From positions 38,356,964-38,420,963 of the forward strand of contig CM059556.1 in assembly GCA_030386875.1 (NCBI GenBank): a DNA stretch of 64,000 nt, written 5' to 3'. Positions 1 through 64,000 of the stretch are shown here, piece by piece. Numbering within the stretch: position 1 is the stretch's first letter; every line of letters begins with the position of its first letter. The notes beneath the pieces are model-generated. The model did no database searches. It saw nothing but the letters and a program-made list of their open reading frames with translations, and had not been told where the DNA came from. This stretch comes from Morinoia aosen (Eukaryota > Arthropoda > Malacostraca > Amphipoda > Talitridae). The position numbers and the translations under genes were made by a program.

Positions 1-1230
1 AAAGTAACCACCATCAAAGTAACCACCATCAAAGTAACCACCATCAAAGTAACCACCATCAAAGTAACCACCATCAAAGTAACCACCATCAAAGTAACCA
101 CCATCAAAGTAACCACCATCAAAGTAACCACCATCAAAGTAACCACCATCAAAGTAACCACCATCAAAGTAACCACCATCAAAGTAACCACCATCAAAGT
201 AACCACCATCAAAGTAACCACCATCAAAGTAACCACCATCAAAGTAACCACCATCAAAGTAACCACCATCAAAGTAACCACCATCAAAGTAACCACCATC
301 AAAGTAACCACCATCAAAGTAACCACCATCAAAGTCCCCACCATCAAAGTAACCACCATCAAAGTAACCACCATCAAAGTAACCCACATCAAAGTAACCA
401 CCATCAAAGTAACCACCATCAAAGTAACCACCATCAAAGTAACCACCATCAAAGTAACCACCATCAAAGTAACCACCATCAAAGTAACCACCATCAAAGT
501 AACCACCATCAAAGTAACCACCATCAAAGTAACCACCATCAAAGTAACCACCATCAAAGTAACCACCATCAAAGTAACCCCCATCAAAGTCCCCACCATC
601 AAAGTAACCACCATCAAAGTAACCACCATCAAAGTAACCCACATCAAAGTAACCCACATCAAAGTAACCCACATCAAAGTAACCCACATCAAAGTAACCC
701 ACATCAAAGTAACCCACATCAAAGTAACCACCATCAAAGTAACCACCATCAAAGTCCCCACCATCAAAGTAACCACCATCAAAGTAACCACCATCAAAGT
801 AACCACCACCAAAGTAACCACCATCAAAGTAACCACCATCAAAGTAACCACCATCAAAGTAACCACCATCAAAGTCCCCACCATCAAAGTAACCACCATC
901 AAAGTAACCACCATCAAAGTAACCACCATCAAAGTAACCACCATCAAAGTCCCCACCATCAAAGTAACCACCATCAAAGTAACCACCATCAAAGTAACCA
1001 CCATCAAAGTAACCACCATCAAAGTCCCCACCATCAAAGTAACCACCATCAAAGTAACCACCATCAAAGTCCCCACCATCAAAGTAACCACCATCAAAGT
1101 CCCCACCATCAAAGTAACCACCATCAAAGTAACCACCATCAAAGTCCCCACCATCAAAGTAACCACCATCAAAGTAACCACCATCAAAGTCCCCACCATC
1201 AAAGTAACCACCATCAAAGTAACAATCATC
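1..1230. repeat. 15-bp minisatellite, about 82 copies
   Basis: Unit AAAGTAACCACCATC repeated in exact 15-bp register from the first base of the window, so the array continues to the left. Variant units with CCCC (AAAGTCCCCACCATC) or ACCCAC appear in clusters: the ACCCAC variant in a run at 630-720, the CCCC variant dispersed after 590. This indicates local unit homogenisation. No coding potential is inferred. Confidence 0.97.
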
Positions 1231-1718
1231 AAACAGCATGGACATAAAAACAATACAGGAATTGGGATAATTCAGGTAATTAATCTCATTCGGTTTGACC
1301 TCACGCAATCGGCGAATTTGAGGTAACGGTGAAAAGCAGGCTTGTATCGCAGGTACGTGGACTTGCCTGCCCAAACAATGGTGACGCATTCGTCCGCACG
1401 CCTACCTCCCTGCAGGAAACAATGGGGACTTCGCTGGAGCCGGCAACGTGCTGAATTATTCATCATCGTCGCCGTGTCTTATATGAGCCACCTGAGCACC
1501 CTAACTTTCGGGGTTGAAACTGTTTTTCTTACTACTCTCCATCCCTAAAACCACGGTCGCCATGACCAAAACTTCTCACAGTTGAAAATAACGGAAGGAC
1601 TGAAAATAACTAGAATCATCACATCTTTGTTTGGAGAGTCTGCATGTCTTGTATGACACCCGAGCACACTAACTTTCGGTTGAAACTGTTTTTTTTTCAC
1701 TCTTCCCCATTTCTAAGC
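1231..1718. other. Non-repetitive spacer, no gene seen
   Basis: Mixed sequence with only short chance frames; the 64- and 68-residue frames overlap on opposite strands and match nothing I recognise. Around 1500-1530 and 1660-1690 a related segment occurs twice (TAACTTTCGG then TTGAAACTGTTTTT), suggesting an old local duplication. Confidence 0.5.
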
Positions 1719-1870
1719 AGCACCAGTGACCGACATACCACACATACGAGTGACCGACATACCACACAAACCAGTGACACACAGCAGGTTAACAATACGC
1801 GGTGCGGCGCGACTCGTTATTCGAGGTGTGCTCGAAATATTTCATAAGATCGACTTTGTAATGTAATGAG
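1719..1870 (+). repeat. Left arm of a long inverted repeat
   Basis: The sequence from GCAGCACCAGTGACCGAC to about CATAAGATCGA is the reverse complement of 5304-5427 with only one or two mismatches over about 110 bp. The left arm also contains a second copy of the AGTGACCGACATACC portion at about 1750. The arms face each other across about 3.4 kb of tandem arrays. Confidence 0.85.
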
Positions 1871-2214
1871 CGCCATAACCGAAACTTCCAAGGAGTTGAA
1901 AATAACGAAAAAGTTGAAAACAACCCCGTATGCTAACTATCTGAACACTGAATAATGACGAATGCAGGCACAGCATCACTCTTCAACTAAGAGAAAAGGT
2001 AAGTGTCAACACTATGAAGAAATTCACAGGACCACAATGGTTTCGAACTCACCACGACATCGACATTCAACACGCACACAAAAATTCCTATAGTTTTGTG
2101 CCGTTTTCATTATAGCCTTCCCATAGCACACCACATGAGTACACTTCATATCACGCTTCTGAGTGCAGCCTAATGCATATTACGCGTACCCCTTTAAGCC
2201 AAATCCGTAACTTT
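1871..2214. other. Unassigned spacer
   Basis: AT-rich sequence with no frame of note; part of the interval enclosed by the inverted arms. No RNA gene or mobile element was recognised here. Confidence 0.4.
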
Positions 2215-2935
2215 TTACCTAAAATAATCAAGAAGAGCGAATAAAATTATAAAGGGAAAGTGCAAGAGTCAGACGATATATACTACAATAATTACAAAGG
2301 AAGGGTTCAGGAGAGAGACGGTGCATCACTCAAAGCCAAATCCTTACCCCACAAATGTTCAAGTGAATAAAATAATACAATTACAAAAGAAGGGTTCAGG
2401 AGTGAGACGGTATATCACTTAAAGCCAAATTCTTACCCCCACAAATGTTCATGACGAGAAAATAATAAAATTACAAAGGCAGGGCTGAGGAGTAAAAGCA
2501 GAGTAAATTGTTCATCCAAATCCTTACCCCACAAACGCTCGAGACGAGCAAATAGCAACATCACCAAGCCAGGGTTCACGAGCCACGCGGTAACACTGCC
2601 GAGATCGTCAACACATAAAATTACAAAGGCAGGGTTCAAGAGTTGAGCAGAGTTACTGTTTCATCCAAACTTTTACCCCACAACCGCTCACGAAAGTCAA
2701 ATAGCAACATCACCAAGTCAGGGTTCAAGAGTTGAGCAGAGTTACTGTTTCATCCAAACCCTTACTCCACAAACGCTCAAGAAGAGCAAATAGCAACATC
2801 ACCAAGGCAGGGTACAAGAGCTGAGCAGAATGACTTATTAATCCAAATCTCCACCCCACAAACGCTCAAGAAGAGCAAATAGCAACATCACCAAGGCAGG
2901 GCTCACGAGCCATGCGGTGCAACACCGCCGAGGCA
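2215..2935. repeat. Diverged tandem repeat of about 90-bp units, about 8 copies
   Basis: Recurring blocks contain CCAAATCCTTACCCCACAAA, then GCTCAAGAAGAGCAAATAGC and CAGGGTTCAAGAG. Units become more alike toward 2640-2900 and are more diverged at the left, as expected at the edge of an old array. Confidence 0.85.
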
Positions 2936-3532
2936 GCACAATTTGGGCCGGAGGTCCCCTCGGCAGGACAAGAGGGTGCGGGAAATTAATCGAGACGGGA
3001 AAATTGTGAAGAATGAGCTAGCCGGCGCCTCCGCTGGTGCGCTCTAGGAGATAAGGCCACCATTACAGCACAGCACATTACGTAACGCTATTACGCTCTA
3101 TTAAGTGGTCACTCGACAACAGGGCTCCCTTCTCATATAAAGAGCATACGCTCGATTGCTCACCGAGGAAAAATGACGTGGATGCTGCATTATCCTCTAA
3201 TTTGATGGTGATGAATGGCTGCTAAAAACATCGCCCAGAAACATTTCTCGTCGCATCGACCTTCCCTGAAAACCTGACCCGAGGAAAAAAAAGAAGATTT
3301 TGCAACGACGCACACATAGAAGCTATAATCGTTAGCTGACTTTTTAACAGCAACTCGTATGAAATAGCAAAAACAGCAACCCGTGCAGTAATTTTGTGCG
3401 GTATTTGTTATTGTAATGAATTTATCTCTGATACCCCAGACTCCATTTGAGTAGCAGAAACAGCAACAAAACAGCAAAATGAGCTTGATGCTTTGATCTG
3501 AAATGTATACTCTGAACAAATAATACTTCAAA
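2936..3532. other. Unassigned spacer between arrays
   Basis: Mixed unique-looking sequence. A 143-residue reverse frame extends into it from the adjacent 19-bp array, but its unique part resembles no family I know. No gene supported. Confidence 0.4.
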
Positions 3533-4013
3533 CAGACCCCGACACTCCAAACAGACCCCGACACTCCAAACAGACCCCGACACTCCGAACAGACCCCGAC
3601 ACTACAAACAGACCCCGACACTACAAACAGACCCCGACACTACAAACAGACCCCGACACTCCAAACAGACCCCGACACTCCAAACAGACCCCGACACTCC
3701 TAACAGACCCCGACACTCCAAACAGACCCCGACACTCCAAACAGACCCCGACACTCCAAACAGACCCCGACACTCCAAACAGACCCCGACACTCCTAACA
3801 GACCCCGACACTCCAAACAGACCCCGACACTCCAAACAGACCCCGACACTCCAAACAGACCCCGACACTCCAAACAGACCCCGACACTCCAAACAGACCC
3901 CGACACTCCAAACAGACCCCGACACTCCAAACAGACCCCGACACTCCAAACAGACCCCGACACTCCAAACAGACCCCGACACTCCAAACAGACCCCGACA
4001 CTCCAAACAGACC
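3533..4013. repeat. 19-bp minisatellite, about 25 copies
   Basis: Unit ACACTCCAAACAGACCCCG, with CTAC and CTCCT variants at the left side. Because 19 is not a multiple of three, all frames of one strand read through the same 19-residue peptide cycle, giving spurious long frames (for example CLECRGLFGVSGSVWSVGV). Confidence 0.97.
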
Positions 4014-4365
4014 ATGAGACCCAAAACACAGTGCTATTCAAAATGAACACTGATGCCCCAAACATAGGTACTTTAACCTTCACAACCGACACTGACGCCT
4101 GCAAAAATTGTTGATATCCAAAAAACAGAGGCTGAGATCATCAGGTACCAGATACCTGAAAGTGGCTGATAACACACAAAACGTGGTATCCAGAAAGTAG
4201 AAGCAGTTACTCCAAAAACAGAAGCCGGAGCCGCAAAAACAAATGCTTATACTTAAAAACAGAGGCTGGTACACCAAAAACAGTCCTTCACAACTCCAGC
4301 CAAAACCCAAAACCCCAGCAGCCCCCAGAACACATTCTACACCCCAACACGACCCATGAACAACC
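4014..4365. other. Degenerate spacer with CCAAAAACAG-like blocks
   Basis: Loose repetition of AAAAACAGAGGCTG and ACCCCAACAC-like blocks that grades into the next array. No gene. Confidence 0.45.
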
Positions 4366-4920
4366 CTCACGCCCACCCCGACATCCCGGAGAGCACCCCA
4401 ACACCCCGACGAACACCCTGTCACCCCAGGGTGCCCCCTCGGCACGACACTCGTGCCCACCCCAACACCCTGGAGAACACCCTGCCACCCCGGAAAGCAC
4501 CCCAACACCCCGGAGAGCACCCAACACCCCGGAGAGCACCCAACACCCCGGAGAGCACCCAACACCCCGGAGAGCACCCAACACCCCGGAGAGCACCCAA
4601 CACCCCGGAGAGCACCCAACACCCCGGAGAGCACCCAACACCCCGGAGAGCACCCAACACCCCGGAGAGCACCCAACACCCCGGAGAGCACCCAACACCC
4701 CGGAGAGCACCCAACACCCCGGAGAGCACCCAACACCCCGGAGAGCACCCAACACCCCGGAGAGCACCCAACACCCCGGAGAGCACCCAACACCCCGGAG
4801 AGCACCCAACACCCCGGAGAGCACCCAACACCCCGGAGAGCACCCAACACCCCGGAGAGCACCCAACACCCCGGAGAGCACCCAACACCCCGGAGAGCAC
4901 CCAACACCCCGGAGAGCACC
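4366..4920. repeat. 19-bp minisatellite (ACACCCCGGAGAGCACCCA), about 22 regular copies
   Basis: The array is irregular to 4495, then in perfect 19-bp register to about 4918. It is extremely homogeneous, with almost no variant units, implying recent expansion. Frames on both strands are open across it and are not genes. Confidence 0.97.
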
Positions 4921-5110
4921 CCTGCCACTCCGGAGAGCACCCCTGCCACCCCGGAGAGCACCCCTGCCACCCCGGAGAGCACCCCTGCCACCCCGGAGAG
5001 CACCCCTGCCACCCCGGAGAGCACCCCTGCCACCCCGGAGAGCACCCCTGCCACCCCGGAGAGCACCCCTGCCACCCCGGAGAGCACTCCTGCCACCCCG
5101 GAGAGCGCCC
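4918..5110. repeat. 21-bp derivative of the preceding minisatellite, about 9 copies
   Basis: Units share the CACCCCGGAGAGCACCC core with the 19-bp array but carry a CTG insertion, giving 21 bp (TPESTPA in one frame). The change of unit length at one point shows a daughter array arising from the 19-bp parent. Confidence 0.93.
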
Positions 5111-5303
5111 CAACACCCCGGAGAACACCCTGCCACCCCAGGAGGCACCCTGGCACGGCACCCACCAGACACCCCGGGGTGCCCCCAGCAGGGATGCGCC
5201 AGGAGCACAGCGCCGCAGTCCCGGCGTTGCGCAGCGGCTGTCGACACCACCTCCCAATTACGGCCGAGGGCCACCGCTCCAGACCCACTCAATAACCATT
5301 ACT

Positions 5304-5427
5304 AAATCGATCTTATGAAATATTTTGAGCACACCTCGAATAACGAGTCGCGCCGCACCGCGTATTGTTAACCTGCTGTGTGTCACTGGTATGTGTGGTA
5401 TGTCGGTCACTGGTACTGCTCCCAGCT
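5304..5427 (-). repeat. Right arm of a long inverted repeat
   Basis: It begins TCGATCTTATGAAATATT and continues to GGTCACTGGTACTGC, the complement of 1719-1855. The bases TTTTGAGC here versus TTTCGAGC in the left arm are one of the few differences. Could be the terminal inverted repeat of a large non-autonomous element or an inverted duplication. Confidence 0.85.
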
Positions 5428-5429
5428 GT

Positions 5430-5812
5430 GTGGTGGTGGTGGTGGTGGTGCGCCTAGCTGGTGGTGCGCCTAGCTGGTGGTGCGCCTAGCTGGTGGTGCG
5501 CCTAGCTGGTGGTGCGCCTAGCTGGTGGTGCGCCTAGCTGGTGGTGCGCCTAGCTGGTGGTGCGCCTAGCTGGTGGTGCGCCTAGCTGGTGGTGCGCCTA
5601 GCTGGTGGTGCGCCTAGCTGGTGGTGCGCCTAGCTGGTGGCGCGCCTAGCTGGTGGTGCGCCTAGCTGGTGGTGCGCCTAGCTGGTGGTGCGCCTAGCTG
5701 GTGGTGCGCCTAGCTGGTGGTGCGCCTAGCTGGTGGTGCGCCTAGCTGGTGGTGCGCCTAGCTGGTGGTGCGCCTAGCTGGTGGTGCACCTAGCTGGTGG
5801 TGCGCCTAGCAG
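5430..5812. repeat. 16-bp minisatellite (GGTGGTGCGCCTAGCT), about 23 copies
   Basis: Starts from a short (GGT)n run at 5430 and keeps 16-bp register to 5812, with single-base variants at 5640 (CGCGCC) and 5786 (TGCACC). The GGT run may be the seed of the unit. Confidence 0.96.
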
Positions 5813-6023
5813 GGGCACGACAGTCGTATCCTCACTGAGGGCGCTATCCTGAGAGGTAAACTCTTATCCCGCTCCCAACAAGTCTTGACAGGTGTTGGTG
5901 TTGCTACACCCAAAAACGCAGCGTTATCTGGTCCACTTAGCACACTTGCGTCAGCACATCACGCGTGCCACAACACAACTCTCACCAGCAGCAGCACCAC
6001 GTGCGAAAACTTGTTCATTGGAA

Positions 6024-7325
6024 CCCAGACAACTGTTCCAGCACACCAGACAACTGTTCCAGCACACCAGACAACTGTCACAGCACTCCAGACAACTGTC
6101 ACAGCACTCCAGACAACTGTCACAGCACTCCAGACAACTGTCACAGCACACCAGACAACTGTCACAGCACACCAGGCAACTGTTCCAGCACACCAGGCAA
6201 CTGTTCCAGCGCACCAGACAACTGTTCCAGCGCACCAGACAACTGTTCCAGCACACCAGACAACTGTTCCAGCACACCAGACAACTGTTCCAGCACACCA
6301 GACAACTGTTCCAGCACACCAGACAACTGTTCCAGCACACCAGACAACTGTTCCAGCACACCAGACAACTGTTCCAGCACACCAGACAACTGTTCCAGCA
6401 CACCAGACAACTGTTCCAGCACACCAGACAACTGTTCCAGCACACCAGACAACTGTTCCAGCACACCAGACAACTGTTCCAGCACACCAGACAACTGTTC
6501 CAGCACACCAGACAACTGTTCCAGCACACCAGGCAACTGTTCCAGCACACCAGGCAACTGTTCCAGCACACCAGGCAACTGTTCCAGCACACCAGGCAAC
6601 TGTTCCAGCACACCAGGCAACTGTTCCAGCACACCAGGCAACTGTTCCAGCACACCAGGCAACTGTTCCAGCACACCAGGCAACTGTTCCAGCACACCAG
6701 GCAACTGTTCCAGCACACCAGGCAACTGTTCCAGCACACCAGGCAACTGTTCCAGCACACCAGGCAACTGTTCCAGCACACCAGGCAACTGTTCCAGCAC
6801 ACCAGGCAACTGTTCCAGCACACCAGGCAACTGTTCCAGCACACCAGGCAACTGTTCCAGCACACCAGGCAACTGCTCCAGCACACCAGGCAACTGTTCC
6901 AGCACACCAGGCAACTGTTCCAGTACACCAGGCAACTGTTCCAGCACACCAGACAACTGTTCCAGCACACCAGGCAACTGTTCCAGCACACCAGGCAACT
7001 GTTCCAGCACACCAGACAACTGTTCCAGCACACCAGACAACTGTTCCAGCACACCAGACAACTGTTCCAGCACACCAGACAACTGTTCCAGCACACCAGG
7101 CAACTGTTCCAGCACACCAGGCAACTGTTCCAGCACACCAGACAACGGTTCCAGCACACCAGACAACGGTTCCAGCACACCAGACAACGGTTCCAGCACA
7201 CCAGACATCTGTTCCAGCACACCAGACAACACTGTTCCAGCAATCCAGACAACTGTTGCAGCAATCCAGACAACTGTTGCAGCAATCCAGACAACTGTTG
7301 CAGCAATCCAGACAACTGTTCCCGT
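6024..7325. repeat. 21-bp minisatellite, about 62 copies
   Basis: The unit core is CAGACAACTGTTCCAGCACA plus one base. The first third uses CAGAC, a central block (about 6530-6950) uses CAGGC almost exclusively, and the end mixes both. GTCACAGCAC variants mark the left edge and GCAATCCAGA the right. Because 21 is a multiple of three and the unit is stop-free in six frames, six frames of more than 350 codons arise by chance. Confidence 0.97.
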
Positions 7326-7805
7326 ATTTCACGCAACTGTTCTAATGAATCATAGATTAAAGTCTACGTCAATGAAACAACTGTGCCGGCACACAACACA
7401 CAGTAACTGTGCCGATACACAACATTAATACAGCGCACTACACACACACACACACACTCGCCAGACATCAACGCACACACACAGCTAATCTCTCAACGAA
7501 CTTCTCTGGTATGGCCGTATTTACATTAGTACAGTAACGAAAACATACTCAAGAGCATCATCCATTCATTCATCGTTCAATGCTTTCATTACCCGAGCGC
7601 AATGAGACAATGCCCGCTATGAAGCTGCACTACCACGACTCAATGTTCTTCCGAAGTCATTTCAAGTCTAAGGCAGGCGGTCGCTTACAAATGACAACCG
7701 AGAGAGCTACGCCAATACAAAAACAAAGGGGACATTTGTGAGAGTACTTCACATGTGATGCATGTAGTCTAAGCAATGTAAGGGTGATCATCTGCTGCAG
7801 AATGC
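7326..7805. other. Unassigned spacer with a short CA run
   Basis: A (CA)n run sits at about 7440-7458. Otherwise this is unique-looking sequence without a supported gene. Confidence 0.4.
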
Positions 7806-7905
7806 CGGTCTAACTTTTTTGGCACCTGCATGCATGTTTTTCACCGCCCAAGTAATTAAATCGCTTGGGCGGCAAAAAATGTACAGATTAGGATGCACGT
7901 TTTTA
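7806..7905. mobile_element. Degenerate copy of a hairpin MITE
   Basis: It shares GGTCTAACTTTTTT, GCATGCATGTTTTT and the CCGCCCAAG / CTTGGGCGG hairpin with the intact copy at 47261-47369. The right half is diverged and the outer right repeat is lost. Confidence 0.7.
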
Positions 7906-7921
7906 TGCACATTTCTATTCC

Positions 7922-7998
7922 AACTTATAATCTAATATTTTCTTACGCATTCACATCAGGAAATGGGAATGCGTAAGAAAATATTAGATTTCAAGTTA
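7922..7998. repeat. Long hairpin, 24-bp perfect arms
   Basis: Bases 7929-7952 are the exact reverse complement of 7967-7990 (arms containing ATATTTTCTTACGCATTC), with a 14-bp loop. The arms extend to about 30 bp with two mismatches. The right arm runs directly into an element A copy. Could be a short palindromic MITE. Confidence 0.8.
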
Positions 7999-8358
7999 GT
8001 TTCAGCCGCCTTAACCACACCTAAAGTCTTCCGAAGAGAGGAAAGATGAAGGTGTCATTTAGCGTGGAGTGGAGGAAAGGCGGAATCTATGCATACGTAA
8101 GTGTTCCAACCAAGATCCCTAAAGTACATGAACGGTAACTTAAAAAGCAAGGTTGAGAAAAAAGTGAAAGTTGAAGAAGAGAGTCCGAGGTGCTGGAAAA
8201 TAGAGCTTTAATGAACCGAAAAAAGAATGCCAATAACAAAGCAACACGAAACTTCTACTTGAAGAAAAGAGAAGGCTTACGTAACTCCCAGCTCGGGACC
8301 TCACACTTTGCCGAGGGAGAGCTCATCGCAACAGATAGAACAGCTGCACCCCTCTGAG
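7990..8358 (-). mobile_element. Element A copy 1 (retroposon-like repeat)
   Basis: It carries the family landmarks in order: AGTTAGTTTCAGCC near the left end, GAGAGGAAAGATGAAGG, TTTAGCGTGGAG, GGAATCTATGCA, TGAACCGAAAAAAG, CTCGGGACCTCACA and a terminal CCCCTCTGAG. This copy is moderately diverged. The strand is assigned so that the AT-rich left end is the 3' tail. Confidence 0.8.
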
Positions 8359-8814
8359 TGTCACACACACACACTCAGTTCCATAGCAGAACAATTAGCG
8401 GAAAACAGCGAGAGCAGCAAAGTTCCATAAAGCACGAGAGAGGGGCACGAGTCCCATGGCAGAACAAGGAGCGGAAGACACAGCGAGTGCAGCAGCAAAG
8501 TTCCAAAAAGCATGAGAGAGGGGCGCAAATTAGAGCTGAGTGGCGGTAATCCTTGTAATGGACTTGCCTGCCAGCCTGCCCCGCGCACTCTCAACTGACG
8601 GGCTTACCAAGCACGACACATCAACGCGTGCACACTTGCTGCACCAAGTGCAACCACATTCACGGGAGAATACGCTTTCTACATTTGAGTATCGTTCATG
8701 TATGTATGTATGTGTGTGTATATTCACGCACTAACCACACCCACATTCACGCGTACACATAAACCCACATTCAAGCGTAAGTAAAAAAAATCGGCTTCAC
8801 AGATCTCAAATCTA

Positions 8815-9352
8815 CTGCAAACAGTTCCAGCAACAGCGGGATCGGCTGCAAATAGCACCAACAACATCGGGATTTGCTCCAAACAGCTACAGCAACAGCG
8901 GGATCGGCTGCAAACAGCTCCAGCAACAACGGGATCGGCTGCAAACAGCTCCAGCAACAACGGGATTGGCTGCAAACAGCTCCAGTAAGAGCGGGATCGG
9001 CTGCAAACAGCTCCAGCAACAACGGGATTGGCTGCAAACAGCTCCAGTAAGAGCGGGATTGGCTGCAAACAGCTCCAGCAACAGCGGGATCGGCTGTAAA
9101 CAGCTCCAGCAACAACGGGATTGGCTGCAAACAGCTCCAGTAAGAGCGGGATTGGCTGCAAACAGCTCCAGCAACAGCGGGATCGGCTGTAAACAGCTCC
9201 AGCAACAACGGGATCGGCTGCAAACAGCTCCAGCAACAACGGGATTGGCTGCAAACAGCTCCAGTAAGAGCGGGATTGGCTGCAAACAGCTCCAGCAACA
9301 GCGGGATCGGCTGTAAACAGCTCCAGCAACAGCGGGATTGGCTGCAAACAGC
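8815..9352. repeat. 31-bp minisatellite, about 17 copies
   Basis: The unit contains CTGCAAACAGCTCCAGCAAC then AGCGGGATCGG. Variants (GTAAGAG for GCAACAG, TGTAAAC for TGCAAAC) recur in the same order, suggesting a higher-order period of a few units between 9000 and 9330. Confidence 0.95.
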
Positions 9353-9530
9353 CCTTATCTTAGGGACAACTTCATCCAAGCATTACTCAGAACACAATTC
9401 AGCAAGAAGGGTAAATTATGAGGCAACTCTTACGTCATTGTCAGTGAGAAGTGCTTGTAAATTGTCATTTTTACGGCCAAGGTTTGCATGGGCGCATGGA
9501 CCATTTAGCGTCTCACAACTCAGCAGGGGG

Positions 9531-9933
9531 TTAACGCGTTGACTACGTATTGGGACATATGTGTAGTATTGTGTATCCCTAGGTAACTCATTTACGTACC
9601 AGTAACATTGGCATCCCTTTCACCGCTTTCACCACCTTTTCAAAATTGATTTTAGAATACGAGGTGAAATACTATCGTGCATTGTGTACCCCCTAGGAAA
9701 ATTGCGCATTTGCATACCGGTAGGTACAAATGAATAGCATTTTAATTTTTTCACTACCTTTTTCAAAACTGATTTTAGCATACGAGGTAAAATCTTCTCG
9801 TGCAATCATATTTTGTGCACTTTTAAGAAAAGATGAGAACGGATTTCAATAATACAGTCAGTTTTTCAATTCTGCTACTCACAACCTAACCGAACCAACC
9901 GTAGCAACTGCACAAACGCAGTCAACGCGTTAA
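9531..9933. mobile_element. TTAA-flanked MITE, family 2 (piggyBac-like)
   Basis: TTAA at 9531-9534 and 9930-9933 flank a 395-bp interior whose ends are inverted: CGCGTTGACTACGT on the left and ACGCAGTCAACGCG on the right. TTAA is the target duplication of piggyBac. No coding capacity, so non-autonomous. Confidence 0.8.
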
Positions 9934-10022
9934 GAAATTGACTAGGAAATTGACTGAACTGACTCAATAAATTGACTAACCTGACTAGAGAAATTGACTA
10001 AACTGACAAAAGAAACTGACAG
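9932..10022. repeat. Short ~22-bp tandem repeat, about 4 copies
   Basis: AAATTGACTAAACTGACT-like units follow directly on the right end of the MITE at 9933; the GACTA core resembles the MITE terminus. Confidence 0.75.
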
Positions 10023-10109
10023 AGCATGGAGGATGACAGGTGCTCGTCAATTACTTTGCACTGCAGTGCGCCGTAATTAAGAGAGCAACGCAGAAGTGAC
10101 TGATTGATA

Positions 10110-10456
10110 TGAAAATTTTAGCCTCCCTTTACCACAACGAAGATGTCCAAAGAGAGGAAGGATGAAGGCACCATTTAGTATGGAGTTGAGGGAACGCGAA
10201 ATCTACGCTCAAGGTGCATAACAACAGTAAGCTAAGAAAGAAGTTCATGAAACAAGATAGAATTTCAAGAAGAAACTAGTAGGTGCAGAAAAACAGGACA
10301 GCAGTAAACTGAAAAAAAGATGGTCAGTGACAAAACAAAAAACCTTTTTTATTTCAACAAAAAGAAAGCGTACCTAACTTTTAGCTCAGGACCTCACATT
10401 ATCCCCTTGGGAGCGCTAATTTCCATAGATACCATGGTTGTGTCCCCCTGAGGGGA
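10110..10456 (-). mobile_element. Element A copy 2
   Basis: A nearly full-length copy from ATTTTAGCCTCCCTTTACCA to CCCCCTGAGGGG, with the internal landmarks AAGAGAGGAAGGATGAAGG, TTTAGTATGGAG, GTGAC-like core and GATACCATGGTTGTGTCCCCC. Confidence 0.88.
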
Positions 10457-10489
10457 CAACAGAAGTTATACAAGTCTACAAACACGAAC

Positions 10490-10560
10490 CCAACACGCAT
10501 CAACTTAACAGGTTGCTCGCTATACGACCCACCGATGGGTCGTGTTAATTTCATGTAAAA
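10490..10560. mobile_element. Fragment of TTAA MITE family 1b
   Basis: TTAACAGGTTGC, then CGACCCACCGATGGGTCG and GTTAA within 50 bp, like the palindrome-bearing end of the copy at 43087-43314. Likely an end fragment. Confidence 0.5.
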
Positions 10561-11094
10561 AAGTACGACGATTTAGGCAGAAAATATAGTAATCTGATAA
10601 CCTGGTGACCTTTTCTGCTCTCTTTACTTTGTGTGGAAGCAGAGCACGCATAAATATCAATGAATTCTTCATTTAGTTGAGTTATCACATTTGTGAAGAG
10701 CGCACGCCCATGTCTGTCACAAAACCCTCCTCGTAGGTAAAGATAAGAAGTTCAAGCACGAATGCATATGAGCTATTTTTTAATATGGAATATCAAGTTA
10801 AACCGATGCAACAGACAATTTAAAATCGAAGTGCATTATTCCTGGCCCACGCTTATTAGCCTTCGTTTTTAAAAAGTAGAACCGAACAACACGTCACTAA
10901 CAGAACAGGAAACTGAAACTAGCGTAGGCAGCAGTGAAGTGAAACACCACGCATGAAATTATGCACAGGAATAGGAGTAAAAAATTCGAGGAAATTCTAC
11001 ATTGGAGGGGCGAGTTTGCGGGCTGTGCTGAGACAAAAGAAGCGAACTGCGTCGTGCTGGTGCGGCTGCATGCGCCACACCCTCTGTTGTGAAC
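10561..11094. other. Unassigned spacer
   Basis: No repeat family, RNA gene or gene recognised. A 132-residue forward frame that starts here runs into the next tandem array and is judged spurious. Confidence 0.4.
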
Positions 11095-11405
11095 TGCTGG
11101 CAGTGACAGCAGCGGTCATAGTTGCCGCACTGCTGGCAGTGACAGCAGCGGTCATAGTTGCCGCACTGCTGGCAGTGACAGCAGCACTGCCAGGCAATGG
11201 CAGCAGCACTGCCAGGCAATGGCAGCAGCACTGCCAGGCAATGGCAGCAGCACTGCCAGGCAATGGCAGCAACACTGCCAGGAATAACAGCACCACTGCC
11301 AGGAATGACAGCACCATTGCCAGGAATGACAGCACCACTGCCAGGCTATGACAGCAACACTGACAGGAATGACAGCAGCATTGTCAGAAAATGACAGCAG
11401 CACAA
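11095..11405. repeat. Cluster of CAG-rich tandem units (36-bp and 21/22-bp)
   Basis: About two copies of a 45-bp-type unit (CTGGCAGTGACAGCAGCGG) are followed by about five copies of CCAGGCAATGGCAGCAGCAC and then CCAGGAATGACAGCACCAC units. All share a GCAGTGACAGCA-like core, so they look like successive derivatives of one seed. Confidence 0.9.
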
Positions 11406-12204
11406 ACAGCTACAGCAGCAGCACAATAATCAGGGAAATAACGCCCCCTTACACCACCAGCACGCAGCAAACAACTAGCACTAAAAAGTAAAATCAAAGT
11501 TGGTATAGATTAAAACAATCAAATTATACCAACTAGATGAAACAACAACAACAAAGACATGAACCAAAAAGCAGTAAATCTACTTCTTTACTTTCACACC
11601 TTGACTGCTGCGGGACCCACCGGTGGTCACACTGAGGGCTCCCATAATGCGGGCAAACCCACCTGGGGTCTCAAGCTGCTCTTTTATTTATATGTGCGTG
11701 ACCTGGGTCAGATGAGGACCGTCGCAATTATTTTTTTTCCATTGCCATGTTAAGTGTATGAAGTGAGTTACATTGGGGTTGAACCTTGAATTAAATTCAA
11801 CCCGCAGCAGGTAACGTAGCTGTATGAGCGGAAAATGTGACAAATATCGTCATACCGTAACGCAACACAAGCGTAACCATAAAACGACACAATTTTTTAG
11901 GTTCATGAACGAACTATTACTGTAATTTTTCTCAACTTATAATACATGAAACCCATTTAATGTAAACTTTTCATCGAAACATTTAGAATATACAAACAAT
12001 GTGAGGTATTTCCTAATGTCCTTAAGAAAGGACGTTGGTCGATTAAGTTAAAAGCTCACCAAAAACGGGACTGCATTCTGAACCATAACTGTAAAGACTT
12101 ATGCCGCGATGCAAAAGAATAGCGAGATCGATGCCAGCGTTAACATGATTGGCATGTGGGTGATCTGTGTGCCACAACGGTCACAACAGAAGGGATACAT
12201 GTAA
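11406..12204. other. Unassigned spacer
   Basis: AT-rich unique-looking DNA. Short forward frames (64-71 residues) match nothing recognised. No gene or mobile element supported. Confidence 0.4.
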
Positions 12205-12525
12205 ATGGTCGTTTGTATCCATGCTACTATTAATTTTTGAAGCCAATTTGACGATAGCCATTTGTATTCATGCTACCATGAATTTTGCTACCAATTTGAT
12301 GATAGCCATTTGTATTCATCCTACCATTAGTTTTTGTTACCAATTTTATCGTCATTTGTATCCATGCTACCATGAATTTTAATACCAATTTGATGATAAC
12401 CATTTGTACTCCTGCTACCATTAATTTTTGTTACCAATTTTATCGCTATTTGTATCCATGCTACTATGAATATTTGCTACCAATTTGGTAGCCATATTTA
12501 TCCATGCTACCATGAATTTTTGACC
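12205..12525. repeat. Diverged ~46-bp tandem repeat, about 7 copies
   Basis: Repeated blocks of CATTTGTATTCATGCTACCA then TGAATTTTGCTACCAATTTG, with substitutions and small indels between copies; an ageing array. Confidence 0.88.
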
Positions 12526-12574
12526 CCAATTATCCACTTGAGGTGCAATGTTCGCATCGCACTTAAATTTAAAT

Positions 12575-12783
12575 CATTGGTCGCGACGTGAGTACACGGA
12601 GGAAATTTCCCTAATGCTGCTAACCGACCAGTTGTCACTAACTCAATTCCCATACATACTCAAAGCCAAATAAACGCACGATCCAGTTAATGTATGCTAT
12701 TTACCAAGTTGCTTACTACAACTCACTTCAAGTTCAAGTTGAACAATAAATTTCAGTTTAACCGATCACGGTCAACGTGTTAA
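12575..12783. mobile_element. TTAA MITE family 1, degraded copy
   Basis: It carries the family landmarks TACACGGAGGAAATTTCCC, GCTGCTAACCGACCAGTTGT, CACGATCCAGTTAATG and the right end CACGGTCAACGTGTTAA at about 12767-12783. The left terminus is decayed. Confidence 0.7.
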
Positions 12784-13039
12784 TCAGCAAAACCCGAAGT
12801 CGCACGCTATTTTGGCGCAGTCCACGGCCGTGCAGCTGGGCGTTTTCTGTCTTCTGGAACACGGGCTTCCAGATGTGCCCAGATGTAACCAACATCACAA
12901 TCCCTCACATAAGAAACGGTGGTCGCAGCACCCAACACGTTGACTTAGTCACACCACTCAAAACACTGTCAGTCACAATCCCTTGGGAAAAGAAGTGGTG
13001 GTCGTTACGTTGCCTAAGTTACTTCGCTTAACGCCATCA

Positions 13040-13940
13040 TTCAAAACACTGATGCCAACCACTCAAAACACTGATGCCAACCACTCAAAACACTGATGCC
13101 AACCACTCAAAACACTGATGCCAACCACTCAAAACACTGATGCCAACCACTCAAAACACTGATGCCAACCACTCAAAACACTGATGCCAACCACTCAAAA
13201 CACTGATGCCAACCACTCAAAACACTGATGCCAACCACTCAAAACACTGATGCCAACCACTCAAAACACTGATGCCAACCACTCAAAACACTGATGCCAA
13301 CCACTCAAAACACTGATGCCAACCACTCAAAACACTGATGCCAACCACTCAAAACACTGATGCCAACCACTCAAAACACTGATGCCAACCACTCAAAACA
13401 CTGATGCCAACCACTCAAAACACTGATGCCAACCACTCAAAACACTGATGCCAACCACTCAAAACACTGATGCCAACCACTCAAAACACTGATGCCAACC
13501 ACTCAAAACACTGATGCCAACCACTCAAAACACTGATGCCAACCACTCAAAACACTGATGCCAACCACTCAAAACACTGATGCCAACCACTCAAAACACT
13601 GATGCCAACCACTCAAAACAATGATGCCAACCACTCAAAACACTAATGCCAACCACTCAAAACAATGATGCCAACCACTCAAAACACTGATACCAACCAC
13701 TCAAAACATTGACACCAGTCAATCACTCAAAACACTGATACCAACCACTCAAAACAATGATGCCAACCACTCAAAACACTGATACCAACCACTCAAAACA
13801 TTGACACCAGTCAATCACTCAAAACACTGATATCAACCACTCAAAACAATGATGCCAACCACTCAAAACACTGATACCAACCACTCAAAACATTGACACC
13901 AGTCAATCACTCAAAACACTGATACCAATCACAATCCCTT
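13040..13940. repeat. 22-bp minisatellite, about 30 regular copies plus a mosaic end
   Basis: Unit CAAAACACTGATGCCAACCA plus CT. From about 13620 the array becomes a mosaic with ACAATGATG and CATTGACACCAGTCAATCAC units that recur every roughly 88-90 bp, a higher-order repeat. Similar CACAATCCCTT sequence flanks both sides (12897, 12977 and 13928). Confidence 0.96.
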
Positions 13941-13983
13941 ACGGAATGAAACGGTAGTGCAGTTAAGACAACACTAAAGGATG

Positions 13984-13984
<1 letters not shown>

Positions 13985-14052
<68 letters not shown>
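13985..14052. repeat. Perfect (CAG)n microsatellite, about 22 triplets
   Basis: 68 bp of uninterrupted AGC/CAG triplets between the 22-bp and 83-bp arrays. Absence of interruptions implies recent growth or ongoing instability. It is not inside a supported coding frame. Confidence 0.97.
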
Positions 14053-14053
<1 letters not shown>

Positions 14054-14114
14054 GACGTGGCCACAACCACATCCTCTAATCTGGACGGCCTCCGTGTCTA
14101 GGGTTTCCTGAGAA

Positions 14115-15350
14115 ACTGCCTCAGGGTTGCTATATTGGCCACAATTCTCGAACTGGCCCTTCTACCTACTAAAATTTGCTGCATTTTGGCTAGGAACGAT
14201 GCCTCCGGGTTGCTATATTGGCCAGAACCCTCCAATGGGGCCTTTTAGCCACTAAAATTGGCCACATTTTAGCTAGGAAGAACGCCTCCGGGTTGCTATA
14301 TTGGCCAGAACCCTCCAATGGGGCCTTTTAGCCGCTAAAATTGGCCACATTTTAGCTAGGAAGAACGCCTCCGGGTTGCTATATTGGCCAGAACCCTCCA
14401 ATGGGGCCTTTTAGCCGCTAAAATTGGCCACATTTTAGCTAGGAAGAACGCCTCCGGGTTGCTATATTGGCCAGAACCCTCCAATGGGGCCTTTTAGCCG
14501 CTAAAATTGGCCACATTTTAGCTAGGAAGAACGCCTCCGGGTTGCTATTTGGCCAGAACCCTCCAATAGGGCCTTTTAGCCACTAAAATTGGCCACATTT
14601 TAGCTAGGAAGAACGCCTCCGGGTTGCTATATTGGCCAGAACCCTCCAATGGGGCCTTTTAGCCGCTAAAATTGGCCACATTTTAGCTAGGAAGAACGCC
14701 TCCGGGTTGCTATATTGGCCAGAACCTTCCAATGGGGCCTTTTAGCCGCTAAAATCGGCCACATTTTAGCTAGGAAGAACACCTCCGGGTTGCTATAATG
14801 GCCAGAACCCTCCAATGGGGCCTTTTAGCCACTAAAATTGGCCACATTTTAGCTAGGAAGAACGCCTCCGGGTTGCTATATTGGCCAGAACCCTTCAATG
14901 GGGCCTTTCAGCCGCTAAAATTGGCCACATTTTAGCTAGGAAGAACGCCTCCGGGTTGCTATATTGGCCAGAACCCTCCAATGGGGCCTTTTAGCCACTA
15001 AAATTGGCCACATTTTAGCTAGGAAGAACGCCTCCGGGTTGCTATAATGGCCAGAACCCTCCAATGGGGCCTTTTAGCTGCTAAAATTGGCCACATTTTA
15101 GCTAGGAAGAACGCCTCCGGGTTGCTATAATGGCCAGAACCCTTCAATGGGGCCTTTCAGCCGCTAAAATTGGCCACATTTTAGCTAGGAAGAACGCCTC
15201 CGGGTTGCTATATTGGCCAGAACCCTCCAATGGGGCCTTTTAGCCACTAAAATTGGCCACATTTTAGCTAAGAAGAACGCTTCAGGGTTGCTATATTGGC
15301 CAGAACCCTCAAATTAGGCCTTTTAGATAATAAAATAGGCTACATGTTGG
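14115..15350. repeat. 83-bp satellite-like repeat, about 14 copies
   Basis: The unit contains GAAGAACGCCTCCGGGTTGC, TATATTGGCCAGAACCCTCC, AATGGGGCCTTTTAGCCGCT and AAAATTGGCCACATTTTAGC. It includes the dyad TTTTAGCCGCTAAAA and two TTGGCCA palindromes. Flanking units on both sides are the most diverged. Confidence 0.95.
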
Positions 15351-15764
15351 CTAGGCTACCTTGATAGCCCGACACAGTCCGGTGTCTGGGCAACCAAACG
15401 GTCGCAAGAAGTCGGTAATTCGCCGTTCGGTAATGACCATATAAAAATGAAAATGACCGCACGCCAAGAACATTTAACCACTGACTCAGGAACGCTTGTT
15501 TGGAGTCGTAAACGAGCGCAATGCTAGGCTGGAGCTCATCAATTTACTATTACAATTGAATTCCCAATTAATACATTTTATAATACAATTATTTCATCAA
15601 ATGATAAATTGATACAATTGATGAAATTACAATTGAACTCCCTTTGATGTCAAGACATACTAAAGACTGTAACGAAAATTAAACGTACTTCAGCGTGCTT
15701 TTTATTCAGAGAAATGCCTACATGTGTTACCAACGCTCAATTAATTATATTATAAGATTATAAG
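15351..15764. other. AT-rich spacer with a hairpin
   Basis: Around 15590-15630, ATTTCATCAA and TTGATGAAAT are inverted across a short loop, within a wider AATTG-rich palindromic region (15540-15650). No gene. Confidence 0.5.
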
Positions 15765-16112
15765 TTAGTTTAAGCCCCCCTAACCGCTACAAAAAAAAAA
15801 GCGTAAAGAGAGAGGAAGGAAGAAGGCACCATTTAGTATGGAGTTAAGGGAACGCGGAATCTACGCAGAAAGGGCATAGAAACAGTAGGATGAGAAGGAA
15901 TATCATGAAACAAGAAAAAGTTGAGGAAGAAAGTAGTAGGTGCTGAAAAAACAGGACAGCAGTGAACAGAAAAAAGATGGTCCGTTACAAAACAAAAACA
16001 TATTATATTTTAACAAAAAGAAATCCTACCTAACCTTTAGCTCGGGCCCTCACATAGTCCTCCTGTGAGCGCTAATTCCAATGGATGCAATACTTGTATC
16101 CCCCTGGGGGGT
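15765..16112 (-). mobile_element. Element A copy 3
   Basis: Nearly full length, from AAGTTAGTTTAAGCCCCCC to TGTATCCCCCTGGGGG, with all internal landmarks in order. It lies about 130 bp from a TTAA MITE. Confidence 0.9.
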
Positions 16113-16240
16113 AATTATGTTAATAACAGCCGCCTCAATTTGACGGCTACACTCACACGTAGGCCTACATGGAAAAAGAGCATTAAAGCTCACAATAACA
16201 GCTTCTTTTAACAATATTTTCATGTTTTTTAACAATAACC

Positions 16241-16468
16241 TTAACACTTTGACCGCAACGTGCACCACCGGTGGCCACGGAGGGGATTTTCATAATGCTG
16301 CTGACCGACCAGTTGTCTCAAACTCAATTTTCAAAAATACTTAATAGAAGCAAAATGAAAGCACGATCCAGTTAACGTTTCCTATTTTCAAAAGTGTTTA
16401 CAATAATTGACTTTAAATATGAGTTGAATGTTAAACTTAAGTTTAACCAATTGCGGTTAAAGTGTTAA
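16241..16468. mobile_element. TTAA MITE family 1, 228-bp copy
   Basis: TTAACACTTTGACCGCAACG on the left and TTGCGGTTAAAGTGTTAA on the right are inverted. The ACCACCGGTGG palindrome lies 23 bp inside the left end. Orientation is opposite to the copy at 22643. Confidence 0.88.
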
Positions 16469-17029
16469 AGCGCACCATAACAGCTTTTCTAAATTTTTTC
16501 AACAATATACACTAAAGGGCACAAAACAATATGATAAGAGTCACAATAAATTGAAGAAACAATGAGTAATCGAAGAAATGTCAGTGTTAGCCCAAATTTC
16601 AAACTACAGTTCGGACGTGCATGTTCATTATAAAATGTATGTTACTTGTAACCTACAAATTAATACGTAAATAGTTACTAAAACATCGGTATTTATGCAC
16701 CTTACCCAATTGCTGTACCCAGCAAATACGTAATACGTAAACAGTTACAAGAAAATCGATGATTTATGCACTCATGTTCCTTTACCCGATGCTGCACGCG
16801 GCAAATCACATCACTCACAAAACTCCCCACAAAAATTAATTTAGAAATAATACGAAACCAAATTTAACTTGACGCTCTCCCAGAGAAGACCGAAATTATA
16901 AACCTGAAGTCCACGCGCGCGTTAATTAGTCCGCAGGTATAATGGAAGGCCTGGAATTTTCTACTGTAGTTGAAGCTCACGCACGTACCGACTTGGAGAG
17001 AAAAGCTACCTTGCGGCGCCTGAGTGGCT
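16469..17029. other. Unassigned spacer
   Basis: Includes a twice-occurring segment (AATACGTAAATAGTTAC at about 16660 and AATACGTAAACAGTTAC at about 16729) consistent with an old ~70-bp duplication. No gene. Confidence 0.45.
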
Positions 17030-17115
17030 TTTATTCTAGTCAAAAAATTTCGAATTTCGGCCTCCATTCTAGTCAAAAAATTTCGAATTTCGGCCTTCAT
17101 TACAGTCACAAATTT
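17030..17115. repeat. 33-bp tandem repeat, 2.5 copies
   Basis: CTAGTCAAAAAATTTCGAAT then TTCGGCCTCCAT, repeated with a third diverged copy. Confidence 0.75.
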
Positions 17116-17389
17116 CAAAATGTAGGCCTTTCTCTCAGAAATCTAGTGAAACTAAGACCGCTCGGCATCTACATAGTAACCCTGCAAAGTCGTCAGATAT
17201 GGGTGCTCTTTCACGCAAAATTTCACATGAAAAAATTCAATTATGAGACCATGGGCGAGAAATAAAAAAGCTGTCTGACAACTCAGAACACATAGTATTA
17301 ACTCCCTGTATGACAATATATTGAGGGCTCAGAAGGTCAGCAACATCCGATAACTATACTTCATTCTACTTCACATTTCCGTACAGGTC

Positions 17390-17512
17390 CAGTGCTGCAT
17401 TAACCCAAGGCATTGGAGTCGCGTGCGTCCATACTGCCTCTCCAAGCGGAGTTGCTTGCTATGGGTACTGTATATACAATATACATGGTACACATCTGCT
17501 GTGGGTACTGTA
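17390..17512. repeat. Diverged repeat hosting the transposon, left flank
   Basis: GGGTACTGTATA and CATGGTACACATCTGCT are repeated. The same block resumes at 19007 (ACATGGTACATGTCTGCTAT) on the other side of the transposon, so the empty site can be inferred as one continuous repeat with a single TA at the junction. Confidence 0.7.
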
Positions 17513-17680
17513 TACAGGGTGTTTCAAAAATACACGGCATAATTTCAGGTATGTATTTCCCACATGTAGACAATCAAAATAGTTCATTACAACATATGTC
17601 CGGAAATGCTTCATTTCCGAGTTATGGCCTTCACAACATTGAAATTCACCGGAACGTTTTTCTTTCCGCAGGTCGTTGCC
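17513..17680 (+). repeat. Left terminal inverted repeat of the DD41D transposon
   Basis: 168-bp arm starting TACAGGGTG and ending GGTCGTTGCC. It matches the complement of 18839-19006 throughout by eye. Arms this long are unusual for classical mariner (about 30 bp) and may carry more than one transposase binding site. Confidence 0.9.
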
Positions 17681-17769
17681 GTCAAAGGACACATTAAGAG
17701 GGCACTCTGACAGATCATTCCTAGGCGAAGGTTAAATTCAGTGTTGTGTTTGGCGTTCGACTGTGTGTC

Positions 17770-18837
17770 ATGTACACAAATCAGGAGCTGGCAGAGATGC
17801 ACTTGATCTACGGTAAGGCAGACGGCAATGCTGCGCTGGCTCGTCGTTTGTACCAGGAGAGGTACCCACAGCGACAATGTCCAGATCGGAAGACATTTGT
17901 AAGTCTCCATCAGCGTCTGTGCGAGTATGGAAAATTTGACTCTCCTGGATTGGGAAGGGGACGACCAAGATCTACAACTCCAGAAGAACAGGAGGAGATT
18001 CTGGAGATTGTGAACAGAACTCCTTCTATCAGCACACGAAGGTTAGCGTTGCAAGTGAATGTTCCCCATACGACTGTCTGGAGACTGCTGAAAGAGTATC
18101 AATTGTATCCTTACCATTTGCAACGTGTACAGGCGCTGTCACCAGCAGATTACCCTGCACGAGTTAGGTACTGTCAGTGGTTCTTGCAGCAATGTGCTGC
18201 AAATCCGAACTTTCCTGCCTTAGTATTATTTACAGATGAAGCACAGTTCACACGAGATGGCATAACAAATCTCCACAATCAGCATGTATGGGCGTATGAA
18301 AACCCAAATGCAACTGTTGTATCTCATCACCAGGTGCGGTTCTCCCTCAACATGTGGGCCGGTATCATTGGTGATCGGTTAGTTGGACCCCATGTACTTG
18401 TAAACAGACTTACGGGGCAGGCGTACACAAACTTCCTGGAAAACATCATACCTGATGTTTATGACGACACTCCACTGATCGATCGTCAGCACGCTCACTT
18501 CTTGCATGACGGCGCTCCTGCACACTTCAGTCGTACGGCTCGCCGGTACTTGGATCGAAGATTTCCTGATCGATGGATAGGTAGAGGTGGCCCAATTGCT
18601 TGGCCTCCACGCTCACCTGATCTGAACCCTCTCGATTTCTACTTGTGGGGCCATTTAAAATCATTGGTTTATTCGTCTCCGGTGCCTGATTTGGAATCCC
18701 TTCGGAATCGAATTGTGGCACGCTCTGAGGACATACGCAACATTCCTGGAGTGTGGGATCGTGTTCGCAGGTCAATGAGACATCGATGTGAGGTCTGTAT
18801 TCAAGCAGGAGGTGGTCATTTTGAACATCTTCTGTAA
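17770..18837 (+). CDS. Tc1/mariner-type transposase, DD41D
   Basis: Predicted 355-residue nuclear transposase that would bind the element's terminal repeats and catalyse cut-and-paste transposition into TA. The first ATG of the open frame is at 17770; the frame is open a little further upstream but without an ATG. Residues 1-60 form an N-terminal helix-turn-helix of the type often annotated DUF4817 in insects. A GRGRPR hook follows near residues 62-67, then a second helix-turn-helix around 70-115 (TPEEQEEILEIV, STRRLALQVNVPHTTVWRLL). The DDE/D catalytic triad is visible as D156 (LFTDEAQF), D247 (LHDGAPAHF) and D289 (RSPDLNPLDFYLWG), with 41 residues between the last two. Mariner has 34, so this fits the rosa-like DD41D group. 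No frameshift or internal stop. Expression would depend on the left inverted repeat or host sequence; no promoter motif is obvious. Confidence 0.93.
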   Translation: MYTNQELAEMHLIYGKADGNAALARRLYQERYPQRQCPDRKTFVSLHQRLCEYGKFDSPGLGRGRPRSTTPEEQEEILEIVNRTPSISTRRLALQVNVPHTTVWRLLKEYQLYPYHLQRVQALSPADYPARVRYCQWFLQQCAANPNFPALVLFTDEAQFTRDGITNLHNQHVWAYENPNATVVSHHQVRFSLNMWAGIIGDRLVGPHVLVNRLTGQAYTNFLENIIPDVYDDTPLIDRQHAHFLHDGAPAHFSRTARRYLDRRFPDRWIGRGGPIAWPPRSPDLNPLDFYLWGHLKSLVYSSPVPDLESLRNRIVARSEDIRNIPGVWDRVRRSMRHRCEVCIQAGGGHFEHLL

Positions 18838-18838
18838 T

Positions 18839-19006
18839 GGCAACGACCTGCGGAAAGAAAAACGTTCCGGTGAATTTCAATGTTGTGAAGGCCATAACTC
18901 GGAAATGAAGCATTTCCGGACATATGTTGTAATGAACTATTTTGATTGTCTACATGTGGGAAATACATACCTGAAATTATGCCGTGTATTTTTGAAACAC
19001 CCTGTA
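18839..19006 (-). repeat. Right terminal inverted repeat of the DD41D transposon
   Basis: 168-bp arm running from GGCAACGACC to CACCCTGTA, the reverse complement of 17513-17680. The transposase stop codon TAA at 18835-18837 sits immediately before it. Confidence 0.9.
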
Positions 19007-19210
19007 TACATGGTACATGTCTGCTATGGGTCCAGTCCACAGGCCTGTACAATCTGCGTCCTATGGCATAATTCATCTAATTCATGCACCAACTGCCAAC
19101 TATGAGTACAATTTGTGCGTCCATACGTCTGCTATGGGAACAATCTATGTAAAGTTAGTGTCTGCTATGGTTCCTATCTCCTACTACAAGCAAGAGTACG
19201 AAGTCAATTA
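19007..19210. repeat. Diverged repeat hosting the transposon, right flank
   Basis: Continuation of the left-flank repeat: GTCTGCTATGGG or close variants occur at about 19018, 19126 and 19160. No gene. Confidence 0.6.
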
Positions 19211-19253
19211 AGTATGATGGTAACAGCAACTACCCAACATCGACCATTTATAC

Positions 19254-19451
19254 CAGTGGACTCCAAACTATGGCCCGCGGGCCAAATCCGGCCCGCCCGT
19301 GTGATCAATCCGGCCCGCAACAGCTAATGACGGGCACTCGGTGACTCCTCTTGAAATTAAAGATAATGGCATCAAATTAAAACTGTTTTGGTCCTTGAAA
19401 TTTACTGAATTAATCAGCATACCTTTAGGCTGGAAAGTTTGGAGACCTCTG
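19254..19451. mobile_element. hAT-like MITE, 198 bp
   Basis: Left end CAGTGGACTCCAAACT and right end AGTTTGGAGACCTCTG are inverted with two mismatches. CAGTGG-type termini are typical of hAT (Charlie-like) elements. GC-rich GGCCCGCGGGCC follows the left end. I cannot see a matching 8-bp target duplication, so the copy is degraded or older. Confidence 0.7.
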
Positions 19452-19759
19452 CTCTACTCTATGGTCGTGTCTCGCAATTGGAGAATTATGGCCCTAGATA
19501 CCTAAACAGCATCAGATATCACATTGCTAAGTACATCTCTTATTTTAGTAAAGCGAACTATTTATTTATATACAGCTCTAGGCATGTCAATAGTTACAGA
19601 TATAAGAAAAAGACCGCCGGTATACCAAGTTTCCATCAGGTATTCCCTTTATTCCACCGTTTATTCCACGTCATCATGGAAAACCCGACTGTTCCGGTTG
19701 GATTGTTCTAATGACACTCGAATAAGAACATGAACATGAACGAACGAGGCGAGAACAAG

Positions 19760-21800
19760 TTCGATCTCGCAACCACCGAGGCAAGGTCGGTTCTCGCAAC
19801 CACCGAGGCAAGGTCGGTTCTCGCAACCACCGAGGCAAGGTCGGTTCTCGCAACCACCGAGGCAAGGTCGGTTCTCGCAACCACCGAGGCAAGGTCGGTT
19901 CTCGCAACCACCGAGGCAAGGTCGGTTCTCGCAACCACCGAGGCAAGGTCGGTTCTCGCAACCACCGAGGCAAGGTCGGTTCTCGCAACCACCGAGGCAA
20001 GGTCGGTTCTCACAACCACCGAGGCAAGGTCGGTTCTCGCAACCACCGAGGCAAGGTCGGTTCTCGCAACCACCGAGGCAAGGTCGGTTCTCGCAACCAC
20101 CGAGGCAGGGTCGGTTCTCGCAACCACCGAGGCAAGGTCGGTTCTCGCAACCACCGAGGCAAGGTCGGTTCTCGCAACCACCGAGGCAAGGTCGGTTCTC
20201 GCAACCACCGAGGCAAGGTCGGTTCTCGCAACCACCGAGGCAAGGTCGGTTCTCGCAACCACCGAGGCAAGGTCGGTTCTCGCAACCACCGAGGCAAGGT
20301 CGGTTCTCGCAACCACCGAGGCAAGGTCGGTTCTCGCAACCACCGAGGCAAGGTCGGTTCTCGCAACCACCGAGGCAAGGTCGGTTCTCGCAACCACCGA
20401 GGCAAGGTCGGTTCTCGCAACCACCGAGGCAAGGTCGGTTCTCGCAACCACCGAGGCAAGGTCGGTTCTCGCAACCACCGAGGCAAGGTCGGTTCTCGCA
20501 ACCACCGAGGCAAGGTCGGTTCTCGCAACCACCGAGGCAGGGTCGGTTCTCGCAACCACCGAGGCAAGGTCGGTTCTCGCAACCACCGAGGCAAGGTCGG
20601 TTCTCGCAACCACCGAGGCAAGGTCGGTTCTCGCAACCACCGAGGCAAGGTCGGTTCTCGCAACCACCGAGGCAAGGTCGGTTCTCGCAACCACCGAGGC
20701 AAGGTCGGTTCTCGCAACCACCGAGGCAAGGTCGGTTCTCGCAACCACCGAGGCAAGGTCGGTTCTCGCAACCACCGAGGCAAGGTCGGTTCTCGCAACC
20801 ACCGAGGCAAGGTCGGTTCTCGCAACCACCGAGGCAAGGTCGGTTCTCGCAACCACCGAGGCAAGGTCGGTTCTCGCAACCACCGAGGCAAGGTCGGTTC
20901 TCGCAACCACCGAGGCAAGGTCGGTTCTCGCAACCACCGAGGCAAGGTCGGTTCTCGCAACCACCGAGGCAAGGTCGGTTCTCACAACCACCGAGGCAAG
21001 GTCGGTTCTCGCAACCACCGAGGCAAGGTCGGTTCTCGCAACCACCGAGGCAAGGTCGGTTCTCGCAACCACCGAGGCAGGGTCGGTTCTCGCAACCACC
21101 GAGGCAAGGTCGGTTCTCGCAACCACCGAGGCAAGGTCGGTTCTCGCAACCACCGAGGCAAGGTCGGTTCTCACAACCACCGAGGCAAGGTCGGTTCTCG
21201 CAACCACCGAGGCAAGGTCGGTTCTCGCAACCACCGAGGCAAGGTCGGTTCTCGCAACCACCGAGGCAAGGTCGGTTCTCGCAACCACCGAGGCAGGGTC
21301 GGTTCTCGCAACCACCGAGGCAGGGTCGGTTCTCGCAACCACCGAGGCAAGGTCGGTTCTCGCAACCACCGACGCAAGGTCGGTTCTCGCAACCACCGAG
21401 GCAAGGTCGGTTCTCGCAACCACCGAGGCAAGGTCGGTTCTCGCAACCACCGAGGCAAGGTCGGTTCTCACAACCACCGAGGCAAGGTCGGTTCTCGCAA
21501 CCACCGAGGCAAGGTCGGTTCTCGCAACCACCGAGGCAAGGTCGGTTCTCGCAACCACCGAGGCAGGGTCGGTTCTCGCAACCACCGAGGCAGGGTCGGT
21601 TCTCGCAACCACCGAGGCAAGGTCGGTTCTCGCAACCACCGACGCAAGGTCGGTTCTCGCAACCACCGAGGCAAGGTCGGTTCTCGCAACCACCGAGGCA
21701 AGGTCGGTTCTCGCAACCACCGAGGCAAGGTCGGTTCTCGCAACCACCGAGGCAGGGTCGGTTCTCACAACCACCGAGGCAGGGTCGGTTCTCACAAGCA
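19760..21800. repeat. 27-bp minisatellite, about 75 copies
   Basis: The unit contains CTCGCAACCACCGAGGCAAG then GTCGGTT. It is very homogeneous, with rare variants (CACAACC, GGCAGGGTC, GACGC). The rightmost 800 bp contain an ordered pattern of variants that recurs with 270-bp spacing (10 units). Stop-free frames of more than 700 codons on each strand (ARSVLATTE and LASVVARTD cycles) come from the 27-bp unit and are not genes. Confidence 0.97.
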
Positions 21801-21879
21801 CCGGCCAGAACGGAGGGCTATATCCCCCAACCGGTTGCTGGGGCCACACGTCGCGTGTCTGCGCGAGCACATCATAACA

Positions 21880-22642
21880 GGGTCTGCATCTCGAGCCTCC
21901 GGCGATTCCAACCCAGGATCTCAGCTCTGCGACGTCTGTTATACGGTCACATTTCCCACACTTCGCCCCTGCGGATCTGGTGCTGAGCAGCGTCAAACCT
22001 AACTCATTTGTTCATAAAAAACATAATGGGAAATGTACCCACTGTAGGCTTCACGCTGAGTGCATTGCGCCAAATATAATTTGCAATGCATGCTGCTGTA
22101 CGGTCATATTTTCCCACACATCGCCCCTGCAGATCTGGTGCCGAGCTGCACTCATCATTTAGTCATAGCAAAAAGGGATGGGCAATGCCTGCCCACTTTA
22201 CGCTACCGAGCGCATAGCGCCAAACATTTTGCACTGCATAGTGCACTTTGGTCATATTTTCCCACACTTCGCCCCTGTATATCTGGTCCTGAGCAGCATC
22301 CAACCGAACTCATTCAGTCATACAAAAAAAATGATTAAGTCATAGAAGAAAAATGATGGGTAATGCCTACTCACTTTCGGCTCGACGCTACCGAGTGCAT
22401 AGCGCCAAATACAGCTTGCGCTGCACACTGCACTTGGGTCATATTTTTCCCACGCTCTGCTCCTGCAGATCTCGTACTCGGCAGCCTCCAACTAAACTCG
22501 CTTTGCCATAGAACAAAAGTAATGGGGAATTCCCACCCACTCTCGACCCAGCACTACCGAGCGCACTTATAAGTTTGTTTTGCACTCAGCAATACTGTCA
22601 TATTTTCCCACACCTCACCTGTAAATCTGGTGCCAGACAGCC
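21880..22642. repeat. ~145-185-bp tandem repeat, about 5 copies
   Basis: Repeated landmarks are GGTCATATTTTCCCACACTT, CGCCCCTGCAGATCTGGTGC, AACTCATTTAGTCATA, GCCCACTTTACGCTACCGAG and CATAGCGCCAAA. Copies start near 21950, 22105, 22250, 22437 and 22590. A further part copy resumes at 22895-22965 beyond the MITE. Confidence 0.88.
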
Positions 22643-22871
22643 TTAACACTTTGACTGCGACTGCTAAATATTAAGCTCATCACCAAACTCAAATTTAAAG
22701 TCAAATGTAGTAAACTATAGTGAAAATGCCAAACATGAACTGGATCGTGCCTTCATTTAGCTTTGATCAAGTATTTAAGAAAATTGAATTTATAACTACT
22801 GGTCGGTCAGCAGCATTATGAAAATTACCTCCGTGTACCACCGGTGGCGCACGTCGCAGTCAAAGTGTTAA
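22643..22871. mobile_element. TTAA MITE family 1, intact 229-bp copy
   Basis: TTAACACTTTGACTGCGAC and GTCGCAGTCAAAGTGTTAA are perfect inverted ends carrying the TTAA target site. It interrupts a copy of the ~155-bp tandem repeat, so it inserted after that array formed. The CCACCGGTGG palindrome lies near the right end. Confidence 0.92.
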
Positions 22872-22979
22872 ACAACACTTCTTTAGCCACTGCACAAATT
22901 ACCGGAGAATACCCCCATTTTCGACCTGACGCTAGTACATCCATAGCGCCAAACACGATTAGGAATATTATGCTGATGG

Positions 22980-23212
22980 TAATACTTTGACTGCAGCAGG
23001 TGAAACTGAAGTGTAAGGTTCAACTCTAATTTAGAGTCAACTGTCGTAAATAATGTTGAAAATTGCGAACATTAAATGGATCATGCGCCTTCATTAAGTT
23101 TTCACCAAGTATTCATTCAAATTGAGTTCATGACAACTGGTCGATCAGCAGCATTATGCAAATTTCCAACGTGTACCACCGATGGCTCACGCCGCAGTCA
23201 AAAGTGTTGAGA
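22980..23212. mobile_element. TTAA MITE family 1, degraded copy
   Basis: Same orientation as the copy at 22643: AATACTTTGACTGCAGC on the left and CGCCGCAGTCAAAAGTGTT on the right, with ACTGGTCGATCAGCAGCATT inside. TTAA sites have decayed. Confidence 0.8.
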
Positions 23213-23500
23213 TGTATAATACGAAAACCTAATAGACTGGTGGTCTAATTGTCACTTATATAGGACCTTGCTAGCCCCGGTAAAAACTCCAACCAAAGGA
23301 AGCTTTGCACTCCACTTCGCACCCCAAAAAGGCTAGTTTGCAGCACAGATGACGGTGTGCTGGAGCCTGCAAAGGGCGGAATAATGGCATAGAGGGCAGA
23401 AAATACTGCAATTTCCGTCAAAACGGAACAATGGGCAAGGGTCCATGAGATCGATGGGCGGCAGGCGCATTTTAGGGGCGTGGAGCCGAGCTACAACTGC
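23213..23500. other. Unassigned spacer
   Basis: No gene or repeat recognised. A 60-residue reverse frame is present but unsupported. Confidence 0.35.
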
Positions 23501-23504
23501 TCTT

Positions 23505-23690
23505 GACACGTTCACTGCGATCGGTTAAAGCAAACTGAAGTTTAGTATTCAACTCAAATTTAAATTCAAAAGTTGTTAGAAATGTTATAAACACCAAATA
23601 TTAACTGCGTCCATAAAATACCATTAATTTAACAAGATTGTTAAAACTTTTCCAAACGACCCATCAATGGGTCGTTTCGTAACAGAGAAA
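23505..23690. mobile_element. TTAA MITE family 1b, partial
   Basis: GACACGTTCACTGCGATCGG, TTTAGTATTCAACTCAAAT and CGACCCATCAATGGGTCG match, in reverse, the 43087-43314 copy. The right TTAA is lost. Confidence 0.65.
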
Positions 23691-23872
23691 CTTGAGCACG
23701 ACCCTTATCAATTGGTCATCCCATGCGAATGACGTAGGACAAAAAATGGCATCCGAAATGAGCAAAGAGAGGCACATTCTCGAGTTGTTCGAAAGTCTGA
23801 TGCCGCCGTCAGACACCAGTCACACACCGGCACCAACGAAACACATTCACAACCGTCAATTTTCACGTACAA

Positions 23873-23967
23873 CCCAGTCTAACTTTTTCGCCGCCTAAGC
23901 GATTTAATCACTTATATCACTTCGACGGCGAAAAATATGCATGCAAGCGGCGAAAAGTTAGACTGGG
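23873..23967. mobile_element. Hairpin MITE, 95 bp
   Basis: Outer ends CCCAGTCTAACTTTTTCGCC and GGCGAAAAGTTAGACTGGG are nearly perfect inverted repeats. An inner GCATGCA and GCGATTTAATC core is shared with the 47261 copy. The whole element folds into one stem. Confidence 0.88.
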
Positions 23968-24399
23968 AGGCACCAGTAAATTGATGTTAACAAAACATCT
24001 CGTAACGAGGCTGTTATGGTAAGTGTGGTCCCAAGATTGATCAGTTTTCTTTGCATTATTAGACACGAAGGTGGGTACCTCCGAAAAACCAGCACGGTGA
24101 GACAATACATGTATATGAGTGAGCTTCGAGCGGTGTTGTAAAATGCGCTCAGGGATTTAATTTAAATTCTGTGACAATGCTCTAATAGTTATTCTCTCCG
24201 TGCTAAGCACGCGTTACTGTAAAAGATTTACCAGACTGCTATTTCCTTGCAGTAACGTTCAGTATTCTTCAGTATGGATTGCAATACGGTAATCATCATA
24301 ATTAACACGATGTTTTCTCCCGCTATCATTTGTTGCGCTTTTTCTACAACTCCAAGAGATAGCCAAGAATGAACACAGTATAAGCAACCCAAAACAGTA
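23968..24399. other. Unassigned spacer
   Basis: No gene or repeat family recognised. Confidence 0.35.
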
Positions 24400-24625
24400 T
24401 AACGAAGCTATAGAACTACAGTAAATAGCATAACCAAGCTAATTCCTGAAGATAAAGCTCCTGTAAATAGCATAACCGAGCTATTTCGAGGAAAGAGAAC
24501 TACTGTAAACAGCATAACCAAGCTATTTCCAAAATATAGAGCTTCTATAAATAGCATAACCAAACTATTTCCAGGAAACAGAACTATCGGAAATAGCACA
24601 ACCAAGCTATTTCCAGGAATTTAGG
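24400..24625. repeat. ~47-bp diverged tandem repeat, about 5 copies
   Basis: AAATAGCATAACCAAGCTAT with TTCCAGGAAACAGAACTA, repeated with substitutions (ACAGC, CGAGC) and small indels. Confidence 0.88.
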
Positions 24626-24788
24626 ACAAGAAACCCACACTCACACGCAGGGTAAGAGTGAGCTAACCGGAAACAAAGATTTATTTGTTTGTAACACAAG
24701 CTGGAAAATTAGAAATGATGCCATAACTCGTTCCCTGCTCTCCTGTGCTCCACTTGCACTTCGCTTCTTCTCATAAATATTTTCTTAA

Positions 24789-25026
24789 ACATGTTAACCA
24801 CGTTGATCACCATGTGAGGCACCAGTGGTACACGGAGGGAACTTTCAAACTCCTCACAATGCACTGACCAGTAGTCATAAACTCAATCTTCAAAAATACT
24901 TAATAAAAGTTGAAAGAAGGGACGTCCCAGTTAGTGTTTGTAATTTTCAAAATTTCTTACTACAACTGACTTAAAATTTGAGTTAAATAGCAAACTTTAG
25001 TTTAACCCATGTCGGTTAAGGTGTGA
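24789..25026. mobile_element. TTAA MITE family 1, copy with diverged ends
   Basis: Landmarks GTGGTACACGGAGGGAAC, GACCAGTAGTCATAAACTC and TAACCCATGTCGGTTAAGG lie in family order. TTAA at 24794; the right TTAA is altered. Confidence 0.75.
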
Positions 25027-25115
25027 ACCCGTTGACTACGTTTGTGCGGTTGTTAATTTTCGATTCGTTAAGTCGCGAGTAGCCGAAGTGAAAAACCGAC
25101 TTCGCAGCTCGAATC
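25027..25115. mobile_element. TTAA MITE family 2, end fragment
   Basis: CCGTTGACTACGTTTGTGCGG and CCGACTTCGCAGCTC resemble the end of the 43389-43664 copy. It abuts the preceding MITE. Confidence 0.55.
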
Positions 25116-25399
25116 TTTCTTATCAGTCAAACATGAAAATCCACACAGCCAAAACACATCAGGAGTAACATGTCATAACCTTACACAAGGTTCGTACCCA
25201 TGAAGGGAACACGCGTCAAGTGATGCTTTTGCGCGTCATTACATGTATTTAGAGGGAAATTTATCGAGTTTCACTGCATCGTTACGGTGACTTTCTCAAA
25301 CCAGTACAGCAGCCTCAGGAAGAGGTTCGCCTAGATTTCTGAGCAGAAATTTTCCAGTGACTGGACACGTCTGACCAGGGTCCAGATTTGTGGTACGGC
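25116..25399. other. Unassigned spacer
   Basis: Unique-looking; no gene or element recognised. Confidence 0.35.
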
Positions 25400-25765
25400 A
25401 GCGTACAGGCAAGCGAACAGGCGAACAGACAGGCCGGTGAACAGGCAAAACAGACAGGCCGGTGAACGGGCAAACAGACACGCCGGTGAACGGGCAAACA
25501 GGCAGGCGTGTAGGCGTACAGACAGGCAGATAATAGAAAAACAGACGGACACACAAACAGACTGGCAGACAAGTTGAAAAAAAAAAACAGACAGGCAGAC
25601 AAGTTGAAAAAAAACAGACAGGCATACAAGTTGAAAAAAAAAACAGACAAGCAGACAAGTTGAAAAAAAAAACAGACAAGCAGACAAGTTGAAAAAAACA
25701 GACGAACAGACAAGTTAAAAAGCATATGGACAAACAAACAGACAGACAGACAGGCAGGCGTGCGG
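25400..25765. repeat. Mixed 24-bp and 28-29-bp tandem repeats
   Basis: ACAGACAGGCCGGTGAAC units grade into AAACAGACAGGCAGACAAGT plus an A-run of variable length. All share ACAGACAGGC, so the second type is derived from the first. Confidence 0.9.
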
Positions 25766-25887
25766 GCGTAAGCTGGGGACGTGCTCGGGAGCGCCCGTCC
25801 CCAGCGCGGTATTCGGGTCGATACGGTGCCAGCACTGGCGATACGGTCGATACGTGCCTCGCTGCCACGATATGCTCCTCTCGTACG

Positions 25888-26465
25888 AGTGGGTGGTGAC
25901 AATGGGCCGAGTGGTGACAATGGGACGAGTGGTGACAATCGGCCGAGTGGTGACAATCGGCCGAGTGGTGACAATCGGCCGAGTGGTGACAATGGGCCGA
26001 GTGGTGATAATGGGCCGAGTGGTGACAATGGGCCGAGTGGTGACAATGGACAGAGTGGTGACAATGGACAGAGTGGTGACAATGGGCCGAGTGGTGACAA
26101 TGGACCGAGTGGTGACAATGGACCGAGTGGTGACAATGGACCGAGTGGTGACAATGGACCGAGTGGTGACAATGGGCCGAGTGGTGACAATGGGCCGAGT
26201 GGTGACAATGGGCCGAGTGGTGACAATGGGCCGAGTGGTGACAATGGGCCGAGTGGTGACAACGGGTCGAGTGGTGACAATGGGCCGAGTGGTGACAACG
26301 GGCCGAGTGGTGACAACGGGCCGAGTGGTGACAACGGGCCGAGTGGTGACAACGGGCCGAGTGGTGACAATGGGCCGAGTGGTGACAACAGGTCGAATGG
26401 TGACAATGGTGCACGCGGAGGAGCAAGTGGTGGCAACGTAGCGGGAGGTAATGGGGCAAGTGGTG
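25888..26465. repeat. 18-bp minisatellite (CGAGTGGTGACAATGGGC), about 31 copies
   Basis: The plus strand reads (GPSGDN)n in one frame, a Gly-X-Y cycle like collagen. But the frame has no ATG, no signal peptide and no recognisable flanking domain, so it is treated as a non-coding array. ATCGG, AACGG and GGACA variants form local blocks. Confidence 0.95.
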
Positions 26466-26789
26466 GCAATGGGGCAAGTTGCGTATAGTTAAAAATTTAG
26501 TATTGGTGAAAAAATAGGATAGTTACTAATTTCGTATCTTTCTACTTTAGTACTATTACAGTTATATTGTTAAAAGTGGTGTATGTCACAAATTTTGTAT
26601 TGTTACATATTTCGTATTCTCATGAATTAATCAGCATCGCTCCAAATTCAGCATCGCTTCAAATTCAGCATCGCTTCAAATTCAGTACCGTTGGAAATTC
26701 GCCACAGTGAAACACTGTATCGACACAGGTGCGGGACGCGGTATCAAGTGCGGGCCTGTGGCAGGTCGGACCTTGTCACTAGCGTTAGT
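26466..26789. other. Spacer with a 17-bp short repeat
   Basis: Three to four copies of CAGCATCGCTTCAAATT at about 26631-26695; otherwise nothing recognised. Confidence 0.55.
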
Positions 26790-28215
26790 TAGAGCACAAG
26801 AACACGTACAGGCACGCCGTTAAGGCACTCAATAAAGGCACACAGTACAGACACAAGAACAAGGCACACAGTACAGACACAAGAACAAGGCACACAGTAC
26901 AGACACAAAAACAAGGCACACAGTACAGACACAAAAACAAGGCACACAGTACAGACACAAAAACAAGGCACACAGTACAGGCACAAAAACAAGGCACACA
27001 GTACAGACACAAGAACAAGGCACAGAGTACAGACACAAGAACACGTAGGCACACAGTACAGACACAAGAACACGTAGGCACACAGTACAGACACAAGAAC
27101 ACGTAGGCACAGACACAAGAACAAGGCACACAGTACAGACACAAGAACACGAAGGCACACAGTACAGACACAAGAACACGAAGGCACTCAGTACAGACAC
27201 AAGAACTAGGCACTCAGTACAGACACAAGAACTAGGCACTCAGTACAGACACAAGAACTAGGCACTCAGTACAGACACAAGAACTAGGCACACAATACAG
27301 ACACAAGAACAAGGCACACAGTACAGACACAAGGACACGTAGGCACACAGTACAGACACAAGAACACGTAGGCACACAGTACAGACACAAGAACACGTAG
27401 GCACACAGTACAGACACAAGAACACGTAGGCACACAGTACAGACACAAGAACAAGGCACTCAGTACAGACACAAGAACAAGGCACACAATACAGACACAA
27501 GAACAAGGCACACAGTACAGACACAAGAACACGAAGGCACACAGTACAGACACAAGAACACGAAGGCACACAGTACAGACACAAGAACAAGGCATTCAGT
27601 ACAGACACAAGAACTAGGCACTCAGTACAGACACAAGAACTAGGCACTCAGTACAGACACAAGAACTAGGCACACAATACAGACACAAGAACAAGGCACT
27701 CAGTACAGACACAAGAACAAGGCACACAATACAGACACAAGAACAAGGCACTCAGTACAGACACAAGAACAAGGCACAGAATACAGACACAAGAACAAGG
27801 CACACAATACAGACACAAGAACTAGGCACTCAGTACAGACACAAGAACTAGGCACACAATACAGACACAAGAACAAGGCACACAATACAGACACAAGAAC
27901 AAGGCACACAGTACAGACACAAGAACACGAAGGCACACAGTACAGACACAAGAACAAGGCACTCAGTACAGACACAAGAACTAGGCACACAATACAGACA
28001 CAAGAACTAGGCACACAATACAGACACAAGAACAAGGCACTCAGTACAGACACAAGAACAAGGCACACAGTACAGACACAAGAACAAGGCACACAATACA
28101 GACACAAGAACACGAAGGCACACAGTACAGACACAAGAACACGAAGGCACACAGTACAGACACAAGAACACGAAGGCACACAGTACAGACACGAGAACAC
28201 GAAGGCTCTCAGTAG
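26790..28215. repeat. 26/29-bp minisatellite, about 52 copies
   Basis: Core GGCACACAGTACAGACACAA then GAACAA (26 bp) or GAACACGTA / GAACACGAA (29 bp). The two unit lengths are interspersed and CTCAGT and CACAAT variants form short runs. Reverse frames rich in CLYCVP are artefacts of the repeat. Confidence 0.96.
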
Positions 28216-28734
28216 AGGCACGAGAACATACAGAGACCGCGCACCACACCACAGAACTACGAGCAAAACGCCGTCCTTCCTAGCCCGGCACTTGACACCT
28301 CAGTGCGACAGGCCACAGGTGCCCGCATGGGTAGCACCTCACAGCTCTGCTTGCTCCACCTGTGGGCGTCAGTGTGCTTTGCTTCGCATAGCCTCCGATA
28401 CAATTTTTGACACAAAGACATAACCTTCAACGTAGTTTTCAACGCGCTACCATGGTCTTCAGTGTGTTCAGTGTGGTTGTCAACGTACTGTCATGGTTTT
28501 AAACGTGGTTTTCAACGCACGACCATGGTTTTCAACGTGTATTTGAACACACGGCTATTGCTTTCAACGCACGGCAAAGACTACTGAAATTAATTTCATC
28601 AAAACCTTACAAATGGATTACGATGCAACTTCACTGGAGTGCGGACAAAAGTTGGGAATACAAAAGTTCGGCTAAAACAAATAAATTAAATTTCACCTAC
28701 GTCGTAATGCAAGTAAAAGGATTTTATTAGACGT
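28216..28734. other. Spacer with degenerate ~45-bp repeats
   Basis: GGTTTTCAACGCACGACCAT-like blocks recur about four times at 28430-28575; the remainder is unique-looking without a gene. Confidence 0.55.
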
Positions 28735-29005
28735 TATTTTAAGCTTCCCTAAGAGGAAAAAATAAAGCATTACAAAAAAAGAGAAAAGCTGAAGGCACCA
28801 TTTAGTACGCACTTGAGAGAACGTGGAATCCATGCACAAGGTGCATAGAAATAGCAATTTGAGACAGAAGTTTGTAAAACAAGATAAAACTTGAACTGAG
28901 TAGCAAGCGCTGAAAAACGAGGCAGCAGCGAACCGAAAATTGATGGTCCGTAACAAAACGAAAAACCTATACTATTCCACCAAAGGCACTGCCCACCCAA
29001 CCCTC
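28735..29005 (-). mobile_element. Element A copy 4, truncated
   Basis: It contains AAGGCACCATTTAGTACGC, GAACGTGGAATCCATGCAC and GAACCGAAAATTGATGGTCC but lacks the CCCTGGGAGCGC end block. Confidence 0.8.
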
Positions 29006-30017
29006 AGGTCACGCAAGCAAAACTGAAGAAAGCATATTTCAAAACAGCAACTTGGGCTGAACAACAATACGAACAACACCGCAGCGCAGTAAAATCATCG
29101 AAAAGGAGCCCGCCAGTTTAAAAAAAATTAAGAAAACTGTTTATTTCCAATAAAGACGATACAAAAAAACGTCATTGATTTTCAAACTTGAAATGAAAAA
29201 TAAAAATTAGAAATTTTGCAACAGAACATGAGAGAAATAAGCTCTCCTGACAGCAAACGAGCGCGTCTGTCAGCATGACAGGTGTGCTTCATTCGAAAGA
29301 CGGTCATTTTTTTGGAGCCAGAAGAGATCGCTAGCGGGGAAAACCCCGGCATTTCTTAAACAGCCCAGGCCTTCAAGATAACAGGAAGAGCCGGAATGGG
29401 GAGGATGCTGAAATGGGGAGGCATCATACTATAACGAAGGAGGCTGGGAAGGATGAAGAAACCATAATGAAACACCAGGTGTCTCCTTAAATTTACATAC
29501 AAATAAACGTATACATTTTTGCTTGTAATTTCTCCTATGTTATTACAATGGAAATCTCACGGAACACATTAAATTGCTTGGTCCGTCCTCTCTTTGACGC
29601 TGTTAAAGGATGCACAAGTCTGCCAAATGACCGTCTCAGTGCACGAGTACAAGAATACTTTAATCGCAGGTACTATCAGGATGGATTTATTTGTTGGTCA
29701 TCCATATCTGAAAAATTTGTCCAAAGAAAATATCGAATACCGCCATTTTTGAGGGTCCGTGTACACCAGTGAAAACATGAAGAAGCAAAAAGCTTGTTAC
29801 GGCACTATAACTCTTACGTCAGAGAACACGTTAGAGCACTAATTCAATGCGAAATTGTATATAATCGAAGGTCTGCTTTAAAACGGGATTTTGAAATCTC
29901 CACAGGCTATGAAGGATTTTGAAACGGTTCACAGCATCAGAATTAATTTCTATGTAATCTTTAGATCACACCTCCTTCTCCCAAACCTATAGTGCTCGAG
30001 GTGTGCGCTCATTTAAT
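29006..30017. other. Unassigned 1-kb stretch with one unsupported ATG frame
   Basis: A 74-codon ATG frame at 29548-29772 (MEISRNTLNCLVRPLFDAVK onward) is not in a repeat, but I recognise no domain and see no splice or promoter context. It may be a chance frame or a relic of a coding sequence. Confidence 0.3.
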
Positions 30018-30650
30018 GCGTTAATTAGTGGTATATATGTGCTTCACTAAGTATCATGCATTGCTCATTCAAATACCAGTAACAATGGCTTCCATTTCAT
30101 TGATTTCACAACCGTTATTTAAATTAGACACGTTACAAGTTAATATGTCATTGCGCAGTAAAAATTTTCCCAGCTTGTTGGAAAGGATAAGAATGTGGTC
30201 AAACATTAAAGATGGCTTTTCAATTCCGGCTTCTTCCACCCAAACAGAACCGACCGTAGCAACCGCGGAAACGCAGAGAACGCGGTAAACGACGTAGTGG
30301 TACATATGTGCTCCACACTAAGTATATTGCTGATCCATGTAAAGGCATAAATGCGAAGCATTCAAACTATTTCATGACCTATTTCCAAGTATATTGTAGC
30401 GTACATGGCAAGATTTTAGCGTACATGGCAAGAACGCGTTTGATTGATTTGATTGATTTGATCACATGGTAAGATTTTAGCGTATATGGCAAGATATTAC
30501 CATGCAATCATATATTTCCCCACTGGTTAGAAAGGACGGACGTTCATTCAAGCAGTAAAGGAAGATTTTTATTTCTACTTCTTGCAACCCCAGCCAACAT
30601 AACCCAACCTAACTAACCGGGCAAACGTAGTCTACGCGCCAAAACTTACT
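30018..30650. mobile_element. Two adjoining degraded copies of TTAA MITE family 2
   Basis: The first copy runs from TTAATGCGTTAATTAGTGGT to ACGCAGAGAACGCGGTAAAC (30268-30289). The second begins ACGACGTAGTGGTACATATG at 30289 and ends GCAAACGTAGTCTACGCG near 30645. Both contain the CCGACCGTAGCAACCG or ACCTAACTAACCGGG end block. Confidence 0.65.
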
Positions 30651-30919
30651 TATTGTGGCACACCAACCAACTCCACCCTACTTGCCAGTATTTAGCACCA
30701 CACGGGGCGTGTTTGAGCCGCTTGGCATCACACAGAATCCCGTATTAATACAGAAGTATGTATGAAAATATCGAACAAATACACAACACAAAAAAAGCCG
30801 GGAGGCATCTCACGAGAGCATGACAAGCACTTGCATGTTTCCTAGAGCTTGCTTTGCCGCTCCCGCACCGAACGGAAGTGTCGTCACTCCGTGTGACTCA
30901 CATCGGTTGGTGTCGGCGC
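30651..30919. other. Unassigned spacer
   Basis: No gene or repeat recognised. Confidence 0.35.
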
Positions 30920-33100
30920 ACGTTTTGTGTGTGCCATCCGTTGCATGACTTGATTGTGACGTGACAACGCAGTGTCATAATGTTGTGTGTGCCATCCGTT
31001 GCATGACTTTATTGTGATGTGACAACGCAGTGTCATAATGTTGTGTGTGCCATCCGTTGCATGACTTGATTGTGACGTGACAACGCAGTGTCATAATGTT
31101 GTGTGTGCCATCCGTTGCATGACTTGATTGTGACGTGACAACGCAGTGTCATAATGTTGTGTGTGCCATCCGTTGCATGACTTGATTGTGACGTGACAAC
31201 GCAGTGTCATAATGTTGTGTGTGCCATCCGTTGCATGACTTGATTGTGACGTGACAACGCAGTGTCATAATGTTGTGTGTGCCATCCGTTGCATGACTTT
31301 ATTGTGATGTGACAACGCAGTGTCGTAATGTTGTGTGTGCCATCCGTTGCATGACTTGATTGTGACGTGACAACGCAGTGTCATAATGTTGTGTGTGCCA
31401 TCCGTTGCATGACTTTATTGTGATGTGACAACGCAGTGTCATAATGTTGTGTGTGCCATCCGTTGCATGACTTGATTGTGACGTGACAACGCAGTGTCAT
31501 AATGTTGTGTGTGCCATCCGTTGCATGACTTGATTGTGACGTGACAACGCAGTGTCATAATGTTGTGTGTGCCATCCGTTGCATGACTTTATTGTGATGT
31601 GACAACGCAGTGTCATAATGTTGTGTGTGCCATCCGTTGCATGACTTGATTGTGACGTGACAACGCAGTGTCATAATGTCGTGTGTGCCATCCGTTGCAT
31701 GACTTTATTGTAACGTGACAACGCAGTGTCATAATGTTGTGTGTGCCATCCGTTGCATGGCTTGATTGTGACGTGACAACGCAGTGTCATAATGTTGTGT
31801 GTGCCATCCGTTGCATGACTTGATTGTGACGTGACAACGCAGTGTCATAATGTTGTGTGTGCCATCCGTTGCATGGCTTGATTGTGACGTGACAACGCAG
31901 TGTCATAATGTTGTGTGTGCCATCCGTTGCATGGCTTGATTGTGACGTGACAACGCAGTGTCATAATGTTGTGTGTGCCATCCGTTGCATGACTTGATTG
32001 TGACGTGACAACGCAGTGTCATAATGTTGTGTGTGCCATCCGTTGCATGACTTTATTGTGACGTGACAACGCAGTGTCATAATGTTGTGTGTGCCATCTG
32101 TGGCAGGACTTTATTGTGACGTGACAACGCAGTGTCATAATGTTGTGTGTGCCATCTGTGGCAGGACTTGATTGTGACGTGACAACGCAGTGTCATAATG
32201 TTGTGTGTGCCATCTGTGGCAGGACTTTATTGTGACGTGACAACGCAGTGTCATAATGTTGTGTGCCATCTGTGGCAGGACTTTATTGTGACGTGACAAC
32301 GCAGTGTCATAATGTTGTGTGTGCCATCTGTGGCAGGACTTTATTGTGACGTGACAACGCAGTGTCATAATGTTGTGTGTGCCATCTGTGGCAGGACTTG
32401 ATTGTGACGTGACAACGCAGTGTCATAATGTTGTGTGTGCCATCTGTGGCAGGACTTGATTGTGACGTGACAACGCAGTGTCATAATGTTGTGTGTGCCA
32501 TCTGTGGCAGGACTTGATTGTGACGTGACAACGCAGTGTCATAATGTTGTGTGTGCCATCTGTGGCAGGACTTTATTGTGACGTGACAACGCAGTGTCAT
32601 AATGTTGTGTGTGCCATCTGTGGCAGGACTTTATTGTGAAATGACAACGCCGTGTCATAATGTTGGGCGTGCCATCTGTGGCAGGACTTTATTGTGACGT
32701 GACAACGCAGTGTCCTAATGTTGTGTGTGCCATCTGTGGCAGGACTTTATTGTGACGTGACAACGCAGTGTCATAATGTTGTGTGTGCCATCTGTGGCAG
32801 GACTTTATTGTGACGTGACAACGCAGTGTCATAATGTTGTGTGTGCCATCCGTTGCAGGACTTGATTGTGACGTGACAACGCAGTGTCATAATGTTGTGT
32901 GTGCCATCTGTGGCAGGACTTTATTGTGACGTGACAACGCAGTGTCATAATGTTGTGTGTGCCATCTGTGGCAGGACTTTATTGTGACGTGACAACGCAG
33001 TGTCATAATGTTGTGTGTGCCATCCGTTGCAGGACTTGATTGTGACGTGACAACGCAGTGTCATCATATTGTGTGTGCCATTTGTGGCAGGACTTTCTCG
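30920..33100. repeat. 58-bp satellite-like array, about 37 copies
   Basis: The unit carries TTGTGTGTGCCATCCGTTGC, ATGACTTGATTGTGACGTGA and CAACGCAGTGTCATAATG. The left half (to about 32080) uses CCGTTGCATGA; the right half uses CTGTGGCAGGA, with CCGTTGCAGGA intermediates near 32850 and 33030. This is the largest array in the window. Confidence 0.97.
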
Positions 33101-33164
33101 TGATATAACCATAAGATATCTCGTGTAACAAAATAATATTATTGAAAAAATATTATTATTGTGT

Positions 33165-33497
33165 TTTCTAACCCCAAAAAAGAATTCCCAGTAGAGGAAG
33201 GAAGAAGGCATTATTTAGTATGAAATAAAGAGAACTATCAAACAAGATGTGTCCCCCTACACACAGTGTATAAAAACAGCTAGAATATAAGTTGATGATA
33301 TGCGCTAAAAATTTTCGACAAAGTAATATGTAATGAAAAACAGGACATCAGTGAACTGGAAAGAACATAGTTGGTAACAAAACAAAAAAGCTATTTTATT
33401 CCAACGAATGAAGGCCTACCTAATGTTCAGTTCGGGACCTCACATCCCACCCTTAATTCGGATACACGCGATAGCTGCATCCGCCTCAGGGGTGTAG
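33165..33497 (-). mobile_element. Element A copy 5
   Basis: Diverged copy, from CTAACCCCAAAAAAGAATTC to CCGCCTCAGGGG. Its 5' end (right side) abuts the 30-bp array within about 12 bp. Confidence 0.8.
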
Positions 33498-33508
33498 GAG
33501 GAGAGCTG

Positions 33509-34165
33509 TGAACATGACACGCTGTGCCACACTCACTGTGAACATGACACGCTGTGCCACACTCACTGTGAACATGACATGCTGTGCCACACTCACTGTG
33601 AACATGACACGCTGTGCCACACTCACTGTGAACATGACACGCTGTGCCACACTGACTGTGAACATGACACGCTGCGCCACACTGACTGTGAACATGACAC
33701 GCTGCGCCACACTCACTGTGAACACGACACGCTGTGCCACACTCACTGTGAACATGACACGCTGCGCCACACTCACTGTGACTATGACACGCTGTGCCAC
33801 ACTCACTGTGAACATGACACGCTGCGCCACACTCACTGTGAACACGACACGCTGTGCCACACTCACTTTGAACATGACACGCTGTGCCACACTGACTGTG
33901 AACATGACACGCTGCGCCACACTCACTGTGAACACGACACGCTGCGCCACACTCACTGTGAACACGACACGCTGTGCCACACTCACTGTGAACATGACAC
34001 GCTGTGCCACACTCACTGTGAACATGACACGCTGTGCCACACTCACTGTGAACATGACACGCTGTGCCACACTCACTGTGAACATGACACGCTGTGCCAC
34101 ACTCACTGTGAACATGACACGCTGCGCCACACTCACTGTGAACACGACACGCTGTGTGACACTAT
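33509..34165. repeat. 30-bp minisatellite, about 22 copies
   Basis: Unit AACATGACACGCTGTGCCAC then ACTCACTGTG, in exact 30-bp register. TGCGCC, AACACG and ACTGACT variants recur. It starts just after an element A terminus. Confidence 0.97.
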
Positions 34166-34507
34166 AAACATGACATATGCTGTACATGACCTGTGAATAT
34201 GACAACTACAAACATATAACGTCCAACATGACAAGTGGATATATATGACCCGCAAACACGACACGGGTCAGATGACACGTGCAACATGACCTACAAACAT
34301 GAGCAACATGACCTGTGATAATGGCATCAAATAACTACAGCATAAAACTTTACGCACTGACATTACTGAGCCTATGTGCGCACAATACGCACATGGCACA
34401 CGGCATGCGCGCTCACGCACGTGATGCGTGTGCGTGTAGAGAACGTTCATTGCAATCACAATATGCAGGATTTGGAGTGCGAGTACGGGTGCTCTGTGCA
34501 CCGACTG
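34166..34507. other. Spacer with loose ACATGAC repeats
   Basis: Degenerate derivatives of the preceding array (CATGACCTG, CAACATGAC) to about 34320, then unique-looking sequence. Confidence 0.5.
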
Positions 34508-35575
34508 TACGAAATGATGGCCACTAGAATATTCCACGTACGAAATGATGGCCGCTTGAATATTTCCTTCAGCACAGACGTACGAAATGATGGCCGCTTG
34601 AATATTTCCTACAGCACAGACGTACGAAATGATGGCCGCTTGAATATTTCCTACAGCACAGACGTACGAAATGATGGCCGCTTGAATATTTCCTACAGCA
34701 CAGACGTACGAAATGATGGCCGCTTGAATATTTCCTACAGCACAGACGTACGAAATGATGGCCGCTTGAATATTTCCTACAGCACAGACGTACGAAATGA
34801 TGGCCGCTTGAATATTTCCTACAGCACAGACGTACGAAATGATGGCCGCTTGAATATTTCCTACAGCACAGACGTACGAAATGATGGCCGCTTGAATATT
34901 CCCTACAGCACAGACGTACGAAATGATGGCCGCTTGAATATTTCCTACAGCACAGACGTACGAAATGAAGGCCGCTTGAATATTTCCTACAGCACAGACG
35001 TACGAAATGACGGCCGCTTGAATATTTCCTACAGCACAGACGTACGAAATGATGGCCGCTTGAATATTTCCTACAGCACAGACGTACGAAATGATGGCCG
35101 CTTGAATATTTCCTTCAGCACAGACGTACGAAATGATGGTCGCTTGAATATTTCCTACAGCACAGACGTACGAAATGATGGCCACTAGAATATTCCACGT
35201 ACGAAATGATGGCGGCTTGAATATTTCCAACAGCACAGACGTACGAAATGATGGTCGCTTGAATATTTCCTACAGCTCACAGACGTACGAAATGATGGCC
35301 ACTAGAATATTCCACGTACGAAATGATGGCCGCTTGAATATTTCCAACAGCACAGACGTACGAAATGATGGTCGCTTGAATATTTCCTACAGCACAGACG
35401 TACGAAATGATGGCCACTAGAATATTCCACGTACGAAATGATGGTCGCTTGAATATTTCCTACAGCACAGACGTACGAAATGATGGCCACTAGAATATTC
35501 CACGTACGAAATGATGGCCGCTTGAATATTTCCAAAAGCACAGACGTACGAAATAACGGCCGCTTGAATATTTAA
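34508..35575. repeat. 42-bp minisatellite with a 31-bp short form, about 26 units
   Basis: The unit contains ACGTACGAAATGATGGCCGC then TTGAATATTTCCTACAGCAC plus AG. A short form (CCACTAGAATATTCC) lacks the ACAGCACAG tail, and from 35170 it alternates with the long form. One frame reads DVRNDGRLNISYST cycles but has no ATG start. ACGTACG/CGTACG makes each unit partly palindromic. Confidence 0.96.
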
Positions 35576-36105
35576 AATAGAGCCGCATAAAATAAACAAA
35601 TATTATAGTTAATACTTACACTCGTGTTATACAATATCGCTTACATATTTACCGACCGCACATATAAAATAAAGCATAACCATTTCCGGCAACAGGGCCT
35701 TCGATACAAGTCACACAACCATTTCCAGTACTTGGGCCCAACGATATATCCGTCACATAAAAAGTATTTCCACGCAAATAAACGCCTAAAATATTCCAGT
35801 ACATGGGGGCACGGGAGCATCAAAGTAACACGAGCCCTTAACAGCCCATAACACCAAAGTAACACCTCTTAACACGAACCCACAACACCAAAGTAACACC
35901 CGCAACACGAGCACCAAAGCAACACGGGCCCGCCTGCCACACACACACAGGCGGGCGGGCAGAGGGCGTGCCGGTGCCAGCTGACCGGAGCAGCTGTGGT
36001 GAGACACGCGCTCCGGGGGAGACTGGCCGCCCGCACCGCTGCGCCGCCTCTGCGCCGCTCTCCTCCCTCTCCCGCTCTCCCCCTGCTGCTGCTGCTGCTG
36101 CAGCT
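35576..36105. other. Unassigned spacer, GC-rich at right
   Basis: A loosely repeated CACCAAAGTAACACG block at 35820-35925, then a CpG-rich stretch at 35925-36100 followed by (CTG)n. No gene supported. Confidence 0.4.
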
Positions 36106-36375
36106 CTCCCTGCTGCTCTCACACACCCCCTACACTCCCTGCTGCTCTCACACTCCCTGCTGCTCTCACACACCCCCTACAATCCCTGCTGCTCTCACAC
36201 ACCCCCTACAATCCCTGCTGCTGCTGCTGCTGCTCTCACACTCCCTGATGCTCTCACACTCCCTGCTGCTCTCACATCCCCCTACACTTCCTGCTGCTGC
36301 TCTCACACTCCCACACATTCACCCAACACAACCCACACACCCACTGCTGCTGTTCTCACACACCTCCTGCTGCTC
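36070..36375. repeat. CT-rich CTGCTG / CACACTCC repeat
   Basis: (CTG)n runs alternate with CTCTCACACACCCCCTACA blocks about ten times with irregular period. Confidence 0.85.
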
Positions 36376-36497
36376 TCCAGCTTACACACCCCGTCCCCCA
36401 CACTCTACTGCTATTCTTTGGCTCAACCCCCCCCCCTCCAGTGGTTCTCCAGGATAAATTCCTCTTTCAGCACCGTGCTATTCATTGCAAGCGACCC

Positions 36498-37285
36498 GTT
36501 GCAGTGGGGAGGAGATACCACTGCAGTGGGGAGGAGATACCACTGCAGTGGGGAGGAGATACCACTGCAGTGGGGAGGAGATACCACTGCAGTGGGGAGG
36601 AGATACCACTGCAGTGGGGAGGAGATACCACTGCAGTGGGGAGGAGATACCACTGCAGTGGGGAGGAGATACCACTGCAGTGGGGAGGAGATACCACTGC
36701 TGTGGGGAGGAGATACCACTGCAGTGGGGAGGAGATACCACTGCAGTGGGGAGGAGATACCACTGCAGTGGGGAGGAGATACCACTGCAGTGGGGAGGAG
36801 ATACCACTGCAGTGGGGAGGAGATACCACTGCAGTGGGGAGGAGATACCACTGCTGTGGGGAGGAGATACCACTGCAGTGGGGAGGAGATACCACTGCAG
36901 TGGGGAGGAGATACCACTGCAGTGGGGAGGAGATACCACTGCAGTGGGGAGGAGATACCACTGCAGTGGGGAGGAGATACCACTGCAGTGGGGAGGAGAT
37001 ACCACTGCAGTGGGGAGGAGATACCACTGCAGTGGGGAGGAGATACCACTGCAGTGGGGAGGAGATACCACTGCAGTGGGGAGGAGATACCACTGCAGTG
37101 GGGAGGAGATACCACTGCAGTGGGGAGGAGATACCACTGCAGTGGGGAGGAGATACCACTGCAGTGGGGAGGAGATACCACTGCAGTGGGGAGGAGATAC
37201 CACTTCAGTGGGGAGGAGATACCACTTCAGTGGGGAGGAGATACCACTGAAGTGTGGAGGAGATACCACTGCAGTGTGCATGAAA
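36498..37285. repeat. 22-bp minisatellite with a palindromic junction, about 36 copies
   Basis: Unit GCAGTGGGGAGGAGATACCA plus CT. Each junction forms the perfect dyad CCACTGCAGTGG. Rare CTGTGG (36700, 36855) and CTTCAGTGG (right end) variants. Highly homogeneous. Confidence 0.97.
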
Positions 37286-37394
37286 GGTCACTACACTTGA
37301 GAGCAGAGACAACTTCAGTGACTTGTTCAACCGCAACGGATAATCAGCAGGGGCAGCAACGAAAAGCAGCAACTTAATGGTTGGTAGCCTTGGT

Positions 37395-38332
37395 TGGGGT
37401 ACTTTTGGCTATGGGCACACCGCTGGTAACCGTGATACACTTGGTTGTGTGGTGACCGCAGCAAGCCAGGGAGGCTATAGGCACACCGTTGGTAGCCGTG
37501 ATACACTCGGTTGTGTGGTGACCGCCGCAAGCCAGGGAGGCTATGGGCACACCGCTGGTAGTCGTGATACACTTGGTTGTGTGGTGACCGCCGCAAGCCA
37601 GGAAGGCTATGGGCACACCGCTGGTAGTCGTGATACACTTGGTTGTGTGGTGACCGCAGCAAGCCAGGGAGACTATGGGCACACCGCTGGTAGTCGTGAT
37701 ACACTTGGTTGTGTGGTGACCGCAGCAAGCCAGGGAGGCTATAGGCACACCGTTGGTAGCCGTGATACACTCGGTTGTGTGGTGACCGCCGCAAGCCAGG
37801 GAGGCTATGGGCACACCGCTGGTAGTCGTGATACACTTGGTTGTGTGGTGACCGCCGCAAGCCAGGAAGGCTATGGGCACACCGCTGGTAGTCGTGATAC
37901 ACTTGGTTGGGTGGTGACCGCCGCAAGCTAGGGAGGCTATGGGCACACCGCTGGTAGTCGTGATACACTTAGTTGTATGGTGACCGCCGCAAGCCAGGGA
38001 GGCTATGGGCACACCGCTGGTAGTCGTGATACACTTGGTTGTGTGGTGACCACCGCAAGCCAGGGAGGCTATGGGCACACCGCTGGTAGCCGTGATACAC
38101 TTGGTTGTGTGGTGACCACCGCAAGCCAGGGAGGCTATGGGCACACCGCTGGTAGCCGTGATACACTTGGTTGTGTGGTGACCACCGCAAGCCAGGGAGG
38201 CTATGGGCACACCGCTGGTAGCCGTGATACACTTGGTTGTGTCGTGACCACCGCAAGCCAGGGAGGCTATGGGCACACCGCTGGTAGCCGTGATACACTT
38301 GGTTGTGTGTTGACCACCGCAAGCAAGGTGCG
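37395..38332. repeat. 66-bp tandem repeat, about 14 copies, with a four-unit higher-order period
   Basis: The unit contains GGCTATGGGCACACCGCTGG, TAGTCGTGATACACTTGGTT and GTGTGGTGACCGCCGCAAGC. A distinctive variant (ATAGGCACACCGTTGG then ACTCGG) appears at about 37475 and 37740, 264 bp (four units) apart. Being a multiple of three, it is open on both strands. Confidence 0.95.
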
Positions 38333-38419
38333 AAATTTAACGAAAGGGATGGACAGCGAGGCGTATACTACATAGCATACGTGATTGTGTATCCTGCCCG
38401 TAGTAGCAGAAAGTGTCAT

Positions 38420-38815
38420 GTTATTTGCCAGGCTGTCAAGGCTGACATGACATGTGTGTCAAGCAGTAGCAATGCCGTCGAGGCTACCATGAGACGTGTC
38501 AAGCAGTTTCAATGCCGTCAAGGCTACCATGAGACGTGTCAAGTAGTTGCCTGTCAAGGCTACCATGAGACGTGTCAAACAGTTGCAATGCTGTCAAGGC
38601 TACCATGAGATGTGTCAAGGAGTTGCCTGTCAAGGCTACCATGAGATGCGTCAAGCAGTTGCCTGTCAAGGCTACCATGAGACGCGTCAAGCAGTTGCCT
38701 GTCAAGGCTACCATGAGACGTGTCAAGCAGTTGCTTGTCAAGGCTACCATGAGACGCGTCAAGCAGTTGCCTGTCAAGGCTACCATGAGACGTGTCAAGG
38801 AGTTGCCTGCCTGCT
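38420..38815. repeat. 36-bp tandem repeat, about 10 copies
   Basis: GTTGCCTGTCAAGGCTACCA then TGAGACGTGTCAAGCA, with a diverged left edge. Confidence 0.92.
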
Positions 38816-39030
38816 AAGGCCACCATTCGGCATGACAATCGCAGATATCGTCTGTTACGTCACTGATGGACCTAAGCGCAATTTGAACGTCTGTTGAGCA
38901 TTGCCTCGTTTTCACCGCATCTCCATAAATCAGTATTGACCAAGCTGACAACGTTGGTTGTCGGCATGAGGATAACAGTGAAGCGTGAGAAATGGACAAC
39001 ATCGGCGTGAGGATACAGAATGCTGTATTC
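38816..39030. other. Unassigned spacer
   Basis: Nothing recognised. Confidence 0.3.
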
Positions 39031-39693
39031 CAATCAATCAAGCCTGATACATTTCATCTTGTAAATTGGTTTTTCAAATGCCTTATAACTAGATTAGATT
39101 AGATTAGTCGTTAGTTTTAGCCTCCCTACCCAGTAACAAATGCGATCCATAGAGAGGAAGGAGGAAGGCGCTATTTAGTATGGAGTTAAGGGAACGCGGA
39201 ATCTACGCAGAAAGGCATATAAACAGTAGGTTGTGAAAGAAGATCATGAAACAAGACCAAAGTTGAAGAAGAAAGTAGAAGGTGCTGAAAAACAGGACAG
39301 CAGTGAACCGAAAAAAGGTGGCCCTTAACATAACAAAAACATTTTATTTCAACAAAAAAGAAGGCCTACCTAACTCTCAGCACGGGCCCTCATATTGTCT
39401 CCGTTGGTGCGCTAGTTCCCATAGATACAATAATTGTATAGAGAGGCCGTGCGCCACGCACCAGCTGTGTGGCCGTGCGCCACGCACAAGCTGTGGGTGC
39501 CTTATAACTAACACCAGGACGCAATGACGGTTACCCCCGGTCTAGCCGGCACCTATTTCCGACACCTGAAGAATTGTGGCCGAGTTCTTTCTTTTCCCAA
39601 CGGGGAAAATCACCGGGCGGCACTGCCGGGATTCGAACTGCCGATAACTTCCCCCGAAGGGCGCCTTCTTAACCACTCGGCCATGGTGACCCT
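39031..39693 (-). mobile_element. tRNA-derived SINE interrupted by element A
   Basis: On the minus strand the head (from 39693) starts GGTCACCATGGCCGAGTGGT, with a tRNA-like A box TGGCCGAGTGG and a B box GTTCGAATCC (about 39632-39642). The body follows, then GTTAGTTATAAGGCA, where a 406-bp element A insertion sits. The SINE 3' part resumes at 39091 (AAACCAATTTACAAGATG, CAGGCTTGATTG). The same 3' part is continuous in the copy at 59.6-59.9 kb. Confidence 0.85.
39092..39497 (-). mobile_element. Element A copy 6, carrying two units of a 26-bp satellite
   Basis: A 13-bp direct duplication TGCCTTATAACTA flanks the insertion (39079-39091 and 39498-39510), placing it inside a SINE. The left part is a typical element A (GATTAGATTAGATTAG tail, GTTTTAGCCTCCC, all landmarks). 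The right 56 bp (about 39439-39494) are two units of GGCCGTGCGCCACGCACCAG, the satellite that forms the array at 40698-40918. A target duplication of this length points to target-primed retroposition. Confidence 0.88.
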
Positions 39694-40020
39694 AGTAAAA
39701 TGTAAAAATTGACAACGGCGGGTAGAGGATAACATTATAATGAGAGAAAGTACGGTCTTCTCTTGGTGGATATGCCGTTTGGAAAAGTCATCTCAAAGTG
39801 TGCGGTTCACACGTCAACTTGAGTCCTAATCTCAAAATTGACTGATTAAGTTTAGTTTTAGCCTCCCTTACCACGATAAAGATGTCTCTGATCTCAAAAT
39901 TGGTAAATTACAAGTTAGTTTTAGCCTCCCTTACCACGATAAAGATGTCTCTGATCTCAAAATTGGTAAATTACAAGTTAGTTTTAGCCTCCCTTACCAC
40001 GACAAAGAGTGTCCTTAGAT
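39694..40020. repeat. Tandem ~68-bp copies of the element A 3' end
   Basis: TTAGTTTTAGCCTCCCTTAC then CACGATAAAGATGTCTCTGA and TCTCAAAATTGGTAAATTAC repeat about three times at 39845-40015, as if only the tail part of element A had been reiterated. Confidence 0.8.
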
Positions 40021-40394
40021 TATTATTGAACAATTGAAATCTCCACACTCAACATTCCTAAACTATTGATATTATCGTCTTTACTATAGCTATTATAATT
40101 ATAGAGCCTTGAATTTAACAGCGCGTCAAGACGATACAAACAATTACAAACACGTGATCGAACGATATCAATGATAACAAACAAATGATTACCCCATATT
40201 ATTTCTGAAAATCGCATGGATTTTATTCTTCAGCACACTTTAAAAGAGCCACCAAAATTCGAGTACCGATGATCATTAGTAAAATTGGGTATAACCGCCA
40301 CAATGGAAAGATGCAAATTGTCGTAAAAATTGGCCATGATTCCGGGCGGCTTGTTTATGACAACCTGAGGGGCCAGACCACGCGGTGATGAATG
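40021..40394. other. Unassigned spacer
   Basis: AT-rich at left; no gene recognised. Confidence 0.35.
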
Positions 40395-40628
40395 CCCGCA
40401 CTCCGGCACACGCGCGCACTCCGGCACACGCGCGCACTCCGGCACACGCACGCACTCCGGCACACGCACGCACTCCGGCACACGCACGCACTCCGGCACA
40501 CGCACGCACTCCGGCACACGCACGCACTCCGGCACACGCACGCACTCCGGCACACGCACGCACTCCGGCACACGCACGCACTCCGGCACACGCACGCACT
40601 CCGGCACACGCACGCACTCCGGCACACA
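40395..40628. repeat. 18-bp minisatellite (ACTCCGGCACACGCACGC), 13 copies
   Basis: Exact 18-bp register; CGCGCGC variants at the left edge. No coding inference. Confidence 0.96.
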
Positions 40629-40697
40629 TGTACACACACCAACATACACGGCAGATCAATCGATCAGACCCGTCACGTCATTGATCATCTCCCAAGT

Positions 40698-40918
40698 ACC
40701 AGCTGTGTGGCCGTGCGCCACGCACCAGCTGTGTGGCCGTGCGCCACGCACCAGCTGTGTGGCCGTGCGCCACGCACCAGCTGTGTGGCCGTGCGCCACG
40801 CACCAGCTGTGTGGCCGTGCGCCACGCACCAGCTGTGTGGCCGTGCGCCACGCACCAGCTGTGTGGCCGTGCGCCACGCACCAACTGTGTGGCCGTGCGC
40901 CACGCACCAGCTGCGTGA
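40698..40918. repeat. 26-bp minisatellite, about 8.5 copies
   Basis: Unit ACCAGCTGTGTGGCCGTGCG then CCACGC. The same unit occurs twice inside the element A insertion at 39092-39497. Confidence 0.96.
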
Positions 40919-41242
40919 TCCTCTAGAACCATCTTGGAACCATCAATCATTTTGCTAATTCAATAGAACACTTAAGAAGTAATAGGCGTAACAGTTCATA
41001 ATCAACCTAAACGAGATGATTTTACTCTTTAGTTAATTATCATTCTTCTTGAATTTTGAACTTTGAAATACTGGTTAGCTGTCGTTGAACCCCAAACTCA
41101 AAGTTAACAGATGATTGTTAATATGTATTTCACTATTATATAGGACGTTTCACAAGACGCTACAGAGGCGTTTCACCGTATTCGATGTTGCCCAGTTAGT
41201 CATCGCAATGTTAAGGGTGAATACCATTTTTGTTATTTATTT
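40919..41242. other. Unassigned spacer
   Basis: Nothing recognised. Confidence 0.3.
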
Positions 41243-41421
41243 ACCACAGGTGATACAGAGGTAGAATGTTTCTCAAGTCTAGTACAATGGTCAAATTTGA
41301 GTATAGCTACCTGTGGGCCCGAACAAGTTCAGCGACTTCTAGGGCATCCTACCATCACGTTATTCTAAGGTGTACAATAATGTTTAACCTAGTTTACTTA
41401 ACCTAGTTTCGCATTAGACTG
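41243..41421 (+). repeat. Dispersed repeat B, copy 1
   Basis: TTTACCACAGGTGATACAGA through CATCCTACCATCACGTTATT is the inverted, mildly diverged counterpart of 54148-54340. Family unknown. Confidence 0.85.
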
Positions 41422-41832
41422 ATCATTGAGATAATTTACTCGATATTTTATGCTGTATTTTACAATATAGGTCAAATCGGCTATATTTAACAGTATGTTC
41501 GATAAAACGATTCATGAGCAGACAGAATATTGGTTATGGTACCCAAGGCAAGTTACATTATGACATTATCATTAGTTACATGTAGTTTAGGACACTCAAG
41601 TTAGAGGCGTGGTGTTCATAGCAGGGTTGCCTAACTGGCTTTTCCTAGCCAAGTTACTTGCTAGGAACTGAACTAGGAACTAGGCCACTCTACCTGCAAG
41701 GCCACATCTAGGCCACATCTACGCCGCTATGAGGGGAAATTATCACTTACTCCACTCTCCAGTTTTGACCTCTGATTTGTGGGTTAGGACAATCTGCACA
41801 TATTTAACCTCCAATGGCAATTAGAACTCACA
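41422..41832. other. Unassigned spacer
   Basis: GAACTAGGCCACTCTACC and AGGCCACATCTA(GC) duplications at about 41670-41725; otherwise nothing recognised. Confidence 0.35.
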
Positions 41833-41907
41833 CTCAACATTTTGACTGAGACTACTAAATATTAAGTTCAATGCCAAACTCAAATTTGAAGTCAACTGAA
41901 GTAAACT

Positions 41908-42853
41908 TTTTGATTAGATTAGTCGTTAGTTTTAGCCTCCCTACCCAACAACAAGTGCGATCTGAAGAGCGGAAGGAGGGAGGCACCATTTAGTTTGGAG
42001 TTAAGGAAACGCGGAATCTACGCAGAAAGGCATAGAAACAGTAATTTGTGAAAGAAGATCATGAAACAAGAAAAAGTTGAAGAAGAAAGTAGTAGGTGAT
42101 GGAAAACAGGACAGCAGTGAACCGAAAAAGATGGTCCGTTCCCCTGGGAGCGCTGATTCCCATAGATACAATAGTTGTATCCCCCTGAGGGGACAAAGTA
42201 TGTTAATTGCCACGGTATGTTTATTACCACAATACGTTTATTGCCACAGTATGTTTATTGCCACAGTATGTTTATTGCCACATTACGTTCATTGCCACAT
42301 TACGTTCATTGCCACATTACGTTCATTGCCACAGTATGTTTATTGCCACAGTATGTTTATTGCCACAGTACGTTCATTGCCACAGTACGTTCATTGCCAC
42401 AGTACGTTTATTGCCACAGTATGTTTATTGCCACAGTATGTTTATTGCCACAGTACGTTCATTGCCACAGTACGTTCATTGCCACAGTATGTTTATTGCC
42501 ACAGTATGTTTATTGCCACAGTATGTTTATTGCCACAGTACGTTTATTGCCACAGTATGTTTATTGCCACAGTATTTAGTATGGAGTTAAGGAAACGCGG
42601 AATCTACCCAGAAAGGCATAGAAACAGTAAGTTGTGAAAGAAGATCATGAAACAAGACCAAAGTTGAAGAGGAAAGTAGTAGGTGCTGAAGAACAGGACA
42701 GCAGTGAACCGAAAAAAGGTGGTCCTTAACATAACAAACATTTTATTTCAACAAAAAAGAAGGCCTACCAAACTCACAGCTCGGGCCCTCACATTGTCTC
42801 CCTGGGAGCGCTAGTTCCCATAGATACAACAATTGTACCCCCATGAGGGGTGT
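41908..42853 (-). mobile_element. Composite insertion: element A copy 7a, 17-bp array, element A copy 7b
   Basis: Flanked by AGTAAACT at 41900-41907 and 42854-42861. It contains an element A with an internal deletion (to about 42192), then the 17-bp array, then the 5' part of a second element A from TTTAGTATGGAG (about 42573) to CCCCCATGAGGGG. The second copy lacks the tail region, so the arrangement is A-array-partial A in one orientation. Confidence 0.85.
42193..42572. repeat. 17-bp minisatellite (CAGTATGTTTATTGCCA), about 22 copies
   Basis: GTACGTT and CATTACG variants. It begins just after an element A terminus and ends where a second element A resumes. The same unit forms the array at 62465-63505. 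Confidence 0.96.
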
Positions 42854-43086
42854 AGTAAACTATTTTGAAAATACCAAAAATGAACTGGATTGTGCCTTCA
42901 TTTAGCTTTGATTAAGTATTTATGGAAATTGAGTTTGCGACTACTGGTCGGTCAGCTGCACTATGAAAATTACCTCCGTGTACCACCGGTGGTGCACGTC
43001 GCAGCTAGCGTGTTAAGTTATACCGCTAATTCCTCACTACAGACACCGGAGCGGCACAATCTGACAGTTGCAGTTGGAACTCAAAC

Positions 43087-43314
43087 TTAACACTTTGGCT
43101 GCGATATAACCCATCGATGGGTCGTTTGTGTAAATTCTTCCACAATATTTTAAAATTAATGGTACTTAATAAACCCAAATAATGTTTGGTATTTATAAAA
43201 TTGCAAAGAACTTTTGAACTTCAATTCGACCTAAATACTAAAGTTTAGCCCTTTTAACTTGAATTTGAGTTGAATACTGAAGTTCAGTTTAACCCATCGC
43301 GGTGATCGTGTTAA
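43087..43314. mobile_element. TTAA MITE family 1b, 228 bp
   Basis: TTAACACTTTGGCTGCGAT on the left and ATCGCGGTGATCGTGTTAA on the right. It carries CCCATCGATGGG near the left end in place of CCACCGGTGG. Confidence 0.85.
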
Positions 43315-43388
43315 CTTGCCGCAGATGTCTCACAACCTACAGCAGAGAGACGCAATCTGACAGTTGCAATAGAAACTCCAACTTAACT

Positions 43389-43664
43389 TTAACACGCTTA
43401 CTCCGATTGCGCGGTTGCTTACGGTCAGTTTGGTTAGGCTATGAGAAGTCGTTTTGAAAAACCGGCTTTTCTGCTCTGATACATTTTTAATCTTTTTGAA
43501 AAGTGTAATAAATACACTTGAACCATAACGTGTTACCTTTTACTCCCAAATTTATTTCGGAAAACGTAGCAAAATAATTGAAAAGTTATTTGCATATTCC
43601 GGTACGAGAATGAACAATTTACCTAGTGGTACACATGTGTACCATTTCGGAGTCAACGCGTTAA
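43389..43664. mobile_element. TTAA MITE family 2, 276 bp
   Basis: TTAACACGCTTACTCCGA and TCGGAGTCAACGCGTTAA are inverted ends with TTAA at both sides. GGTACACATGTGTACC is a perfect 16-bp palindrome just inside the right end. Confidence 0.85.
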
Positions 43665-43679
43665 GAAGAGCTGCAAAAT

Positions 43680-43757
43680 TAGATTAGATGTTAGTTTAAG
43701 CCTACTTTACTGTTGCCTACAAAATCGTTCCAAAGAGAGGAAGGAGGAAGGAACCAA
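43680..43757 (-). mobile_element. Element A copy 8, tail fragment
   Basis: Only ATTAGATTAGATGTTAGTTT through CAAAGAGAGGAAGGAGGAAGG is present. A 5'-truncated copy is expected for target-primed retroposition. Confidence 0.8.
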
Positions 43758-44444
43758 CAGCAGAGAGACGCAATCAGAGCGCAGTGACACACCAGCAAAT
43801 CTCAACAAAGCAACCGAGAGGCGGAAGAGGCAGCTAACGACACCGCTGACTAGCTCTCAGAAACCCTAGTAGTGCTCGCAGCGTCATCCCCTTCTCAAGT
43901 GCCTGCATACCGTACGCTCTACAGGGTTTCATGATAATTTACGTCGTCGTAGCGGTACAGCTGATAGCGTAGGTTTGTGCAAGTCGACTTGGCTGCGCCA
44001 CCGGTGGCGTTCTTGTAAAAATCGAGTTTGAGCATTTTTGCTCTGAAATTTATGCATTCAACCTAACACAACACTGCAGTTTTGCCTTATTTATCAACCT
44101 CGTTATATAAGACAAAACTTCGCATTTTTGTAGTGAGCTACGTCGCAAATAACAGAAAGCAATTGGTGATGTTGACGTGATGACTCAACATCACCAATTC
44201 CAGTGGTTTGAAGACGAATTTCAGACAATTAGGTTCCATGGAAGCGATGCAGAAGGTTACTTATTCATAGTTATTTTCCTGTCGTCCTGCAGGCTCCTGC
44301 TTAAAAACACTAAATAGATCATGACAGCAGAAGATGCGCAGGGATATAGCGAAAACTTCGAAACCTCAGCATCGGGCAAAAAAAGTAACCCAAACAATTA
44401 CAGGTGCCTATCTATTTTGAGCAAGGCTAACTTATGTTCAGAGT
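43758..44444. other. Spacer with two dyads
   Basis: CGCCACCGGTGGCG at about 43995-44008 and a perfect 15-bp hairpin at 44161-44199 (next entry). No gene. Confidence 0.45.
44161..44199. repeat. Perfect hairpin, 15-bp arms, 9-nt loop
   Basis: AATTGGTGATGTTGA at 44161-44175 is exactly complementary to 44185-44199. It is not followed by a T-run, so it is not called a terminator. Confidence 0.8.
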
Positions 44445-44865
44445 ATCCTACCTACAACCAACACGGCAGACAAACGTGCCAGGTATCCTCCCTACAACCA
44501 ACACGGCAGACAAACGTGCCAGGTATCCTACCTACAACCAACACGGCAGACAAACGTGCCAGGTATCCTCCCTACAACCAACACGGCAGACAAACGTGCC
44601 AGGTATCCTCCCTACAACCAACACGGCAGACAAACGTGCCAGGTATCCTACCTACAACCAACACGGCAGACAAACGTGCCAGGTATCCTCCCTACAACCA
44701 ACACGGCAGACAAACGTGCCAGGTATCCTACTTATAACCAACACGGCAGACAAACGTGCCAGGTATCCTACCTACAACCAACACGGCAGACAAACGTGCC
44801 AGGTATCCTACCTACAACCAACACGGCAGACAAACGTGCCAGGTATCCTACCTACAACAAACACA
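44445..44865. repeat. 40-bp tandem repeat, about 10 copies
   Basis: ACACGGCAGACAAACGTGCC then AGGTATCCTACCTACAACCA; CTAC and CTCC variants alternate. GGCAC-type dyad ACGTGCC/GGCA inside the unit. Confidence 0.96.
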
Positions 44866-45255
44866 GAATATACATCAGATCGAAATTTAGCTTGAGCTAC
44901 CCGAACCACTTGGAATATCTGCAAGAGGAGAAAATCTAACTAAAACTTGTCGTTCGTAATTTAACGGTCTTCAAAAGGCACAATAACGCACTTGAAACGA
45001 CGATCATTTTCGCAGTGAAGGGTTAAACACTCTCAAATGAACCCGACGAACTTCACTTCAAGGGAAGCGAAGGAATTTGAATGATCTATGTATGTTTCGA
45101 GGAGGAGCGCGGTTCTCCGCACCCCTGGATTAAAAAAAACTAAACTTGACCTCGATACGCAGGTCGCACAAAAACACGTGATGCGAAGCCGGCATAGTGT
45201 GCAGCTGCAGTACGCTTTGGAGGCACAGCACGGCGTGATGCGCACAACACCGCAT
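44866..45255. other. Unassigned spacer
   Basis: Nothing recognised. Confidence 0.3.
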
Positions 45256-45450
45256 AACATGATGCTATGCATACAACACATAACAAGGCATGATGCGCAC
45301 AACACATTACAAGGCATGATGCCCACAACACATTACAAGGCATGATGCCCACAACACATTACAAGGCATGATGCGTACAACACATTACAAGGCATGATGC
45401 GCACAACACATTACAAGGCATGATGCGCACAACACATTAGAAGGCACGAT
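45256..45450. repeat. 26-bp tandem repeat, about 7 copies
   Basis: CAAGGCATGATGCGCACAAC then ACATTA, with a looser left edge. Confidence 0.93.
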
Positions 45451-45639
45451 GCACACATCACAACACGACACAACTCACACAAAACAGGAAGCGGAAGGTG
45501 TGTGCAGCATTAGACGATCCCACGGAGACGCCCCACACCGACCAAAGCACAACACACGGCCGTATGACCAGCGGCCGCGTTTTGGCAGAGTAGGCAGCCC
45601 TGTTGCGGTCCGCTACTTCCGACACGCACACAATCGCGT

Positions 45640-46215
45640 GATGGTAATTGCGACTGGCCGTCCCTATGTGAACGCATTTGATCAACCTACAGTAAGTGTG
45701 GTAACGTAACAAGCGACTGGTTTGGAGGAAATAGGACGGGTTTGTTTATTTGGCGAGGCGAAGATTTTACAACTTATTGGGATTGTGCGTCCCAATGAGA
45801 ACGAATTAGATCAACCAACAATGAGTATATGCAACAAGCGACTAGTTCTGAAGGAAATGAGGACGGATGCGTTTGTTTGGAGACGCGGAGGCTGCATATC
45901 TCATAGGGATTTGTGCATCGCATTGTGAACTAGCAGCGGAGAAAATTTGATCAACCAACAAAGGAAAAAAAGAAAAGAAAAACCGTTTATTTCCTATTAT
46001 GATGGTACAAAACATGATTCGTTTTTAAAATATCTCAAGGTATGTCATATAAGCGACTGGTTTTGACGGAAATAAGGACACGGATCTGTTTACTAGGCGA
46101 CGTAACGGCTGCAGAACTTATTGGGATTGTGCCGTGTCTTTATGCCCCTGGAAGCGCGGTAGAGAATTTGATCAACCAACAATGAGTGTCCGTAACAATT
46201 CACTGGTCTTGAATG
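45640..46215. repeat. Diverged ~125-bp tandem repeat, about 4 copies
   Basis: Landmarks GATCAACCAACAATGAGT, AACAAGCGACTGGTT and GGAAATAAGGACACGGAT recur with spacings of about 120-190 bp. This is the source of the following 49-bp array. Confidence 0.8.
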
Positions 46216-47095
46216 AAGGAAATAAAGACAGAAAATGAGTGTGCGTAACAAGTGACTGGTTCTGAAGGACATAAAGACACACAATGAGTGTGCGTAACCA
46301 GTGACTGGTTCTGAAGGAAATAAAGACAGACAATGAGTGTGCGTAACAAGTGACTGGTTCTGAAGGACATAAAGACACACAATGAGTGTGCGTAACCAGT
46401 GACTGGTTCTGAAGGACATAAAGACACACAATGAGTGTGCGTAACAAGTGACTGGTTCTGAAGGACATAAAGACACACAATGAGTGTGCGTAACCAGTGA
46501 CTGGTTCTGAAGGAAATAAAGACAGACAATGAGTGTGCGTAACCAGTGACTGGTTCTGAAGGAAATAAAGACAGACAATGAGTGTGCGTAACAAGTGACT
46601 GGTTCTGAAGGAAAAAGACAGACAATGAGTGTGCGTAACAAGTGACTGGTTCTGAAGGAAAAAGACAGACAATGAGTGTGCGTAACAAGTGACTGGTTCT
46701 GAAGGAAATAAAGACAGACAATGAGTGTGCATAAAAAGTGACTGGTTCTGAAGGAAAAAGACAGAAAATGAGTGTGCGTAACCAGTGACTGGTTCTGAAG
46801 GAAATAAAGACAGACAATGAGTGTGCGTAACAAGTGACTGGTTCTGAAGGAAATAAAGACAGACAATGAGTGTGCGTAACAAGTGACTGGTTCTGAAGGT
46901 AATAAAGACAGACAATGAGTGTGCGTAACAAGTGACTGGTTCTGAAGGAAATAAAGACAGACAATGAGTGTGCGTAACAAGTGACTGGTTCTGAAGGAAA
47001 AAGACAGACAATGAGTGTGCGTAACAAGTGACTGGTTCTGAAGGAAATAAAGACAGACAATGAGTGTGAGTAACCAGTGACTGGTTCTGAAGGAA
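46215..47095. repeat. 49-bp tandem repeat with 46-bp variants, about 18 copies
   Basis: AATGAGTGTGCGTAACAAGT, GACTGGTTCTGAAGGAAATA and AAGACAGAC. Three-base deletion variants (GGAAAAAGAC) and CCAGTGACTGG variants occur in runs. Confidence 0.95.
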
Positions 47096-47260
47096 GAATG
47101 ATAAATTTCCTTTATAAAGCCGCACGGTGGCTTTACAGCTCCAACGCCACACGGCGATAACAGAAATGTTATTTGCCATATATAGAAATGACGAACTAGG
47201 GAATATCGAATTCACCGATGAAACATCTTAGTGGCGTCTTCGGTGGTGAAACGTCCTACA

Positions 47261-47369
47261 CCCAGTCCAACTTCTTCGCCGCCTGCATGCATGTTTTTTT
47301 GCCGTCCAAGTAATTAAATCGCTTGGGCGGCGAAAAAGATGCATGCTCCAGCGAAAAAGTTAACCTGGG
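47261..47369. mobile_element. Hairpin MITE, 109 bp, best-preserved copy
   Basis: Outer ends CCCAGTCCAACTTCTTCGCC and AGCGAAAAAGTTAACCTGGG. An inner hairpin CGTCCAAG / CTTGGGCGG lies around TAATTAAATCG, plus two GCATGC sites. Same family as 23873 and 7806. Confidence 0.9.
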
Positions 47370-48640
47370 TAGAAGAATAATAATCTACAACTCCAAAGGT
47401 GTGTCCCATGGCCTCTGCCTTGGGGCATTTGAAGGGACGCTCGGCTCACCACGTACGCCCATCGAGGAAGATTCAAAATATTCCCTTCTTTTGGAATTGA
47501 TGCTTTGACCTTTCCCTTTCCAAAGGATTGATGCATTAATTTCTCCAATGGAATTGATGTTGGAATCTTTCTAATGAAATTTGTGCATTAATATTTCTGA
47601 TGTAAATTGATGCATTAATTTTACCAATTGAATTGATGCTTGAATCTTTCCAATGGAATCGATGCCTCAACCTCTTTAACGTCAATATGTTTACGTGCGC
47701 CAACGTCGGAAGCTGCAAGAAATTTTCGATAAGTGAAACAGATGCTGCGACCTTTTAACGTCAGCACTCGTATTACCGTTGCCACAACCGCCGTCATTGG
47801 GCTGACGCTGGCATCAGGTTGTCACCGACATCACAGTGAGGAACTACGACGCGTCAGTGAACTTCGTGCAAGAGATCACGGACAAAATTTCACAAGGAAT
47901 AAGATATGCTAAAGCTGTTTTCAAAAAAGGACCGTGTGATCCTTAATATTAAGAGGGTTAGTATTCAGGGCTGTTGCACCTTATTGGGGATACATCACAG
48001 TGAAGTAGAGTTCTTATATTTCTGAACAAAAATGTCCGCTGGGTATTTCTGAAACGGGATTTGGTCATCCACATATTTGTCATTCATCCACACTCGTCTA
48101 CACTCCTTAATCATCTACACCTGCCATTCATCCGCACTGAAACATTCACCTACATTTGGCATTCATGGCCATCGTTCATCAATCATCTACACCTGCCATT
48201 CATCCGCACTGAAACATTCACCTACATTTGGCATTCATGGCCACCTATCACACACATTTCCCACTCGGGCTGGCCAGCGCCTGTCCCAGTTCACAAGCCG
48301 ACATCTCATTTGGACGTTCATTGGACAAATTTGCTACCGGACGGAGCTCAAGCCAAAAATTTGCTTCGATCGACCTACTTTAAGATGCAGCTTAGGATGG
48401 AATGAACAAGTCCATCAATGTCCAAAAAAACTTATAAGAATTTCCCCAGAATGTGAACGAAGTTTACAAAAATAAAACTTTTTCTATGACATTTTCCCCT
48501 GCATTTGAGAAAAAAATAAACAAAATCATAGCTTTTCAAGTATTTTTGTCGGAGTTTTCAAAAAAATGGACAGAAATATCGATTTTTTTTCAAGTGAGCT
48601 ATGACGTGCAAAATCCAAACGCCGGACGTACGTCTAAGAG
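47370..48640. other. Spacer with two weak tandem repeats
   Basis: About 4 diverged copies of AATTGATGCATTAATTTCTC (47505-47670). Two copies of a ~72-bp unit (ATCTACACCTGCCATTCATC onward) lie at 48108-48245. Neither shows coding potential beyond chance. Confidence 0.6.
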
Positions 48641-49035
48641 ATTCGATTTTAAGTCAGTTTCAGCATTCAGCCCTCCTAACCATAACAAAGGTGTTCGAAT
48701 TACCATTTAGTGAGGAGTTAAGGGAACGAGGAATTTATGCACAAGGCATGTCCCCACACAAGATCCCTAACGAATATAAACATCAAACTAGGAAATGACA
48801 TCTTAAGATGAAGAACGTTAAGCTGCTAAGAAAAAAGACAGCAGTGAACCGAAAAGAAATGTTCTTTGCAAAACAAAAAACTGTTCTATTTAAACGAAAA
48901 GAAGACAACCGGACCATCAGCCTGAGATCACACATTTTTCCCAGGGAACGCTACATAGACACAATAGTCGCCTCCAACACAGCTGATCGCACCCACTCCC
49001 ACAGACAATAGTCACCTGCCCCTGAGGGGGCCGTC
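48641..49035 (-). mobile_element. Element A copy 9, diverged
   Basis: Landmarks TTTTAAGTCAGTTTCAGC, TTTAGTGAGGAGTTAAGGG, AACGAGGAATTTATGCAC, CAGTGAACCGAAAAG and CCTGCCCCTGAGGGGG. It has an extra segment ATCCCTAACGAATATAAAC also seen in copy 1. Confidence 0.82.
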
Positions 49036-49330
49036 CTACACAGCTGATCGCTCCCATTCTATGTAGTGCAGAAGACTGCTCCACTCGGACAATTCGGCGA
49101 GCTACAGCCAGGCAATGTGCACAACCAGCGACAAAACGAGCGGAAACAGAGAGGGAACTCACCCATACAACACAGCCGTCATTACACAGGGCTGACCCAG
49201 GGGTGGATGAAGTAATTACCAAAGGCGGGTTATGATACACAGGTGAGCTAAATATAAATATCTGGTGTACAGGGGCAGCCACTATCAAAGTCGCGTTGTA
49301 TTAAATGGCACAAAGACAGCAACTTATTCT
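49036..49330. repeat. Dispersed repeat C, copy 1 (right part)
   Basis: 49240-49330 (ATATCTGGTGTACAGGGGC through GACAGCAACTTATTCTGTGC) matches 51870-52010, which carries an extra 40-bp insertion. The rest is unassigned. Confidence 0.7.
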
Positions 49331-49389
49331 GTGCATACTGTATCATATCTACGGAATAATATAACCGTGACATTGTCTTGGATACTTCC

Positions 49390-50016
49390 AACCCTTCGAC
49401 TGTGGCTTGAATAACTGAGGGTTAATATTCAATTCGGATTTTAAGGTTAGATTAGATTATTAGTTAGTTTAAGCCTCCCTATCCGCAACAAAGGCTATCC
49501 AAAGAGAGGAAGGAAGAAGGCACCATTTAGTATGGAGTTAAGGAAATGCGGAATCTAAGCAGAAAGGGCACAGAAACAGAAAGTTGAGAAAGAAGTTCAT
49601 GAAACAAGAAAAAGTTGAAGAAGAAAGTAGTAGGTGCTGAAAAACAGAAAAAAAGAAAAAAGATATAACAAAAAAAGATGAAGTGAACCGAAAAAAGATG
49701 GTCCGTAACAAAACAAAAACCTATTCTATTTCAACAAAAAGAAAGCCTACCTAACCTTTAGCTCAGGCCCTTACACAGTCCCCCTGGGAGCGCTAATTCC
49801 CATAGACACAATAGTTGTATCCCCCTGGGGGTTCGAATTTTAAGTCAATTGTGGTAAGCAAAGCTGCAAACACTGGAATATTTAACTTGATCGGGTTTCC
49901 ATTTAGTTTTGATTAAGTATTTTAAGCAATTGGGTTTGTGACTACTGGTCGGTCAGTAGCATAATGGAAACTCTCTCAATAACAAAATGTGGCTCAATGC
50001 GCAGTCGAGGTGTTAA
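49390..50016. mobile_element. TTAA MITE family 1, split by element A
   Basis: The left part (to 49445) and the right part (49845-50016, ending GCGCAGTCGAGGTGTTAA) form one MITE interrupted by element A. ACTGGTCGGTCAGTAGCAT is the shared family block. Confidence 0.82.
49446..49831 (-). mobile_element. Element A copy 10, with 13-bp target duplication
   Basis: Flanked by TTCGGATTTTAAG (49433-49445) and TTCGAATTTTAAG (49832-49844), one mismatch. Full copy from GTTAGATTAGATTATTAGTT to TGTATCCCCCTGGGG. This copy defines the ends of element A: an AT-rich GATTA tail and a C-rich palindrome. Confidence 0.92.
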
Positions 50017-50394
50017 AGAATCCACGTCGTTGCAGCGGTACAGTTAACAGCGCAAGTTCTACCGTTGACTTGGCATCTGCAACAAAAAATGTCTTCAAAA
50101 ATATTCAATAAATATCCGAGTTTAGGATATTTAAACAACTCACATCGTCGCAGCAGTACAGTAAACAGCGCAAGTTCTTCCGATGATCCGTCCACGCTAC
50201 GCGAATTGTTACGCAAAGCTCGTAGCGGCACGATGGTCATGGGGACAGTGCCGGCCAAAGAAAAACAGTTTATCCCCAAAAAAGATGATACAAAAACCAT
50301 TTTTGGTTTTTAAAATATCTCATGATAAAATCTATAGTTACATACACACATGGAGACCGTAATACCCTCGTTAAAAGTAGCGGTTATTCATCAA
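50017..50394. other. Spacer with a short reiterated block
   Basis: CACGTCGTTGCAGCGGTACA then GTTAACAGCGCAAGTTC at 50026, and a similar block at 50149, also related to 43935. An 82-codon ATG frame (50065) is unrecognised and not called. Confidence 0.45.
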
Positions 50395-51667
50395 AATACC
50401 CACAGCACCACAACACCCACACAGCACCACAACACCCACACAGCACCACAACACCCACACAGCACCACAACACCCACACAGCACCGCAACACCCACACAG
50501 CACCGCAACACCCACACAGCACCGCAACACCCACACAGCACCGCAACACCCACACATCACCACAACACCCACACAGCACCGCAACACCCACACAGCACCG
50601 CAACACCCACACAGCAACACAACACCCACACAGCACCGCAACACCCACACATCACCACAACACCCACACAGCACCGCAACACCCACACAGCACCGCAACA
50701 CCCACACAGCACCGCAACACCCACACATCACCACAACACCCACACAGCACCGCAACACCCACACAGCACCGCAACACCCACACAGCACCGCAACACCCAC
50801 ACATCACCACAACACCCACACAGCACCGCAACACCCACACAGCACCGCAACACCCACACATCACCACAACACCCACACAGCACCGCAACACCCACACAGC
50901 ACCGCAACACCCACACAGCAACACAACACCCACACAGCACCACAACACCCACACAGCACCACAACACCCACACAGCACCACAACACCCACACAGCACCAC
51001 AACACCCACACAGCACCGCAACACCCACACAGCACCGCAACACCCACACAGCACCGCAACACCCACACATCACCACAACACCCACACAGCACCGCAACAC
51101 CCACACATCACCACAACACCCACACATCACCACAACACCCACACATCACCACAACACCCACACAGCACCGCAACACCCACACAGCACCACAACACCCACA
51201 CAGCACCACAACACCCTCACAGCACCACAACACCCACACAGCACCACAACACCCACACAGCACCACAACACCCACACAGCACCACAACACCCACACAGCA
51301 CCACAACACCCACACAGCACCACAACACCCACACAGCACCACAACACCCACACAGCACCACAACACCCTCACAGCGCCACAACACTCTCACAGCACCACA
51401 ACACCCACACAGCACCACAACACCCACACAGCATCACAACAACCACACAGCACCACAACACCCTCACAGCACCACAACACCCTCACAGCACCACAACACC
51501 CACACAGCACCAAAACACCCACACAGCACCACAACACCCACACAGCACCACAACACCCACACAGCACCACAACACCCACACAGCACGACAACACCCACAC
51601 AGCACCACAACACCCACACAGCACCACAACACCCACACAGCACCACAACACCCACACACCACCACAA
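50395..51667. repeat. 19-bp minisatellite (CACCACAACACCCACACAG), about 67 copies
   Basis: GCACCGC and CATCACC variants are frequent in the left half and nearly absent from 51180 to 51660; CCCTCAC variants cluster at 51210, 51365-51400 and 51460-51490. The frame-independent peptide cycle produces frames of about 450 codons that are not genes. Confidence 0.97.
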
Positions 51668-52522
51668 CACACACTCAATGGTTGCAAATACCCGCTAGCC
51701 TATATAGTCACGGTGACAGGACGCATTGCACCTTCACGGCGAATATCGCACGCATCTTATCTCACGCGATAACCAACCCATACGACTACAGGGGAGGAAT
51801 ATCTGGGAGGGTATGTTTACTGCTGGATATCTCTGCTGCCACTGTATGAGAGTAGCACCAGAAGCTGAACTTCTGGTGTGTAGGCGCAGCCATTTCCACA
51901 GTCGAGTTGTATTAAATGACAAATAACAATAATGAGGGGTGTTGATACGATCAACATTATAAATGACACAAAGACAGCAGCAACATAATCTGTCCATCCT
52001 ATATCATACCTACGAAAAAATAAAACCTCCCTATGTGGAGAGCTGGAAAAGCGTTCGTGATGTTAGCTTTTTTGTTTAGTTTACCAGATTTTGTACTATT
52101 TGAAATTGTCAATCATGTTTGATCACCCAGTACCACTGCATAATGAAGTCCACGGTAAAGCAAGGTCTCACTAAAAATCACACAAGCGATAGTACCTGTG
52201 AGAATTATGTACCTGCCAACATAAAACAGCTTCTGCAACGCACAATAGCTGACAGGTAATTAACTTTGCAACGAACAATTGCCAATATTTACATATAATT
52301 ATTTATGCGGTAGCAATTCACAGCAGGAATGTCACACGGACGGTAAACAGGATACCAGCGCGTCGTGACGTCATTTCTCTTAGAAGGCAACCGTGAGCAA
52401 AAACATGCGGTGGTCGTGCATAAAGCACGAAGCTGGGCATCGACCTGGGCATACCAGATCAGCTGATCGAGTTCAAGGCCGCGTTCCAGGCCATATGAGC
52501 TCTCGAGTACTCGATACTTGTG
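51668..52522. other. Unassigned spacer with dispersed repeat C copy 2
   Basis: 51870-52010 matches 49240-49330; a 40-bp insertion at 51921-51960 is flanked by AAATGAC. The rest is unassigned. Confidence 0.6.
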
Positions 52523-52740
52523 GTGGTGAACGCTCAATATTGGTGGTGAACGTTCAACATTGGTGGTGAACGTCCAACATTGGTGGTGAACGTTCAACAT
52601 TGGTGGTGAACGTCCAACATTGGTGGTGAACGTCCAACATTGGTGGTGAACGCTCAACATTGGTGGTGAACGCTCAACATTGGTGGTGAACGCTCAACAT
52701 TGGTGATGAACGCTCAACATTGGTGGTGAACGCTTAATAT
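52523..52740. repeat. 20-bp minisatellite (TGGTGGTGAACGCTCAACAT), 11 copies
   Basis: GTTC, GTCC and GCTC variants in alternating runs; exact 20-bp register. Left and right flanks contain GAGCACTCGAGT-like sequence (GAGCTCTCGAGTACTCG at 52497, GAGCACTCGAGTCC at 52764). Confidence 0.96.
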
Positions 52741-53024
52741 CCTCAGGTCCAATACTCACTTCTGAGCACTCGAGTCCGGTGAATAGCCGGAGTCCGATAC
52801 ACGACTATAAAACTTTCCCTTTTAGGTCACAGTAGAATCAAATGATTACGCAACAAAAAGAATGAAAAGTTTAGCTCTCACTTTACTGGGTCACGAGGTT
52901 AGCGATCACACAAGTTTTTGCCACGATGATTTGCAATGAGCTTATATTCGAAGTACATAAGTTGCGCAAGGCAACTGCGTTCAGAGTAGTCGTTCTCCCG
53001 GTACAGATTAAATTTATTGGTTAT

Positions 53025-53300
53025 GATAAAGCTTTAGCCTCCCTTTTCCACAACAAAGATGTCCAAAGAGAGGAAGGATGAAGGCACCATTTAGTGTGGA
53101 GTTGAAGGGAACGCGGAATCTACACACAAGGTGCATAGAAACAGTAAGCTAAGAAAGCGGGTCATGAAACAAGAAAAACTTGAAGAAAGTAGTAGGTGCT
53201 GAAAAACAAGACAGCAGTGAACCAATAAAAGATGGTCCGTAAAATAACAAAAACCTATTCTATTTTAACAAAAAGGAAGCCCACCTAACCTTTAGACACC
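53025..53300 (-). mobile_element. Element A copy 11
   Basis: From AAAGCTTTAGCCTCCCTTTT to CCTAACCTTTAG; it lacks the terminal CCCTGGGAGCGC block, so it is 5' truncated by about 80 bp. Confidence 0.88.
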
Positions 53301-53513
53301 TCCATTCACCCACTGAAGCTAACCAGTCCTCTTACCATGCACTTTATCCAGCTCGGATCCAAGATACGGCAAACACTTCGAGTCACCTAATGCAGGCAAC
53401 CTGTTCTGTAAACTTGTACGTCACCCAGCTCGTATTCAAGAGCTAGGTGATATGCCAGTGCCGTTCATATTGACTTCGTGTTTCTCAAGCTATAAGTTTA
53501 AGACAGTGGTTCT
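53301..53513. other. Unassigned spacer
   Basis: An ACGTCACCCAGCTCG / AGCTCGGATCCAAG duplication; nothing else recognised. Confidence 0.3.
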
Positions 53514-53610
53514 TAATTTTTAACCTGGGTTCGACCGAACCCCAGGGTTTCGGTGAGTCAGTTTCTCTCGGAGGCTCGGCATGGTACAGTTTGTGCACTA
53601 ATAGAGTATG
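53514..53610 (+). mobile_element. hAT-like element end
   Basis: CAGTGGTTCTTAATTTTTAA then CCTGGGTTCGACCGAACCCC and AGGGTTTCGGTGAGTC, the arrangement typical of hAT (Charlie-like) left ends. No matching right end found within a few hundred bases. Confidence 0.6.
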
Positions 53611-54147
53611 CAGTTATATACAAACGTTTTGAATTTAAAGTAAAAAGCACAATTTTTTTTCCAAGTATGAAAGGTTCGATGAATGCAGTATGGAACTTGA
53701 ATTTCATTTACAAAACATTAACAAATGATGGGGACAATACCCTAAACAATTATTAACTGCACAAACTTGTCATCACGACCATTTAACAGGAAATAGAAGT
53801 AAATTCATGCTTCCTTATTTTTCAAAGGCCCGGTCGCAACACAGTATCCTCTTCGTTGGAACTAAAACTTGGAACTAAATACCTGCGGAGATCCGTGAAA
53901 GTAATTCTTACAAGGTATTCAAAAGAAATCTTGAGTCTCACTTCCTTATCAGAAAACTATAGTCGTGTAAGATCACCAAGTTACATCTTGCCTCGTACAT
54001 GACTGGTCCTAATAACGTAATTTGCCATGGGTAATACCGCTGATCATCAGTCTGCTCTTGAATCGTTTATAGAATATACTGTTGACATCTAGTCCATATA
54101 AACTATTTTGTAAAATAAAGCATCCAATATCGGGTAAACTACCTCAT
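53611..54147. other. Unassigned spacer
   Basis: No gene recognised; may include the interior of the hAT-like element. Confidence 0.3.
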
Positions 54148-54340
54148 TGATAAGTCTAATGCGAAAATAGGTGAAGTGAATTAGTTAAACATTATTGTAC
54201 ACCTAGAATAACGTTGATTGTAGGATGCCCTAGAAGTCGCTGAACTTATTAGGGCCCCCCCACAGGTAGCTATACCCAAATTTGACCATTGTACTAGACT
54301 TAAGAATCATTCTACCTCTGTATCACCTGTGGTAAATTAA
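54148..54340 (-). repeat. Dispersed repeat B, copy 2 (inverted)
   Basis: GTACACCTAGAATAACG through TCTGTATCACCTGTGG is the reverse complement of 41243-41421 with scattered mismatches. Confidence 0.85.
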
Positions 54341-54777
54341 TTGTTTAAATTATTTAAATTCTTTTAGGTTATTTCATGAAGTTTGCCGCAAATGATGCTA
54401 CCACACGCACCTTTTCAACGAACGGTTTCAACTAGCGGCCTTTCTTCTTCCCATTCTTTTAGGGTTATTTTAGTAAATTTTCCACAAAAGCTGGCCAAGG
54501 CAGAGCAGGAGCTCGTTCCAGTGTGGCGACGAGGAAGCAGCAGCACCTCGCCCCCAGCGTGACGGTGCAAGGTCTCAACAATACACCGAAGACACCAAGG
54601 TTAGCTGCTGTACTCGGGCACCAGTCATGCAGGGGAGAAGCCGCAGCGCGTCTGTGTTATGCCGGCGTGCACCTCTCTGGACACGGACGCACTCCGTGTC
54701 TCCCTTCTAAACTCTCTGGGATGGCTCACCTACACAAAAATGACAAAACTCGCTTCGATAAACGAACAAATGTATAA
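54341..54777. other. Unassigned spacer
   Basis: An 84-codon frame beginning at 54523 is not recognised; no support for a gene. Confidence 0.3.
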
Positions 54778-54893
54778 CAAGTAGTATGACAAAACGCTAC
54801 GATGTACGATGACTCGACAACCGCATGGCAAGTAGCATGACATAACGCTACGATGTACGATGACTCAACAACCGCATGGCAAGTAGTAGAACA
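54778..54893. repeat. ~53-bp tandem repeat, 2.3 copies
   Basis: CAAGTAGTATGACAAAACGC then TACGATGTACGATGACTC and ACAACCGCATGG. Confidence 0.85.
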
Positions 54894-54904
54894 AAATTCG
54901 CGTG

Positions 54905-55217
54905 ATTGGTTGATTATCAATTAGTTTTAGCCTCCCTTAGCACTACAAAGATATTCAAAGAGAGCAAGGATGACGGCACCATTTAGTATGGAGTTAGAGG
55001 GAAAGAAACAGTAAGTCAAGAATAAAGATTATGAAACCAGATAAAAGTTAAAGAAGAAAGTCAGAGGTGCCTAGTGCCTAAAAACTAGGACAGCAGTAAC
55101 CCGAAAAAAGATAGTCCTTAGCAAAAAAAGCATATTTCAACAAAAAGGAGGCCTACCTAACTCTCAGCTCGGGCCCTCACACATTTTCCCCCCCTAGGAG
55201 CGCTAATTCTCGTAGAT
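54905..55217 (-). mobile_element. Element A copy 12
   Basis: Full-length-like, with a small internal deletion after TTTAGTATGGAGTTAGAGGG. Its 5' end (CGCTAATTCTCGTAGATA) directly meets the GATTATTAG tail of the next copy, so two copies lie head to tail. Confidence 0.85.
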
Positions 55218-55585
55218 AGATAAGATTATTAGTTAGTTTAAGCCTCCCTATCCGCAACAAAGGCGATCCAAAGAGAGGAAAAAGGAAGGCACCATTTAGT
55301 ACGGAGTTAAGGGAACGTGGAATCTATGCAAAAAGGGCACAGAGACAGTAAGTTGAGAAAGAAGATTATGAAGCAAGATCAAAGTTGAAGAAGAAAGTAG
55401 TAGGTGCTAAAAAACGCAATGACGGTTGCTCCCGGTCAAGCCGGTACCCATTTCCTACACATGGGTAGAGTGGGGTATTGTAGCAGAGTTCTCCCTTTTC
55501 CCAAGGGGGAGAATCGCCGGGATTCGATTTGCCGACTCTTCCCGTGAAGGGCGCACGCTCTTAACCACTCGGCCATGGCGACCAC
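55218..55585 (-). mobile_element. Chimeric retroposon: tRNA-SINE head joined to the 3' half of element A
   Basis: Minus strand from 55585: GGTCGCCATGGCCGAGTGGT (A box), a B-box-like CAAATCGAATCCC, the SINE body to GACCGGGAGCAACCGTC. The sequence then passes directly into TTTTTTAGCACCTACTAC and the rest of the element A 3' half with its tail at 55218. Element A's 5' half is absent upstream of the head, so this is not a SINE simply inserted in element A. Confidence 0.8.
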
Positions 55586-55744
55586 CGTGAATGCAAGCGT
55601 AAGCACAACTGCCTAACAAATCTTTCGGTTCGACATACGGTGTGGGAAATTCGCAGTCCAAGCAATGGCGGTCGGACCGCAAAAAAATAAAATGACGTAA
55701 GAACAAGCAACATGTAACACATGCGCTAGGAAACGCAATATGTC
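55586..55744. other. Short unassigned spacer
   Basis: Nothing recognised. Confidence 0.3.
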
Positions 55745-56408
55745 CTCAATGATGCACAGGTTGCTGGCGCACAGCTAACAATGATGCACAGTTCGCTGGT
55801 GCACAGCTAACATTGATGCACAGTTCGCTGGCGCACAGCTAACAATGATGCACAGTTCGCTGGTGCACAGCTAACATTGATGCACAGTTCGCTGGTGCAC
55901 AGCTAACATTGATGCACAGTTCGCTGGTGCACAGGTCGATGGTGCACAGCTAACAATGATGCACAGTTCGCTGGTGCACAGGTCGATAGTGCACAGCTAA
56001 CAATGATGCACAGTTCACTGGTGCACAGCTAACATTGATGCACAGTTCGCTGGTGCACAGCTAACATTGATGCACAGTTCGCTGGTGCACAGCTAACATT
56101 GATGCACAGTTCGCTGGTGCACAGCTAACAATGATGCACAGTTCGCTGGTGCACAGCTAACATTGATGCACAGTTCGCTGGTGCACAGCTAACATTGATG
56201 CACAGTTCGCTGGTGCACAGCTAACATTGATGCACAGTTCGCTGGTGCACAGCTAACATTGATGCACAGTTCGCTGGTGCACAGCTAACATTGATGCACA
56301 GGTCGATGGTGCACAGCTAACGATGGTGCACAGCTAACGATGGTGCACAGCTAACAATGATGCACAGCTAACAATGATGCACAGGTAGCTGGTGCACAGG
56401 TAGCTTGT
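55745..56408. repeat. 32-bp minisatellite, about 20 copies
   Basis: TGATGCACAGTTCGCTGGTG then CACAGCTAACAT. Short forms (CGATGGTGCACAGCTAA) dominate the right end, and AACAAT/AACATT variants form runs. Confidence 0.95.
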
Positions 56409-56423
56409 TCTGGTCGTCGTTAC

Positions 56424-56696
56424 TACGGTGGAGGAAACAAGGTAGGGTCATTTATATGGGGCAAAATACAATTCTCCTGGTTCGGCCAGCCAATAGAAAG
56501 GCTTTACTTTAAACAAACTTTATGACGTCACCAAACCACAATGTCGTTTGGCCAATAGTGGTAACGGATTTGAGGGTAGCAGTGCTACCAGATGTAATAT
56601 GAGCGCTGCTATTGGTTCGTTGCCGTGACGTCAGCAAACCCACACAGTCGTCGAAAAAAAAAACTGGTTTGCCCCTACCTTGTTTCTTCTACAGTG
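56424..56696. mobile_element. 273-bp MITE with 8-bp target duplication, CRE and CCAAT motifs
   Basis: GTCGTTAC occurs at 56416-56423 and 56697-56704. The ends are inverted (left GAGGAAACAAGGTAGGG, right CCCCTACCTTGTTTCTTC). The interior holds two perfect TGACGTCA sites (56523-56530, 56626-56633), CCAAT at 56490 and 56552, and its complement ATTGG at 56611. An 8-bp duplication fits hAT. No coding frame. Confidence 0.85.
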
Positions 56697-56704
56697 GTCG
56701 TTAC

Positions 56705-57735
56705 TCACATTTGGTAAACTGGATACGAGAACGTTGCCAAAATGACCGACAATTTTGATTTTGGAAATGAATTTTATTTAAATTCAATGAAATAATGAAA
56801 TAAATACAGATTTCCTAAAACAACACTAAAAGAATAGGAAGTAGAAAGGCCACGCAGTTCAATGAAAAATAGTTCTATCCATAAACTTACAGCTATAGCT
56901 TAAAAAACACACACAAATTCAAAACGAACTGCATGGGCCTATCGGTAAGAAACACAGCGAAATTTTGCGCAACGCATAACGGCAACCACGACACATGTTA
57001 TGCAAACCTCCAATTATGTCCAGTAACCATGTTCATAAACCCTATTTCCAGAGACGATAACTTCATGAAAAAACGCCAGAAACAACGTTAGGGGGATGAT
57101 TATTGATAATTACTAAATTATTGGGTAATAATTAGGTAGGTACAACGAACAAGGTGCGGGCAAGAAGGAGGGCGGTTGCACTTGGTGCGGTTGAGGCGCG
57201 CTCGATTTTCTTCAATGAGCCATGCATCATACACAGGCTAGCTACAGAATAAGTAACTTTTGATGAACGTGAGCTATTGATACCACTGATAAAAAGGTAC
57301 AAATTACCAAAATTGGCCAAAATTCAAATATAATTATTTGAAATGTAACGAGTGAAAAAATACCCCGCGTTACCAATTTCCTGGAATGTAACAAGTGGTA
57401 AAAAAATACCACATGAAACAAGTTCTTTAGAATATAACACCTGGTGGATGTCAACATGTGACAATAACAAACACCTAAGGCTAAAACTAAACAGAAAATT
57501 CGAACGGTTAAATACCACATATTTTTTCAACAATCAAAAGATTGTTTTGAAGTTTATCACGGTTACCTTCACTATTGGCAAATTGTAGGATTAAAAAATG
57601 AGTAAGTAAATACAAAACTTTTCAAAACTTGAGAATAGACTTGAGAGTTTGGTCAGTTTCTTGTGACACATAAATTGATAGATAATGACAGACCCTACAA
57701 TGGTCCCATACAGGAATGGAGCGACTTGAATGTGA
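56705..57735. other. Presumed intronic or intergenic DNA
   Basis: AT-rich. Around 57345-57430, GTAACGAGTGAAAAAATACC- and GTAACAAGTGGTAAAAAAATACC-like blocks recur two to three times. No gene recognised. Confidence 0.4.
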
Positions 57736-58355
57736 ACTTACCTGAGGCAGGATATTTATTACCTCATGTCTGATGAATTAATTCTTAGAACAAAGTGACC
57801 ACAGAAGTAGTAGGAGGTAAATTAGGAGCTAACTTCCAACCTACCTTGGGCAGTCTCTCATCTCTGGAGACATGAATTAATTCTTTGAATAAAGTGATCA
57901 CAGAAGTATCGGGCTAACTTGATAGTAGACTTTAAACATGCCTAGGGCAGCTTCTTGTCAGATGAATAATTCCTTGGTATAAGCTGATCACCAAAGTAGA
58001 AGGCAAATTAGAAAGACAATTCTACACTTACCTTGGGCAGCCTCATGTGAGATGAATAATTTCGAAGTACATACACACTGATCACAAAAGCAGAAAGCAA
58101 ATTTTGCACCTACCCTTAGGAGCTTCATTTCAAACAAATAATTCCTTAGTATAAACTGACCACACAAGTAGAAAGCAAATTTTGCACCTACCCTAAGGAG
58201 CTTCATGTCAAACAAATAATTCCTTAGTACAAACTGATCACACAAGTAGAAAGCAAATCATGCAGCTACTTTGAGCAGCTTCATGTCAAACAAATAACTT
58301 GTATAATCTGATCATAAAAGTAGAAGGCAAATTAGGAAGCCAATTTTAAGCTCAC
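57736..58355 (-). repeat. Intronic tandem array of seven diverged copies of the exon-end/splice-donor segment
   Basis: Immediately 3' of the exon, the minus strand holds seven further copies of a 78-103 bp segment. Each carries a relative of the exon's last bases (AAGCTGCCCAAG) followed by a donor-like hexamer. Donor-like junctions fall near 58269, 58191, 58113, 58031, 57941, 57844 and 57741; those at 58031 and 57741 are consensus (AAG or CAG then GTAAGT). The copy at 57941 keeps GACAAGAAGCTGCCC, identical to the exon. Five copies also carry a pyrimidine-rich stretch ending GATCAG or GGTCAG upstream, resembling a 3' splice site, so each could define a mini-exon of about 40-46 nt. The copies are divergent, implying an old duplication. 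Confidence 0.75.
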
Positions 58356-58360
58356 CTTGG
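58351..58360 (-). promoter_or_regulatory. 5' splice site of the minus-strand exon
   Basis: Minus-strand CCAAG then GTGAG, matching the metazoan donor consensus, at a codon boundary and just before an in-frame stop in the intron. Confidence 0.6.
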
Positions 58361-58865
58361 GCAGCTTCTTGTCTCTGGCCTGAGACTTGAGAGTATCTCC
58401 GTTCATCTTGAGACCCTGGTACTGCCGCACGTCTCCGCTGGGTCGCCCTGTGCCCGGCACAATCCCTCCTGTGGCGGACAGACGTGAGACGCTGGATGTG
58501 GTGTTGCTGGCAGGTGCAGAGGTAGTTGCAGAGGTGGTGGTGGCAGTTCTTGAGGTGGTGGTCTCTTGTTTAGGTTTGGGGCTTGTGTTCTTGAGATTGG
58601 CAGAGTTTTCAACTTGAGGGGCAGGTCTGGGAGTGGACAAAGGAACGGATGATGAGGAGGAGGAACAGTTACCACCAGAAGAAGCAGCGCTGCTCACTCT
58701 TGGAAGACTGCCCGCAGGATTTGAAGTGAGCGTGCCGCTGCTGCTGCTGCTGCTGTTGCATGGTGCTGTTGTACGAGGCTGCTGTGGTTGAGGTGCAGCT
58801 GCGGCTGAGGGTGTGCTGGATGCTGCAGCACTGCCCGAGTCTCCTGAGGATGATCCTCCATTCAT
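58356..58865 (-). CDS. Coding exon of an unrecognised Ser/Thr/Ala-rich protein (partial gene)
   Basis: Reading the minus strand, an ATG at 58865 in good context (A at -3) opens exactly 170 codons to a consensus 5' splice site at 58356/58355 (CCCAAG then GTGAGC), leaving phase 0. Read-through would add only VSLKLAS before a stop, which supports splicing. The protein starts MNGGSSSGDSGS and is low complexity to about residue 130 (Ser, Thr, Ala, Pro, Gln). It ends in a less repetitive charged segment, GDVRQYQGLKMNGDTL then KSQARDKKLPK. I do not recognise the family; the composition resembles disordered N-termini of nuclear regulatory proteins, which is only an inference. The frame stays open upstream of the ATG without another ATG. 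The rest of the gene must lie below 57.7 kb or outside the window. The poly-Ser tract is encoded partly by a GCT/GCA-type triplet run near 58738-58757. Confidence 0.6.
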
Positions 58866-59640
58866 TTTAGCCAGTAGCCAAAAAGCACTGAGAGCTTTGT
58901 GCTGCTGCTCGAACAAAGGGCTTCTCTAAGCTCACCATCCAGTTTTGAAGACCGAGATCTGAACTTTCTTGCCTCGCTGCACTGTGACAAATATTTCTCT
59001 CAGCAGTTGTACTAAAAAAGAATCCAAGTTGTGCTTGAATTGTTCTGCGATGGCTGAAAATCTTCTCTCGTCTCCAGTTCTGGCACGAGCAAATTCCTTG
59101 AACTGCGTGACAATTAACCAGGTATGATGAAGTACTGTAGCAGCTAAAGGGTGTTGCAGCAATAGCTAAGGGCTCTATGTAACAAACTGCTATAGAATAA
59201 CAAACAAAAATGGCTGCAGCTAAGATGCTATGCTGCATGTGAAAGAGAGAGGGAAACTGAAGGCAGTTTGCTGGATGGTGGCAGGAAACAGAGATGGGCT
59301 TGCTCTCATCACAGCTGATGCCTCATCACTCTTGTTCACACTGCCTGCACACAAAGTTAAGCATCATTCAGTAACCAAAGTTATACACAAACTCCCCTCA
59401 CTACACAGAAACTATTGGACCAACAATTCATTAGCACTAACAATTTTTGCCTCCATACATGGGAACCAACAAAAACAAAATCAGAACATGAACACATAAA
59501 CATGAGCCATGACAGAAACATTAAAGACCTCCCATCTTTATTTTTAGCTGTTACAGCACCAACAGTACAGATTTTTACAACAACAACAACAAACATTGGC
59601 ATCTAAGGATGCTTTATTTCCAATCAAGCCTGATACATAT
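58866..59640. other. Upstream region of the minus-strand exon
   Basis: The exon frame stays open for 17 codons upstream of its ATG. A donor-like GATG then GTGAGC occurs at about 58934-58943 on the minus strand, compatible with an upstream non-coding exon, but no promoter element stands out. Confidence 0.35.
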
Positions 59641-59865
59641 CTTGTCTATTGGTTTTTCAAATTCCTTATAACTAACACTATATATAGGACACCATGACGG
59701 TTCCCCCGTAAAGCCGGTACCCATTTCCGACATCTGGGTTGATTGGGGTATTGTGCTTGAGTTTTCCCTTATACCCAACGGGAAAATCCCCGCGCAGCAC
59801 CGGGATTTGAACCCTCGACACCTTCATGGAAGGGCGATGCCTTAACGTCACTGTGCCACGGCGAG
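59600..59865 (-). mobile_element. tRNA-derived SINE, uninterrupted copy
   Basis: Minus strand from about 59865: CTCGCCGTGGCACAGTGACG (A-box-like), GAGGGTTCAAATCCC (B box at about 59803-59817), CCGGCTTTACGGGGGAACC, then GTTAGTTATAAGGAATTTG, AAAAACCAATAGAC and CAGGCTTGATTGGAAA. It gives the full 3' part for the interrupted copy at 39 kb. Confidence 0.82.
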
Positions 59866-60700
59866 TACAGTGTTGAACTGAGAACTTGTGAATTATGCTG
59901 AGAAATGCCAAGAGCCAAGATTTAGGGGCAAAGAAAACATGTTCATATTTACCACACCTCCTTATGAGCTTGTAGAAGGTTGAACACGAATGCCACAAGC
60001 TACACTAGGTAGTGGTAGGTTACACAAGGATGATACAAATTCATGATTACAGTACTGTGGGTTGGAAAATTCTGGACCACCATACAGAAGGACAGTCATC
60101 AATATAAGGAGCTGACATAATCAGCAGACCAAAAATACTTCATATAACAAATATATGAATATTTAAATACTTCATGTAACAAATATGCCGGCCAACCTGT
60201 TTCTCAGTAGAAAATGCGCTTTCTGAACAGTGAAGATAAACCATTTAAAAAGCTACCTCCTCCAAAATTTATTACTGTAGAGCAATGATTAACATTTCAT
60301 TGAATGCAAAAGAGTAGCTGCATGGCTGGACAAAGAATCAGTTTGAAATTCCAAGTACTTTTTTAGTTACATTGAAAAATTTACAGAAAAATCTATTTCA
60401 TAGATACTAAACTATCACAAATTTTGAATCCATTCTCCGTTCAGCTATGCAGCAGCTCTTTGTGCATTCAATGAGACCTAAATCATTGCTCTACAATAAT
60501 AATAATAATTTTTAAAGGAGATTGCTTTCAAAAATATCCTATTTTTCCACCCATTTTCCCCCATCATCTCTGTATCTATTTCAAAAATGGGGAAGAGCCT
60601 GGAACATGCCCTGTATTTATTTTTGAAAATACATATGTATGCCAAATTTCATAGATCTAAATTCCATACAAGAAACGTGAGCCATTTTTTTTATTTTTGG
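59866..60700. other. Unassigned AT-rich DNA
   Basis: No gene or repeat family recognised; CAAATATATGAATATTTAAATACTTCATGTAAC-type duplication near 60130-60185. Confidence 0.35.
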
Positions 60701-60704
60701 TGAA

Positions 60705-60925
60705 CCCTTAAGAGGAAGCAGAATCTATGCACAAGGGGGTGTTCCTGCACAGGATCCTGTGTGCATACAAGTAGTAAGTTAATGAGGAGGGTTATGAAAA
60801 AAGATAAAAGTCAAAGAAGAAAGTAGTAGGTGCTGAAAAACAGGACAGCTGTGAACAAAAAAAAAAAGGTCCTTAACAAAACAAAAATTATTTTATTTCA
60901 ACAAAAACAAGGCTTACTCCTCTCT
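60705..60925 (-). mobile_element. Element A copy 13, diverged and truncated
   Basis: AGAGGAAGCAGAATCTATGC, AAGTAGTAGGTGCTGAAAAA, CAGGACAGCTGTGAAC and TATTTCAACAAAAACAAGGC in family order; both ends are lost. Confidence 0.75.
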
Positions 60926-62097
60926 TATATTCGTTTATTAGCTCAGAATATTATAAGAGGTAGCTTCTGTTGCCAGAGGGTTCTAATACCTCTTCCACTT
61001 TATGCCTTGAAACCTATCATGTATGATTTTCAAATTTATTCTGTGCTGAACTTACAAACAGAACAGTATCTACGATTTGTAAGATTCTCAAATTATTCAA
61101 CAGATTTTTTAGAAATTATGCTAGAAGTGGAATAAGAAATTTGATGTCTAGTTAAGAATAAGAGCAATAGTTCACTCTTTACACCCGAGTGTGATGAATT
61201 TGTCACACAAAAAATACAAGCTTCTTATATAGTAAATTAAACACAGAGCTTCTGGCAAATGAATGTTACAACGTAGGTACATGATATCTTCAAGCAGAGT
61301 TTATTATTTTGTCAGCTTTGCAAGTTATAAGATGATGATAATAATAAGAGGTGTTGATACAATCTATACTATAATAAGAGCCGCGTCCGTCTGCCTGTCT
61401 ATCCGAAGCCAGCCAAAAATGTGTGATGAGCGTATGTACCTGTGATACAAGCTCGGCCTCATCAACTTTTGAGAGATTGAATGTTTTACTTCTTAAGGCC
61501 ATTCTTTCATATTGCCTTCTTTCTCATTTCAAATTAAGGGGGTGGACTAGTCAACATTAAGGCACGAATGCAGGTCCTTTACTGCTACCCTCTACCCATG
61601 TTGTCTGCAACCGAAAGTTCAATTCAACAGCTTATCATTATTGCAAGTTATACTTGAGTTATTAAACAAGCTTTGTGCGTGTATGGCATATATTTTGCAG
61701 CACTCCAGCAGGTTGTGCTGAAAATTTAGGAAGTAATGGGTTAATGATGAATCTTTGAACAATGATCAAAGTTTTCTAGTATTCAAACCCCTCATTTCAT
61801 TGACCCAGGTTCCAAAAACTGATGTTCAATAATTAATATATACCTGCTATGGATTACTCACCTTGGTCTTTGATAAGAAAAAATATCAATAACTTGTATG
61901 AAAATTCATAGAAAACTGAATTTTTGATGCAAATATATAGTATTTAAACATCTTAGTAGGCTATGAACCTCAAGGTATTTAGCTTCAGGTTGCATTCTAA
62001 CTTTTCATGAAACTAATGTGTTGCCATCATGCTCCGATCAATTAGGATCTTCCAACCGTGTTGCCCTGGCTGTGGTGCAATTTTCATACATTCTATA
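60926..62097. other. Unassigned AT-rich DNA
   Basis: At 61335-61400, AATAAGAGGTGTTGATACAA then TCTATACTATAATAAGAGCC and TCTGCCTGTCTATCCG resembles a terminus common to arthropod rolling-circle or related elements; it also relates to the 40-bp insertion at 51921. No gene. Confidence 0.4.
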
Positions 62098-62232
62098 GCA
62101 TCAGTGCATTTGCTTTCATCAGTGCATTTGCTTTCATCAGTGCATTTGCTTTCATCAGTGCATTTGCTTTCATCAGTGCATTTGCTTTCATCAGTGCATT
62201 TGCTTTCATCAGTGCATTTGCTTTCATCAGTG
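62098..62232. repeat. 18-bp minisatellite (AGTGCATTTGCTTTCATC), 7-8 copies
   Basis: Perfect 18-bp register; immediately precedes two 17-bp arrays of different sequence. Confidence 0.95.
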
Positions 62233-62237
62233 TGTTA

Positions 62238-62462
62238 GCTTGCAACAATATTCATACCACATCGGTATTCATACCACATCGGTATTCATACCACATCGGT
62301 ATTCATACCACATCGGTATTCATACCACATCGGTATTCATACCACATCAGTATTCATACCACATCAGTATTCATACCACATCAGTATTCATACCACATCA
62401 GTATTCAGACTACATCAGTATTCATACCACATCAGTATTCATACTACATCAGTATTTTACAA
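62238..62462. repeat. 17-bp minisatellite (ATTCATACCACATCGGT), 13 copies
   Basis: The first six units have CGGT and the later ones CAGT, a simple two-block structure. Confidence 0.95.
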
Positions 62463-62464
62463 TA

Positions 62465-63505
62465 ACAGCATGTTTATTGCCACAGTACGTTTATTGCCAC
62501 AGTACGTTTATTGCCACAGTACGTTTATTGCCACAGTACGTTTATTGCCACAGTACGTTTATTGCCACAGTACGTTTATTGCCACAGTACGTTTATTGCC
62601 ACAGTACGTTCAATGCCACAGTACGTTCAATGCCACAGTACGTTCAATGCCACAGTACGTTCAATGCCACAGTACATTTATTGCCACAGTACATTTATTG
62701 CCACAGTACATTTATTGCCCCAGCATGTTTATTGCCACAGCATGTTTATTGCCACAGCATGTTTATTGCCACAGCATGTTTATTGCCACAGCATGTTTTT
62801 TGCCACAGCATGTTTATTGCCACAGCATGTTTATTGCCACAGTATGTTTATTGCCACAGCATGTTTATTGCAACAGCATGTTTATTGCCACAGTATGTTT
62901 ATTGCCACAGTATGTTTATTGCCGCAGTATGTTTATTGCCACAGTACGTTTATTGCCCCAGTACATTTATTGCCACAGCATATTTATTGCCACAGTACGT
63001 TTATTGCCAGAGCATGTTTATTGCCACAGTATGTTTATTGCCACAGCATGTTTATTGCCAAAGCATGTTCACTGCCAAAGCATGTTCACTGCCAAAGCAT
63101 GTTCATTGCCACAGCATGTTTATTGAAACAGTATGTTTATTGCCACAGTATGTTTATTGCCACAGCATGTTCATTGTCAAAGCATGTTCATTGTCAAAGC
63201 ATGTTCACTGCCAAAGCATGTTCACTGCCAAAGCATGTTCACTGCCAAAGCATGTTCACTGCCAAAGCATGTTCACTGCCAAAGCATGTTCACTGCCAAA
63301 GCATGTTCACTGCCAAAGCATGTTCACTGCCAAAGCATGTTCACTGCCAAAGCATGTTCATTGCCACAGCATGTTTATTGAAACAGTATGTTTATTGCCA
63401 CAGCATGTTTATTGCCACAGTATGTTTATTGCCACAGTATGTTTGTTGTCACAGTATTTTCATTGCCACAGTATGTTTGTTGTCACAGTATTTTCATTGC
63501 CACAG
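62465..63505. repeat. 17-bp minisatellite (CAGTATGTTTATTGCCA), about 61 copies
   Basis: Same unit as 42193-42572. Block variants in order: GTACGTTTATT, GTACGTTCAAT, GTACATT, GCATGTTTATT, then AAAGCATGTTCACTGCC (63060-63355), then mixed. Frames of up to 508 codons pass through because 3 x 17 bp is stop-free; they are not genes. Confidence 0.97.
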
Positions 63506-63697
63506 TATATTTACAAAGGAAATTCAAAATTCTGTGCAACATTACTATGGAAAAATGCAATTTCGGCTGACAACATTCTACTTGACTGGGGTTGTAATTA
63601 TGCCCTGACATTTAATTTTGATTGCAATGCCTTTTTTCTCTTCCAATGGTGCACACTTCATTTGTTCAATTCTCATAACATTTTAAGAAGGCATTTT

Positions 63698-63926
63698 TTA
63701 ACACGTTATCCAATGCGTGTACTATCAGTGGTACACAGCAGAAATCTTCATAATGCTGCAGGCTGACATGTAGTCACATACTAAATTTTTATTAATGCTT
63801 AATCAAAGCTAAATGAAGGCCCTACCCATATAATCTTGGCTATTTTGAAAATTGCTCACTATAATTAACTTTAAATTTTAACTGGATTTTGAACTTTAGT
63901 TTAACCCATGGCGGGTAATGTGTTAA
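63698..63926. mobile_element. TTAA MITE family 1, 229-bp copy
   Basis: TTAACACGTTATCCAATGCG on the left and GGCGGGTAATGTGTTAA on the right; AGTGGTACACAGCAGAAAT, TTAATCAAAGCTAAATGAAGG and AGTTTAACCCATGGCGG inside. Opposite orientation to 22643. Confidence 0.85.
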
Positions 63927-64000
63927 AGTACCTGCAATGTTACCACTATGCAGTGCATATTTGACCACTGCCGGTGCAAATGATACTTTGAATACTGCAC
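63927..64000. other. Window edge, nothing recognised
   Basis: 74 bp without a recognisable feature. Confidence 0.3.

Follow-up and report, generated by a model that had tools for sequence, protein, structure and literature searches.

Does a coding exon that is followed, within its own intron, by several copies of its own 3′ end and donor owe these copies to a function in splicing, or are they a by-product of the way in which the surrounding genome duplicates itself? The question is raised by an exon on the minus strand of a 64,000-nucleotide stretch of the amphipod Morinoia aosen (the whole of which is hereafter the window), for which an earlier note had described seven repeated exon-end/donor copies and had proposed a possibly novel splice-control arrangement, made either of decoy or alternative 5′ splice sites or of a ladder of mini-exons of about 40 nt. 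From the analysis presented here, we consider it likely that the array is a donor-side mirage and a neutral by-product of tandem duplication, with the proximal donor of the exon in use.

The open frame that holds the exon extends over 197 codons from stop to stop, a length that is equalled in only 13 of 1000 shuffles, and its base composition differs between codon positions; on these grounds the frame, with its ATG at 58865, probably represents genuine coding sequence, an N-terminal exon. The predicted peptide is rich in Ser, Thr and Pro. Attempts to assign its identity gave a best Pfam match with an E value of 2.9, far below the cut-off, and no PDB match at E≤1 for the full exon, with one match (E 1.7) for its last 38 residues, and both assignments were rejected. 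A genome search for a second copy of the exon, either a retrocopy or a paralogue that might display the real junction, yielded no convincing candidate: apart from the exon there was a single match, at E 0.855. Scans of six stretches in their three minus-strand frames detected no Pfam domain, and the intron may therefore be long. Among ten open reading frames of the window, Pfam domains were found in none except the transposase frame described below, and Rfam and tRNA scans of the 64-kb window found nothing.

Beyond the exon, a donor-anchored alignment of eight units (Table 1) delineates an array in which about 18 nt of the exon end, the donor and about 60–80 nt of the intron are repeated, with seven donor-anchored intronic copies located 3′ of the exon and named here by the coordinates of their donors. 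The units are 78–103 bp long, and their start-to-start spacings (86, 78, 78, 82, 90, 97 and 103) agree with the 78–103 bp given previously. In a self-BLAST of the array, 504 aligned columns are 73% identical (E 1.8e-81).

Table 1. Coordinates of the exon, the array units and the associated signals (energies are U1 duplex energies in kcal/mol; shuffles are those that reach the whole-unit score)
Feature	Position	Strand	Donor	Energy	Shuffles	Remarks
Coding exon part	58865-58356	minus				510 nt, 170 codons from ATG, MNGGSSS...QARDKKLPK, phase 0 at 3′ end
Exon's own donor	58350..58358	minus	AAG|GTGAGC	-9.6		junction 58356/58355
In-frame TAA	58332..58334	minus				met on exon extension to any downstream donor
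First of five acceptor-like pyrimidine-AG boxes	58308..58331	minus				other four with G at 58234, 58156, 58078, 57984
Unit 1	58288..58373	minus				exon's last 18 nt and intron's first 68 nt, from the alignment
Unit 2	58210..58287	minus	AAA|GTAGCT at 58269	-3.2	0/1000	weak donor
Unit 3	58132..58209	minus	AGG|GTAGGT at 58191	-10.8	0/1000	
Unit 4	58050..58131	minus	AGG|GTAGGT at 58113	-10.8	0/1000	
Unit 5	57960..58049	minus	AAG|GTAAGT at 58031	-12.5	0/1000	nearest to unit 1 (80%)
Unit 6	57863..57959	minus	GC in place of GT at 57941	-2.9	0/1000	17/18 exon bases
Unit 7	57760..57862	minus	AAG|GTAGGT at 57844	-10.3	0/1000	exon match of 23 nt
Unit 8, degenerate	57666..57759	minus	CAG|GTAAGT at 57741	-12.1		placed by register; profile E 0.34 over the window
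Possible unit 9, degenerate	57561..57665	minus	lost			far end arbitrary; located at ~57647

The homology of the units was assessed by local alignment of each copy to the 94 nt of unit 1, judged against 1000 dinucleotide shuffles. The copies at 58269, 58191, 58113, 58031, 57941 and 57844 score above every shuffle, and the observation of repeated exon-end/donor copies holds, the similarity of these six being better than that of shuffled sequence; the seventh, at 57741, has a whole-unit score that is not significant, as 405 of the 1000 shuffles reach it, and its place in the array is given by register alone. When only the last 60 nt of the exon were compared with the copies, none of 2000 shuffles equalled the copies at 58269, 58031, 57941 and 57844, and 29, 227 and 1598 did so for those at 58191, 58113 and 57741, respectively. 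Thus, four of the seven copies are significant on exon-derived sequence alone, and the remaining ones rely on the intron part. The exon match is longest in the copy at 57844 and does not exceed 18 nt in any other. A copy keeping 15 of 15 exon bases had also been pointed out, a description that suits the copy at 57941 in its exon part and not in its donor, which is GC rather than GT.

Units 1–7 are mutually 61–88% identical, with 43–58% identity of units 8 and 9 to the rest, and the possible unit 9 shows a weak similarity to unit 6 that 17 of 2000 shuffles reach. As units 1–7 are only 61–88% alike, the array is old. A block of 12 nt is present in units 1, 5, 6 and 7 and absent from units 2–4, which are 78–88% alike among themselves. 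In the 1.99-Gb, 29-contig assembly, a search that skips simple repeats found the array at this single place at E≤0.001. The genome yields 93 matches to the cuticle domain Chitin_bind_4, whereas a search for the insect odorant-receptor family 7tm_6 at E≤1e-5 gave none, a zero that does not by itself demonstrate absence, as no control genome gave a signal. Cuticle-domain families being a mark of arthropods and 7tm_6 one of winged insects, the domain content identifies an arthropod with good confidence and, with moderate confidence, one that is not an insect.

Arrays of this kind are known from amphioxus, where minisatellite-like tandem duplications of exon boundaries, termed mirages, have been reported in Adh3, the globin genes BflGb6 and BflGb9, troponin C and PGBD5 (PMC3087553, PMC3902484), and where RT-PCR suggested regular splicing (PMC3087553); new introns have been suggested to originate from them (PMC3087553, PMC3902484). 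As these reports describe them, the amphioxus mirages share with the window array tandem units that span the exon-intron boundary and intronic copies, many of which carry AG/GT signals. They occur on the donor or the acceptor side, with units of 10–160 bp and imperfect copies in PGBD5 (PMC3087553, PMC3902484). In the window, the unit includes exon bases across the boundary (in six of seven copies for the whole unit, and in four for the exon part), the intronic copies carry six GT, one GC and five acceptor-like YAG, and the unit length of 78–103 bp falls in the minisatellite range, so that, as judged from sequence, the array has the structural features of mirages. It differs from those of amphioxus in its arthropod host, in its donor-side position with at least seven copies, in its higher divergence (units 1–7 at 61–88% identity, compared with the 81–100% given for BflGb6) and in having several copies that are predicted to pair with U1 more strongly than the authentic donor does. 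The mirages described in PMC3087553 and PMC3902484 come from lancelets only, and a narrow literature search found no arthropod mirage in print; the novelty here lies in the group to which the host belongs and in how frequent these arrays are in an arthropod genome (five to seven of 60 kinase exon boundaries, see below), the kind of array being already known. Splice-site-like sequence is also copied in intron gain by tandem genomic duplication, as described for the AGGT proto-splice site, the Rogers model and the Drosophila cases of Lehmann et al. 2010 (PMC3443670, PMC2891723). In such intron gain, a duplicated coding segment gives rise to a new intron, whereas in the window both the boundary that was copied and the intron that took up the copies already existed. 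Ordinary intronic minisatellites, which fill much of the window and of the 200 kb downstream, are likewise arranged head to tail, but the window array, unlike them, takes in exon sequence and a splice site, and its units (61–88%) are less alike than those of most window arrays of at least ten copies (mostly 87–99% matches).

Five of the intronic copies are predicted to pair with U1 more strongly (-10.3 to -12.5 kcal/mol) than the exon's own donor. There are, as the earlier note held for at least two, GTAAGT donors in the array, exactly two in number (58031 and 57741), and the latter matches the consensus at all nine positions, the only such donor among the 9205 GT sites on both strands of the window. 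GT is kept in six of seven intronic copies, against 4.4 expected (P 0.17), or in six of eight against 4.7 (P 0.26) when unit 9 is included, which fits decay, since GT has been kept about as often as the divergence predicts. In units 1–7, the mean identity is 68% in the donor columns and 71% in the remaining intron, and of 70 windows of nine columns, 51 equal or exceed the donor window in conservation. With other subsets of units, the windows as conserved as the donor number 20 of 70 (units 2–8), 35 of 70 (units 2–7) and 49 of 82 (units 1, 5, 6 and 7). Clear extra conservation of the donor columns is therefore not supported, being absent in units 1–7 and dependent on the subset, and this dependence of the outcome on the units compared slightly lowers our confidence in the by-product reading. 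The five acceptor-like sites noted earlier are all there as YAG, and under a heuristic matrix they rank in the top 1–3% of the 7101 AG sites of the window. Among 62 windows of 17 columns in the unit, moreover, the acceptor-like box is matched in conservation by none but itself; as its AG is gone in units 6 and 7, we do not take this as a kept function.

Regulated use of the copies as alternative or decoy 5′ splice sites, in which U1, bound to downstream donors of greater strength, would hold up splicing or redirect it and extension of the exon would lead to an early stop and less protein, appears unlikely, despite the strength of the donors at 58031 (8/9 consensus positions) and 57741, the likewise lower energies of those at 58191, 58113 and 57844, and the fact that an extended exon would reach the TAA after seven codons. 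The locus also stands out in that the copies at other arrays are weaker than, or equal to, their true donors (see below). The sequence does offer possible decoys or alternative sites, with GT in six of seven copies and five better predicted U1 targets, but the donor columns lack clear extra conservation, a good donor has been lost in the copies at 58269 and 57941, and normal splicing is what has been reported for amphioxus mirages (PMC3087553). The wider proposal of a novel splice-control arrangement finds no support, as the donors of units 1–7 are not specially conserved, GT retention is at the divergence expectation, an extended exon would run into the TAA, consecutive mini-exons would leave room for very short introns only, similar arrays exist at other exons and the kind is known from amphioxus. 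A ladder of mini-exons of 38–46 nt, each formed by a tgatcAG box and a copied donor, with no more than one of them included in a transcript, seems to us very improbable. It is favoured by the high rank of the five boxes and by two members of 42 nt each (58233-58192 and 58155-58114) that are open in the frame of the exon, but the 38- and 46-nt members shift the frame, phase-0 stops lie in the 38-nt member and in the fifth one (42 nt, ending at 57942), and the AG is gone in units 6 and 7. Moreover, the distances from each donor to the neighbouring AG are 36–50 nt, so that consecutive mini-exons would require introns of that size, which are short for animals, and the ladder in the form first proposed is not sustained.

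The strong donor at 57741 might also act as a recursive splice site (a zero-length exon) within a long intron, as CAG|GTAAGT follows CCTGCCT there and is the sole YAG|GTRAGT on either strand of the window, and the intron may indeed be long. Its acceptor side is mediocre (11% of the AG sites of the window score as well) and it is placed only 614 nt from the exon, and we give this reading the slightest of chances. Finally, the array could be the seed of a future intron or exon, in accordance with the model proposed for the amphioxus globins, in which such arrays supply AG/GT pairs for recruitment. The report that puts this model forward also describes degenerate repeats in a putatively gained intron (PMC3087553), and tandem genomic duplication is presented in PMC3443670 as the only route of intron gain with in vivo support. 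The window array, however, sits within an existing intron, and we regard this role as highly unlikely.

Whether such arrays accompany other exons was addressed in a survey of 30 loci with 32 protein-kinase exons, out of 129 kinase matches in the genome, comprising 60 splice boundaries. The loci were hand-picked as partial-domain matches, avoiding obvious duplicates (L038 and L042 proved to be near-duplicates), and their exon boundaries were placed by eye, guided by the kinase frames and the splice consensus, leaving out the L024 and L051 acceptors and the L027 and L030 donors and taking in the L041 donor, which is GC. In this sample, a small one that favours repeats having one copy under constraint, a local repeat at ≤1/1000 shuffles was found at 9 of 60 boundaries. 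The rule that further demanded at least 6 exon nt identified boundary-spanning repeats at five of the 60 (the L025, L036 and L040 donors and the L033 and L039 acceptors), all of which also pass a stricter one (0 shuffles, at least 8 exon nt). At the donors of L038 and L042 the arrays adjoin the donor with 3–4 exon nt, and counting them raises the number to 7 of 60; at the L026 donor and the L049 acceptor the repeat lies in the intron only. A coarse first look had found a self-match within 40 nt of 8 of 22 kinase exon matches, compared with 71% of 400 random segments from the 200 kb downstream of the window; the repeat it gave for L041 was not borne out at its boundary.

Nearby intron points, taken from the flanks of 18 loci, were hit in 19 of 216 cases, all 19 in L025, L036, L038 and L042, and the boundaries do not differ from them (Fisher p 1.0 for 5/60 and 0.46 for 7/60), which is as a general by-product of tandem duplication predicts. 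Compared with the repeat-rich 200 kb downstream of the window, where 117 of 300 points were hit, the boundaries are hit less often (p 1e-6 and 2e-5, respectively). At closer range, exploratory tests give a weaker signal in the opposite sense, an enrichment of repeats. Within 20 nt of the splice site, repeats occur in 8, 8 and 7 of 38 flanks (L024–L043 without L042) in three settings, against 4.3, 4.3 and 3.9 expected from circular shifts (p 0.015, 0.011 and 0.030), and within 60 nt the corresponding p values are 0.050, 0.046 and 0.071. Repeat coverage is higher at 0–240 than at 300–700 nt (11 boundaries up and 2 down of 59, the L041 donor being set aside; Wilcoxon p 0.011), in a comparison where the short flanks of L044–L053 make a match far from the exon less likely. 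Because of this enrichment close to splice sites, a uniform by-product may not explain everything. Part of it could arise by itself, as a copy under coding constraint keeps its duplicate detectable for longer, and the excess need not involve splicing, given that in Drosophila tandem repeats (microsatellites) are reported to be enriched around conserved elements (PMC3671938). A reading in which exon edges are preferred sites of local tandem duplication, about one boundary in ten having its own splice site repeated in the intron next to it, and in which the copies at the window exon, as better U1 targets than the authentic donor, take part in splicing as decoy, alternative or recursive sites, is one that we hold to be quite doubtful.

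The pattern-matched copies at the other donor arrays differ from those of the window in strength. At L025, 17 copies have predicted U1 energies of -5.1 or -3.6 against -6.8 for the true donor; the single copies at L038 and L042 have -1.5 against -5.7, that of L040 has -4.6 against -11.1, and that of L036 equals its true donor at -7.4. Among the donor arrays checked, namely that of the window and these five, several copies are stronger than the true donor only at the window locus. The long array of L025 (C1, 25.35 Mb), with a unit of about 38 bp, begins within the end of the kinase exon and repeats TATTTGA|GT in 17 copies over 700 nt, 15 of them with GTGTGG and 2 with GTGCGG. L033 and L039 are acceptor-side mirages, in which the intron end and 38 and 25 exon nt have been copied 184 and 268 nt upstream, respectively. 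L038 and L042 (C5, 17.845 and 18.572 Mb) hold the same kinase gene in two copies that share 94% identity across 2085 columns and whose donor-abutting arrays of a 27-bp-type unit measure 315 and 623 nt, respectively, in the main TRF array; such arrays thus change in length while the exon stays. Several kinase matches also form pairs that share a contig and score the same or nearly so, for example at 33.43 and 37.47 Mb of C2 and at 94.83 and 95.73 Mb of C4, which suggests that the assembly contains segmental duplications or haplotypes that were not collapsed.

Returning to the neutral donor-side mirage as the preferred explanation, the array would have originated when a segment of about 80–100 bp, made of the last 18–23 nt of the exon, its donor and the first part of the intron, underwent tandem duplication, in a genome where local duplication of this kind is widespread. 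It may then have grown in several rounds, through slippage or unequal exchange. Units 2–4, without the 12 nt common to units 1, 5, 6 and 7, look like a later local amplification. The array would have been decaying since, carrying its copies along as cryptic sites, and the exon would keep splicing from its own proximal donor, the spliceosome ignoring the copies, as in the amphioxus mirages as far as can be told. We infer this order of duplications, their neutrality and the use of the proximal donor; the homology with its boundaries, the divergence, the lack of clear extra conservation at the donors and the similar arrays at other exons are seen directly.

That mirages were found in an arthropod genome, at five to seven of 60 kinase exon boundaries, suggests that they emerge wherever minisatellites form in large numbers. 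Such a genome offers a test, at scale, of how the spliceosome keeps picking the exon-proximal donor among near-identical copies, and of whether duplicated boundaries are raw material for new introns or exons. With respect to the five other donor arrays checked, the copies that are stronger than the authentic donor are the main reason for an interest in RNA at the window locus.

The window itself is dense in tandem repeats, which in a hand-made list mask 25,578 of its 64,000 bases, with units mostly of 15–94 bp in up to 82 copies; some of these arrays are open in several frames across hundreds of codons, as at 50289-51849. It also holds a Tc1/mariner-like element (17505-19016) with an intact transposase frame of 370 aa (17725-18834; DUF4817/HTH_Tnp_Tc3_2/DDE_3) and inverted repeats identical at 176 of 176 aligned bases, with 2 gaps, and on account of the intact frame and the identical repeats this element is probably a recent insertion.
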